Assembly: GCA_016218495.1 (NCBI GenBank) | Contig: JACRDU010000081.1 | Span: forward strand, 1-35,705 | Origin: Elusimicrobiota bacterium | Lineage (GTDB): Bacteria; Elusimicrobiota; Elusimicrobia; UBA1565 | Direction of reading: 5' to 3' | Length of the DNA stretch: 35,705 nt | In this document: piece after piece, positions 1-35,705 of the stretch | How positions within the stretch are numbered: the stretch's first letter is position 1 | Layout of the letters: every line of letters starts with the position of its first letter | Program-made: the position numbers and the translations under genes | The notes under the pieces: model-generated | What the model was told of the DNA's origin: nothing | Databases searched by the model: none | What the model saw: the letters and a program-made list of their open reading frames with translations, nothing else

Positions 1-132
1 GACGCGGACGGGATGGCGGTGGGCAACCAGCGCGGGCTGTGGCTGAAGATGCGCACGCCGCCGTACACCTCGACGGACACGCAGCAGTCGTTCACGGTGA
101 CGGTGACGGCGGTGACGGGCACCGGCCTCTAG
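1..132 (+). CDS. C-terminal end of an unknown, probably secreted beta-rich protein (5' end outside window)
   Basis: Frame 1 is open from the first base to a TAG at 130-132 and encodes the last 43 residues of a protein. The visible tail includes a WLKMRTPP segment and then alternating Thr/Val residues (FTVTVTAVTG), which looks like the last beta strands of an extracellular Ig-like or pilin-like domain. It is followed 85 nt later by a gene for another secreted Ig-like protein on the same strand, so it probably belongs to the same surface-protein cluster. No family can be assigned from this fragment. The reading frame is supported by codon bias (G/C in most third positions) and by position, not by homology. 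Confidence 0.6.
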   Translation, partial: DADGMAVGNQRGLWLKMRTPPYTSTDTQQSFTVTVTAVTGTGL

Positions 133-217
133 GCTTCGCATGGACCTCGCGAAGCTTGCAGGGGTGGAGTCCGTCCGGACGGCGCGGCATGACGTCCGTC
201 ATGCCGGGGAGACGCTT
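133..217. promoter_or_regulatory. Short intergenic leader with three inverted repeats
   Basis: Three inverted repeats fill this spacer. GCTTCGC (133-139) pairs with GCGAAGC (149-155) around a 9-nt loop. CCGTCCGGACGG (171-182) is a perfect 12-bp palindrome. A 9-bp stem with a 2-nt centre lies at 186-205 (GGCATGACG / CGTCATGCC). The last one ends just before a GGGGAGA Shine-Dalgarno-like sequence (207-213) that precedes ATG 218. No -35/-10 pair or T-run was seen. The arrangement could terminate the upstream gene, be an operator, or control translation of the next gene. The role is inferred only from position. Confidence 0.4.
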
Positions 218-238
218 ATGAGGGCGAAGAGCGCGATG

Positions 239-241
239 TAG
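239..241 (+). other. In-frame TAG inside an apparent signal-peptide coding sequence
   Basis: ATG 218 has a well-placed GGGGAGA Shine-Dalgarno and is in the same frame as the downstream secreted protein. Read from 218, the peptide is MRAKSAM, then this TAG, then GVPTALGAALLLAVVGVV. With the stop ignored this is a textbook signal peptide: a positively charged start, a hydrophobic core and an Ala-rich cleavage site. The internal GTG at 245 gives a signal peptide without a basic N-terminus, and its only purine-rich stretch (GGGA) abuts the codon. The TAG may be a nonsense mutation, a sequence error, or a recoded or bypassed codon. Confidence 0.6.
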
Positions 242-244
242 GGA

Positions 245-1126
245 GTGCCGACGGCGTTGGGCGCGGCCCTGCTGTTGGCCGTGGTCGGCGTTGTCCGGGC
301 CGGGGCGACCATCGGACTGTCGTCGCAGTTCGTCAACGTGGCCATGGAGAACCTGGAGCCGGGCAAGTCCTACAACCTGCTCGAGCTGCGCGGGCTCCCC
401 TACACGGTCAAGAACCGCGGCGACGGTCCGGTGGAGGTGCTAGTCGAGATCACCCCGCCGACGACGCAGGAGTGCCTGGCTCCCTACGAGCCGATGCCGG
501 ACGCGTCCTGGATGAGCGTCTCGCCGAGCCGGCTCAGGCTCGACGCCGGCGAGCCTGGGTTCGCGGCGCTGACCATCGACGTGCCCAACGACCCCAAGTT
601 CGTCGGGCGGCACTTCCAGGGCCAGGTCTGGGCCCACACGCTGGGCACGGGCCTGCTGGCGGCCGGGGTGAGGAGCAACATCCGCTTCTCCATCGGCAAG
701 GGGCCTGAGACCCTGGAGGCGGAGGCGCATGAGAAGCAGATGGTGGCGCTCAACTACGAGCTGTGGCCGGCGGCGCTGTATGTGACCAAGGCCAGGGCCG
801 GGGCCTACGAGCCGGCCAAGGAAGAGGGGCGGCAGTTCGTGCTCACCAACCGCTCCGAAGAGCCGCTGGAGCTGGTGGCGACGGCCGTGGCGTGGGAGCG
901 CATGGGCCTGCCGGCGGGCTACGAGGCTCCGAAGGACCTGAGCTGGGTGAAGATCGAGCCCGCCACCGTCAAGGTGGACCCGATCAGCCTGGAGCGGGTG
1001 CGGCTGAAGCTGGATATCCCGGAGCAGTACAAGGGCAAGAAGCTGGCGTTCCTAATCCAGCTCTCGCTGCCCATCGGGACCGTGGTCAACCGCACCAACA
1101 GGGTGCTCGTCGAGGTGGCGCCGTAG
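245..1126 (+). CDS. Secreted protein with two Ig-like beta domains, function unknown
   Basis: The 293-residue product (GTG start) begins with a hydrophobic export segment (residues about 4-18, cleavage probably near VRAGA). Two similar beta-sandwich-like halves follow, about 30-160 and 170-293. Each half contains a P-x-x-L/V-x-V/L-D strand and then an IDVPN or LDIPE stretch, as in bacterial Ig-like surface domains of the kind seen in DUF916/WxL-type or NEW3-type proteins. I cannot assign a named family. The true start is in doubt because ATG 218, with a good Shine-Dalgarno, is in frame but separated by a TAG at 239-241. The gene lies 47 nt before the giant fibronectin-III gene, so a role as a surface or cell-envelope partner of that protein is plausible but unproven. 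Confidence 0.75.
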   Translation: MPTALGAALLLAVVGVVRAGATIGLSSQFVNVAMENLEPGKSYNLLELRGLPYTVKNRGDGPVEVLVEITPPTTQECLAPYEPMPDASWMSVSPSRLRLDAGEPGFAALTIDVPNDPKFVGRHFQGQVWAHTLGTGLLAAGVRSNIRFSIGKGPETLEAEAHEKQMVALNYELWPAALYVTKARAGAYEPAKEEGRQFVLTNRSEEPLELVATAVAWERMGLPAGYEAPKDLSWVKIEPATVKVDPISLERVRLKLDIPEQYKGKKLAFLIQLSLPIGTVVNRTNRVLVEVAP

Positions 1127-1173
1127 GCGCCGGGGGAATGGGGGGCATGCCGTGAGGGAGACGGGTTAGGCAG

Positions 1174-4100
1174 ATGAGCGACGGGCGAACCTCGCTCGGG
1201 ACCGGCGCGAAGCTCGCGTCAGGCGCCGCTCGGCTGAAATCAGCCGTGGCGGTGTTCCTGGCCGGCTGGCTCGTGCTGTCCCCGTTCGCCCAGGCTCTGG
1301 CCCTCGACCCCAACCCCGGCAACAGCGCGGGGGCCTTCCCCGTGCGCGTGGCCCCCAACGACGTCTATCCCCCCGTCCCGGTCAACGACCTGAGCGCCGT
1401 CTCCGGCGCGGTCGGACAGGCGCTGGTGCAGTGGACGGCGCCCGACGAGTCGCACGGGATGTCCGCCAAGGCCAACGTCCCGGTGGTGAGCTATCAGGTC
1501 CGCATCGCCACCTTCTCGGTGCTGGACCTGGGCGGGAACACCACCTCGTGGTTCAACGCCGCGACGCCGCTGCCCTCTCCCGTGGTGCAGCTGCCCGGCA
1601 ACGCTCAGGCCGTGATGACGAGCCTGGAGCCGGGACCGACCTACTTCCTGGCCGTCAAGAGCGTGGACGACTCGGCGAACGTGTCGGACGTGGACAGCGA
1701 CACCCATGGCATCGCCACCCAGCCCAACGTGAAGGTGAAGGGCATCGCCGGCGTGACCGACCTGACCGCCGTCACCGGGGTCCTGTCGGGCGAGGTCAAC
1801 CTGGCCTGGACCGCGCCGCGGCGCCTGGGCCATTTCGACCCGACCGTGTACGAAGTCCGGGCCTCGACCACGGGCCAGATCGCCAATCCGGCCCAGTTCG
1901 ACGCGGCCCGGCCGTTGTCGGCCTTCTCCCCCTCCCCCATCCCGGGAGCAGGGTCGCCCGGGACGCTGCACAGCATGACGGTGACGGGCCTGGTGCCGAG
2001 CGCCACCTACTACTTCGCGGTGCGCGCGGTGGACAGCGGCCTGCCCCCGTTTACGGGCGTCTGGCAGCGCAACGTGCCCGCCGGCCTCAATCCGCTCAAC
2101 GTCGCCTCGGCCCGATTCAACCCCGGGCGGCCCGACGCCGTCACCGACCTGACCGCCCTGCCCGGCGGCGCGCCGGGTCAAATCGCCCTGACCTGGACCG
2201 CCCCCAAGAACCCCAACGGCGTCCCGATGAAGGACTACGTCATCCAGATGAGCACCTCCAGCGTGGCCGACTACGCCGGGGACACCACGACCTGGTTCAA
2301 CACCGGCTCCTCCATCACCTTCGGCTTCACCCCGGTCGGCGCCCCCGGCGCCCGCGAGGCCCTGACCATCACGAACCTCTACCAGGATTTCGGCACCCTC
2401 TTCTTCTTCGGCCTGGTCAGCCGCGACGCCATCGGCGAGACCTCCTTCATCGACTTGGGCGCGGCGGGGGGCTTTCAGGCCAAATCCCGGCCCCGCCCCA
2501 CGCCGCCCATCATCAACGTGACGGCGGTGGCGGTCTCCACCGAATCCGGGCGCATCGACCTGACCTGGACGGCCCCCGACGTCACGGGCATGGTCTCCCC
2601 CGTCGTCTACGACATCCGCGCCTCCACCACGGCCAACATGGACGACAACGCGGCCTTCGACGCGGCCCGGCCGCTGAGCGCGTTCTCGTTCTCCCAGGCC
2701 CCGGCCGTCTCCAGCGGCACGCCCACCTTCATGAGCGTCACGGGCCTGGCCCCGCTGGCGACCTACTACTTCGCCATCCGCACCGCGGACTCGAACCCCA
2801 ACAGCGCCGTCCGCAGTGACTGGGTCCGCGTCAGCACGGCCGGCATCAACCCGCTCAACTTCGCCGTCGCCCCGCTCATCCCGGGCGACCCCGACGCCGT
2901 CACCGACCTCTCCGGCCTGCCCGGGGCGCAGAACGGCGAGCTGGCGCTGTCTTGGACGGCTCCCCGCAACGCCAACTTCACCCCCATCGCCTCCTACCAG
3001 GTCGCCTTCGCCACCTTCGCCCCGGCCGAGCTGGGCGGCGACGCCACGGCCTGGTTCCTGGCCGCCTCCTCGGCGGCCCTCGCTCCGGCGGGACCGCCCG
3101 GCGCCGCCGAGGCCTTCACCCTGAGCGGCCTGGAGGCCGGCTCCCTCTACACGCTGGCGGTGCGCGCCGTCGACGCCCTGGGCCGGACCGCTCCGCTGGC
3201 CCCAGCCCAGCCCGTCGCGCGCAGCCGCGGCATCGGCCCGGTGACCGACCTGGCCGCCGCGCCGGACGGGGCGTCGGGGGCCGTCGACCTGACCTGGACC
3301 GTGCCCTACCGCGTACTGACGACCGCCCCGCACCGTTACGACATCCGGGTCTCCACCACGGGGAACCTGGCCGATTCCGCGGCTTTCTCCGCCGCCAAGC
3401 CGCTGAGCGCCTTCACCTCCGCCCCGGCCCCCGCGGTGGGGACGGCCGGCGGGCGCGAGACCGTGACCCTGACCGGCCTCCAGCCGTTCACCACCTACTT
3501 CTTCGCCGTAGCGGTGGAGGACTCCTCGGCCCCGGTCAAGTCGCTGGGCGCCTGGTCGCGCCTGGGCGGACGCAACACGACGAACTTCGCCGTGCCCAGC
3601 TTCGCCTACGCCGAGCCCGACCCCATCAGCGACCTGACCAGCCTGCCGGGGGCCCTGGCCGGCGAACTGCGCCTGGAGTGGACGGCGCCGCGCAACCAGA
3701 ACTTCATCCCCATCTCCAGCTACACCGTGCGCGGGGCGACCTTCACGCCCGCGGCGCTGGGCGGGGACGCCACCGCCTGGTTCAACGCGGCCACTTTGGA
3801 CTACACCTACTATCCGGCGAACCTGCCCGGGACGAAGGAGTCTTTGGTCCTGAGCGGCCTCGCGCCCGGGGAGCAGTACTTCTTCGGCCTGCGCGCCTTC
3901 GACCAGCTCGGCGAGGCGGGCCACCTCGACGCCGGTCTCGACCCGTCCAACCCCCTGCCCCAGGTGTCGGGCCGTCCGCGCGGCGTGGGCGCCGTCACCG
4001 ACCTTGTGGCGTCCCCGGACGGTGCGGCGGGGTCGGTGGACCTGACCTGGACCGCTCCTTTCCGGGTCCTGCCGGTGGGCCCCGAGCGCTATGCGGTCAA

Positions 4101-6147
4101 GGTCTCGACTCTGGGCCAGATCGCCAACGACGCCCAGTTCGCGGCGGCGAAACCCCTGTCGGCCTTCTCGGGCTCCCCCCTCCCCGTCCCCTCGGCGGGC
4201 TCTTATAAGGAAGCGCTCAACATCACCGGCCTGGCCCTGTTCACCACCTACTACTTCGCGGTCCGGGTGGAGGACTCCTCGGCCACGGTGAACGCCGGCA
4301 AGTGGCTGCGCGACACCCTGCTGGCGCGCAACACCGCCAACTTCACCGTGCCGAAGTTCTTCTACAGCCTACCCGAGCCCGTTTCCGATCTGACGGCGCT
4401 CGCCGGCCTGGTGGAAGGAGAGGTGAGGCTGACCTGGACGGCCCCGCGCAACATCAACCTCATCCCCATCTCCCGCTACGAGGTGCGCTTCGCCACCTTC
4501 CCGGTCTCCGCCCTGGCCAACGACGCCACGGCCTGGTTCGAAGCGGCCCCATCCTCGGCGGCCGTCGCCACGGCGCAGGCGCCCGGAGCGCTGGAGCAGC
4601 TCAGCATCGGCGGGCTCTATCCGCTCTCCACCTTCTACTTCGCGGTGCGCTCGGTGGACGCGCTGGGGGAGGTCTCCTTCGTGGACACCGGGGCCGACCC
4701 GTCCGACCCGGCGGTGCAGGCCTCCACGCGGCCGCTGAACCTGCCCCCGGGCACGCCTTCGGGACTGAGCGCTGCGTCGGCCATGAAGCGGGCGATCGTT
4801 TCGTGGAGCGACCTGCCGGCGGGGCTGACCGGCGCCGGCAAGGGCCTGGACTTCGCCCATTACCGCATCGAGCGTTCCACCGACGACATCGTGTTCACGA
4901 AGGTCACGACCCAGACCGCGTTCTCCTATATCGACCGTCCTTTGACCGCTGAGACCAGCTATTACTTCCGCGTCACCGCGCGCGACCTGGGTGGGCTGGA
5001 GAGTTCGCCGTCGGCCTCGGTCTCGGCGCTGCCCTTCACCTTGGCGCCGCAAGAGCCCTTCGGGCTCGACTTCAGCCGCAACGGTTCCTCCGTCACCCTG
5101 TCCTGGACCCCGACCAGGCGCTTCGAGACCACCGAGCCCTTCTACGACCCCGCGAACCCGGCCACGGACGAGCTCAAGGGCTACCAGGTCTACCGTTCCA
5201 CCGGCAGCTGTTCGCCGTACTCGCTGTTCGCCAGCTACGGGCTCGCGGTCACCAGCCACACCGAGGCCGACCTCGGCCAGGCGAACTTCTACAAGGTCAT
5301 GGCGTACAACGACTTCAAGGTGTCCACGGGAGCCGTCATCCTGTCGCCCTTCGGCGACCAGCTCTACACCTTGCCGGATTGCGCCTCGCAGGTGGTAATC
5401 GATGAAAAACTGACTTCGAAGCTGCTCAAGGGCACGAACGGCCTGAATGAAGACATCTATCTCAAGCGCAGCTACCACACCGAGGAGAACGGGGGCGAGG
5501 TGCTGCAGACCGTCGAGTTCACCCCGCTCTCGGGCGGCGCGACGCCGGTCAAGAACTTCGCTTTCGCCAAGCCGGTGCGCGTCACGCTGCGCTATCAGGT
5601 GGACGCCCAGGGCGTCCCCACTCCGGCCACCGCCCAGGCCGTGGCCCAGGACGCTTCACTGGCGGGCCAGGGAGTGAGCCTCCAGGCGCTCGGCACTGCG
5701 GCCTCCGCCGGGGACGCCAAGGACCTCGGTGTCTATTGGAACGACGGCAAGGAGTACAAGAAGCTCTACGGCCAGGTGGACACCAACGACCAGACCGTCA
5801 CCGTCCAGACCCCGAACCTGGGCAGCTTCCAGGTCCGCCGCGTGTTCCGCGACTCGGCGGCCACCTTCGACCTCTCGAACATCACCACCCGGGTGGTCAC
5901 GCCCAACGCCGACGGCAAGAACGACCTGATGATCATGATCTTCGACAACCCGCGCGGGGCCGCCATCAACGGCAAGATTTACGACCTGCGCGGGGCCTAC
6001 GTCGCCACGATGGCCCCGGGTCCGCTGCCCAACTCCCTGCAGTGGGACGGCATGATGAACGGCAAGGTGGTCACCAGCGGCGTCTACATCTACCAGGTGG
6101 AAGGCGACGGGAAGCTCTTCAACGGGACGATGGTAATAGCTAGATAA
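1174..6147 (+). CDS. Giant secreted fibronectin type III repeat protein with C-terminal FlgD-like Ig domain
   Basis: 1657 residues. A long-n-region signal peptide (about 1-43, ending AQALA) is followed by about eleven fibronectin-III-like domains from residue 70 to about 1400. The first nine begin with a D-L-x-A/S...L-x-W-T-A-P strand pattern and contain G-L-x-P-x-T-x-Y-x-F-A-V-R-x-x-D. They alternate between two subtypes. Domains 10 and 11 are more divergent, and a region without recognisable repeats covers about 1400-1565. The C-terminus (about 1565-1657) carries VTPNADGKND, IYDLRG, WDGMMNG and SGVYIYQVEG, the pattern of FlgD-type Ig (PF13860) and gliding-associated CHU_C-like domains. The family suggests an exported surface adhesin or polysaccharide-binding protein; no catalytic domain was seen. 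The stop is TAA, followed at once by a second in-frame TAA. Three genes downstream reinforce a surface-export context. Confidence 0.9.
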   Translation: MSDGRTSLGTGAKLASGAARLKSAVAVFLAGWLVLSPFAQALALDPNPGNSAGAFPVRVAPNDVYPPVPVNDLSAVSGAVGQALVQWTAPDESHGMSAKANVPVVSYQVRIATFSVLDLGGNTTSWFNAATPLPSPVVQLPGNAQAVMTSLEPGPTYFLAVKSVDDSANVSDVDSDTHGIATQPNVKVKGIAGVTDLTAVTGVLSGEVNLAWTAPRRLGHFDPTVYEVRASTTGQIANPAQFDAARPLSAFSPSPIPGAGSPGTLHSMTVTGLVPSATYYFAVRAVDSGLPPFTGVWQRNVPAGLNPLNVASARFNPGRPDAVTDLTALPGGAPGQIALTWTAPKNPNGVPMKDYVIQMSTSSVADYAGDTTTWFNTGSSITFGFTPVGAPGAREALTITNLYQDFGTLFFFGLVSRDAIGETSFIDLGAAGGFQAKSRPRPTPPIINVTAVAVSTESGRIDLTWTAPDVTGMVSPVVYDIRASTTANMDDNAAFDAARPLSAFSFSQAPAVSSGTPTFMSVTGLAPLATYYFAIRTADSNPNSAVRSDWVRVSTAGINPLNFAVAPLIPGDPDAVTDLSGLPGAQNGELALSWTAPRNANFTPIASYQVAFATFAPAELGGDATAWFLAASSAALAPAGPPGAAEAFTLSGLEAGSLYTLAVRAVDALGRTAPLAPAQPVARSRGIGPVTDLAAAPDGASGAVDLTWTVPYRVLTTAPHRYDIRVSTTGNLADSAAFSAAKPLSAFTSAPAPAVGTAGGRETVTLTGLQPFTTYFFAVAVEDSSAPVKSLGAWSRLGGRNTTNFAVPSFAYAEPDPISDLTSLPGALAGELRLEWTAPRNQNFIPISSYTVRGATFTPAALGGDATAWFNAATLDYTYYPANLPGTKESLVLSGLAPGEQYFFGLRAFDQLGEAGHLDAGLDPSNPLPQVSGRPRGVGAVTDLVASPDGAAGSVDLTWTAPFRVLPVGPERYAVKVSTLGQIANDAQFAAAKPLSAFSGSPLPVPSAGSYKEALNITGLALFTTYYFAVRVEDSSATVNAGKWLRDTLLARNTANFTVPKFFYSLPEPVSDLTALAGLVEGEVRLTWTAPRNINLIPISRYEVRFATFPVSALANDATAWFEAAPSSAAVATAQAPGALEQLSIGGLYPLSTFYFAVRSVDALGEVSFVDTGADPSDPAVQASTRPLNLPPGTPSGLSAASAMKRAIVSWSDLPAGLTGAGKGLDFAHYRIERSTDDIVFTKVTTQTAFSYIDRPLTAETSYYFRVTARDLGGLESSPSASVSALPFTLAPQEPFGLDFSRNGSSVTLSWTPTRRFETTEPFYDPANPATDELKGYQVYRSTGSCSPYSLFASYGLAVTSHTEADLGQANFYKVMAYNDFKVSTGAVILSPFGDQLYTLPDCASQVVIDEKLTSKLLKGTNGLNEDIYLKRSYHTEENGGEVLQTVEFTPLSGGATPVKNFAFAKPVRVTLRYQVDAQGVPTPATAQAVAQDASLAGQGVSLQALGTAASAGDAKDLGVYWNDGKEYKKLYGQVDTNDQTVTVQTPNLGSFQVRRVFRDSAATFDLSNITTRVVTPNADGKNDLMIMIFDNPRGAAINGKIYDLRGAYVATMAPGPLPNSLQWDGMMNGKVVTSGVYIYQVEGDGKLFNGTMVIAR
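1381..4740 (+). repeat. Nine diverged fibronectin-III coding repeats arranged as A-B super-repeats
   Basis: Domain starts fall near 1381, 1750, 2132, 2509, 2890, 3235, 3619, 3985 and 4373. Odd-numbered copies (type A) carry ATF...LGGDATAWFNAA in their middle. Even-numbered copies (type B) carry STTGQIAN-AQF-AA-PLSAFS. The A-to-A distance is about 730-760 bp, so the unit of duplication appears to be an A-B pair of about 250 residues, present four times plus a final A. Copies are diverged at the DNA level, so this is an old expansion rather than a simple recent tandem repeat. Boundaries are approximate. Confidence 0.8.
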
Positions 6148-6161
6148 TAATGGAGAATTCG

Positions 6162-6641
6162 ATGAAAACTCGCGAAAATTTCGCTGGCGAAACCCTGCTT
6201 CACGCGGCACTCTATGGCGTGGGCATCCTCCTCGCGGCGTTCTTGGCCCTTACCCTAGAGACCGGCCGGGCTCATGCGGCCGGGGGCGACTTCTCCTTTC
6301 AGGGTTACCTGAACCGGATCGTCACCCCTAATGGCGACCTGAAGAACGACCTCGCCATCCTCTGCGTCGACAACCCCAAGGACTTCGCTGTGCGCGGCCG
6401 CATCTTCGACCTGCGCGGGCACGTCGTCACCGAGATGTTCCTGCAGCTCGATCCGACCTTCGCCCTTGGAGCCACGAAGCCCGTCGTCCAGTGCCGCGCC
6501 AGCTTCCCCGGCCAGTTCAAGCCCCAGGCCCTGACCTGGGACGGGCGCGCGAACGGGACGGCCGTGACGAACGGGGTCTACATCTGGCGCATCGAGGCGG
6601 AAGAGACCGCGGTCACGGGGACCGTGGTGGTGGCGCGGTGA
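6162..6641 (+). CDS. Small secreted protein consisting mainly of a FlgD-like C-terminal domain
   Basis: 159 residues. ATG 6162 is chosen over ATG 6150 because GGAGA (6152-6156) sits at good Shine-Dalgarno distance from it. A signal peptide with a hydrophobic core (about residues 17-33, cleavage near AHA-AGG) is followed by a domain with VTPNGDLKND, DNPKDF, IFDLRG, LTWDGRANGTAVTNGVYIW and a final VVVAR. These match, in the same order, the last 90 residues of the preceding giant protein (VTPNADGKND, DNPRGA, IYDLRG, WDGMMNGKVVTSGVYIY, MVIAR). The gene is therefore close to a free-standing copy of that C-terminal module, probably by duplication. A role in surface anchoring or assembly is inference. 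Its stop codon is 5 nt before the next start. Confidence 0.85.
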   Translation: MKTRENFAGETLLHAALYGVGILLAAFLALTLETGRAHAAGGDFSFQGYLNRIVTPNGDLKNDLAILCVDNPKDFAVRGRIFDLRGHVVTEMFLQLDPTFALGATKPVVQCRASFPGQFKPQALTWDGRANGTAVTNGVYIWRIEAEETAVTGTVVVAR

Positions 6642-6646
6642 ACGCC

Positions 6647-8662
6647 ATGAGAAACTGCAAGAAAATCCTGCTTCTCTTGACCCTGGCCGCCGCCCATTGC
6701 GACAATGCCCGCATGGCGCGCGCGGCCTATGACGACGTCGGAGTCGGAGCCCGGGTCACCGGCCTGGGCGGGGCCTTCACGGCCATGGCCGACGACGTCT
6801 ACTCGGTCTACTACAACCCGGCCGGCCTGGGGACCCTGGACCGCCCGATGCTGGGCACGACCTACTCGCGCCTGCACATGGGCCTCTCCGACGACTCCTC
6901 TTTGCAGAACTCCTTCCTCGCCTTCGCCGCGCCCATCAAGCACGGGCGGCACGGGGCCTGGGGGACGGCCTTCAACTACTTCACGCTGGACTCGCTCTAC
7001 AGCGAGACCAGCCTCTACGGCTCCTACGGCCGGCGCCTGTTCGCCGACCAGCTCCCCAACGGGTTCTACGCCGGCGCCTCGCTCAAGATGCTGCGCCGCT
7101 CGCTGAGCGGCACCGACGTGGCCGACAACGCGGTCAGCAATACCGGCGCGCGCCTGGGCACGCCGGACCCGGTGCTCCAGAACGCGTCGAAGACGAACCT
7201 CGACATGGACCTGGGCTTCCTGTACCGCATCCGCCCGCGCCTGTCGGCGGGCCTGATGGTCCAGCACCTGACGGAGCCCAACATCGCCTTCGCCTCCAAC
7301 GACACCGACGCGCTGGGCCGCAACGTCAAGCTGGGCCTGGCCTGGCAGACGGGCTGGACCTCCATCGCCGGGGAGTTCGACCTCCTGAAGGCCCCCAACG
7401 GCTCCACCGACAAGGTCGGCACCCTGGCCTTCGAGAAGTGGCTGCCGACCCTGGTCCACGGCAGCTTCGGGGTGCGCAGCTCGGTGGGCGTGGGCTCGCG
7501 CGAGTTCCGCCAGCTGACGGCGGGCCTGTCCTACCGCATCCACCGCCTCCAGTTCGACTACGGCTTCACCCTCCCCATCGGCACCATCCAGGACACCTTC
7601 GGAACGCACCGGATGGGGCTGAGCATGCGCTTCGGCCGCCCGCGCGGCACGGAGCCCCAGATGGCCGAGGCCATCCTCGAGAACCTGCGCGACCTGGCCG
7701 ATGTGAACAGCCCCGAGTTCCGCGCGCAGTCCGAGGAGCTGGCGCTCTACAAGCGCACCGCGCAGGTCGAATTCCTGCGCCAGGCGCGCGTCGACACCGG
7801 CGAGGGCCGCTTCGCCGAGGCGCGCGAGAAGCTGTCCCAGGCCCTGGGCCTCAACCCCAAGGACCTACGCCTCCAGGCCAGCCTGGAGCGCATGTCCCTG
7901 GCCGCCGAGGTCTTCCCCGAGGTGCAGGGCTTTCGCACCGACCCGGCCCAGGCCGCGCTCTACGAAGGCGTGATGGACTTCCTGGCCGGCCGGGAGAAGG
8001 ATGCCGTGCGCAAGCTGACCTACGCGGCCAGCCTCAACCCCGCCGACGAGCGCTATGAGCGGCTGCTGCAGACCGCCGAACGCAAGGCCGGCATCACACG
8101 GGAGCTCCCCACCGCCGCGGCGGCGACGGCGCCGACCATGGGCCGCGAGAAGGCCGTGGGCGCGAGCATGGCCCTGATGGAGGTCGCGCTGCGCGAATCC
8201 GACTACGCCAAGGTGGTCAAGCTGGCCGACGAGGTCCTCGAGCTCGACCCCCAGAGCGTGCTGGCCTACAAGCGCAAGGCCACGGCGCTCTACGCCGGGA
8301 AGAAGTACGAGGAGGCCCTCCGGGCCTTGCGGGCCGGCTACAAGTTCGAGCGGGACGCCGAGGAGCGCAAGCGCCTGAAGGCCTATGTGGACGCGCTGGT
8401 CTCGCTCATCGAGCGCAAGTCCCGCGAGAAGGAGGAGCCGGCCGCGGCGGCCCTGCCCAAGCCCGAGGCGCGCCCGAGCGGGGTCAGCCCCGTCGAGGTG
8501 CAGCGCCTCTACGAGGCGGGCGTGGACCTCTACGCGCAGGGACGCCTTAGCGAGGCGGCCAACATGTTCCAGCGCATCCTGACCATGGATCCGAAGAACG
8601 CCTCGGCCCAGCGCGCCCTGCGGCGGGTGCAGGCCGAGATCCTCACCGGGGGCTCTCAGTAG
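6647..8662 (+). CDS. PorV/UPF0164-like outer-membrane beta-barrel fused to a TPR domain
   Basis: 671 residues from ATG 6647 (GTG 6638 is an alternative; neither has a strong Shine-Dalgarno). A signal peptide (MRNCKKILLLLTLAAA, cleavage probably after ARMARA) leads into VGVGARVTGLGGAFTAMADD and YYNPAGL. This is the N-terminal signature of FadL/PorV/UPF0164-type barrels. The barrel runs to about residue 325 (DTFGTHRMGLSMRFG). From about 370 to the end there are at least four TPR-like helical pairs, for example AREKLSQALGLNPKD, ADEVLELDPQSVLAYKRKATALY and LSEAANMFQRILTMDPKN. PorV-type proteins bind and shuttle C-terminal-domain cargo in type IX secretion, and the neighbouring secreted proteins share such a domain. 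The barrel-plus-TPR fusion may be an export or attachment factor, but this is inference. The stop directly abuts the kinase start. Confidence 0.85.
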   Translation: MRNCKKILLLLTLAAAHCDNARMARAAYDDVGVGARVTGLGGAFTAMADDVYSVYYNPAGLGTLDRPMLGTTYSRLHMGLSDDSSLQNSFLAFAAPIKHGRHGAWGTAFNYFTLDSLYSETSLYGSYGRRLFADQLPNGFYAGASLKMLRRSLSGTDVADNAVSNTGARLGTPDPVLQNASKTNLDMDLGFLYRIRPRLSAGLMVQHLTEPNIAFASNDTDALGRNVKLGLAWQTGWTSIAGEFDLLKAPNGSTDKVGTLAFEKWLPTLVHGSFGVRSSVGVGSREFRQLTAGLSYRIHRLQFDYGFTLPIGTIQDTFGTHRMGLSMRFGRPRGTEPQMAEAILENLRDLADVNSPEFRAQSEELALYKRTAQVEFLRQARVDTGEGRFAEAREKLSQALGLNPKDLRLQASLERMSLAAEVFPEVQGFRTDPAQAALYEGVMDFLAGREKDAVRKLTYAASLNPADERYERLLQTAERKAGITRELPTAAAATAPTMGREKAVGASMALMEVALRESDYAKVVKLADEVLELDPQSVLAYKRKATALYAGKKYEEALRALRAGYKFERDAEERKRLKAYVDALVSLIERKSREKEEPAAAALPKPEARPSGVSPVEVQRLYEAGVDLYAQGRLSEAANMFQRILTMDPKNASAQRALRRVQAEILTGGSQ

Positions 8663-10039
8663 ATGACGATCCGCACCAAGCTGACCCTCTCGGTGACGCT
8701 GCTGTTCGCCGTCGCCCTGGGGACCCTGGGTCTGGTCTTCGTCCGCCTGGAGCGCACCCAGCTCGAGGCCAACGCCGCCGACGAGGCCCGCATCATCGTC
8801 AGCACCGTGGAGCGCGCCGCGCGGGACTCCCTGGTCCAGCGCGACGACCTGCTGCTCCTGTCCTACGTCAAGTTCCTGCAGCGGCAGTTCGCCGCGCTGT
8901 CGTACGTGGACGTGTCCTGGGTGGAAGACGACAGGGTCCGTACGAACCACATCGGGCCCGCGGAGGCGTCGGCGTCGGCCGCGGTCCGGAGCCGCCTCGT
9001 GCCCGTCAAGGCCCCGACCACCCCTGGGCGCCAGATCCAGCTCCAGATCGGCATCGACGACGGCTACTTCCAGGACAAGGTCGACGCCCAGCTCGCGCGC
9101 ATCGCGCGGGACCTGGCCCGGCTGTTCGGCATCGCCATCATCGCGGCGGCCCTCTTCTCGGACTGGTTCGCGCGCAAGCTGACGCGTCCGCTGGCGGCCC
9201 TCTCCGAGGTGGCCGGCGAGATCGGGCGCGGGAAGCTCGGCCTGCGCCTCGAGTGGCAGTCCAACGACGAGGTGGGCGCGCTGGTGGCGGGCTTCAACCA
9301 GATGTCCCAGCGCCTCGAAGAGCTCGACGCCATGAAGAAGGACTTCGTCTCCGCCGTCACGCACGAGCTGCGCTCGCCGCTGGGCGCCATCGAGTCGTTC
9401 CTAAACCTGATGGCGGGCAAGATGGTCGGCGGGCGGCCGACGGACCCCGCGCAGTTCCAGACCTACTTCGACCGCATCAAGTCCAACGTCAAGCGCCTGT
9501 CGGGGTTCATCAACGACCTGCTCGACGTGGCGAAGATCGAGCGCGGCAAGATGGAGTGCACGCTGCGCCCGATGCGCCTCCAGGACGTGGCCTCCGAGGT
9601 GGTGCAGTTCTTCGAGGCCAAGTCCAAGGAACAGGGGGTGGCGCTCATCTCGCGCCTGGACGCCAACCTCGGGGCGGTGGACGGCGACCCCGAGCGCCTG
9701 CGCCAGGTCATCGTCAACCTCGTGTCGAACGCGCTCAAGTTCACCCCGCAGGGCGGGTCGATCTGGATCCAGGCGGAGCAGTACCGAGACGCCGCGGCGC
9801 GCTGGCTGGAGGTCTCCGTCATCGACAGCGGCAAGGGCATGGACGCCGAGGACCAGAAGAAGCTCTTCGAGAAGTTCGGGCAGGGCAAGAACGCCAACAC
9901 CCGGGTGACCGGGCCGCGCGGCACGGGCCTGGGCCTCTTCATAGTGAAGTCCATCGTCGAGGCGCACGGCGGGAAGGTCGGGGTGAAGTCCCAGGTCGGG
10001 CGCGGCACGCAGTTCCAATTCTCCGTCAGAATGTCATAA
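8663..10039 (+). CDS. Membrane-bound sensor histidine kinase
   Basis: 458 residues, starting at the base after the TAG of the barrel-TPR gene, so translation is probably coupled. Layout: TM helix about 7-27; a periplasmic sensor of about 125 residues without a recognised domain; TM helix about 153-170; a HAMP linker (about 171-224); HisKA with phospho-acceptor His234 in VTHELRSPL; a HATPase_c domain with N-box NLVSNALKF (351-360), G1 DSGKGM (388-393) and G2 GTGLGL (420-425). All catalytic motifs are intact. It would autophosphorylate and pass phosphate to the receiver gene 67 nt downstream. Its location behind surface-protein genes suggests it senses the envelope, but the signal is unknown. 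Confidence 0.95.
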   Translation: MTIRTKLTLSVTLLFAVALGTLGLVFVRLERTQLEANAADEARIIVSTVERAARDSLVQRDDLLLLSYVKFLQRQFAALSYVDVSWVEDDRVRTNHIGPAEASASAAVRSRLVPVKAPTTPGRQIQLQIGIDDGYFQDKVDAQLARIARDLARLFGIAIIAAALFSDWFARKLTRPLAALSEVAGEIGRGKLGLRLEWQSNDEVGALVAGFNQMSQRLEELDAMKKDFVSAVTHELRSPLGAIESFLNLMAGKMVGGRPTDPAQFQTYFDRIKSNVKRLSGFINDLLDVAKIERGKMECTLRPMRLQDVASEVVQFFEAKSKEQGVALISRLDANLGAVDGDPERLRQVIVNLVSNALKFTPQGGSIWIQAEQYRDAAARWLEVSVIDSGKGMDAEDQKKLFEKFGQGKNANTRVTGPRGTGLGLFIVKSIVEAHGGKVGVKSQVGRGTQFQFSVRMS

Positions 10040-10062
10040 TGACCGAGCATATCGCGCAGGGA

Positions 10063-10097
10063 ATGGTTGCCTCCCTGCTCCGTTGGAAGGCAACCAT
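10063..10097 (+). promoter_or_regulatory. Intercistronic hairpin between kinase and response-regulator genes
   Basis: ATGGTTGCCT (10063-10072) pairs perfectly with AGGCAACCAT (10088-10097). Two further C-G pairs and a bulge extend the stem inward, leaving a loop of roughly 10 nt. No T-run follows. The 3' arm ends directly before the GGGGAT that can serve as Shine-Dalgarno for ATG 10107. It might set the ratio of regulator to kinase, act as a processing site, or protect the mRNA. The function is inferred from position only. Confidence 0.6.
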
Positions 10098-10106
10098 GGG
10101 GATGCT

Positions 10107-10487
10107 ATGGCGACAAAGGTCCTGGTCGTAGACGACGAAGAGGATTACCGCATCATCATCCGGGACGTCCTGGAGACGGCCGGGGTGGCGGTCGACCTGG
10201 CCGAAGACGGCGAAGCGGGCCTCAAGGCCATGGCCGCCGGCGGCCCCTACGACGCCGTGCTCGTCGACTGGATGATGCCGCGCATGGACGGCGAGACCTT
10301 CGTGCAGAACCTGCGCCGCGACCCCGCCCGCAAGGACACCCCCGTCATCATGCTGACGGTCAAGCAGACCTCCGACGACGAGCTCGAGGCCCTGCACTTC
10401 GGGGTGGACGACTTCATCGTGAAGCCCTTCCAGGCGGAGGACCTCCTGGCCCGCCTGCGCGCCGTGCTGCGGCGGGCCAAGGCCTGA
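10107..10487 (+). CDS. Single-domain response regulator (CheY-like receiver)
   Basis: 126 residues from ATG 10107 (MATKVLVVDDEED), preceded by GGGGATGCT. A complete receiver domain is visible: acidic triad D9/D10 and phospho-acceptor D54 in VLVDWMMPRMDG, T84 in IMLTVK, and K106 in IVKPF. It ends at about the end of alpha-5, with no DNA-binding or enzymatic output domain. It is therefore a CheY- or Spo0F-like stand-alone receiver. The cognate kinase is probably the gene just upstream. It may signal by protein-protein contact or pass phosphate on in a relay; no output protein with a histidine phosphotransfer domain is in the window. Confidence 0.93.
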   Translation: MATKVLVVDDEEDYRIIIRDVLETAGVAVDLAEDGEAGLKAMAAGGPYDAVLVDWMMPRMDGETFVQNLRRDPARKDTPVIMLTVKQTSDDELEALHFGVDDFIVKPFQAEDLLARLRAVLRRAKA

Positions 10488-11038
10488 GGCTGTTCCTGGC
10501 ATGGACCGTGACGGGTCCGGCGGCGGGCGTCCTCGCCCGAGCCGTGGACGCCCTCCGGGCCTGCGCGGCCGACGCCAAATGGAGCGATGACCGGACCTTC
10601 CACGTGACCGCGGCCTTCCTGGGCGAGACCCTGCCCGAGCGGCTGGACGCCCTACGCGCGGCGCTCAGGGCGGCGCACCGCGACGCCCCCCCTCCCGCCG
10701 AGGCGGCCTTCGAGTCCCTGGGGGCGTTCCCCTCGCTCGAGTCCCCGCGCGTGCTCTGGGCGGGCGTCGGACGCGGCGCGGGCGACATGCGCTCGGCCCA
10801 GAGGGCGCTGCTGCGCCGCCTGGGCGAAGCCTCCTTCCCGGTGCCGGACGGCCCTTTCCTCCCGCACACCACGCTCGGCCGCCTGCGCTCGCCGCGCGGG
10901 CGGGAGGCCCTGCTGCGCGCCGCCGAGCCTTGGCGCTCCGCCTCCGCCTGGGCGGGTGCGGACTTCCCCTGCGGGCCGCTGCGCATCGTGGCCAGCCGCC
11001 TGACCCCGGCCGGCCCGGTCCATACGGAGCTTCCATGA
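10484..11038 (+). CDS. thpR: RNA 2',3'-cyclic phosphodiesterase (ThpR / 2'-5' RNA ligase family), apparent CTG start
   Basis: 184 residues. Both HxT motifs of the 2H phosphoesterase superfamily are present: H40-V-T42 in FHVTAAFLGE and H128-T-T130 in LPHTTLGRL. The family normally begins with M-R-L-F-x-A. Here that first strand is encoded as CTG AGG CTG TTC CTG GCA, with CTG 10484 overlapping the TGA of the receiver gene (CTGA). No ATG, GTG or TTG in frame would preserve the strand; the next GTG, at 10508, would remove it. I therefore annotate a CTG start with translational coupling. The enzyme hydrolyses 2',3'-cyclic phosphates on RNA ends, with tRNA as a classical substrate. Its stop overlaps the mltG start (ATGA). 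Confidence 0.85.
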   Translation: MRLFLAWTVTGPAAGVLARAVDALRACAADAKWSDDRTFHVTAAFLGETLPERLDALRAALRAAHRDAPPPAEAAFESLGAFPSLESPRVLWAGVGRGAGDMRSAQRALLRRLGEASFPVPDGPFLPHTTLGRLRSPRGREALLRAAEPWRSASAWAGADFPCGPLRIVASRLTPAGPVHTELP

Positions 11039-11904
11039 AGGGGGTCCTGGCCGCCCTGGCCGCGCTGGGCACGGCGGCCATGCTGGCCGTCTGGTGGCTG
11101 TTCCCCCCGGGGGTGTCGGCCAAGGTGGAGATCCCCGCCGGCCAGTCCGCCTCCGAGACGGCGGCCTTCCTCAAGCGGGAGGGCGTCATCCGCAGCGTGT
11201 CCGCCTTCAAGCGCCTGCATGAGGGCCGCGTCGAATCCGTGCGCGTGGCCATCCCGGAAGGCTTCATGGCCAAGCAGATCGCCGACCGGCTCGAGTCCTC
11301 GGGCATCACCGACGCGGCCTCCTTCATGGCCTATGTCCGGGCCAACAACCTCGAAGGCTACTTGTTCCCCACCACCTACTTCTTCGCCAAAGGGCTCAAG
11401 GCCGAATCGGTCGCCCATCATATGCACGAGGAGTTCAAGGAGAACGCCCTGCCGCTCTTCCAGCGTTCGGGCGAGTCGCGCTATACCCGGCTGCAGGTGG
11501 TGGCGCTGGCCTCCATCGTCCAGCGCGAGGCCCGGACCATCGAGGAGATGCCTCGCATCGCTGCGGTCTACCGCAATCGCCTGGCCAGGCGCATGCGGCT
11601 GGAGGCCGACCCGACCGTCCAGTACGCGCACGGCAAGGACACCGGCGAATGGATGAAGGGGATGCGCTTCAAGCACCTCGATATCGAGTCCCCCTACAAC
11701 ACCTACGCCTATTTCGGACTCCCCCCCGGCCCCATCTGCAGCCCGGGCCTGGACGCCATCGCGGCGGCGCTCTCCCCCGCCAAGGACGACTCGCTCTACT
11801 TCGTGGCCGACGGGGACTCCGGGCGGCACATCTTCTCCAAGACCCTCCTCGAGCACAACGCCGCTATCGCGCGGGTCAAGAAGAAGTCGGCTCCCTCGCG
11901 CTAG
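11035..11904 (+). CDS. mltG: Endolytic murein transglycosylase MltG (YceG-like)
   Basis: 289 residues, ATG overlapping the thpR stop. One N-terminal TM helix (about 4-24) anchors the protein in the inner membrane with the catalytic part outside. A LysM-like region (about 30-75, VEIPAGQSASETAAFLKREGV) precedes the YceG domain, which includes NNLEGYLFPTTYFF, VVALASIVQREA with the likely catalytic Glu165, the MRLEADPTVQYAHG segment, YNTYAYFGLPPGPICSPG and YFVADGDSGRHIFSKT. MltG cleaves nascent glycan strands and helps set their length. The protein is shorter than the E. coli enzyme (about 340 residues) but all conserved blocks are present. It is the last gene of the + strand half and is followed by a strong hairpin. 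Confidence 0.95.
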   Translation: MKGVLAALAALGTAAMLAVWWLFPPGVSAKVEIPAGQSASETAAFLKREGVIRSVSAFKRLHEGRVESVRVAIPEGFMAKQIADRLESSGITDAASFMAYVRANNLEGYLFPTTYFFAKGLKAESVAHHMHEEFKENALPLFQRSGESRYTRLQVVALASIVQREARTIEEMPRIAAVYRNRLARRMRLEADPTVQYAHGKDTGEWMKGMRFKHLDIESPYNTYAYFGLPPGPICSPGLDAIAAALSPAKDDSLYFVADGDSGRHIFSKTLLEHNAAIARVKKKSAPSR

Positions 11905-11909
11905 GCGCG

Positions 11910-11966
11910 CCCGCCCGGAACGAAGACGACAGTCCGTGGGGGACTGTCGTCTTCGTTCCGGGCGGG
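11910..11966. terminator. 26-bp perfect hairpin between convergent units, probable bidirectional terminator
   Basis: Positions 11910-11935 are exactly complementary to 11941-11966, with a 5-nt loop GTGGG. It begins 6 nt after the mltG stop and lies just beyond the 3' end of the - strand tRNA-Ala gene. Neither side has a downstream T-run in the direction of transcription. The four Ts on the - strand (11970-11967) lie before the stem, directly after the tRNA CCA. It therefore is not a classic intrinsic terminator, though its place between convergent units argues for termination or 3'-end protection. Confidence 0.7.
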
Positions 11967-11970
11967 AAAA

Positions 11971-12046
11971 TGGTGGACGTGACAGGGATCGAACCTGCGA
12001 CCTCTACCTTGCGAAGGTAGCGCTCTCCCAGCTGAGCTACACGCCC
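11971..12046 (-). tRNA. tRNA-Ala, anticodon CGC, CCA encoded
   Basis: The reverse complement folds as a standard cloverleaf. The acceptor stem GGGCGTG pairs with CACGTCC and includes the G3-U70 pair that identifies tRNA-Ala. The D stem is GCTC/GAGC. The anticodon stem CTACC/GGTAG encloses loop TTCGCAA, with anticodon CGC at 12013-12011. The T arm is GCAGG-TTCGATC-CCTGT, followed by A73 and a genomically encoded CCA. It decodes GCG alanine codons, which should be frequent in this high-GC genome. The gene starts 15 nt after the aspS stop on the same strand, so it may be read through from aspS or from its own promoter. Confidence 0.97.
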
Positions 12047-12055
12047 GACCCGGCG

Positions 12056-12061
12056 ATTATA
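12056..12061 (-). promoter_or_regulatory. Candidate -10 box (TATAAT) for tRNA-Ala
   Basis: A perfect TATAAT lies on the - strand, nine bases before tRNA position 1 and directly after the aspS stop, in a high-GC region where such hexamers are rare. No convincing -35 hexamer stands 16-18 bases upstream. It could start a transcript at or just before the mature tRNA 5' end. Confidence 0.4.
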
Positions 12062-13843
12062 TCAAGAATCCCGCAGCCGAATCCCCAACTCCTTGAGCTG
12101 GCGGTCGGAGACGGGGCCCGGAGCCTCGGAGAGCGGGTCGGTGCCCTTGGCCGTCTTCGGGAAGGCGATGACCTCGCGGATGGAGTCCTCCCCGCACAGC
12201 AGCGCGCAGAGCCGGTCGAAACCGATGGCCAGCCCGCCGTGCGGCGGGGCGCCGTGTTCGAGGGCGTTGAGCAGGAGACCGAACTTGTCGCGCCGGGCCT
12301 CGGCGTCGTGTCCCATCAGGCCGAGGATCTTCTCCTGGACGTCGGCCCGGTGGTTGCGGATGGAGCCGGAGGCCAGCTCGACGCCGTAGAGGACCAGGTC
12401 GTACTGGTGGGAGCGGACGTTCCCCGGGTCGGTGTCGAGCTTCGCCATCTCCTCTTCGAGCGGGGCCGTGAACGGGTTGTGGGTGAAGGTCCACCCCCCG
12501 GTGTCCGGGTCCTTCTCGAGCAGCGGGAAGTGCTTGACCCACATGAAGGCCCAGCGGCGGTCGGGCTGGAGGCCCAGCTTCCCGATGAGCTCCTTGCGCA
12601 CCGCGCCCAGATGGGCCGACGCGACGGCGGAAGGCCCGGCCGCGAACATCACGACCTCGTCGGGCCGCGGGTCGAAGAGCCGCTTCATCTCGGACAGTTC
12701 GGCCTCGGAGAGGAACTTTGCCAACGGCGATTCCACCGTCAGCTCGGGCCCCTTCCAGCGCAGCCAGGCCAGGCCCTTGCCCCCCAGGGATTTGACCAAC
12801 TCGCCCAGCTTGTCGAGGTCGGTGCGCGACAGGGTCTTGTTCCCGCGGGCGTGCAGCGCGCGCACGACCCCGCCCGCCTTGACGGCGTCGGCGAAGACGC
12901 GGAAGGCCGACGGGGCGAAGAGGGCGGAGAGGTCCTTGAACTCCAGGCCGTAGCGGATGTCGGGCTTGTCCGAGCCCCAGCGCGCCATCACCTCGGCGTA
13001 GTCGAGGCTCGGGAACGGGGCCGGGAGGTCCGCGCCGATGGTCGCCTTGAAGACCTCCTGCAGCATCCCCTCGACGAGGGAATGGATGTCCCCTTCGCGC
13101 ACGAAGGACATCTCCAGGTCGATCTGGGTGTGCTCGAACTGCCGGTCGGCGCGCAGGTCCTCGTCGCGGAAGGCCCGGGCGAACTGGTAGTAGCGCTCGA
13201 TGCCGGAGACCATCAGGATCTGCTTGAAGATCTGGGGCGACTGGGGCAGGGCGTAGAAGGTCCCCGGGTGCAGGCGCACCGGCACCAGGAAGTCGCGCGC
13301 GCCCTCGGGCGTGGACTTGGTCAGGCAGGGGGTCTCGACGTCGAGGAAGCCCTTTCCGTCGAGGAAGCGGCGCGCTGCGGCGGAGGCCCTCGAGCGCACG
13401 GTCAGGTTGCGCAGCATCTTCGGGCGGCGCAGGTCGACGAACCGGTAGCGCAGGCGGGTCTCCTCCCCGGCCGAGACCTCGTCGTCGACGGGGAAGGGCG
13501 GGGGCTTGGCGGGGTTGAGCACGGAGATGGACTCCGCCTCGACCTCGACGGCCCCGGTGGGGAGGTCGGGGTTCTCGCTGCCGGCGGGCCTCCTGGAGAC
13601 CTTTCCCGACACGGAGACGACGAACTCGGAGCCCAGGCCCGCGGCGGCCTTGAAGGCGGCCTGGGCCTGCGGCCGCGCGACGACCTGGACCATCCCGGAG
13701 CGGTCGCGCAGGTCGAAGAAGTAGACCCCGCCGTGGTCGCGGCGGGAGTGGACCCAGCCGGCCAGGCGCACGGCCTTGCCGGCGTCTTCGGCGCGCAGGT
13801 CCGCGCACGGGTGCGTCCGATAGGCGTCGTCGTTCTCAGGCAC
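12062..13843 (-). CDS. aspS: Aspartate--tRNA ligase (bacterial type)
   Basis: 593 residues, GTG start with GAGGAG seven bases upstream, overlapping the hisS end by 8 bp. It has the OB-fold anticodon domain with GWVHSRRDHGGVYFFDLRDRSG, class II motif 2 in ARAFRDEDLRADRQFEHTQIDLEMSF, an inserted bacterial GAD domain (about 300-410) and motif 3 GLAIGFDRLCALL near the C-terminus. The length is typical for bacterial AspRS. The RRDHGG sequence carries His where discriminating enzymes such as E. coli AspRS have Leu; from memory, His is common in non-discriminating AspRS that also charge tRNA-Asn. If so, the cell should also need GatCAB, which is not in this window. Other specificity positions were not checked. 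Confidence 0.97.
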   Translation of the reverse strand: MPENDDAYRTHPCADLRAEDAGKAVRLAGWVHSRRDHGGVYFFDLRDRSGMVQVVARPQAQAAFKAAAGLGSEFVVSVSGKVSRRPAGSENPDLPTGAVEVEAESISVLNPAKPPPFPVDDEVSAGEETRLRYRFVDLRRPKMLRNLTVRSRASAAARRFLDGKGFLDVETPCLTKSTPEGARDFLVPVRLHPGTFYALPQSPQIFKQILMVSGIERYYQFARAFRDEDLRADRQFEHTQIDLEMSFVREGDIHSLVEGMLQEVFKATIGADLPAPFPSLDYAEVMARWGSDKPDIRYGLEFKDLSALFAPSAFRVFADAVKAGGVVRALHARGNKTLSRTDLDKLGELVKSLGGKGLAWLRWKGPELTVESPLAKFLSEAELSEMKRLFDPRPDEVVMFAAGPSAVASAHLGAVRKELIGKLGLQPDRRWAFMWVKHFPLLEKDPDTGGWTFTHNPFTAPLEEEMAKLDTDPGNVRSHQYDLVLYGVELASGSIRNHRADVQEKILGLMGHDAEARRDKFGLLLNALEHGAPPHGGLAIGFDRLCALLCGEDSIREVIAFPKTAKGTDPLSEAPGPVSDRQLKELGIRLRDS

Positions 13844-15143
13844 GCGGGTGCTCCTCGCTCAAGCGTTTTCCGGCGGCGTCGCGCAGGTCCTGCAGGAGGA
13901 CCTCGGCCTGCGAGCCGCCCTCCATGTCCTTGAGCTGACAGGTCGGCGGCGATTTGGCGGCCTCGGCGTCGCCGATGATGACGCACAGGCGCGCGCCCTG
14001 GCGGCCCGCCTCCTTCATCTGCGCCTTGAGGCTGGAGGCGAAGAGGCCGCCCGAGGCCGGGAGGCCGAAGCGGCGCAGGTCTTCGAGGGCGCGCGTGCCC
14101 TCGGTGACGGCGGCGGCGCCGCCTTGGACGGCGACGAACACCCCCGCCGCGGCGCCGTGCCCGGACAGGGCGGCGAGGGCGGGGTCGGCGGCCTCGGCGG
14201 CGATGAGGAGGCGTTCCACGCCCAGCGCCCAGCCCACGGCCGGAGTGGAGGGGCCGCCCATCTGCTCGACGAGCCCGTCGTAGCGTCCCCCCCCGGCCAG
14301 GGCGTCCTGGGAACCCAGCCCGTCGGCGGCGAACTCGAAGACGGTGCGGTTGTAGTAGTCGAGGCCCCGGACGAGGTGCGGGTCCCGGACGTGGTCGACC
14401 CCGGTCACGGCCAGCAGGGTGGCGACCTGTTCGACATGGCCGGAGCAGGCGGCGCACGGCTTGAAGGGCGGCAGGTCGGGGCGCAGGCGGGGCCCGTCGC
14501 CCTTGCAGTCGAGGATGCGCAGGGGGTTCTTGCCGAGGCGTCCTTTGCAGGTCTCGCAGAGCGAATCCTTGCGGGCCTCGAGGAAGGAGACCAGCTCGGA
14601 GCGGTAGCGCGGCCGGCATTCGGCCTGGGTCAGGCAGCCGAGGTTGTTGAGCTTGAGCCGGGTCCTGCCGGACAGGCCGGCGGCGTCGAGCAGGGCGCGC
14701 AGGGCGAGGATGCTCTCGACGTCGGCGGCCGGATGGGGGTTGCCCAGCGTCTCCACGCCGATCTGCTCGAACTCGCGGTAGCGGCCCTTCTGCGGGCGCT
14801 CGGCGCGGAACATCGAGCCCACATAGAAGAGCTTCGCCGGGCCGCCGAGCTGGCGCAGGTTGTTGTCGAGGTAGGCGCGCACGGCGCCGGGCGTCCCTTC
14901 GGGGCGCAGGGCGAGGGAGCGCCCCCCCTGGTCGGACAAGCGGAACATCTCCTTCTCGACGATGTCGGTGTTCTCCCCGGTGCTCTTCACGAAGAGCTCG
15001 GCGTTCTCAAGCGTGGGGAGGCGGACCTCGCCGAAGCCGTAGCGGCCGAGCGTCGCGCGGGCGTGCGCTTCCAGGGCGGCCGTGCGGGACGATTCGGGGA
15101 CTACCAGGTCGCGGAAGCCCCGGACGGGCTGGGTCTCGGCCAT
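13836..15143 (-). CDS. hisS: Histidine--tRNA ligase
   Basis: 435 residues from ATG 15143. Class II features include PVRGFRDLVVPES at the N-terminus, motif 2 GSMFRAERPQKGRYREFEQIGVE, the HisA signatures LVRGLDYYNRTVFEF and LAGGGRYDGLVEQMGG, motif 3 VGWALGVERLL, and a C-terminal anticodon-binding domain (about 340-435). The LCETC...LDCKGD...CAAC stretch is the usual cysteine-containing insertion of bacterial HisRS. It lies 4 nt downstream of the Crp-family gene and overlaps aspS. hisS-aspS pairing is common in bacteria and fits shared transcription. Confidence 0.97.
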   Translation of the reverse strand: MAETQPVRGFRDLVVPESSRTAALEAHARATLGRYGFGEVRLPTLENAELFVKSTGENTDIVEKEMFRLSDQGGRSLALRPEGTPGAVRAYLDNNLRQLGGPAKLFYVGSMFRAERPQKGRYREFEQIGVETLGNPHPAADVESILALRALLDAAGLSGRTRLKLNNLGCLTQAECRPRYRSELVSFLEARKDSLCETCKGRLGKNPLRILDCKGDGPRLRPDLPPFKPCAACSGHVEQVATLLAVTGVDHVRDPHLVRGLDYYNRTVFEFAADGLGSQDALAGGGRYDGLVEQMGGPSTPAVGWALGVERLLIAAEAADPALAALSGHGAAAGVFVAVQGGAAAVTEGTRALEDLRRFGLPASGGLFASSLKAQMKEAGRQGARLCVIIGDAEAAKSPPTCQLKDMEGGSQAEVLLQDLRDAAGKRLSEEHPRA

Positions 15144-15147
15144 GCGC

Positions 15148-15840
15148 TCAATCCGGGCTGACCGAGGCGGCGATGACGGAGTCGAGCTTCTCGGGGTCGA
15201 GCAGGGTGATGCGGCCGTCGGCCGCGTCGACGAGGCCCGCCCGGCGCAGTGCGGAGAGGGCCCGGGACAGCGGCTCGCGCGTCGTCCCGACGAGGTCGGC
15301 CAGCTCCTGGTGCGTGTAGGGCCGGGGCAGGTCCACGGGCTTCCCCGCCGAGCGCTCCCGAGGGCCGAGGTCGCGCAGGGTCTTGGCCACGCGGCCGAGC
15401 ACGTTGCGGAACAGAAGGTCCGAGATCTCCTCGTCGGCCTGGTGCAGGCGCGTGGAGACCGCTTCGAGCAGGTAGAGCGAGAGCTTGGGGTCCGTCTCGA
15501 GAAGGCGGCGGAAATCCCGCTTGTGGATCATCAGCAGGCTGGTCGGCTCGACGGCCTCGGCCGAGGCCGAGCGGGTCTTGCCGGTGATGACGGCCATCTC
15601 GCCGAAGAAGTCCCCCGCGCCCAGGTAGGCGAAGGTCTTCTGGCGGCGGCCGTTGCCGGACAGGAATATCTTGACCCGGCCGCTGATGACGACGAACATG
15701 TGGTCGGGGGCATCGGACTTCGAGAAGATGCGTTCCTTCGGGCCGAAGTTCCCCTGGCGGGAGATGGCCAGCAGGCGCTTGAGCGCCGCGGGCGGCAGCA
15801 TGCCCAGCAGGCTGAACTTCTTGAGGTGCTTTAAGAGCAT
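15148..15840 (-). CDS. Crp/Fnr-family transcription regulator
   Basis: 230 residues from ATG 15840 (MLLKHLKKFSLLG). An N-terminal cyclic-nucleotide-binding domain (about 8-125) contains GDFFGEMAVITGKTRSASAEA, with the Gly80-Glu81 and Arg90-Ser91 pattern used for phosphate-cassette contacts. The Crp-type winged HTH is at about 172-205 (YTHQELADLVGTTREPLSRALSALRRAGLV). There is no cysteine in the whole protein, so it is not an Fe-S Fnr-type oxygen sensor. A cNMP or other small ligand is possible. No Shine-Dalgarno precedes the ATG; instead a TATAAT ends 6 nt before it, suggesting a leaderless mRNA. It sits between the CapA-like gene and hisS. Targets are unknown. Confidence 0.93.
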   Translation of the reverse strand: MLLKHLKKFSLLGMLPPAALKRLLAISRQGNFGPKERIFSKSDAPDHMFVVISGRVKIFLSGNGRRQKTFAYLGAGDFFGEMAVITGKTRSASAEAVEPTSLLMIHKRDFRRLLETDPKLSLYLLEAVSTRLHQADEEISDLLFRNVLGRVAKTLRDLGPRERSAGKPVDLPRPYTHQELADLVGTTREPLSRALSALRRAGLVDAADGRITLLDPEKLDSVIAASVSPD

Positions 15841-15846
15841 GGGGCG

Positions 15847-15852
15847 ATTATA
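15847..15852 (-). promoter_or_regulatory. Candidate -10 box (TATAAT) placing the transcript start at the Crp-family ATG
   Basis: TATAAT on the - strand is followed by CGCCCC and then the ATG. At usual -10 to +1 spacing, transcription would begin at or within one or two bases of the start codon, giving a leaderless message. This fits the absence of a Shine-Dalgarno. No good -35 is seen. The following CGCC is shared with the tRNA-Ala -10 at 12056-12061. Confidence 0.45.
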
Positions 15853-15854
15853 AG

Positions 15855-16805
15855 TTATTGGACGGGGGCGAGGGAGACCCTGTCCGGGTGCTCCTTCAGA
15901 GCCCCGTAGAGGTCCAGAGCGGCCAGGATTTCGGCCCGCTGGGACGCCGTGGCGGGCTTGGGTCGGCCGCCGTCGGTGTCTATGGGGACGAGCTCCACGG
16001 CGGCCCCCGCCTTGGACAGGCGGATGCGCGCGATGAGGCTCTTCTCGGTCCCGGGGGTCGGCGACTCGAACAGGAAGTTCCCGATGCTGTGCACGACGAC
16101 GGTGTTCGCGATGAGCTCGGCGGCCTGGACCACGTGCGGATGGTGCCCGATGAAGGCGTCCGCCCCCCCCTGTGCCGCGGCGCGCGCGACCGCGCGCTGC
16201 ACCCCGTTGGGCTCCGCCGCCAGCTCGGTGCCCCCGTGGAAGGAGACGACGAGGGCGTCGCACTCCGCCTTCGCCGCCCGGACCCAATCGGTCAGATGGG
16301 CCAGGTCCGAATAGGCCACGCCGGGACGGTCCTTCCCCGCCCAGGCCTCGTCCGGGAAGGTGCTCGTGAAGGCGAGGAGGCCGACCTTGAGCCCGTTCGC
16401 CTCGAAGAATAGCGGGCGCCTGGCGGCCAAGGCGTCCCGGCCGGCGCCGAGGTGCTTGACGCCCGCTTTGTCGAGCGCGGCAAGCGTGTCGGCCAGGCCG
16501 TCGGGCCCGAAGTCCATCACATGGTTGTTGGCGACCCCCACGCCCGTGAAGCCGCAGGCCTTCAGTATCTTCGCGGAGGACGGCGGGGCGCGGAAGGTGA
16601 ACTTCTTCTCGACGGCCGTCCCGCGCGCCGTCAGGGGCTCTTCGAGGTTGCCGAGGAGGAACTCGCCCTCGAGGGAGCCCCGGACCAGGGCGATGGGGGC
16701 GCTGGGGCCTTCGGCGGCCCGGATGCGGGCCACGGGTCCGTCGAGGCGGATGTCCCCGGTCACCACGACCGTGGCGACGGCGGTCGCCACGAGGACGGCG
16801 TTCAT
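15855..16805 (-). CDS. CapA-family protein (PGA_cap metallophosphatase-like)
   Basis: 316 residues, ATG overlapping the surE stop (ATGA). The CapA/PgsA pattern is present: VTGDIRLDG with Asp18, GNLEEPLT (Asn53), GVANNHVMDFG with the N-N-H of the metal site (93-95), SFHGG (His190), GADAFIGHHPHVVQ (220-224) and HSIGNFLFES. These folds bind divalent metals. Founding members take part in poly-gamma-glutamate capsule synthesis, but most homologues are uncharacterised. The N-terminal 15 residues are hydrophobic but form the first beta strand, with no convincing signal peptide. No other capsule genes (capB/capC) are nearby, so a capsule role cannot be claimed. Confidence 0.88.
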   Translation of the reverse strand: MNAVLVATAVATVVVTGDIRLDGPVARIRAAEGPSAPIALVRGSLEGEFLLGNLEEPLTARGTAVEKKFTFRAPPSSAKILKACGFTGVGVANNHVMDFGPDGLADTLAALDKAGVKHLGAGRDALAARRPLFFEANGLKVGLLAFTSTFPDEAWAGKDRPGVAYSDLAHLTDWVRAAKAECDALVVSFHGGTELAAEPNGVQRAVARAAAQGGADAFIGHHPHVVQAAELIANTVVVHSIGNFLFESPTPGTEKSLIARIRLSKAGAAVELVPIDTDGGRPKPATASQRAEILAALDLYGALKEHPDRVSLAPVQ

Positions 16806-17560
16806 CCCAGGCGCCAGCCGGGCAGGGCCTTGAGGAGGGGCCGGTCCGTGGAGTCGAGCCGGAGCGGCGTCACCGAGACGAAGCCGGCCTTGACGACGGC
16901 CACGTCGGTGCCGGGGATGAGGCGGACCCCGACCCGGCGCCCGGCCATCCAGTAATAGGCGTGGCCGCGCGGGTCGCGGCGCTCGGCGATGGACTTGTCG
17001 TAGACCCGCTCGCCCAGCCGCGCGGCCTTCCAGCCCTTCACCGCGCCGGAGGGCAGGGGCGGCACGTTGATGTTCAGGCAGGTGCCCTTGGGCAGCCCTT
17101 TGGCGAGCACGCGTTCGGCGAAGAGGGCGGCATAGGCCGCGGCGGCCTGGTAGTCGGGGGTCCCCCGCGAGAGGCCGCGGCTGACGGCCAGCGCCGGAGT
17201 CCCCAGGAGGGCGGCTTCCATCGCGGCGGCCACGGTCCCCGAATAGACCACGTCCTGGCCCAGGTTGTGCCCGCGGTTGATGCCGCTGACCACCAGCGCG
17301 CAGCGTCCCTTGAGGTGGTGCAGCACTCCGAAGCGCGTGCAGTCCGCCGGCGTCCCGTTGAGGGTGTGGACGCCGGGGCGGCCCAGGCGCAGGCGCAGGG
17401 GCTTGTGCAGGGTCAGGCTGTGGCTGGCGGCGGAGCGCTCGCGTTCCGGTACGATGACGAAGACCGAGCCCAGCGGCGCAAGGGCCTCGCGCAGGGGGTC
17501 GAGGCCTTCTCCGTGGAAGCCGTCGTCGTTGACCAGCAGGATGTTGGGGCGGGCGCGCAC
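16802..17560 (-). CDS. surE: 5'/3'-nucleotidase SurE
   Basis: 252 residues from GTG 17560. SurE motifs are complete: NILLVNDDGFHGEGL with metal-binding Asp12-Asp13, AASHSLTLHKPLR, LNGTPADCTRFGV, and VVSGINRGHNLGQDVVYSGTVAAAMEA containing the conserved Ser-Gly-Ile-Asn. The length matches the family (about 250). The enzyme is a metal-dependent nucleoside monophosphatase. The stop codon of murG ends 7 nt upstream. No Shine-Dalgarno is present; a TATAGT hexamer ends exactly 6 nt before the GTG, as at the Crp-family gene, so a leaderless transcript is possible in addition to read-through from the dcw cluster. Confidence 0.95.
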   Translation of the reverse strand: MRARPNILLVNDDGFHGEGLDPLREALAPLGSVFVIVPERERSAASHSLTLHKPLRLRLGRPGVHTLNGTPADCTRFGVLHHLKGRCALVVSGINRGHNLGQDVVYSGTVAAAMEAALLGTPALAVSRGLSRGTPDYQAAAAYAALFAERVLAKGLPKGTCLNINVPPLPSGAVKGWKAARLGERVYDKSIAERRDPRGHAYYWMAGRRVGVRLIPGTDVAVVKAGFVSVTPLRLDSTDRPLLKALPGWRLG

Positions 17561-17566
17561 GGCGCT

Positions 17567-17572
17567 ACTATA
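17567..17572 (-). promoter_or_regulatory. Candidate -10 box (TATAGT) for leaderless surE
   Basis: TATAGT on the - strand overlaps the murG stop codon and is followed by AGCGCC and then the surE GTG. The 6-nt spacing is the same as at the Crp-family gene (15847-15852). There is no recognisable -35 hexamer and no Shine-Dalgarno for surE. Confidence 0.35.
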
Positions 17573-18662
17573 GCGTCTTTCCGGCCGCCCGCTCCACCAG
17601 GTCGGCGAACAGGCGCACGCTCTCGCCCGGCGCGGGCAGGCCGAGGCGCCCGTAGGCGTCCGCCATCGCCGCGCGGCGGGACGGGTCGCGCAGGAGGGCG
17701 GCGGCGCGACCGGCCAGGCGCTCCGGGGAGAGGCTCTCCTCGTCGAGGAGCTCGGCGGCCCCGGCGCGCTCCAGCACCCGGGCGTTGGCGTCCTGGTGGC
17801 GCGCGGTGGCGAAGGGGTAGGGTACGAGCAGGGCGGGGAGGCGCTGGGCGGCCAGTTCGGCAATGGTGGTCGCGCCGGCGCGGCAGACGGCCAGGTCCGC
17901 CGCGGCGTAGGCCTGGTCCATCCGCTCCAGGTAGTCGAGCACGATGGCTCGGGTCCCCCCGGCGGCATAGGCCGCGCGGACGGCGTCGGCCTCCGTCCTG
18001 CCGGCCAGATGGACGACTTGGACGCCGGGGACGGCCGCCGCGGCCCGCGCCAGCCCGGCCGGGACCAGCCGGTTGAGAGCGCGCGCGCCCTGCGACCCGC
18101 CCACGACGAGGACGGTGGGACGGGCGGCCTCGAGGCCCAGGGCCTTGCGGGACGCGCCCGCGTCGCCGCGCGCGTGGAGCTCGAGGCGCAGCGGCGTGCC
18201 GACCAGGAGCCCCCGCTCCCCGCCCTCCAACGGCAGCCCCAGGGCCAGCGCGGACGAGAAGGGGCGCGAGAGCCGGTTGGCCAGGCCGAGCAGGGCGTTG
18301 GCCTCGTGCAGCACGACCGGCGCGCCGCGCCAGGCCCCGGCCAGGGCCGCGGGCAGGGTCAGGTAGCCGCCCATGCCGACGACGGCGTCGGGGCGCCAGG
18401 CGCGCACGATGTCGCGCGCGGTGAGGAGCGCCCGGGCGGTCTTCACCGGCGCCGTCAGCCAGGCGGTCGAAGGCCGGCGCGGCAGGCCGGAGAGCTCGAG
18501 GGCGGCCCAGGGCAGGCCTTCGGCGTCGAGCCGCGGCCCCGCCGGGTCGCCGGCGCGCAGGATGAACAGCGCCGAGCCGCCGCGCAGCTTGAGCTCGCGC
18601 GCCAGGGCCAGGCCCGGGTAGAAATGGCCGCCGGTGCCGCCGGAGGCGATGAGGACCTTCAT
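17568..18662 (-). CDS. murG: UDP-GlcNAc--MurNAc-pentapeptide-lipid GlcNAc transferase MurG
   Basis: 364 residues from ATG 18662. MurG motifs: GGTGGHFYPGLALA (from residue 8, with the catalytic-region His13), VVGMGGYLTLPAALA, VVLHEANALLGLANR, VVGGSQGARALN for UDP-GlcNAc binding, and CRAGATTIAELAA. It is a peripheral inner-membrane GT-B enzyme that converts lipid I to lipid II. The stop codon is TAG. It follows ftsW by 7 nt and is the last cell-wall gene of the cluster; murC, which usually comes next, is absent. Confidence 0.97.
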   Translation of the reverse strand: MKVLIASGGTGGHFYPGLALARELKLRGGSALFILRAGDPAGPRLDAEGLPWAALELSGLPRRPSTAWLTAPVKTARALLTARDIVRAWRPDAVVGMGGYLTLPAALAGAWRGAPVVLHEANALLGLANRLSRPFSSALALGLPLEGGERGLLVGTPLRLELHARGDAGASRKALGLEAARPTVLVVGGSQGARALNRLVPAGLARAAAAVPGVQVVHLAGRTEADAVRAAYAAGGTRAIVLDYLERMDQAYAAADLAVCRAGATTIAELAAQRLPALLVPYPFATARHQDANARVLERAGAAELLDEESLSPERLAGRAAALLRDPSRRAAMADAYGRLGLPAPGESVRLFADLVERAAGKTL

Positions 18663-18669
18663 GTCCCCG

Positions 18670-19776
18670 TCACCGCCTCGGCGCGTGGTGGCCGTGGCGG
18701 GAGATGTTGAGCAGGACCCCGGTGGCCGCGAGCATGACGAGCAAGGACGAGCCTCCGTAGGAGAAGAAGGGCAGCGGCAGGCCCTTGGTCGGGATGAGGC
18801 CCATCGACATGGCCATGTTGAAGAAGGCCTGCATGACGATGAGGAAGGTGATGCCCGAGGCCAGGAGCATCCCGTAGAGGTCGGGGGCGCGGCGCGCGAT
18901 GGAGAGGCCCCGGGAGAGGAACCAGACGAAGAGGCCGAGGACGACGAACCCGCCGGGGAGGCCGAGCTCCTCGCAGATGACGGGGAAGATGAAGTCGGTG
19001 TGGGGCGCCGGCAGGTAGAGGAGCTTGACGTCCGAGTGGCCGAGGCCCTTGCCCAGCCAGCCGCCGGAGCCGAAGGCCAGCAGGGACTGGGAGAGCTGGT
19101 AGCCCGTGCCGCTGGAGTCGGCGAAGGGGTCGAGGAAGCTCATCAGGCGGGCGCGGCGGTAGGGATAGGCCCACAGCTGCCAGACCACCAGCGGGACGGC
19201 CGCCGCGAAGGCCGCGGCGACGAAGCGCATCCGCGCCCCCCCCACGAAGAGGACGCACAGAGTCACGGCGAAGATGAGCGAGGGCGTGCCCAGGTCCGGC
19301 TCGAGCAGCATCAGGCCCAGGAGCGCGCCTACGACGGCCCACGGCACGGCCATGCCCTGCACGAAGTTCTGCAGGCGCGAGCGCCGGCGGTCGAGGTAGT
19401 CGGCGAGGAAGAGGATGATGGTGAGCTTGGCGAACTCGGCGGGCTGGAGGCCGAACGGCCCGAGCCGGAGCCAGCGCCGGGCGCCGCCCACCTTCGGAGC
19501 GAACAGCACGGCGACGAGGAGGGTCGCCGTCACGGCCACGGCCGGCCACAGCCATTCACGCAGGCGCTGGTAGGGCGTCTTGCTCAGGATGCCCATCAGG
19601 ACCAGGCCCACGGCGCCGAAGACCCCCTGGCGCTTCATATAGAAGAACGCATCGGCGTGCTCCTTGTCGGCGAGGATGGCGCTGGAGGAGTAGAGGGCTA
19701 CCGCGCCGGCCGTGACGAGGATGACGGCCAGGAGGGCCAACCCCGGGTCGGCCGGCTGGTTGCGCCGTGCGTTCAC
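18670..19776 (-). CDS. ftsW: SEDS-family peptidoglycan polymerase FtsW
   Basis: 368 residues from GTG 19776, overlapping the murD stop (GTGA). GGAGG lies 8 nt upstream within murD. Roughly ten TM helices are visible. Typical SEDS sequences include RRWLRLGPFGLQPAEFAKLTIILFLADYL, LLEPDLGTPSLIF, GTGYQLSQSLLAFGSGGWLGKGLG, LYLPAPHTDFIFPVICEELG with the conserved Asp of the active site, and GLIPTKGLPLPFFSYGGSSLL. FtsW polymerises lipid II at the septum together with FtsI. RodA is the alternative, but position between murD and murG in a dcw cluster supports FtsW. Confidence 0.95.
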   Translation of the reverse strand: MNARRNQPADPGLALLAVILVTAGAVALYSSSAILADKEHADAFFYMKRQGVFGAVGLVLMGILSKTPYQRLREWLWPAVAVTATLLVAVLFAPKVGGARRWLRLGPFGLQPAEFAKLTIILFLADYLDRRRSRLQNFVQGMAVPWAVVGALLGLMLLEPDLGTPSLIFAVTLCVLFVGGARMRFVAAAFAAAVPLVVWQLWAYPYRRARLMSFLDPFADSSGTGYQLSQSLLAFGSGGWLGKGLGHSDVKLLYLPAPHTDFIFPVICEELGLPGGFVVLGLFVWFLSRGLSIARRAPDLYGMLLASGITFLIVMQAFFNMAMSMGLIPTKGLPLPFFSYGGSSLLVMLAATGVLLNISRHGHHAPRR

Positions 19777-21233
19777 TTCGGCTTGCCTCCGTGGCGGAGC
19801 AGGAAGTCCTTGAAGGCCCGGCCGCGGTGCTCGTAGTTCTCGAACTGGTCGAAGGAGGCGCAGGCCGGGGAGAGGAGCAGGGTCTCCCCCTTCTGGCCGA
19901 TCTGGAAGGCCACCTTCACCGCCTCCTCGAGGGTCCCGCAGGGGAAGACCGGGGCGGCGCCCTGCAGGTCGGCCTCGACGCGCGCGGCCGCTTCGCCGAT
20001 GGAGAGGACGGCCTTCACCCGCCGCTCGACCTGGGAGCGCAGCCCGGAGAAGCCCCCGGCCTTGGGGCGTCCGCCGAGGATGAGCAGGGTGGTCTTCTCC
20101 CCGGGCATCGTGGCCAGCCCGACCAAGGTGGAGTCGACGTTGGTGGCCTTCGAGTCGTTCACGCAGCGCAGGCCTTTGCGCAGGCCGCAATCCTCGATGC
20201 GGTGCTCCACGCCCTTGAAGGCCTTGAAGGCCTTGGCCACCGCGGCGGGCTTTACGTCGCGCGCGAAGGCCAGCAGCGCGGCGGCCATCGCGTTCTGCGC
20301 GTTGTGCTCCCCGGGGAGCTTGGGCGGGGCCAGCTTCACGGCCTTCTTCCATCGCGGCAGGCGCACGAGGATCTTCCCGCCCTCCAGCCACGCCGCGGTC
20401 ATCGTCGAGGGCGAGCGGCCGAAGAAGAGGCGGCGCGAGCGGCACCCGCGGGCCAGGGAGAGCACGCCCGGGTCGTCGGCGTTCAGGACGCAGTGGTGGC
20501 GCTTGTCCATCGCCGCGAACACGCGCGCCTTCGCGGCGGCGTACTCGGCCATCCCGCCGTGGTGGTCGATGTGGTCGGCGGTCAGGTTGAGGATGGCCGC
20601 GGCGTCGGGCTGGAAGCGGCGGCTGTCCTCGAGCTGGTAGCTCGAGGCCTCGATGACGAGGACATCTCCCTTGCGCACGGTCCCGACCGCGGCGCAGACC
20701 GGCTCGCCGACGTTGCCGAGCAGGTGCGCTCGGCGGCGCGCGGCCTTGAAGATGGCGGCGGTCAGGGTCGCCGTCGTGGTCTTCCCGTTGGTGCCGGTGA
20801 CGGCGACGACGTCGACGGGCGGCATGAACGCCAGAGCGACCTCGAGCTCGCTGAAGACGGGGATGCCGGCGGCCTTCAGGCGCTCGAGGACGGGGGCCTT
20901 CGAGGGGATCCCCGGGCTCTTCACGGCGAAGCGGCATCTGAGCAGGCGTTCGGAGTGCCCGCCGCCCTCCCAGGAGACGCCGGGGGGGAGGCGCGCCGCG
21001 GCCGCGCGCAGGTCCTTGCGGGGGCGCTCGTCGGAGAGCAGCACCTTGAAGCCCTTCTTGGCCAGCAGGCGGGCGGCCGCCAGACCGGAACGGCCCATCC
21101 CGAGCACGGCCGCGGGGCCGCGCTTCCAGGCCGCCGGGACGAAGCGGTCGGAGGGCGGCGGGGGGGTGGGGGCGCGCGGCCTGCGGGCCGCGGCGGGCTT
21201 CACCGCCTTCTTCGGGGTCATTTTCTTGGCCAT
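19773..21233 (-). CDS. murD: UDP-N-acetylmuramoylalanine--D-glutamate ligase MurD
   Basis: 486 residues. An N-terminal extension of about 30 residues rich in Lys, Arg, Ala and Pro (MAKKMTPKKAVKP...) precedes the Rossmann-like domain 1 (AVLGMGRSGLAAARLL). The central Mur-ligase domain has VTGTNGKTTTATL and LTADHIDHHGG, and domain 3 has VNDSKATNVDSTLVGL and LLSPACASFDQFENYEHRGRAF, both MurD signatures. It adds D-Glu to UDP-MurNAc-L-Ala in the cytoplasm. The basic, proline-rich extension is unusual for MurD and may be a disordered tail or a start-site misjudgement, although no later ATG precedes domain 1 except codon 5. Confidence 0.96.
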   Translation of the reverse strand: MAKKMTPKKAVKPAAARRPRAPTPPPPSDRFVPAAWKRGPAAVLGMGRSGLAAARLLAKKGFKVLLSDERPRKDLRAAAARLPPGVSWEGGGHSERLLRCRFAVKSPGIPSKAPVLERLKAAGIPVFSELEVALAFMPPVDVVAVTGTNGKTTTATLTAAIFKAARRRAHLLGNVGEPVCAAVGTVRKGDVLVIEASSYQLEDSRRFQPDAAAILNLTADHIDHHGGMAEYAAAKARVFAAMDKRHHCVLNADDPGVLSLARGCRSRRLFFGRSPSTMTAAWLEGGKILVRLPRWKKAVKLAPPKLPGEHNAQNAMAAALLAFARDVKPAAVAKAFKAFKGVEHRIEDCGLRKGLRCVNDSKATNVDSTLVGLATMPGEKTTLLILGGRPKAGGFSGLRSQVERRVKAVLSIGEAAARVEADLQGAAPVFPCGTLEEAVKVAFQIGQKGETLLLSPACASFDQFENYEHRGRAFKDFLLRHGGKPK

Positions 21234-21234
21234 G

Positions 21235-22320
21235 TCAGCGTATCTTCAGCGAGGCCAGGGCGGCCAGCATCAGCACGATGCTGACGATCCAGAACCGCAC
21301 CGTCACCTTGGGCTCGGCCACGCCGCCGAGCTCGAAGTGGTGGTGCAGCGGCGCCATGCGGAAGATCCTCTTTCCCTTGCGCAGCTTATAGGAGCCCATC
21401 TGCAGGATGACCGACAGGGTCTCGGCCACGAACACCCCCCCGACGATGGGCAGGAGCAGCTCCTGCTTCACGCAGAGCGCGACGGTCCCGATCACACCCC
21501 CGAGGAACAGCGAGGACGTGTCCCCCATGAAGACCTGGGCGGGATAGGAGTTGTACCAGAGGAATCCCAGGCAGGCCCCGATGAGGCCGGCCAGGAAGAT
21601 CGCTATCTCCCCGGCCCCCGCCACGTGGGGCAGCAGAAGGTAGTTCGCCAGCTAGACGGTGCCCGCCATGTACGCGAAGACCCCGTAGGTGATGGCGCAG
21701 AAGATGGTCGTCCCCGCGGCCAGCCCGTCGAGGCCGTCGGTGAGGTTCACGGCGTTGGAGGCGCCGACGAAGAGCAGCACGGCCAGCACATAGTAGAGGA
21801 CGCCGAGTTCGACGTAGGTGTTGGGCAGGTAGGGGACCAGCAGCGAGGTGGCGTGCTCCGGGGAGGGCGGGCGCACCGCCAGGAAGCCAACGACGATGAG
21901 GGCGGTCCCGATCTGCACGGCGAACTTGGCACGCGACGGCGCGCCGCGCGGGTCCTTGCGCACCAGCTTCAGCCAGTCGTCCCAGAAGCCCACCGCGGTC
22001 AGCGTGGCGGTGGCGAACAGCAGGAGCCAGGTGAAGGCCACGTCGAGGCGCATCCACAGCAGCGACGAGGTGACGACGGCCAGCACGATCAGGACCCCGC
22101 CCATGGTAGGGGTTCCCTGCTTGGAGAGGTGGGAGGCCGGGCCGTCCTTGCGCTGCGACTGTCCCACCTTCTTCTCGCGCAGCCAGGCGATGAGCGGCGG
22201 GCCGAAGAGCAGGCACAGGGCCAGGGAGGTGATGGCGGCCCCGCCGGCCCGCACCGAGATGTAGCGGAAGACGTTGAGCGGGCTCCATAGGTGGCGGAGG
22301 TCGTGGAGTTGGTAGAGCAT
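21235..22320 (-). CDS. mraY: Phospho-MurNAc-pentapeptide transferase MraY, interrupted by an in-frame TAG
   Basis: The frame encodes a complete 361-codon MraY if codon 223 (TAG, 21654-21652) is read through. Before the stop are ten-TM-type hydrophobic segments, [21 protein letters not shown] with catalytic-site Asp114-Asp115, and [13 protein letters not shown]. After it come the AGAGEIAIF segment, [19 protein letters not shown] with Asp267 and APLHHHFEL (His326-328), all essential for magnesium binding and catalysis. Without read-through the protein would stop at 222 residues and be inactive; re-initiation at GTG 21624 would give a detached 129-residue tail. ATG 22320 shares one base with the murF stop and murD follows after 1 nt. 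MraY makes lipid I and is normally essential and single-copy, so a sequence error or suppression is more likely than a true null. Confidence 0.9.
21652..21654 (-). other. In-frame TAG at codon 223 of mraY
   Basis: On the coding strand the local codons are GGC ACC GTC TAG CTG GCG AAC TAC. Flanking residues align with other MraY proteins on both sides (AGTV[16 protein letters not shown]; E. coli has GNMNFASYL there), so no base is inserted or lost and only this codon is anomalous. The aligned residue is variable in the family (Asn in E. coli, Lys or similar elsewhere), and a single C-to-T change from CAG would produce it. Confidence 0.85.
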
Positions 22321-23678
22321 CAGAGGGAATCCGCCAGCGCCTCGAGGCGCACGGCCCGGGAGGCCTTGAAATAGACGGCCACGCCGGGCTTGAGGCGGGC
22401 CTTGAGGGCGGCCGAGAGTGCCGCGGGGTCGGCCTCGTAGGCGACCGGGAAGGCGGGCTGAGCGGCGCGCAGGGCTTCGGCGGCCGGCGCGCTCTCCGGG
22501 CCGGTCAGAAACACGGCCGCCAGGGGCAGGCCGGCCAGCCAGGCGCCGAGTTCCGCGTGCAGGCGCGCCGAGTCCTTGCCCAGCTCGCGCATGTCGCCGA
22601 GCACGGCGCAGCGTTGCGCCTCCCCGGAAGTCTCGAGGAAGGTGCTCAGGCCGGCGCGCATAGAGCCCGGGTTGGCGTTGTAGGCGTCGAGCACGAAGCG
22701 GGCCCCGCTGGCGTGGCGCCGCTCGGCGAAGCGCAGCGGGGCCGGGGTGTAGCGGGCCAGGCCCGCGCAGACCTCGTCGTCGCCCAGCCCCAGGGCCAGA
22801 CCCATCGCGGCGGCCGCGGCGGCGTTGAGGCGGTGCACGGAGCCGGCGAAGGCGGCGGGCAGGACGGCGTCGCGGCCCTCCAGGCTGAGGCGCGGCGTCG
22901 GCCCGGGGAGCACCCGGACCCTGCTGGCCGCCGCCAGACCGAAGGTCCACGCCCGGTCTCCGAGCCCCGGGACGAGGCGGGACAGCCTCTCGTCGTCGGC
23001 GCACAGCGCCACGGGCGCACCAGGGGGCAGGGCCTCGACGAGCTCGCTCTTGGTGTGGAAGACGGCCTCGATGTCCCCGAAGAACTCCAGGTGGGCCGGC
23101 TGGACGTTGGTCAGGACGGCGGCGGTGGGGGCGGCGACGGAGCACAGGTGGGCGATGTCGCCGCGCTTGGAGGCCCCCATCTCGATGACGGCGTGCCTGT
23201 GCTCGGAGGAGAGGCCGAGGACCGTCAGCGGGAGCCCGATCTCGTTGTTGAGGTTCCCCTCGGTGGCGCAGACCGGCCCGCGGGCCTCCAGCACGGAGCG
23301 CAGCATCTGCTTGACCGTGGTCTTGCCGTTGGAGCCGGTGACCCCGACGACGGGCAAGGTGAAGCGCCGCCGCCAGGCGCCGGCCACCGCGGCCAGGGCG
23401 GCCTGGGGGTCCTCCACTTCGAGCACCAGGGCCGGGCGGGCGTCCGGCAGGCGCACCCCGCGCCGCACCACCCAGCCCGAGCAGAGCGCGGCCAGGCGGG
23501 CGTCGAGGAAAGCGTGGGCGTCGAAGCGCTCGCCGCGCAGGGCGAAGAAGACCGAGCCGGGCCGCGCGGCCCGGCTGTCGATTCCGACGGGGCCGAAGGC
23601 GGCGGTCGGCGCCCCGGACAGCAGGCGCCCGGAGGCCGCGGCCGCCGCGTCGCCCCAGTTCAGGCCGGTCCCGGTCAT
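22320..23678 (-). CDS. murF: UDP-MurNAc-tripeptide--D-alanyl-D-alanine ligase MurF
   Basis: 452 residues from ATG 23678 (MTGTGLNWGD). This start is preferred over the upstream in-frame starts because GGAG and GGGGA precede it and it leaves a 19-nt gap after murE. Domain 1 has the MurF-type VGIDSRAARPGSVFFALRGERFDAHAF. The P-loop VTGSNGKTTVKQML is at about 113-125, followed by EGNLNNEIGLPLTVL and VIEMGASKRGDIAHL. Domain 3 has VLDAYNANPGSMRAGLSTF and AVLGDMRELG, all diagnostic for MurF. It adds D-Ala-D-Ala to the tripeptide precursor in the cytoplasm. Its stop overlaps the mraY start by one base. Confidence 0.96.
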   Translation of the reverse strand: MTGTGLNWGDAAAAASGRLLSGAPTAAFGPVGIDSRAARPGSVFFALRGERFDAHAFLDARLAALCSGWVVRRGVRLPDARPALVLEVEDPQAALAAVAGAWRRRFTLPVVGVTGSNGKTTVKQMLRSVLEARGPVCATEGNLNNEIGLPLTVLGLSSEHRHAVIEMGASKRGDIAHLCSVAAPTAAVLTNVQPAHLEFFGDIEAVFHTKSELVEALPPGAPVALCADDERLSRLVPGLGDRAWTFGLAAASRVRVLPGPTPRLSLEGRDAVLPAAFAGSVHRLNAAAAAAMGLALGLGDDEVCAGLARYTPAPLRFAERRHASGARFVLDAYNANPGSMRAGLSTFLETSGEAQRCAVLGDMRELGKDSARLHAELGAWLAGLPLAAVFLTGPESAPAAEALRAAQPAFPVAYEADPAALSAALKARLKPGVAVYFKASRAVRLEALADSL

Positions 23679-23697
23679 GTTCCCCATCTCCAATACG

Positions 23698-25215
23698 CTA
23701 CGCGCGGCCAAGGTCTTTCAGCGCCTCTCTCGCCACCACCCGGTCGTCGAAGGGGACGACGCGGTCCTTCAGGACCTGGGTCGTCTCGTGCCCCTTCCCC
23801 GCTATCAGGACCACGTCGCCGGCCTGGGCCGCCGCCAGGGCCTCGCGGACGGCCTCCCGCCGGTCGGGGACGATTCTATAATTTTCCTTCCCGGCGGAGC
23901 GGAGCCCGCCCTCCACCTCGCGCAGGATTGAGACCGGGTCCTCGCCGCGCGGGTTGTCCGAGGTGGCGATGACGAGGTCCGAGGCCCCGGCCGCCGCCGC
24001 GCCCATCGGCGCGCGCTTGGTCCGGTCGCGGTCCCCCCCGCAGCCGAAGACGGTGATGAGGCGGCGGTGGGGAAGGCGCGAGAGGGCCCCCAGGACCGAG
24101 GCCAGCGCCCGGCCCGTATGGGCGAAGTCCACGAAGACCGAGAACGGCTGTCCGGCCTCCACCGGCTCGAGGCGGCCCGGGACGCTGGCCAACGCCTCGA
24201 GCCCCGCGACGACGGCGTGTCCGTCGAAGCCGAGTTCGAGCGCGGTGGACGCCGCGGCGAGGCCGTTGTAGGCGTTGTGCTCTCCGACCAGGCGGAGGCG
24301 GACGGCGAGGGCGCCCGACCTGGTCTTGAGGTTGAACAGGGTGCCGGTCTGGGACAGCACCAGGTCTTCGGCGCGGTAGTCGGATTCGGATGCGAAGCCG
24401 AACGAGGCGCAGGGGACGGCCGAGATGCGGTGACGGAAGAGCGGGTAGGAGGCGTCGTCGCGGTTGAGCAGGGCGGCCCGGCGCGGCTTGCCCGCCTCGG
24501 GCCTCTCGAGGAGGCCGAACAGGCGGGCCTTGGACTCCATGTAGGCTTCCTGCGTGCCGTGGAAATCGAGGTGGTCTGAGTGGAGGTTGGTGAGGACCGC
24601 CGCGTCGAAGCGCACCCCGTCTGCGCGTTTCAGGGCCAGGGCGTGGGAGGAGACCTCCATCGCCACGAAGTCCCCCCCGCCGTCGCGCATCCGGGCCATC
24701 AGGCGCATCAGGTCGGCGGAGAGCGGCGTGGTGTTGGCGGCCTCCTCTATGGTGCGGCCGCGCAGGCGGTGTCCCGTCGTGCCGATGACTCCGGGGACCC
24801 GGCCGGCGCGTGACGCGATGGATTCTAGGAGCCAGGTCGTGGTGGTCTTGCCGTTCGTCCCGGTGACGCCCACCACCGTCATCGCCGCGCTGGGGTCGCC
24901 GTAGAAGGCCGACGCGGCCTCGGACATCGCGGCGAGGGCGTCGGGGACCCGGACCCAGGCGACGGCGCCGCGCGGGCCGGACAGCCCCATCGGGGCCGGG
25001 GGCGCGGCCAGCTCGCTGAAGACCGCCACCGCCCCGGCTTGCGCGGCCTGGCGGACGAAGCGGTTCCCGTCGGTCTTCGTCACCGGCAGGGCGAAATAGG
25101 CGCAGCCGTGGGCGACCTTGCGCGAGTCGAACTCCAGCCCGGTCACCTCCAGCGCCGCGGAGCCGCGCAGCTCGGCGCCCGTCACGGCCTGCGCCAGCTC
25201 GCCGAGCGTCCTCAC
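23698..25215 (-). CDS. murE: UDP-MurNAc-L-alanyl-D-glutamate--meso-diaminopimelate ligase MurE
   Basis: 505 residues from GTG 25215, overlapping the ftsI stop (GTGA). Domain 1 contains LEFDSRKVAHGCAYFALP. The P-loop is VTGTNGKTTTT (about 118-127). NTTPLSADLM, EVSSHALALKR and the carbamylated-Lys motif YMESKARLF (Lys229) are present. Domain 3 has VDFAHTGRAL and the ATSDNPRGEDP stretch. Asp-Asn-Pro-Arg (420-423) is the family signature for meso-diaminopimelate rather than lysine, so the peptidoglycan is predicted to be of the mDAP type. The usual DYAHTPD is DFAHTGR here, a small deviation next to the active site. The stop is TAG. Confidence 0.97.
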   Translation of the reverse strand: MRTLGELAQAVTGAELRGSAALEVTGLEFDSRKVAHGCAYFALPVTKTDGNRFVRQAAQAGAVAVFSELAAPPAPMGLSGPRGAVAWVRVPDALAAMSEAASAFYGDPSAAMTVVGVTGTNGKTTTTWLLESIASRAGRVPGVIGTTGHRLRGRTIEEAANTTPLSADLMRLMARMRDGGGDFVAMEVSSHALALKRADGVRFDAAVLTNLHSDHLDFHGTQEAYMESKARLFGLLERPEAGKPRRAALLNRDDASYPLFRHRISAVPCASFGFASESDYRAEDLVLSQTGTLFNLKTRSGALAVRLRLVGEHNAYNGLAAASTALELGFDGHAVVAGLEALASVPGRLEPVEAGQPFSVFVDFAHTGRALASVLGALSRLPHRRLITVFGCGGDRDRTKRAPMGAAAAGASDLVIATSDNPRGEDPVSILREVEGGLRSAGKENYRIVPDRREAVREALAAAQAGDVVLIAGKGHETTQVLKDRVVPFDDRVVAREALKDLGRA

Positions 25216-27008
25216 AGCAGGGCGCTCCGGGCGGGCTTCGGGGCGCCGGTCTGCTCGGCGCGGGGGCCCTGGCGCATGAAGGTGGGGCGCGGGAGCGGGG
25301 GCACGCGCGGGACGCTCGGGCGCGCCGCCGGCGCGGGCGCGGCCGGCTTGGCCGGGTCGCGCGCCTTGACCTGCAGCGGCAGCTCCGGAGGGACGCCCTT
25401 GAGCGCCAGGAGCTGGCGCGCGATGCGCGAGAAGACCGGCGCCGCCACCTCGGCGGCGTAATAGCCGACGCGCGGCGTGTCGACGACCACCAGGATGGAC
25501 CAGCGGGGCCGCTGGGCCGGGACCCAGCCCGCGAAGGAGGCCACGTAGTCGGTCGGCGAGTACTTGCGCGTGGCCGGGTCGATCTTCTGCGCGGTGCCGG
25601 TCTTCCCGGCGGCGGAGTAGCCGGGGACCCGGGCGCTGACGCCGGTCCCGCCTTCCACGACGGAGACCAGCATCTTCTGGAGGGCGGCGACGGTCTCAGG
25701 GGAGGCGACGCGGCGCACGACCACGGGCTCCCGCGCGGGGGCGCCGCCCACGGAGAGCACCAGGCGCGGCTCGTAGAGGGTCCCGCCGTTGGCGACGGCG
25801 GCGTAGGCCGCGGAGAGCTGCAGCGCCGTCACGGCCACGCCCTGGCCGAACGCGGCGTTGGCCAGGCTGACGTCGGGGACGGATTCGGACGGGATCAGAC
25901 CCGGGCTCTCGCCGGGCAGGGGCACCCCGGTCCGGTATCCGAAGCCGAAGAGGCGCGCGAAGCGGAAGAACTCCTTGTCGCCCAGGCGCAGGCCGATCTT
26001 CCCGGTCCCGATGTTGGAGGAGTGCTTGATGATGTCGGCCAGCCCGAGCCGCCCCTGCTTGTCATGGTCCTTGATCGCCACCGAGGGGGCGACCTGCCAG
26101 CGCCCATTCTCGCAGTCCACCGTCTCACCGTCCTTGAGCACCTTGTTCTCGAGCGCCGCGGCGGCCGTGACCAGCTTGAAGGTCGAGCCGGGCTCGTAGA
26201 CGTCCTGCACGGCATGGTTGCGCCGGGAGTCGGACGGACGCACCGCCATGGCGAGGATTTCGCCGTTGGAGGGGTCCTGCACGATGACGGTCCCGCCGGA
26301 GGCCTTGCGGCTGGTGATGGCCTCGTCGAGGGCCGTCTCGGCGAAGAACTGGACGGCGCGGTCGATGGTCAGGGTGAGCTCGGGGGGCGGGGGCGCCGCT
26401 TCGGACTCCTGGCGGATGGAGCGGCCCGCGCCGTCTCGGCGCAAGTGGACCGGGACGGCCCGTCCCGAGATGTCGGAGTCGAACGCCAGCTCCAGCCCCG
26501 CCGCCCCGCGCCCGTCGAGGTTGACCTCGCCGAGGACCGGGCGGGCCAGCGCGTCGTTGGGATAGCTGCGCGCCTCGTCCGCCTCGATGCCCACGCAGGC
26601 CAGGCCCAGGCCGCGCAGGCGCTGCGCCTCGTCGAAGGACATCTTGCGCTTTATCCACACCGTGCGGCGCTTGGAGGCGGCGGTCTTGCGCAGGTCGGAC
26701 CGGTCGAGGGCGAGGGCTTCGGCGATCCGACCCAGGACCTTCTCCTTGGGGGCGTCGGATTCCCCGAGCACCTTGAGGTCCAGGAAGGCCGACCAGGCCG
26801 GCAAGGATTGGGCCAGCGGGCGGCCGTTGCGGTCCAGGATGCGGCCGCGGGGGACGATTTCGAGGTCCTGACGCTCGACGGAGCGGTCGACCCGGGCCTC
26901 GAAGGCGTGGTGGCGCACGATGTGCAGCCAGGCCAGGCGGGTCGCCAGGGGAGCGACGGGGAGGAGGCACAGCCACCCGCACAGGCGCAGGCGCTCGAGC
27001 GCGCTCAT
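25212..27008 (-). CDS. ftsI: Division-specific penicillin-binding protein (class B, FtsI/PBP3-like)
   Basis: 598 residues from ATG 27008. A single N-terminal TM segment (about 11-30) is followed by a dimerisation/pedestal domain (PRGRILDRNGRPLAQSLPAW, YPNDALARPVLGEVNLDGRGAAGLE) and a transpeptidase domain with all three active-site motifs: S275-T-F-K278, S330-S-N332 and K469-T-G471. The C-terminal tail (about 555-598) is rich in Pro, Ala and Arg and low in complexity. No PASTA domains are present. It cross-links septal peptidoglycan with FtsW. The order ftsL-ftsI-murE in the dcw cluster supports FtsI rather than PBP2. Confidence 0.96.
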   Translation of the reverse strand: MSALERLRLCGWLCLLPVAPLATRLAWLHIVRHHAFEARVDRSVERQDLEIVPRGRILDRNGRPLAQSLPAWSAFLDLKVLGESDAPKEKVLGRIAEALALDRSDLRKTAASKRRTVWIKRKMSFDEAQRLRGLGLACVGIEADEARSYPNDALARPVLGEVNLDGRGAAGLELAFDSDISGRAVPVHLRRDGAGRSIRQESEAAPPPPELTLTIDRAVQFFAETALDEAITSRKASGGTVIVQDPSNGEILAMAVRPSDSRRNHAVQDVYEPGSTFKLVTAAAALENKVLKDGETVDCENGRWQVAPSVAIKDHDKQGRLGLADIIKHSSNIGTGKIGLRLGDKEFFRFARLFGFGYRTGVPLPGESPGLIPSESVPDVSLANAAFGQGVAVTALQLSAAYAAVANGGTLYEPRLVLSVGGAPAREPVVVRRVASPETVAALQKMLVSVVEGGTGVSARVPGYSAAGKTGTAQKIDPATRKYSPTDYVASFAGWVPAQRPRWSILVVVDTPRVGYYAAEVAAPVFSRIARQLLALKGVPPELPLQVKARDPAKPAAPAPAARPSVPRVPPLPRPTFMRQGPRAEQTGAPKPARSALL

Positions 27009-27012
27009 CGTC

Positions 27013-27366
27013 CTAACGCCGGAGGGCCGAAGCGAGCAGGGGCCGGGGCTCTTCCTTGACGGGCGTCGGAGCCTTGGCCAGGACCGGAGGCGGGGACATG
27101 CGGGGGGCGCCGAGGACGACCACGCTCTCCGGCAGCGGCGCCGCCATCCCGAGCCGCCGCGCCGCCGCCTCGGCGACGCTCTCGGGCGCGCTCAAGGCCT
27201 CGAACTCGGAGCGCAGGTAGGCTATGCGGTCGCGCGTGCGGTGGAGCTCCGCACGGGCCCCGCTGACCTGGTAGCCGAGCCGGGTCGCCTGCACCTGTTC
27301 CCAAAGGAACATGAGCGACAGGCCCGCGGCCCCGACCACCAGCGTGATGTTGCTCCTCGTTATCAT
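27013..27366 (-). CDS. ftsL: FtsL-like cell-division protein
   Basis: 117 residues from ATG 27366, with AAGGA two bases upstream (short spacing). A short cytoplasmic N-terminus is followed by one TM helix (about 8-23) and a heptad-like, charged coiled-coil region (about 25-62, including ARAELHRTRDRIAYLRSEFEAL). Then comes a septum-formation-initiator-like ESVAEAAARRLGM segment and a Pro-rich tail. The sequence alone is weakly conserved, as for all FtsL proteins. The call rests on topology and position between rsmH and ftsI. FtsL would bridge the FtsQB proteins to FtsWI. The stop is TAG and ftsI begins 4 nt later. Confidence 0.85.
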   Translation of the reverse strand: MITRSNITLVVGAAGLSLMFLWEQVQATRLGYQVSGARAELHRTRDRIAYLRSEFEALSAPESVAEAAARRLGMAAPLPESVVVLGAPRMSPPPVLAKAPTPVKEEPRPLLASALRR

Positions 27367-27373
27367 CGTCCTT

Positions 27374-27543
27374 AAATTCGGCCGGCACCCCGCCGAGTAG
27401 GTGCCAGCCAGATCGTTTCTCCGTGCGTCCTTGCGTCCTCAAATCGGGGGCACCCCGCCGAGTAGGTGCCCGCCAGAACGGTGCTGCGGGTGCGTCTCAA
27501 ATCGGGGGCACCCCGCCGAGTAGGTGCCCGCCAGAACGGTGCT
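27374..27543. repeat. Three copies of a hairpin-forming 45-50 bp repeat between the small ORF and ftsL
   Basis: The core GCACCCCGCCGAGTAGGTGCC occurs at about 27385, 27450 and 27508 (+ strand coordinates). Copies 2 (27439-27485) and 3 (27497-27543) are identical over 47 bp with a 58-bp period. Copy 1 (27374-27415) is more diverged and offset by 65 bp. Each copy contains an inverted repeat, GGCACC/GGTGCC (GGGCACC/GGTGCCC in copies 2 and 3), around a 10-nt loop CCGCCGAGTA, so the transcript could form three successive stem-loops. It is non-coding. The last copy ends on the stop codon of the small ORF. Confidence 0.85.
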
Positions 27544-27698
27544 TATCTCTCGCGGCCCTTCACGGCCTTCAGGAACACCCTGCGCCAAATGTAGGCCGCC
27601 CCCGGGACCAGACCCGTGGGCTTGAGCAGGATTCCCTGCAACCTCGCGCTGGGCATCGACATCACAGCCGTGTTGAGCGTCATGCTCTTCACTGTCAT
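27543..27698 (-). CDS. 51-residue small protein coupled to rsmH, unknown function
   Basis: ATG 27698 overlaps the rsmH stop as ATGA, and GAGAGG lies 5-6 nt upstream of the ATG, so initiation is well supported. The product begins MTVKSMTLNTAVMSMPSAR and ends with a basic RRVFLKAVKGRER; a moderately hydrophobic middle (LVPGAAYIW) is too short for a clear TM helix. I recognise no family. The stop is TAA, directly followed by three hairpin repeats and then ftsL. Translation in this position would be coupled to rsmH. It could be a real micro-protein of the division cluster, a leader peptide for the repeats, or a chance ORF. Confidence 0.55.
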   Translation of the reverse strand: MTVKSMTLNTAVMSMPSARLQGILLKPTGLVPGAAYIWRRVFLKAVKGRER

Positions 27699-28600
27699 GG
27701 TCGCCTCTCTATCACGCGGAGTTTCGCGCTGCGGGACCGGGGGTTCATGGCCACCTCGGCCGGCGCGGCGCAGACGGGCGAATCGGTGACGTTGGCGCAG
27801 GTCCCGTTCTCCACGAGGGACTTGAAGAGGTTCTTGACGATGCGGTCCTCGAGGGAGTGGAAGGAGATGACGGCCAGCCGCCCCCCCGCCTTCAGGTAGG
27901 GGAGGATGCTCTCGAGCCCGCGGGTCAGGGCCTCGAGCTCCTGGTTGACCGCGATGCGCAGCGCCATGAAGGTCTTCGTCGCCGGGTGGATGCGGCCGGC
28001 GCGCGGCAGGCGCTCCTCGATGAGGCGCTTGAGCTGGGTCGTGGTCTCGAAGGCCTCGTGGGCCCGGGCGTCGACTATCCAGCGCGCGATGCGCCGGGCG
28101 TCGCGCTCCTCGCCGTACTCGCGCAGCAGGAGCTCGAGCTGCTCGGCGGGCCATTCGTTGACTATCCGGGCCGCCGTCAGCGGGCTGGCGGGGTCCAGGC
28201 GCATGTCCAAGGGGCCCTCGTGGCGGAAGGCGAAGCCGCGGGAGGGCTTGTCCATCTGCAGAGAGGAGACTCCCAGGTCGAAGAGGGCTCCGGAGAAGGA
28301 GGCCTTGGCCTCGCCCTCGAGGACCTTGGAGAGGTTGCGGAAGTTGGCCCGGACCGCGCGCAGGCGGCCGCCGTGCGGCGCGAGGCGGCGCGAGGCGTGG
28401 GCCAGCGCCTCGGGGTCGGTGTCGACCGCGAGCAGGCGCCCCTGGGGCGAGAGGCGCTCGAGGACGGCCTCGGCGTGCCCGCCCAGCCCCAGAGTGGCGT
28501 CGAGGTAGGTCCCCCCTTCGTCGGTGACGAGCAGGTCCAGGACCTCCGCGAGGAGGACCGGTTCGTGGGTGTATTCTTCTTCCATGGTCAGGACGGGCAT
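27695..28600 (-). CDS. rsmH: 16S rRNA (cytosine(1402)-N4)-methyltransferase RsmH (MraW)
   Basis: 301 residues from ATG 28600, sharing one base with the mraZ stop; GGGGAT lies just upstream. RsmH signatures are clear: EYTHEPVLLAEVLDLL, GTYLDATLGLGGHAEAVLERL for SAM binding, FDLGVSSLQMDKPSRGFAFRHEGPLDMRLD, TFMALRIAVNQELEAL and LAVISFHSLEDRIVKNLF. It methylates N4 of C1402 in 16S rRNA and is the usual second gene of dcw clusters. The next internal ATG (codon 6) would also leave the protein functional but has no Shine-Dalgarno. Confidence 0.97.
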   Translation of the reverse strand: MPVLTMEEEYTHEPVLLAEVLDLLVTDEGGTYLDATLGLGGHAEAVLERLSPQGRLLAVDTDPEALAHASRRLAPHGGRLRAVRANFRNLSKVLEGEAKASFSGALFDLGVSSLQMDKPSRGFAFRHEGPLDMRLDPASPLTAARIVNEWPAEQLELLLREYGEERDARRIARWIVDARAHEAFETTTQLKRLIEERLPRAGRIHPATKTFMALRIAVNQELEALTRGLESILPYLKAGGRLAVISFHSLEDRIVKNLFKSLVENGTCANVTDSPVCAAPAEVAMNPRSRSAKLRVIERRP

Positions 28601-29058
28601 CAGATCCCCATCTCCTGGGCGATCTTCTCGAAGGCGGGCTTGGCCTTCTTAGCCGCATACTGCTGGTAGCGCGCCGCGTCCCAGACCTCGGCGCGCGCGC
28701 CGGCGCCGATGATGACCACGTCCTTGCGCAGGCCGGCGTGGGACTTGAACTTCTCGGAGACGAGCACGCGGCCCTGCTCGTCGAGCTCGACCTCTTCGGC
28801 GTTGGCGAAGAGCTCGCGGCGCGCGTCGGGCACGCCGGTCTTGTCCTTGAGGGCGCGGGCCTGCTCCTCGAAGAGGTTCATGAAATTTTCCCACTGCGAC
28901 GGCAGGAAGAGCATCACGCAGTCGCCGCGGCCCTTGGCGAGCACGAAGTGGGAGGCCTTCTCCTGGGTGAGGAGCTCCCGGAAACGCGACGGCACGACGA
29001 GCCTGTTCTTGGCGTCGAGCGTGTAGTCGTAGTGTCCGATCAGTACAGGGTTTCCCAC
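28600..29058 (-). CDS. mraZ: Transcriptional regulator MraZ
   Basis: 152 residues from GTG 29058. Two AbrB-like SpoVT/MraZ half-domains are visible: YDYTLDAKNRLVVPSRFRE (about 10-28) and VELDEQGRVLVSEKFKSHAGL (about 90-110), each with the D-x-x-x-R core of the family. MraZ forms a ring that binds TGGGN direct repeats spaced by 5 nt and represses the dcw operon. Exactly such repeats lie upstream and run into this start codon, so autoregulation is strongly suggested. The start adds about six residues before the usual MraZ N-terminus (IGHYDYTLD); no better codon was found. Confidence 0.96.
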   Translation of the reverse strand: MGNPVLIGHYDYTLDAKNRLVVPSRFRELLTQEKASHFVLAKGRGDCVMLFLPSQWENFMNLFEEQARALKDKTGVPDARRELFANAEEVELDEQGRVLVSEKFKSHAGLRKDVVIIGAGARAEVWDAARYQQYAAKKAKPAFEKIAQEMGI

Positions 29059-29087
29059 TTGTCTCTACTCTCTCCCACTTTCTCCCA
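29053..29087 (-). promoter_or_regulatory. MraZ operator: four TGGGA-type boxes with 10-bp period
   Basis: On the - strand, boxes TGGGA at 29087-29083, TGGGA at 29077-29073, TAGAG (degenerate) at 29067-29063 and TGGGA at 29057-29053 are separated by exactly 5 nt each. This is the published MraZ-binding pattern (TGGGN-N5 repeats). The fourth box overlaps the mraZ GTG start codon (29058-29056), so bound MraZ would cover both the initial transcribed region and the translation start. The operator begins about 4 nt downstream of the predicted transcript start. Confidence 0.88.
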
Positions 29088-29097
29088 CCGCTGGACA

Positions 29098-29126
29098 ATA
29101 CTAACGGAAGAGCGGGAATCTGTCAA
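29098..29126 (-). promoter_or_regulatory. Sigma-70-type promoter of the dcw cluster
   Basis: TTGACA (-35, 29126-29121) and TAGTAT (-10, 29103-29098) are separated by 17 bp. The start of transcription is predicted near 29091, giving a leader of about 33 nt before mraZ. The region is visibly more AT-rich than the surrounding genes. It lies in the 123-bp gap between the HExxH-peptidase gene and mraZ and is the best promoter match in the window. Confidence 0.85.
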
Positions 29127-29181
29127 GGCCTATTTCTGTGACATTACCGCTTATGAGGAGCGGCGCCCGGAGGAGGGACGG

Positions 29182-30372
29182 CTATTGGGCGCGGCGCGGG
29201 CCGGACTGCGCGTCGTAGCGCCAGGCGTACTCGAGCGCTTTGACGGAGTTGAACGGCATCCCGTAGGCGCGATAGAGGGACTCCTTGACCGGGGTCCCGT
29301 CGCGCAGGAACTTGCAGAATTTATAGAACGACGAGCGGTACTGCGAGCGGATGAGGAAGCGCACGACGCTGTAGGACTGCGTGTACCACAGGCGGATCTC
29401 GTCGTCCTTCGCTCCCGTGGTGTTGTCGACGCGCGTCAGCTCGTCGAGGCCGTAGCCGCCGCCGCGCTTGATGATCTCTAGGTTGTGCCGCAGCCAGTTC
29501 GGCGCGGCCAGGCCGCGCTCGGTCTGGACCAGGGTGGCCATCCCTTCCGAGAGCCACAGCGGGTCGGTGAGCCCGCCGATGAAGAAGCTGTCGAAGTAGA
29601 TGTGCGTGAGCTCGTGGGCCAGGATGCCGACGAGCTCCTCCGACTCGTAGAGATAGACCTTGCGCCGCTTGACCGAGGAGGCGCCGCCGGACCAGGCGGG
29701 GCGCCCCGTCACGCGGCGATAGCTCTCCTGGTCGCGGAACAGGAAGATCGACACGCGCTCCTCGCGCGCCCACGGCGAGAAGGCGGCGAGGTCGAGCATC
29801 AGGTTCGCATGGATGCTCTCCAGCGTCTCGCGGAACTCGAGCGACGGGGCTTTGCCCTCGGCGTAGATGTTGAAGTGGTTGGTCTGGGTGCGCGTGAAGC
29901 CCTTGGGGGTCGGAGCCTCCTCCTCCGGAGGACGCGCGAGGCGCTCCGGGGCGGGCCGCGCTTCAGGCTCCGTCCGCTCGGTCTTGGGAATCCGTTCGGG
30001 GGCCTTCCCGACGAAGCCGGGCGTCGGCTGGATGGAGGGCATCGTGCCGCTGACCGAGGACGGTATCCTCGCCAGCTTGGCCCCGGTGTTGGCCCCCCGG
30101 ACCGTGGCTTCAGGCTGGGTCGTCAGGTCCTCCGGCGGCTTCTGCGCGAAGAGCTTCTCCGGCGGGATGGTGCCGTCCGCCTCGATGTCGGGCAGGTCGT
30201 CGTCGAACTCGATGTCGCGCCGGTGCACCGTCTCCATGCTGCGGCTGACCCACTTCATCTGGGCCTGGTCGCCGCCGGTCTCCTCTTCCCCGAGGAACTG
30301 CCAGACCATGAGCCCCCACAACGAGAGGACCATGACCCAAAGCAATACCCTGAGGCGTATGAGTATGTCCAC
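29182..30372 (-). CDS. Membrane-anchored zinc metallopeptidase-like protein (peptidase MA-like, HExxH)
   Basis: 396 residues from GTG 30372, with AAGGGAT a few bases upstream. One N-terminal TM helix (about 9-27) is followed by a long Pro/Glu/Arg-rich linker (about 30-160), which is probably disordered. The catalytic domain (about 163-390) contains LVGILAHELTHIYFD, with His253, Glu254 and His257, and a glutamate in PLWLSEGMATLVQ (Glu276) as the likely third zinc ligand. This is the gluzincin arrangement of peptidase MA-like domains (PF13485). The domain would face the periplasm. The substrate is unknown; proximity to division genes hints at the envelope only. The TAG stop lies 123 nt before mraZ, with the dcw promoter between. 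Confidence 0.85.
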   Translation of the reverse strand: MDILIRLRVLLWVMVLSLWGLMVWQFLGEEETGGDQAQMKWVSRSMETVHRRDIEFDDDLPDIEADGTIPPEKLFAQKPPEDLTTQPEATVRGANTGAKLARIPSSVSGTMPSIQPTPGFVGKAPERIPKTERTEPEARPAPERLARPPEEEAPTPKGFTRTQTNHFNIYAEGKAPSLEFRETLESIHANLMLDLAAFSPWAREERVSIFLFRDQESYRRVTGRPAWSGGASSVKRRKVYLYESEELVGILAHELTHIYFDSFFIGGLTDPLWLSEGMATLVQTERGLAAPNWLRHNLEIIKRGGGYGLDELTRVDNTTGAKDDEIRLWYTQSYSVVRFLIRSQYRSSFYKFCKFLRDGTPVKESLYRAYGMPFNSVKALEYAWRYDAQSGPRRAQ

Positions 30373-30454
30373 GCCTATCCCTTAATAGACCCCTGGCCGG
30401 CTACCCAAAGTCTAGCCGGGATTCTCCCCCCCCGCCAGGCCTCAACAGGCCGTC
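30373..30454 (-). promoter_or_regulatory. 82-nt spacer with an inverted repeat
   Basis: CCGGCTA (30397-30403) pairs with TAGCCGG (30413-30419) around a 9-nt loop. A run of eight G on the - strand and a small GGCCT/AGGCC repeat lie nearer the upstream gene. TATTAA lies between this hairpin and the GTG at 30372 and could be a weak -10, but no matching -35 was found. It may separate the mnmG-rsmG unit from the peptidase gene. No T-run supports an intrinsic terminator. Confidence 0.35.
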
Positions 30455-30970
30455 TCAGGGGCGGGAAGCGTCGCGCATGCGCAGCGCGGCTTGGGCCAGT
30501 TCGTGCACGAAGGCGGCCAGCACCGGGATGAAGGCGGCGTGTACGCAGCCCTGGGCCCACATCACCGAGCCCAGCGGCATGCCCACCTTGGCCTCGTAGA
30601 CCTTATAGAGGACGAGCACCGCCAGCGAGCAGACCCCCGCCGTCCCCAGCGTCTGGGCCTTGCTCTGGTAGAGGGCGGCCGTCACCGGAGGCAGGGTCAG
30701 GAGCAGCCACATGGGCGCCCAGAACGGCATCAGCAGGTAGGCCAGGACGGCCGACCAGAGGAAGGTCAGCCAGACCTGCAGGGTCTTCATGCGCTGGGCC
30801 CAGCCGATGAAGCGATAGGTGTTCTTGGAGAACCAGTGGTTGACGATGAGCGAGGTCAGCAGGACCCCCACCGAGATCCATTTCACCGAGGCGTCCGGGT
30901 CCGAGAAGTAGAGCGCGCTCACGACCATCACCGCCGCGAACGGCGTGAAGTAGAGGTTCAGCAGGTTCAT
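30455..30970 (-). CDS. Small multi-pass membrane protein, unknown
   Basis: 171 residues from ATG 30970, overlapping the rsmG stop (ATGA) and preceded by GGAGG at 5-nt spacing. About five hydrophobic helices are visible (about 8-22, 30-45, 62-85, 98-120 and 130-155), with a short charged tail (RMRDASRP). No conserved motif or family is recognised. It is probably an inner-membrane protein. Tight coupling to rsmG indicates co-expression but says little about function. Confidence 0.75.
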   Translation of the reverse strand: MNLLNLYFTPFAAVMVVSALYFSDPDASVKWISVGVLLTSLIVNHWFSKNTYRFIGWAQRMKTLQVWLTFLWSAVLAYLLMPFWAPMWLLLTLPPVTAALYQSKAQTLGTAGVCSLAVLVLYKVYEAKVGMPLGSVMWAQGCVHAAFIPVLAAFVHELAQAALRMRDASRP

Positions 30971-31623
30971 CCATCCCTCCGTGTGAAGACCAGAAAACGG
31001 TCCTGCGCCTCGCCGGGGAGGCGGTACGGCTCCGAGTCGCGGCCGGGCGGGGCCGCGCTCGAGAAGAGCATCGTCCAGCCGCCGGGCCGGGCCAGCGGGC
31101 GCGCCAGCGCCAAGGCTTCGTCGAACGGCGCCAGCGCCCGCGCGACCACGGCGTCGGCGGCGGCCTCGATGCGGCCGGCGGCCGCGCCGTCCTGGCGCAG
31201 CAGTTCGAGCGCCCCTGTGCCGTCTGCCCGGGCGTGGAAGGCCTTCAGGCCCGCCAGCCCCAGGCGGACCGTCTCCAGGGTCAGGAAGGCCGCCTTGCGA
31301 TAGACCGTGTCCACCAGCCAGACCTCCGCCTCGGGCCATGCGGCCTTGACCGCCGCCCCGATGAAGCCGGCCCCGCAGCCCAGGTCGACGATGCGGGGGG
31401 CCGGCCCCGTCAGGCGCCGCTTGAGCGGCGCCACCGCGGACAAGCCGTCGAGGATGTGCCGCCTCCAGACGGTCCCGAAGTCCTTCGCCGCCGTGATGTT
31501 CGTGCGCCGGCCGTATTCCAACACATCGCGCGCGTAGCCGTCCAGGATGGCGAAGGCCTCCGGCGCCGGCGCCGCGCCGCGCGACTCGAGCCAGGCCCGC
31601 GCCTCGGCGGCCTCGGGCGTCAT
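30967..31623 (-). CDS. rsmG: 16S rRNA (guanine(527)-N7)-methyltransferase RsmG (GidB)
   Basis: 218 residues from ATG 31623, overlapping the mnmG stop (ATGA). The RsmG core is present: the R-T-N-I-T segment at about 40-44, [10 protein letters not shown], and the SAM-binding [37 protein letters not shown], then [19 protein letters not shown]. It methylates N7 of G527 in 16S rRNA. The motif is GCGAGFIG where most RsmG proteins have GSGAGFPG, a mild deviation. Pairing with mnmG is the classical gidA-gidB arrangement. Confidence 0.93.
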
Positions 31624-33371
31624 GCGGTGAGCCGCCTCAGCCAGACGCCGAGCATCAGGACGTCGGCGGGGGTCACCCCCGGCACGCGCGCGGCCTGGCC
31701 GAGGCTGGCCGGACGGAGCTTGGCCAGCTTCTGGCGGGTCTCGGCGAGCAGCGGCAGGTCGGCGTACGGGAAGTCGCCGGGCAGCGGCTCGGCGTCGAGC
31801 GCGCGCGTCTGGGCCCAGGCCCGGCGGTCTTTCTCGGCGTAGGGGGCGTAGAGGCGCTCCACCTCCGCCTCCTCCTGCGCGCCGGCCGCGCTCCATGGCG
31901 CCAGGGCCGCGTCCTCGTGGCGCGAGGGCCGCGAGGCGCGGGCGTCGCAGACGGCGTCGCGGTAGCGCGCGAAGGCCTCCCACAGCGGGTCTTCGACGAG
32001 GCCCAGCGCGCGCCCGCGCTCCATCAGGCGCAGGTCGGCGTTGTTGGCGCGCAGGGTGAGGCGCGCCTCGGCGCGGGCCGTGAACATGCGGTAGGGCTCG
32101 TCGACCCCGCGGGTGACCAGGTCGTCGACCATGACCCCGATGTAGGCCTCCTCGCGGCCGAGCACGAAGGGCTCGCGCCCGAGCAGGCCGGCGGCGGCGT
32201 TGACGCCGGCCACGAAGCCCTGGGCGGCGGCCTCTTCGTAGCCGGTCGTGCCGTTCACCTGGCCGGCGAGGAACAGCCCGGGCACGGTCTTGCATTCCAG
32301 GGTGGGCCGCAGCTGGGTGGGCGGACAGAAGTCGTATTCCACGGCGTAGCCGGGGCGCATCAGCTCGGCGCGCTCGAGGCCGCCGACGGTGCGCACGAGC
32401 TCGAGCTGGACCTCCTCGGGCAGGCTCGTGGAGAGGCCGTTGACGTAGACCTCCCGCGTGTCGCGGCCTTCGGGCTCGAGGAAGAGCTGGTGGCGCACCT
32501 TGTGAGGGAACTTCACCACCTGGGCCTCGATGGAGGGGCAGTAGCGGGGGCCGAGGGCCTTGATGCGGCCGGAGTAGAGCGGAGAGCGGTCGAGGTTGGC
32601 GCGGATGACGCGGTGCGTGGCCTCGTTGGTGTAGGCGATCCAGCACGGGAGCTGGCCGGCGGGGAGGGCGGCGTGGCGGTGGGAGAGCGGGCGGGCCTCC
32701 GGCCGGGGGTCCTGGCGCTCGAAGCGGGCGTAGTCAAGGGTGCGCGCGTCGAGGCGCGGCGGGGTCCCGGTCTTGAAGCGGCGGACCTCGAGGCCCAGTC
32801 CTTCCAGCGAGCCTGAGAGCCGGGCGGCGGGCGCCTCGCCGGCGCGGCCGGCGTCGAAGCTCTCCAGGCCCACATGGGCGCGTCCGCGCAGGAAGGTCCC
32901 GGCGGTCACCACGACGGCGCGCGCCCTGCGGCGCGTCCCGCGGCCCGTGACGACGCCGGCGACGCGGCTCCCCTCCACCCAGACCGCTTCCACCTCGTCC
33001 TGCCGGAGGTCCAGCCCGGGGCGCGCCTCGACGATGGCGCGCATCGCGCGCCGGTAGGCGGCCTTGTCGCACTGCACCCGCGGGGCGCGCACCGCGGGGC
33101 CTTTGCCGTGGTTGAGCACTTGGAAGTGCAGGCCGGTGCGGTCGGCCGCCACGGCCATCATCCCGCCCAGGGCGTCGAGCTCGCGGACCATGTGCCCCTT
33201 GCCCACCCCCCCCACCGAGGGGTTGCAGGACATCTGCGCGACGGTGTCGAGGTTCTGCGTGACGAGCAGGACGCGCAGACCCATGCCGGCGGCGGCCAGC
33301 GCGGCCTCGCAGCCGGCGTGGCCCGCGCCCACGACGATGACGTCGTGGCTGGTGGGATGCTCGGAACCCAT
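31620..33371 (-). CDS. mnmG: tRNA uridine-5-carboxymethylaminomethyl modification enzyme MnmG (GidA)
   Basis: 583 residues from ATG 33371. The FAD-binding [18 protein letters not shown] is at about 12-29, followed by [91 protein letters not shown] and the C-terminal [28 protein letters not shown]. With MnmE it modifies U34 of several tRNAs. It is about 40 residues shorter than typical MnmG (about 620), the shortfall being in the C-terminal helical domain. mnmE ends at 35598 upstream on the same strand, separated by two membrane-protein genes. Confidence 0.96.
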
Positions 33372-33373
33372 CC

Positions 33374-34153
33374 TCAGACCGCCATCAAGGCCTTGAGCAC
33401 GTCGTTGGGGAGCAACCCGGCGTTGTGCATCGAGAAGACGAAGAAGATCTGGGCGATGAAGCCCAGGAAGACGGCGGCGAAGGCCCGCGCGGTGGGCAGG
33501 CCCAGAGTGCGTCCCACGCCGTAGGAGCACAGGCCCAGGGTCCAGAAGAGCAGGACCATCTCGAGGCCCTGGTAGAGCACCGCCGAACGCAGCAGCACGA
33601 CGGCCGTGAAGACCGGCACCATGGCCACGGCCGGGGCGTTGGCGGCAAGCAGCGCGGCGGTCAGCGAGCGCCAGCGGGCGCGGTCCAGGCGCCGCCAGCC
33701 GGGGTAGGCCAAGGCCGGCAGGGCAGCCAGGGCGGCGATGAAGGCCGCGCGGGGGATCAGGCCGTTGGAGTGCACGACCAGCAGCAGGGCGGGGACGGCG
33801 CAGGAGAGCACCGCGCCGGCCAGGCGCAGCGGCAGCTTCCCCCCGTCGAGGACGACGGCGAACCAGCCGGTGGTGGCCACCAGGACGGCGGCCAAGGCGG
33901 GGGTCCAGAGCTGGACCCGGACCCAGAACCACAGGGGGCGCGGGTCGACAGGGAGCGTCGCGCCTTCGGGAGGCGGCGGGAAGGACTCGGGCTTGAGCCA
34001 ATAGAAGAAGGCCGACGCGGCCATGTAGGCCCCGAGCACGCCCAGCGCGGGACGCACGGCCCGTGCCGGGTCGGCGGCGGTCTTCTCGAAAGCCCGCCCA
34101 GGGGCGAATACCACGTCCCGGCCCAGCTCGAACGCCTCACTCACCATGGACAC
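33374..34153 (-). CDS. Multi-pass membrane protein, possibly Yip1-domain type
   Basis: 259 residues from GTG 34153, which has GGAGG at 6-nt spacing; ATG 34147 is an alternative with poorer spacing. The N-terminus [30 protein letters not shown] resembles the amphipathic entry of bacterial Yip1-domain proteins, and about six TM helices follow. The similarity is from pattern memory only. The 5' end overlaps the MFS gene by 17 nt, implying translational coupling with the transporter. mnmG starts 2 nt after its stop. The function is unknown. Confidence 0.7.
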
Positions 34154-35354
34154 GCGCCACCTCCGCGCCGTCGGCCTCGACGTGCCCGGCGCCCCACAGG
34201 CAAATCAGGCCGGCCACTCCCAGGAACGCCATCGTCCCGACCAGGGCCAGTTCCAGGCCCCAGTGGTCCGACGCCAAGCCGATGAGGGCGGGGCTGACGG
34301 CGTCTCCGAGGGCGTGGATGACGAAGATGTTGGCGGCGAAGGCCATCGAGCGCACGGCCGGGGCCGTCACCGACACGATGACGCCGTTGAGCGGCCCCAT
34401 GTTGAGGAAGGCCAGCATCTCGGCGAGGAAGAGCAGGGCCAGGGTGCCTTGGTAGGACTTGCTCATGACGGCGGCGGCTCCGGCCGGCATGGCCAGCAGG
34501 AGCCCCGCGCCGGAGACGAGGAAGTACGCCTTGCCCGTGACGCGCAGCAGGCGGTCGCCCAGCCAGCCGCCCAGGAGGCTGCCGGCCAGACCGGCCACGA
34601 CGGTGACGGCGCCGAAGACGGTCCCCGCTTCCATGACGGACAGGCCCCAGGCGCGGTTGAGGAAGCTCGGCATCCAGACCGCCAGGCCGCCCAGCGCGAA
34701 GGTCATGGCCGTCATCCCGAGCGTGCTGGCCACATAGCTCTTCACGCGGTAGAGGGCGGCGTATTCCCTGAGCCCGGCGGGGGCGCGCTGCGCCTGCTCT
34801 TCGGAGCGCGGGTCCCTGAGGCGCAGGGCGAGGAGGGCCAGGAGGATGCCCGGGGGGCCGACGACCCAGAAGGCGCTGCGCCAGCCCCAATGCCCGCCGA
34901 CCCAGCCCCCCATCACATAGCCCAGCGCGCTGCCGACGGGGATGGCCATCGAGAACAGGGCCAGGACCCCGCCCCGGCGCTCCTTGGGGAAGTGCTCGGC
35001 CACGAAGGAGGGCGACACCGCCCCGTAGCCGGATTCCCCCACTCCGACCAGGGCGCGGGCGGCGAAGAGCTGGACGTAGTTCCTGGCCAGGCCGGAGAGG
35101 CCGGTGGCCAGGCTCCACAGGGCGATGCCGCCGGAGATCCACTTGACGCGGCTGCCGCGGTCGGCGCGCCAGCCCACCAGCGGCGCGGCGCACATGTAGA
35201 CCACCATGAAGGCCGAGGCCAGCGCTCCGAGGCGGGCATCGCTCAGGAGCATCTCGGACTTGATCAGCGGCAGGAGGGCGTAGAGCACCTGGCGGTCCAC
35301 ATAGTTGACCAGGTTGATGCAGAAGAGGAGGAGAAGGACGGAGCGTGGGCTCAT
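34137..35354 (-). CDS. Major facilitator superfamily transporter, spinster-like
   Basis: 405 residues from ATG 35354 (MSPRSVLLLLFCINLVNYVDRQ), chosen because GGAGAAGG lies 8 nt upstream; TTG 35375 would add seven residues. Twelve TM helices are expected. The loop 2-3 MFS signature is present as GWRADRGSRVKW, and the region LVNYVDRQVLYALLPLIKSEM...ARLGALASAFMVVYM is typical of spinster-type MFS carriers. The conserved GLGESGY-like stretch appears as ALVGVGESGYGAVSPSF. Substrates of bacterial members are mostly unknown (sugar acids, lipids or drugs). The gene sits between mnmE and mnmG, which is unusual for the usually adjacent GidA/TrmE pair. Confidence 0.88.
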   Translation of the reverse strand: MSPRSVLLLLFCINLVNYVDRQVLYALLPLIKSEMLLSDARLGALASAFMVVYMCAAPLVGWRADRGSRVKWISGGIALWSLATGLSGLARNYVQLFAARALVGVGESGYGAVSPSFVAEHFPKERRGGVLALFSMAIPVGSALGYVMGGWVGGHWGWRSAFWVVGPPGILLALLALRLRDPRSEEQAQRAPAGLREYAALYRVKSYVASTLGMTAMTFALGGLAVWMPSFLNRAWGLSVMEAGTVFGAVTVVAGLAGSLLGGWLGDRLLRVTGKAYFLVSGAGLLLAMPAGAAAVMSKSYQGTLALLFLAEMLAFLNMGPLNGVIVSVTAPAVRSMAFAANIFVIHALGDAVSPALIGLASDHWGLELALVGTMAFLGVAGLICLWGAGHVEADGAEVARVHGE

Positions 35355-35597
35355 AAAACGGACCTTCTCCCCCAACGGATCGAGCGCCCCCCCCGGGGGG
35401 TCGCTCGGGGTCGGCGCTTAACGGGCGCGCCGACCGGGTACGGAGAATCGTTAGCAATGTGTTTCAAGGAATTCCGTAAAAATAAGAAAATGCTTCGATA
35501 TGCTGGACCCGCTCTGCGCGGATAGCGCAGAGCCCGAGAGTCCTCCGCCGCGGGGGAGGACTCTCGATCCGTTGAGGGGGCGCTCCGCCGTTTTTCT
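35355..35597 (-). promoter_or_regulatory. Hairpin-rich spacer between mnmE and the MFS gene (longest gap)
   Basis: Four inverted repeats are visible. 35535-35546 pairs with 35555-35566 (12 bp, CGAGAGTCCTCC arm). 35511-35519 pairs with 35525-35533 (9 bp, GCTCTGCGC). 35409-35417 pairs with 35427-35435 (9 bp, GGTCGGCGC). 35381-35386 pairs with 35402-35407 (CGAGCG) around a C-run/G-run. The first two probably end the mnmE transcript, although no T-run follows directly. Between the pairs, 35436-35510 is AT-rich and contains TTGAAA on the - strand (35471-35466). It may hold the MFS promoter, but no good -10 follows at 16-18 bp. The last two hairpins would lie in the MFS leader. Confidence 0.5.
35535..35566 (-). 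terminator. 12-bp hairpin downstream of mnmE
   Basis: A perfect stem CGAGAGTCCTCC / GGAGGACTCTCG with an 8-nt loop begins 32 nt after the mnmE stop. A second 9-bp hairpin (35511-35533) follows one base later. There is no adjoining T-run, so a Rho-independent terminator is only a candidate; a T-rich stretch (CATTTTCTTATTTTTA on the - strand) lies about 20 nt further on. Confidence 0.5.
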
Positions 35598-35705
35598 TCA
35601 TTTGCCCACGCAAAACCGCGAGAAGACCGCGGCGAGGGTCTCCTCGGCGGTGTCCTTGCCGACGATGGAGTCGAGGGCCTCCAGGGCGCCTCGCAGGGCG
35701 CGGGC
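35598..35705 (-). CDS. mnmE: tRNA modification GTPase MnmE, C-terminal 35 residues (5' end outside window)
   Basis: The - strand frame reads from the window edge to TGA at 35600-35598. The encoded tail includes LRGALEALDSIVGKDTAEETLAAVFSRF and ends C-V-G-K. The terminal F-S-x-F-C-I/V-G-K is the hallmark of MnmE, whose cysteine is strictly conserved, and the preceding helix IVGK-T-E--L--VFS matches its C-terminal domain. MnmE acts with MnmG in wobble-uridine modification, and mnmG lies about 2.2 kb downstream on the same strand. Only the end of the gene is visible, so the G domain cannot be checked. Confidence 0.93.
   Translation of the reverse strand, partial: ARALRGALEALDSIVGKDTAEETLAAVFSRFCVGK

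What the first reader, a model, noticed from the sequence alone, without database searches (positions are those of the whole stretch)
1174..8662. Candidate surface-export module: shared C-terminal domain, stand-alone copy and a PorV-like barrel fused to TPRs
The giant Fn3 protein and the 159-residue protein end in the same FlgD/CHU_C-like domain (VTPN-D-KND, DLRG, WDG, GVY-Y/W, VAR). Directly downstream is a PorV/UPF0164-like barrel that also carries TPRs. In type IX secretion, PorV binds cargo C-terminal domains. Here cargo, a free domain and a receptor-like barrel are co-located without recognisable T9SS motor genes in the window, which could be an undescribed or derived export/attachment system.
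Basis: inference. Interest (0 to 1): 0.65.

Follow-up and report, generated by a model that had tools for sequence, protein, structure and literature searches.

The report
Elusimicrobiota type-IX-like cargo–carrier module
This is an operon, conserved across the bacterial phylum Elusimicrobiota, in which a giant adhesin-like protein, a free copy of its export tag and a dedicated outer-membrane carrier barrel are encoded side by side; it suggests that a simplified relative of the type IX secretion system, so far reported only from the Bacteroidota and related (FCB) phyla, works here with one carrier per cargo and no sortase.

Summary
The order 1657-aa Fn3 protein, 159-aa free C-terminal domain (CTD), PorV-like barrel plus TPRs, histidine kinase, receiver recurs in 18-20 of 20 related genomes. 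In the window's own genome 19 of 23 PorV-like barrels lie directly behind a CTD-bearing gene, and CTDs and barrels have diverged together (Mantel r 0.67, p 5e-5). [quoted passage not shown] SprA homologues occur in 107 of 120 genomes sampled in the phylum; the window's assembly lacks SprA but also the neighbouring LptG, so an assembly gap is likely. The sortase PorU was not found (with positive controls); motor genes were not detected, but that test is inconclusive. Best reading: a T9SS-like export and retention module with one carrier per cargo, as with Flavobacterium SprB and SprF, here with TPRs fused to the carrier and a secreted stand-alone CTD next to a two-component system. A new variant of a known kind, in a phylum outside the reported range of T9SS. 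Export itself is not shown.

The parts
245..1126 (+). 293-aa protein, no Pfam match; first gene of the conserved block (probably exported; function unknown)
   Evidence: Homologue upstream of the cargo gene in 8 of the 20 relatives' loci examined; others are cut by contig ends or show none; no Pfam match at E 0.01, no PDB match
1174..6147 (+). Giant cargo: 1657 aa, N-terminal hydrophobic segment, Fn3 repeats, C-terminal CTD
   Evidence: PF00041 E 1.3e-52, PF13585, TIGR04131; homologues of about 584 to 2130 aa where not cut by a contig end
5869..6144 (+). C-terminal CHU_C / T9SS type B-like sorting domain of the giant protein (residues 1566-1657)
6162..6641 (+). Stand-alone CTD protein (159 aa; alternative start 6150): signal peptide to about 6281, then CTD 6285-6638; two cysteines conserved among its direct orthologues
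   Evidence: Orthologue in 19 or 20 of 20 relatives' loci; beta-sandwich model pLDDT 87.5
6647..8662 (+). Dedicated carrier: PorV/SprF-like outer-membrane barrel (about 6719-7636, 14 predicted strands) with C-terminal, probably periplasmic TPR domain (about 7712-8650)
8663..10039 (+). Histidine kinase (HAMP, HisKA, HATPase); its start codon directly follows the carrier's stop codon
   Evidence: Pfam; homologue downstream of the carrier in 18 of 20 relatives' loci, a few kb away in two of them
10083..10487 (+). Receiver-only response regulator
   Evidence: PF00072 E 1.3e-28, no output domain; conserved behind the kinase
10930..11904 (+). YceG/MltG-like protein; conserved neighbour, link to the module uncertain
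   Evidence: PF02618 E 4.9e-72

Best explanation
The locus is a type-IX-secretion-like cargo-and-carrier operon of Elusimicrobiota. The Fn3 adhesin is made with a Sec signal and a C-terminal CTD (domain architecture shown; export inferred). It crosses the outer membrane through the phylum's SprA/Sov homologue (homologue shown in relatives; route inferred) and is taken over by the PorV/SprF-like barrel encoded two genes downstream, which keeps it on the surface by holding its CTD (inferred from pairing and homology). Because each cargo has its own barrel and no PorU sortase was found, retention is probably non-covalent, by the carrier, as for type B cargo such as SprB with SprF. The TPR domain fused behind strand 14 lies in the periplasm and would anchor or sense, a role that the separate TPR protein PorE has for some Bacteroidota carriers (inferred). 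The secreted free CTD is a second ligand of the same barrel, most simply a cap or occupancy reporter. With the kinase-receiver pair in the same operon it may tell the cell whether the carrier is loaded (least certain step).
For: Operon conserved across the order. Genome-wide pairing: 23 barrels in the genome, 19 with a CTD gene directly upstream on the same strand; from the CTD side 20 of 22 CTDs, in 19 of 21 loci. In named loci 45 of 47 close barrels and 19 of 29 distant barrels are paired, against 3 of 141 control genes. CTD and barrel similarity matrices correlate, Mantel r 0.67, p 5e-5; with near-duplicates removed r 0.41, p 0.001. T9SS homology of all three parts: CTD profile to PorU (E 8e-11), PorZ (7e-9) and FlgD, weaker to substrate CTDs in SprA complexes; barrel profile only to PorV 6h3i_F (E 6e-5) and by fold to FadL and PorV; SprA-like profile only to SprA 6h3i/6h3j (E 1.5e-18). 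SprA-like in 107 of 120 phylum genomes. PorU-type C25 peptidase in 0 of 11 Elusimicrobiota, with E about 1e-80 in three positive-control genomes. Known precedent: type B cargo with its cognate PorP/SprF carrier gene directly downstream (PMC12618676, PMC9143113).
Against: No SprA in the window's own assembly, though the adjacent LptG is missing too. No GldL or GldM detected. The barrel lacks the conserved twin cysteines of SprF's tail. PF13585 and TIGR04131 scores are near or below cut-off. Adjacency and co-divergence could reflect co-duplication without binding. No binding, export or expression data. The free CTD's fold search gave no decisive match.
Confidence: 0.7

Rival explanations
1. Canonical complete T9SS (SprA, GldKLMN, PorU and the rest) that only looks reduced because the motor and ring genes have diverged and the assembly is fragmentary.
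For: SprA, CTD and PorV-like parts present; GldL was also not found over cut-off in genomes that carry PorU-type peptidases, so the motor models are weak outside Bacteroidota.
Against: PorU absent with good positive controls; one barrel per cargo rather than one shared PorV; no other T9SS gene recognised in the SprA neighbourhood inspected.
Confidence: 0.15
2. The barrels are FadL-type transporters for hydrophobic nutrients; the neighbouring surface proteins capture the substrate, and the CTD is only an Ig-like attachment domain.
For: The best fold hits include E. coli FadL; FadL-family transport is common.
Against: Sequence profiles pick PorV alone in the PDB; the pairing is with the CTD, across very different cargo proteins; SprA is co-conserved in the phylum.
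Confidence: 0.1
3. The free CTD is a decayed remnant of a second cargo gene rather than a functional part (the rest of the module standing as described).
For: It is a bare signal peptide plus CTD; cargo length varies widely between relatives.
Against: Retained as an intact ORF in 19 or 20 of 20 relatives with signal peptide and, in the direct orthologues, a conserved cysteine pair; stand-alone CTDs also precede the barrel-TPR gene in a second lineage of the phylum (L095-L107).
Confidence: 0.08

Closest known systems
Type B CTD cargo with cognate PorP/SprF carrier of the Bacteroidota T9SS (SprB-SprF; PG1035-PorP-PorE)
   Same: CHU_C/TIGR04131-like CTD on a giant repetitive adhesin, dedicated FadL-type barrel gene directly downstream, one carrier per cargo, sortase not needed for retention (PMC12618676, PMC9143113)
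   Different: Different phylum; TPR domain fused to the carrier; extra stand-alone CTD; kinase-receiver pair in the operon; no twin cysteines in the carrier tail; pairing also covers type A-like (PorU/PorZ/FlgD-like) CTDs
Type A CTD cargo with the shared PorV shuttle and PorU sortase
   Same: CTD family and barrel family by profile
   Different: One shared PorV and PorU there; here many barrels and no PorU found
PorA and PorXY-SigP signalling of Porphyromonas gingivalis
   Same: A CTD-bearing surface protein linked to a two-component system (PMC7712824)
   Different: PorA carries an N-terminal FimH-like domain; the response regulator here is receiver-only; the parallel is functional inference only

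Membership tests
Type IX secretion system | SprA/Sov outer-membrane translocon | tested here: met
   Met in relatives: TIGR04189 whole-protein E 1e-42 to 1e-45, 144-154 bits, below its cut-off of 200; PDB hits only SprA; 107 of 120 genomes. Not found in the window's own assembly
Type IX secretion system | C-terminal sorting domain on cargo | tested here: met
   Profile of the genome's CTDs matches the CTDs of PorU and PorZ, with FlgD next
Type IX secretion system | PorV/PorP-type 14-stranded carrier barrel | tested here: met
Type IX secretion system | PorU (C25) sortase | tested here: not met
   0 of 11 Elusimicrobiota genomes; E about 1e-80 in three positive-control genomes. Type B cargo does not need it
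Type IX secretion system | GldL/GldM proton-driven motor | tested here: inconclusive
   No GldM in 20 genomes and no control rang; GldL nothing over cut-off, controls also negative
Type IX secretion system | GldK/GldN ring | not tested
Type B cargo / SprF carrier pair | Type B CTD (TIGR04131 / PF13585) | tested here: inconclusive
   27 bits against a cut-off of 35 for TIGR04131; PF13585 24.6 or 28 bits against 27; a homologue in L095 reaches 31.6
Type B cargo / SprF carrier pair | Cognate PorP/SprF-like gene directly downstream of cargo | tested here: met
   PF11751 47.3 bits over a cut-off of 22.3; pairing
Type B cargo / SprF carrier pair | Twin cysteines in the carrier's periplasmic tail (SprF, for linkage to GldK) | tested here: not met
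   No conserved cysteine in the tail across 27 homologues; the feature belongs to gliding carriers (PMC12635249)
PorXY regulators | PorX-type response regulator with an output domain | tested here: not met
   Receiver domain only, 134 aa

The most novel reading that the evidence does not exclude
Elusimicrobiota run a sortase-free T9SS relative in which every surface protein, whether its CTD is type A-like or type B-like, has its own dedicated carrier that doubles as its anchor, energised by something other than GldLM, and in this operon the carrier's loading state is reported by a free CTD to a two-component system.
Probability: 0.3. Interest if true: 0.82.

Novelty: new variant of a known kind. 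Interest (0 to 1): 0.66.

Why it matters
[quoted passage not shown] A near-universal SprA homologue with about twenty CTD-carrier pairs per genome in Elusimicrobiota would widen the range of the system, suggest that dedicated carriers may be older or commoner than the shared PorV/PorU route, and give a natural panel of cognate pairs for learning how carriers recognise their cargo. The free CTD with kinase and receiver makes a question about sensing of secretion directly testable.

Tried and rejected
A single SprA-like protein against the PDB gave nothing; the profile did. Pfam on the SprA-like protein gave nothing. GldM and GldL searches gave no usable answer because no control rang. The free-CTD fold search gave only generic Ig-like hits. 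The 293-aa protein has no Pfam or PDB match. Loss of SprA in this species was considered and set aside as unlikely because the adjacent LptG, normally essential, is missing too. The C5a-peptidase hits of the CTD profiles were taken as generic FlgD/Ig-like similarity, since PorU and PorZ score far better. Expansion of the Fn3 gene by recent tandem duplication was not supported (no tandem array in the gene). One further family scan failed on a coordinate error and was not repeated.

Full report
Observation. The window is a complete 35,705-base contig (C48) of a 4.15-Mb, 165-contig, 95% complete assembly. The three reported ORFs are real coding genes. The 1657-aa protein has Fn3 repeats and ends in a CHU_C/type B-like CTD; the 159-aa protein is a signal peptide plus the same domain (39% identity over 116 residues, E 2e-23); the third is a PorV/PorP-like barrel followed by TPRs. 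A histidine kinase starts on the base after the barrel gene's stop codon and a receiver-only regulator follows. The rest of the contig is mostly the cell-wall (dcw) cluster and tRNA synthetases.

Lineage. Named loci that encode close relatives of the barrel are nearly all Elusimicrobia metagenome assemblies.

Conserved operon. In 20 regions taken from related genomes of the same order, the order cargo, free CTD, barrel-TPR, kinase, receiver recurs, apart from regions cut by contig ends and two in which the kinase lies some kilobases further on. Cargo length varies widely while its CTD is kept. In L053 and L065 the free CTD was recognised by its match to the giant's CTD. The free CTD keeps its signal peptide and two cysteines among direct orthologues. 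A second, more distant Elusimicrobia group has a free CTD directly before a barrel-TPR gene, with a further CTD protein divergently encoded.

Genome-wide pairing. The barrel profile finds 23 distinct barrels in the window's genome; 19 have an ORF ending in a CTD immediately upstream on the same strand, with the CTD stop 50-180 bases before the matched barrel start in the 18 outside the window. The four exceptions are two near contig ends and two with unrelated neighbours. From the other side, the CTD profile finds 22 C-terminal CTDs, one weak internal match apart; only two are not next to a barrel, a subtilase and a 3789-aa protein. In loci from named genomes, 45 of 47 close barrels and 19 of 29 distant barrels have such a CTD gene, against 3 of 141 control genes in the same loci. 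CTD and barrel similarities correlate across the genome's pairs, also after removing near-duplicates. This shows that pairs move and diverge as units; it does not by itself prove binding.

Relation to T9SS. Three independent profiles point at the same machine: the barrel profile's only PDB match is PorV, the SprA-like profile's only matches are SprA, and the CTD profile's best matches are the terminal CTDs of PorU and PorZ, then FlgD. The SprA-like protein is found in 35 of 38 relatives with the NCBI model and in 107 of 120 genomes across the phylum with the profile; of the 13 without it, one is the window's own genome and 12 belong to one family of mostly small genomes. Genomes without SprA mostly lack barrels too (Fisher p 1.2e-4, not corrected for shared ancestry, and the barrel threshold misses distant barrels). 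The window's own assembly has no SprA, but LptG, its near neighbour in the closest relative, is missing too, which points to an assembly gap.

What is missing. PorU-type C25 peptidases are absent from 11 Elusimicrobiota genomes and clear in a Calditrichaeota, a Zixibacteria and an FCB-group genome. GldM and GldL were not detected, but no control rang for GldM, and GldL was not found over cut-off even in those three genomes, so nothing follows. GldK/N were not tested.

Carrier structure. The AlphaFold2 model (mean pLDDT 79, pTM 0.47) has an N-terminal plug-like stretch, 14 strands and a helical TPR tail; with an even strand count the tail should face the periplasm (inference). Fold matches are FadL and PorV, PorV with the higher target-normalised TM-score (0.58-0.60 against 0.38-0.50 for FadL). 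The other paired barrels of the genome are shorter, 275-490 aa from the matched start (one cut by its contig end), so the TPR fusion marks this locus and its relatives.

Mechanism. By homology and by the Flavobacterium precedent, in which a porP/sprF-like gene directly downstream encodes the cargo's own carrier (PMC12618676) and the cargo stays bound to it (PMC9143113), the best reading is a dedicated cargo-carrier pair served by the SprA homologue. The role of the free CTD as cap or loading reporter for the adjacent two-component system is a hypothesis; PG1035 as a suggested cap of PorP (PMC9143113) and PorA in PorXY signalling (PMC7712824) are parallels, not evidence.

Membership. The translocon, the CTD signal and the carrier are met; PorU is tested and not met; the motor is inconclusive. 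The locus is therefore described as T9SS-like and not filed as a canonical T9SS.

Novelty. Searches of the open literature library found no paper describing T9SS in Elusimicrobiota, and a 2024 paper says T9SS genes are absent outside FCB phyla (PMC11285876). Subscription papers and preprints were not searchable, so priority is not established.

Noticed in passing
G000 contigs C139, C119, C43, C32, C122, C109, C59: CTD-bearing open frames of 4,366 to 8,191 aa, each next to its own PorV-like barrel; a large repertoire of giant surface proteins.
   Followed up: partly
L172 (G000 contig C110): A PorV-like barrel gene diverges from a TPR protein gene and a histidine kinase gene whose HELRSPLGAI motif resembles the window's kinase, so barrel, TPR and kinase are associated a second time in this genome.
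   Followed up: no
window 1-132: C-terminal end of another protein cut by the contig start, upstream of the 293-aa gene; may be one more member of the operon.
   Followed up: no
L126 (Spirochaetes), L128 (FCB group), L133 (Nitrospira), L154 (Calditrichaeota): CTD gene followed by a PorV-like barrel also outside Elusimicrobiota; three such pairs within 10 kb in the Spirochaetes locus.
   Followed up: partly
G000 contig C35, 5791-6039 (L192): Subtilase with a Por_Secre_tail/FlgD-like CTD but no barrel next to it: an orphan cargo.
   Followed up: partly

Follow-up and report, generated by a model that had tools for sequence, protein, structure and literature searches.

A conserved array of covarying hairpins confined to one site of the division operon in Elusimicrobiota

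The locus studied here raises the question of what a series of tandem hairpins does between two genes of an essential operon. The window, by which we mean the whole stretch of 35,705 nt that was analysed (contig JACRDU010000081.1 of an Elusimicrobiota bacterium), carries on its minus strand a division (dcw) operon composed of mraZ, rsmH, a 51-aa ORF, three hairpins, ftsL, a penicillin-binding protein (PBP) gene, and Mur ligase genes (Table 1). A first-pass annotation made from the sequence alone had described the hairpins as direct repeats that might modulate ftsL expression, protect the upstream mRNA, or represent a dispersed REP- or MITE-like element expanded at this site.

Table 1. Features of the division operon and its hairpin array in the window (CM, covariance model)
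Feature	Position	Strand	Details
Promoter-like site	29098..29126	-	TTGACA-17-TAGTAT, ahead of mraZ; only one in 26800-29600
mraZ	28600..29058	-	PF02381
rsmH/mraW	27695..28600	-	PF01795, E 9.3e-99
Small ORF, 51 aa, basic	27543..27698	-	translation and tblastn; directly upstream of array
Hairpin repeat 1 (operon order)	27496..27543	-	22-nt core 27507-27528, loop 27513-27522, RNA loop UACUCGGCGG; CM match G000:C48:27498-27537
Hairpin repeat 2	27438..27485	-	core 27449-27470, loop 27455-27464; CM match 27440-27479
Hairpin repeat 3	27373..27420	-	core 27384-27405, loop 27390-27399; CM match 27375-27414, best in own genome, E 7.2e-9
ftsL, 117 aa	27013..27366	-	name based on position and on tblastn matches in relatives
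PBP, ftsI-type transpeptidase	25212..27008	-	PF00905, PF03717

The three repeats are real, with three matches to their core in the window (at most 3 mismatches) compared to 0.02 expected from shuffled versions of it. Their 22-nt core GGCACC-CCGCCGAGTA-GGTGCC is the same in all three copies, which bears out the described GGCACC/GGTGCC stem and 10-nt loop. The previously reported sequence was that of the plus strand; on the operon strand, which is most likely that of the functional RNA (see below), each repeat reads stem-UACUCGGCGG-stem. Repeats 1 and 2 are indeed identical, though over 48 rather than 47 nt, and the third copy is diverged as claimed (73% identical), all three being in register at spacings of 65 and 58. 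The outer stem of this third repeat has changed yet remains fully paired with one U.G, and the repeat stops around 10 nt short of the ftsL start. Pfam confirms MraZ, RsmH, the PBP, and the Mur ligases as neighbors, so that the proposed place in the division operon right before ftsL holds with ftsL named by position and homology: Its product has no Pfam match, which leaves the FtsL identity unconfirmed by Pfam, and relatives keep a protein of this kind at the same place (tblastn). The 51-aa small ORF has no Pfam match either. Directly after the mraZ promoter, GTGGGA/GTGGGAG boxes are repeated at 29090-29051 (minus strand), a third box of this type overlapping the GTG start listed for mraZ. They resemble MraZ operator boxes, and on sequence grounds a function of the array as MraZ boxes was rejected: These repeats sit at the mraZ promoter, and none is found in the array.

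A covariance model built from relatives was used to search 340 Elusimicrobiota genomes and produced 113 matches in 42 of them, in each genome on a single contig. All 113 fall between rsmH and ftsL in the dcw operon, and in all 42 genomes, where the surroundings were read or aligned, the orientation relative to the operon is fixed. Of these genomes, 40 belong to the same order as the window, and the other two (G056 and G230) represent one further family of the class each. Among 57 genomes of relatives, which include Elusimicrobia MAGs such as GWA2_69_24 and count in the window's own genome, 18 have close matches to the repeat, and their dcw loci place it between rsmH and ftsL in a single orientation. 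The whole-genome search for the core that the first-pass annotation had suggested found it unique to one locus of its own genome, besides one near match with 3 mismatches in the leader of an unrelated context. A core both unique and absent from relatives, together with unchanged transcript levels across it, had been named as making a regulatory or mobile role unlikely; the core is unique, but it is conserved at the same site in relatives. Copy number differs between genomes, with 1 to 8 hairpins per locus among the 37 loci with strong hairpins. Related hairpins below the threshold of the model occur in family f7 (L122), and others with changed loops or extra pairs were found in g11 and G028. 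In the rsmH-ftsL gap of G028 (L276), a larger GC stem encloses a short TCTA/TAGA stem that bears a TACTCGGCGG loop. The UCGGCGG hairpin is absent from the loci read in genus g5 and in families f5 and f6. As a control, 47 genomes of other phyla gave single weak matches in two genomes, which were dismissed as no dcw proteins are encoded nearby.

The structure of the element was assessed in a gap-free alignment of 72 elements across a 12-bp helix, to which only elements with 8 or more contiguous pairs and with a [CT]TCGGCG loop were admitted. In this set, 94.2% of cells are paired, 11 of 12 pairs show two-sided changes (171 two-sided cells versus 41 in shuffles), and the covariation score of 0.655 compares to 0.211 in shuffled alignments and was reached by none of 500 shuffles; it is lost when the pairing partner is slid along the alignment. 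Because the preselection favors paired cells, the count was repeated without the stem rule on 105 elements chosen by their loop only, of which 100, 103, 101, 96, 96, 90, 90, 87, 84, and 84 are paired at positions 1 to 10, respectively, and 70 and 56 at positions 11 and 12. Each unit is a hairpin of 10 to 13 bp with the nearly fixed loop YUCGGCG. A survey of the rsmH-ftsL gaps of 38 loci that was blind to the loop found 126 strong hairpins, compared to 7.3 expected from mononucleotide shuffles of the gaps, and 101 of these 126 carry UCGGCG in the loop. Folding the whole 184-nt array gives no more stability than shuffles do (z -0.70), since GC-rich shuffles fold as well, so that covariation and not energy is the evidence here. 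Covariation is scarce within the window genome alone because its three hairpins share their inner stems. Taken across genomes, the array is a conserved structured RNA with compensatory stem changes beyond those of the controls. Several genomes of family f1 (L008, L009, L011, and L012) have a second, different GC hairpin, GGCCCCTCCC... or AGGGAGGGG..., between array and ftsL, and in each of the g10 arrays L055, L056, L058, L066, and L067 one hairpin in the middle of the array has a stem of the GGGTGG/CCACCC type and a variable loop without the core.

The wobble pairs of the 105 loop-only elements, read in operon sense, comprise 87 G.U versus 45 A.C at pairs 2 to 12 and 32 G.U versus 0 A.C at the closing pair. 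This excess of G.U over A.C suggests that the operon-sense RNA, i.e., the minus strand of the window, is the likely functional strand. In window positions 26800-29600, a scan detected neither a terminator-like site on the array nor a promoter in the stretch from the array to ftsL; with the only promoter-like site lying ahead of mraZ, ftsL is therefore probably transcribed through the array. The terminator scan looked for a stem followed by a U-run and found none at the array of the window; longer T-runs are present in some relatives. Several f2 loci have an extended -10-like site between array and ftsL, as read by eye, so that in these genomes the 3′ region of the rsmH transcript may include the array.

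Since any stem sequence is tolerated provided that it pairs, the loop would be the recognized part of the element and is probably a docking site for a partner in trans. CGCCGAG is complementary to the loop core, and the base preceding UCGGCG was C in 112 and U in 10 of 122 hairpin loops (A and G in none), so that the G of a partner CGCCGAG could pair with all of them. Family f1 provides a candidate for such a partner in a second class of match, located directly behind a promoter and ahead of a gene for a secreted FlgD_ig protein (PF13860). The predicted transcript of this gene starts with GCACCCCGCCGAGTAGG, preceded by one base (G000, G001, G002, G003, G004, and G006). Its predicted mRNA 5′ end is a 17 to 18 nt exact complement of the dcw hairpins in 6 of the 8 f1 genomes, which are all 6 that have the FlgD_ig gene, as G005 and G007 lack it. 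Duplexes of leader and hairpin are predicted at -53 to -59 kcal/mol, compared to means of -30 to -37 for shuffled sequences. The full complement is kept by all 10 hairpins of the six genomes with the gene; among the three hairpins of the two genomes without it, one keeps the complement and two are changed, of which one is also interrupted by Ns. Common descent could also explain why the inner stem is frozen in f1. The 17-nt complement is known from this one family of eight genomes: Leaders of FlgD_ig orthologs in f3 match over 7 to 8 nt only, with CCGCCGAG in G009 and a one-mismatch form in G015, and the f4 and f2 leaders read have no complement at that place.

The short core recurs upstream of a second gene, which encodes a 103-aa protein family (EVGDLFVT...) with no match in Pfam: CGCCGAG stands in the short 5′UTR of 23 of the 30 orthologs read (L310-L339; families f1, f2, and f3), and 11 of these 30 show the full CCGCCGAG. 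The gene is missing from both g14 genomes, though this lineage has arrays, and in g7, another lineage with arrays, it is found only in G049, a genome without match to the covariance model. Across 57 genomes, a promoter pattern combined with CCGCCGAG gave 27 matches, compared to 5 promoter-proximal matches for its reverse complement and 10 for an octamer of the same composition, and the independent part of this excess is small because many of the 27 are orthologs or coding. A general promoter-proximal motif was rejected, as CGCCGAG follows 2 of 58 promoter-like sites in 1.2 Mb of the array-bearing genome G044 with 0.8 expected. So was a partner in cis within the operon: Across the loci read, CCGCCGAG does not keep any position in non-coding sequence, and among the rows listed 7, including two from one genome, have it at rsmH+451, which is coding. 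Judged from these complementarities, pairing has to be taken seriously at a handful of genes, short of a demonstrated network. The promoter-proximal stretches at L159 (G005; upstream of an FtsA-like ORF) and at L169 and L170 (upstream of HEAT-repeat genes) are alike, and these (CCGCCGAGG...ATGCGC..AGCATGGCTC.TCGGCG) could fold on themselves.

With structure, covariation, confinement to the rsmH-ftsL gap, and strand preference established by computation, we infer partner and effect of the array as follows. Our leading reading, which we hold tentatively and with less than even confidence, is that the array acts as a cis-encoded structured RNA in the dcw mRNA whose loop would pair with a partner RNA through CGCCGAG. 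Tandem copies would offer more docking sites. The candidate partner in f1 would be the 5′ end of the secreted FlgD_ig mRNA, whose first 17 to 18 nt could invade the loop and the inner stem, and partners outside f1 may be 5′UTRs with just the core of 7 to 8 nt. Pairing may then alter processing, decay, or read-through between rsmH and the small ORF on one side and ftsL and the PBP gene on the other, or conversely the dcw RNA may control the partner mRNA, either direction of control being possible. A bolder version, which we consider unlikely, is a multivalent antisense hub in the dcw operon of this class, in which the YUCGGCG seeds of the tandem hairpins would pair in trans with CGCCGAG at the 5′ ends of mRNAs for the envelope and other functions, placing division-operon RNA and the expression of surface proteins under mutual control, with f1 having become locked into its 17-nt match.

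Several other explanations have to be weighed against pairing with a partner RNA. The most serious of them, though still rather unlikely in our view, is that a lineage-specific RNA-binding protein recognizes the YUCGGCG loop, which might be an antiterminator, a processing factor, or the small basic product of the ORF ahead of the array, and that the complementarity of leaders is incidental. Protein-bound hairpins usually show a fixed loop on a variable stem, and a constant loop on a changing stem is what we see; in most loci, moreover, the small ORF immediately precedes the array. However, homologues of the 51-aa ORF, while keeping their position in most relatives, are also present in g5 genomes without hairpins, a different small ORF (..FYLWEKHGIKRIELFSMEE) occupies f6 loci, and the ORF is missing or displaced at the hairpin loci L129 and L130. 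Nor does a protein lead one to expect that 6 of 6 genomes have a 17-nt complement at the 5′ end of a transcript. It is less probable, and on balance doubtful, that the stem-loops are passive mRNA features that stabilize the 3′ end of the rsmH mRNA or partially terminate it, with a separate ftsL promoter in some genomes. Short T-rich stretches following GC-rich stems, such as CCAATTTTT in L275, and the extended -10-like sites of several f2 loci would fit such a role, but passive hairpins have no need for a fixed loop, and the window array lacks terminator-like sites, has no promoter before ftsL, and ends so close to the ftsL start.

Elements working at the level of DNA, i.e., a protein-bound repeat, a cruciform, or a single-stranded hairpin, appear very improbable to us: Tandem inverted repeats and a leader match immediately behind a promoter on the opposite strand would suit them, whereas the wobble bias to one strand and the orientation fixed in all 42 genomes argue against them. 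We give hardly any credence to a mobile or dispersed repeat of the REP/MITE type that expanded at the dcw site. REP/BIME repeats (RAYT) are intergenic hairpins that often come in pairs or arrays, are dispersed, and have conserved stems. The tandem copy number of the array does vary between genomes, but the array is one locus with variable stems, unlike the ends of mobile elements, and a fixed loop; no match lies outside the dcw operon in 340 genomes, and its own genome has one locus and the near match. This part of the first-pass annotation is thus not upheld, while a cis role at the level of ftsL or its mRNA fits the site, the orientation, and the covarying structure in 42 genomes.

Comparison to known RNAs yielded no equivalent. 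Searches with Rfam 15 returned only a tRNA in the window and, with permissive E-values on two sets of 7 loci each, no score near the gathering cutoff, and we found no published report of the hairpin element as judged by titles and abstract openings. The mraW RNA motif (RF01746) is likewise a conserved candidate RNA structure tied to mraW/rsmH, but it belongs to another phylum and is located upstream of mraW, whereas the array lies downstream and has no Rfam match. It is listed as an mraW-associated candidate structure of Actinomycetales in a table of PMC2864571. The pan motif shares tandem simple hairpins with few fixed bases and was suggested to be the site of a dimeric protein, yet it differs in sequence and site, lying upstream of pantothenate genes and having bulged A residues, as far as passages of the same report describe it (PMC2864571). 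Among working systems, UpsM/StsR of Rhodobacter sphaeroides offers the closest analogy: There, according to the reports, a trans sRNA pairs with an RNA from the dcw 5′UTR and affects dcw expression and cell division (PMC5089854, PMC8307010). Both cases would involve an untranslated dcw-operon RNA paired by an RNA in trans. In these reports, UpsM is the mraZ 5′UTR with a Rho-independent terminator in Rhodobacteraceae; here, by contrast, tandem hairpins of constant loop lie between rsmH and ftsL without a terminator-like site, and pairing is predicted only. Long complementarity in trans spans 17 to 18 nt in 6 of 8 f1 genomes and 7 to 8 nt or none elsewhere.

In sum, the hairpins form a real, structured, and conserved element restricted to a single operon, and its free stems and constant loop in this essential operon point to an undescribed RNA control element, one that covaries strongly at a fixed point of a highly conserved division operon. 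Its host phylum has few cultured members, and many of the uncultured ones carry such hairpins. The design of constant loop and variable stem makes the element directly testable by changing loop or leader and then restoring their pairing. If the loop is a pairing seed, the array would be an RNA link from cell division to other transcripts.
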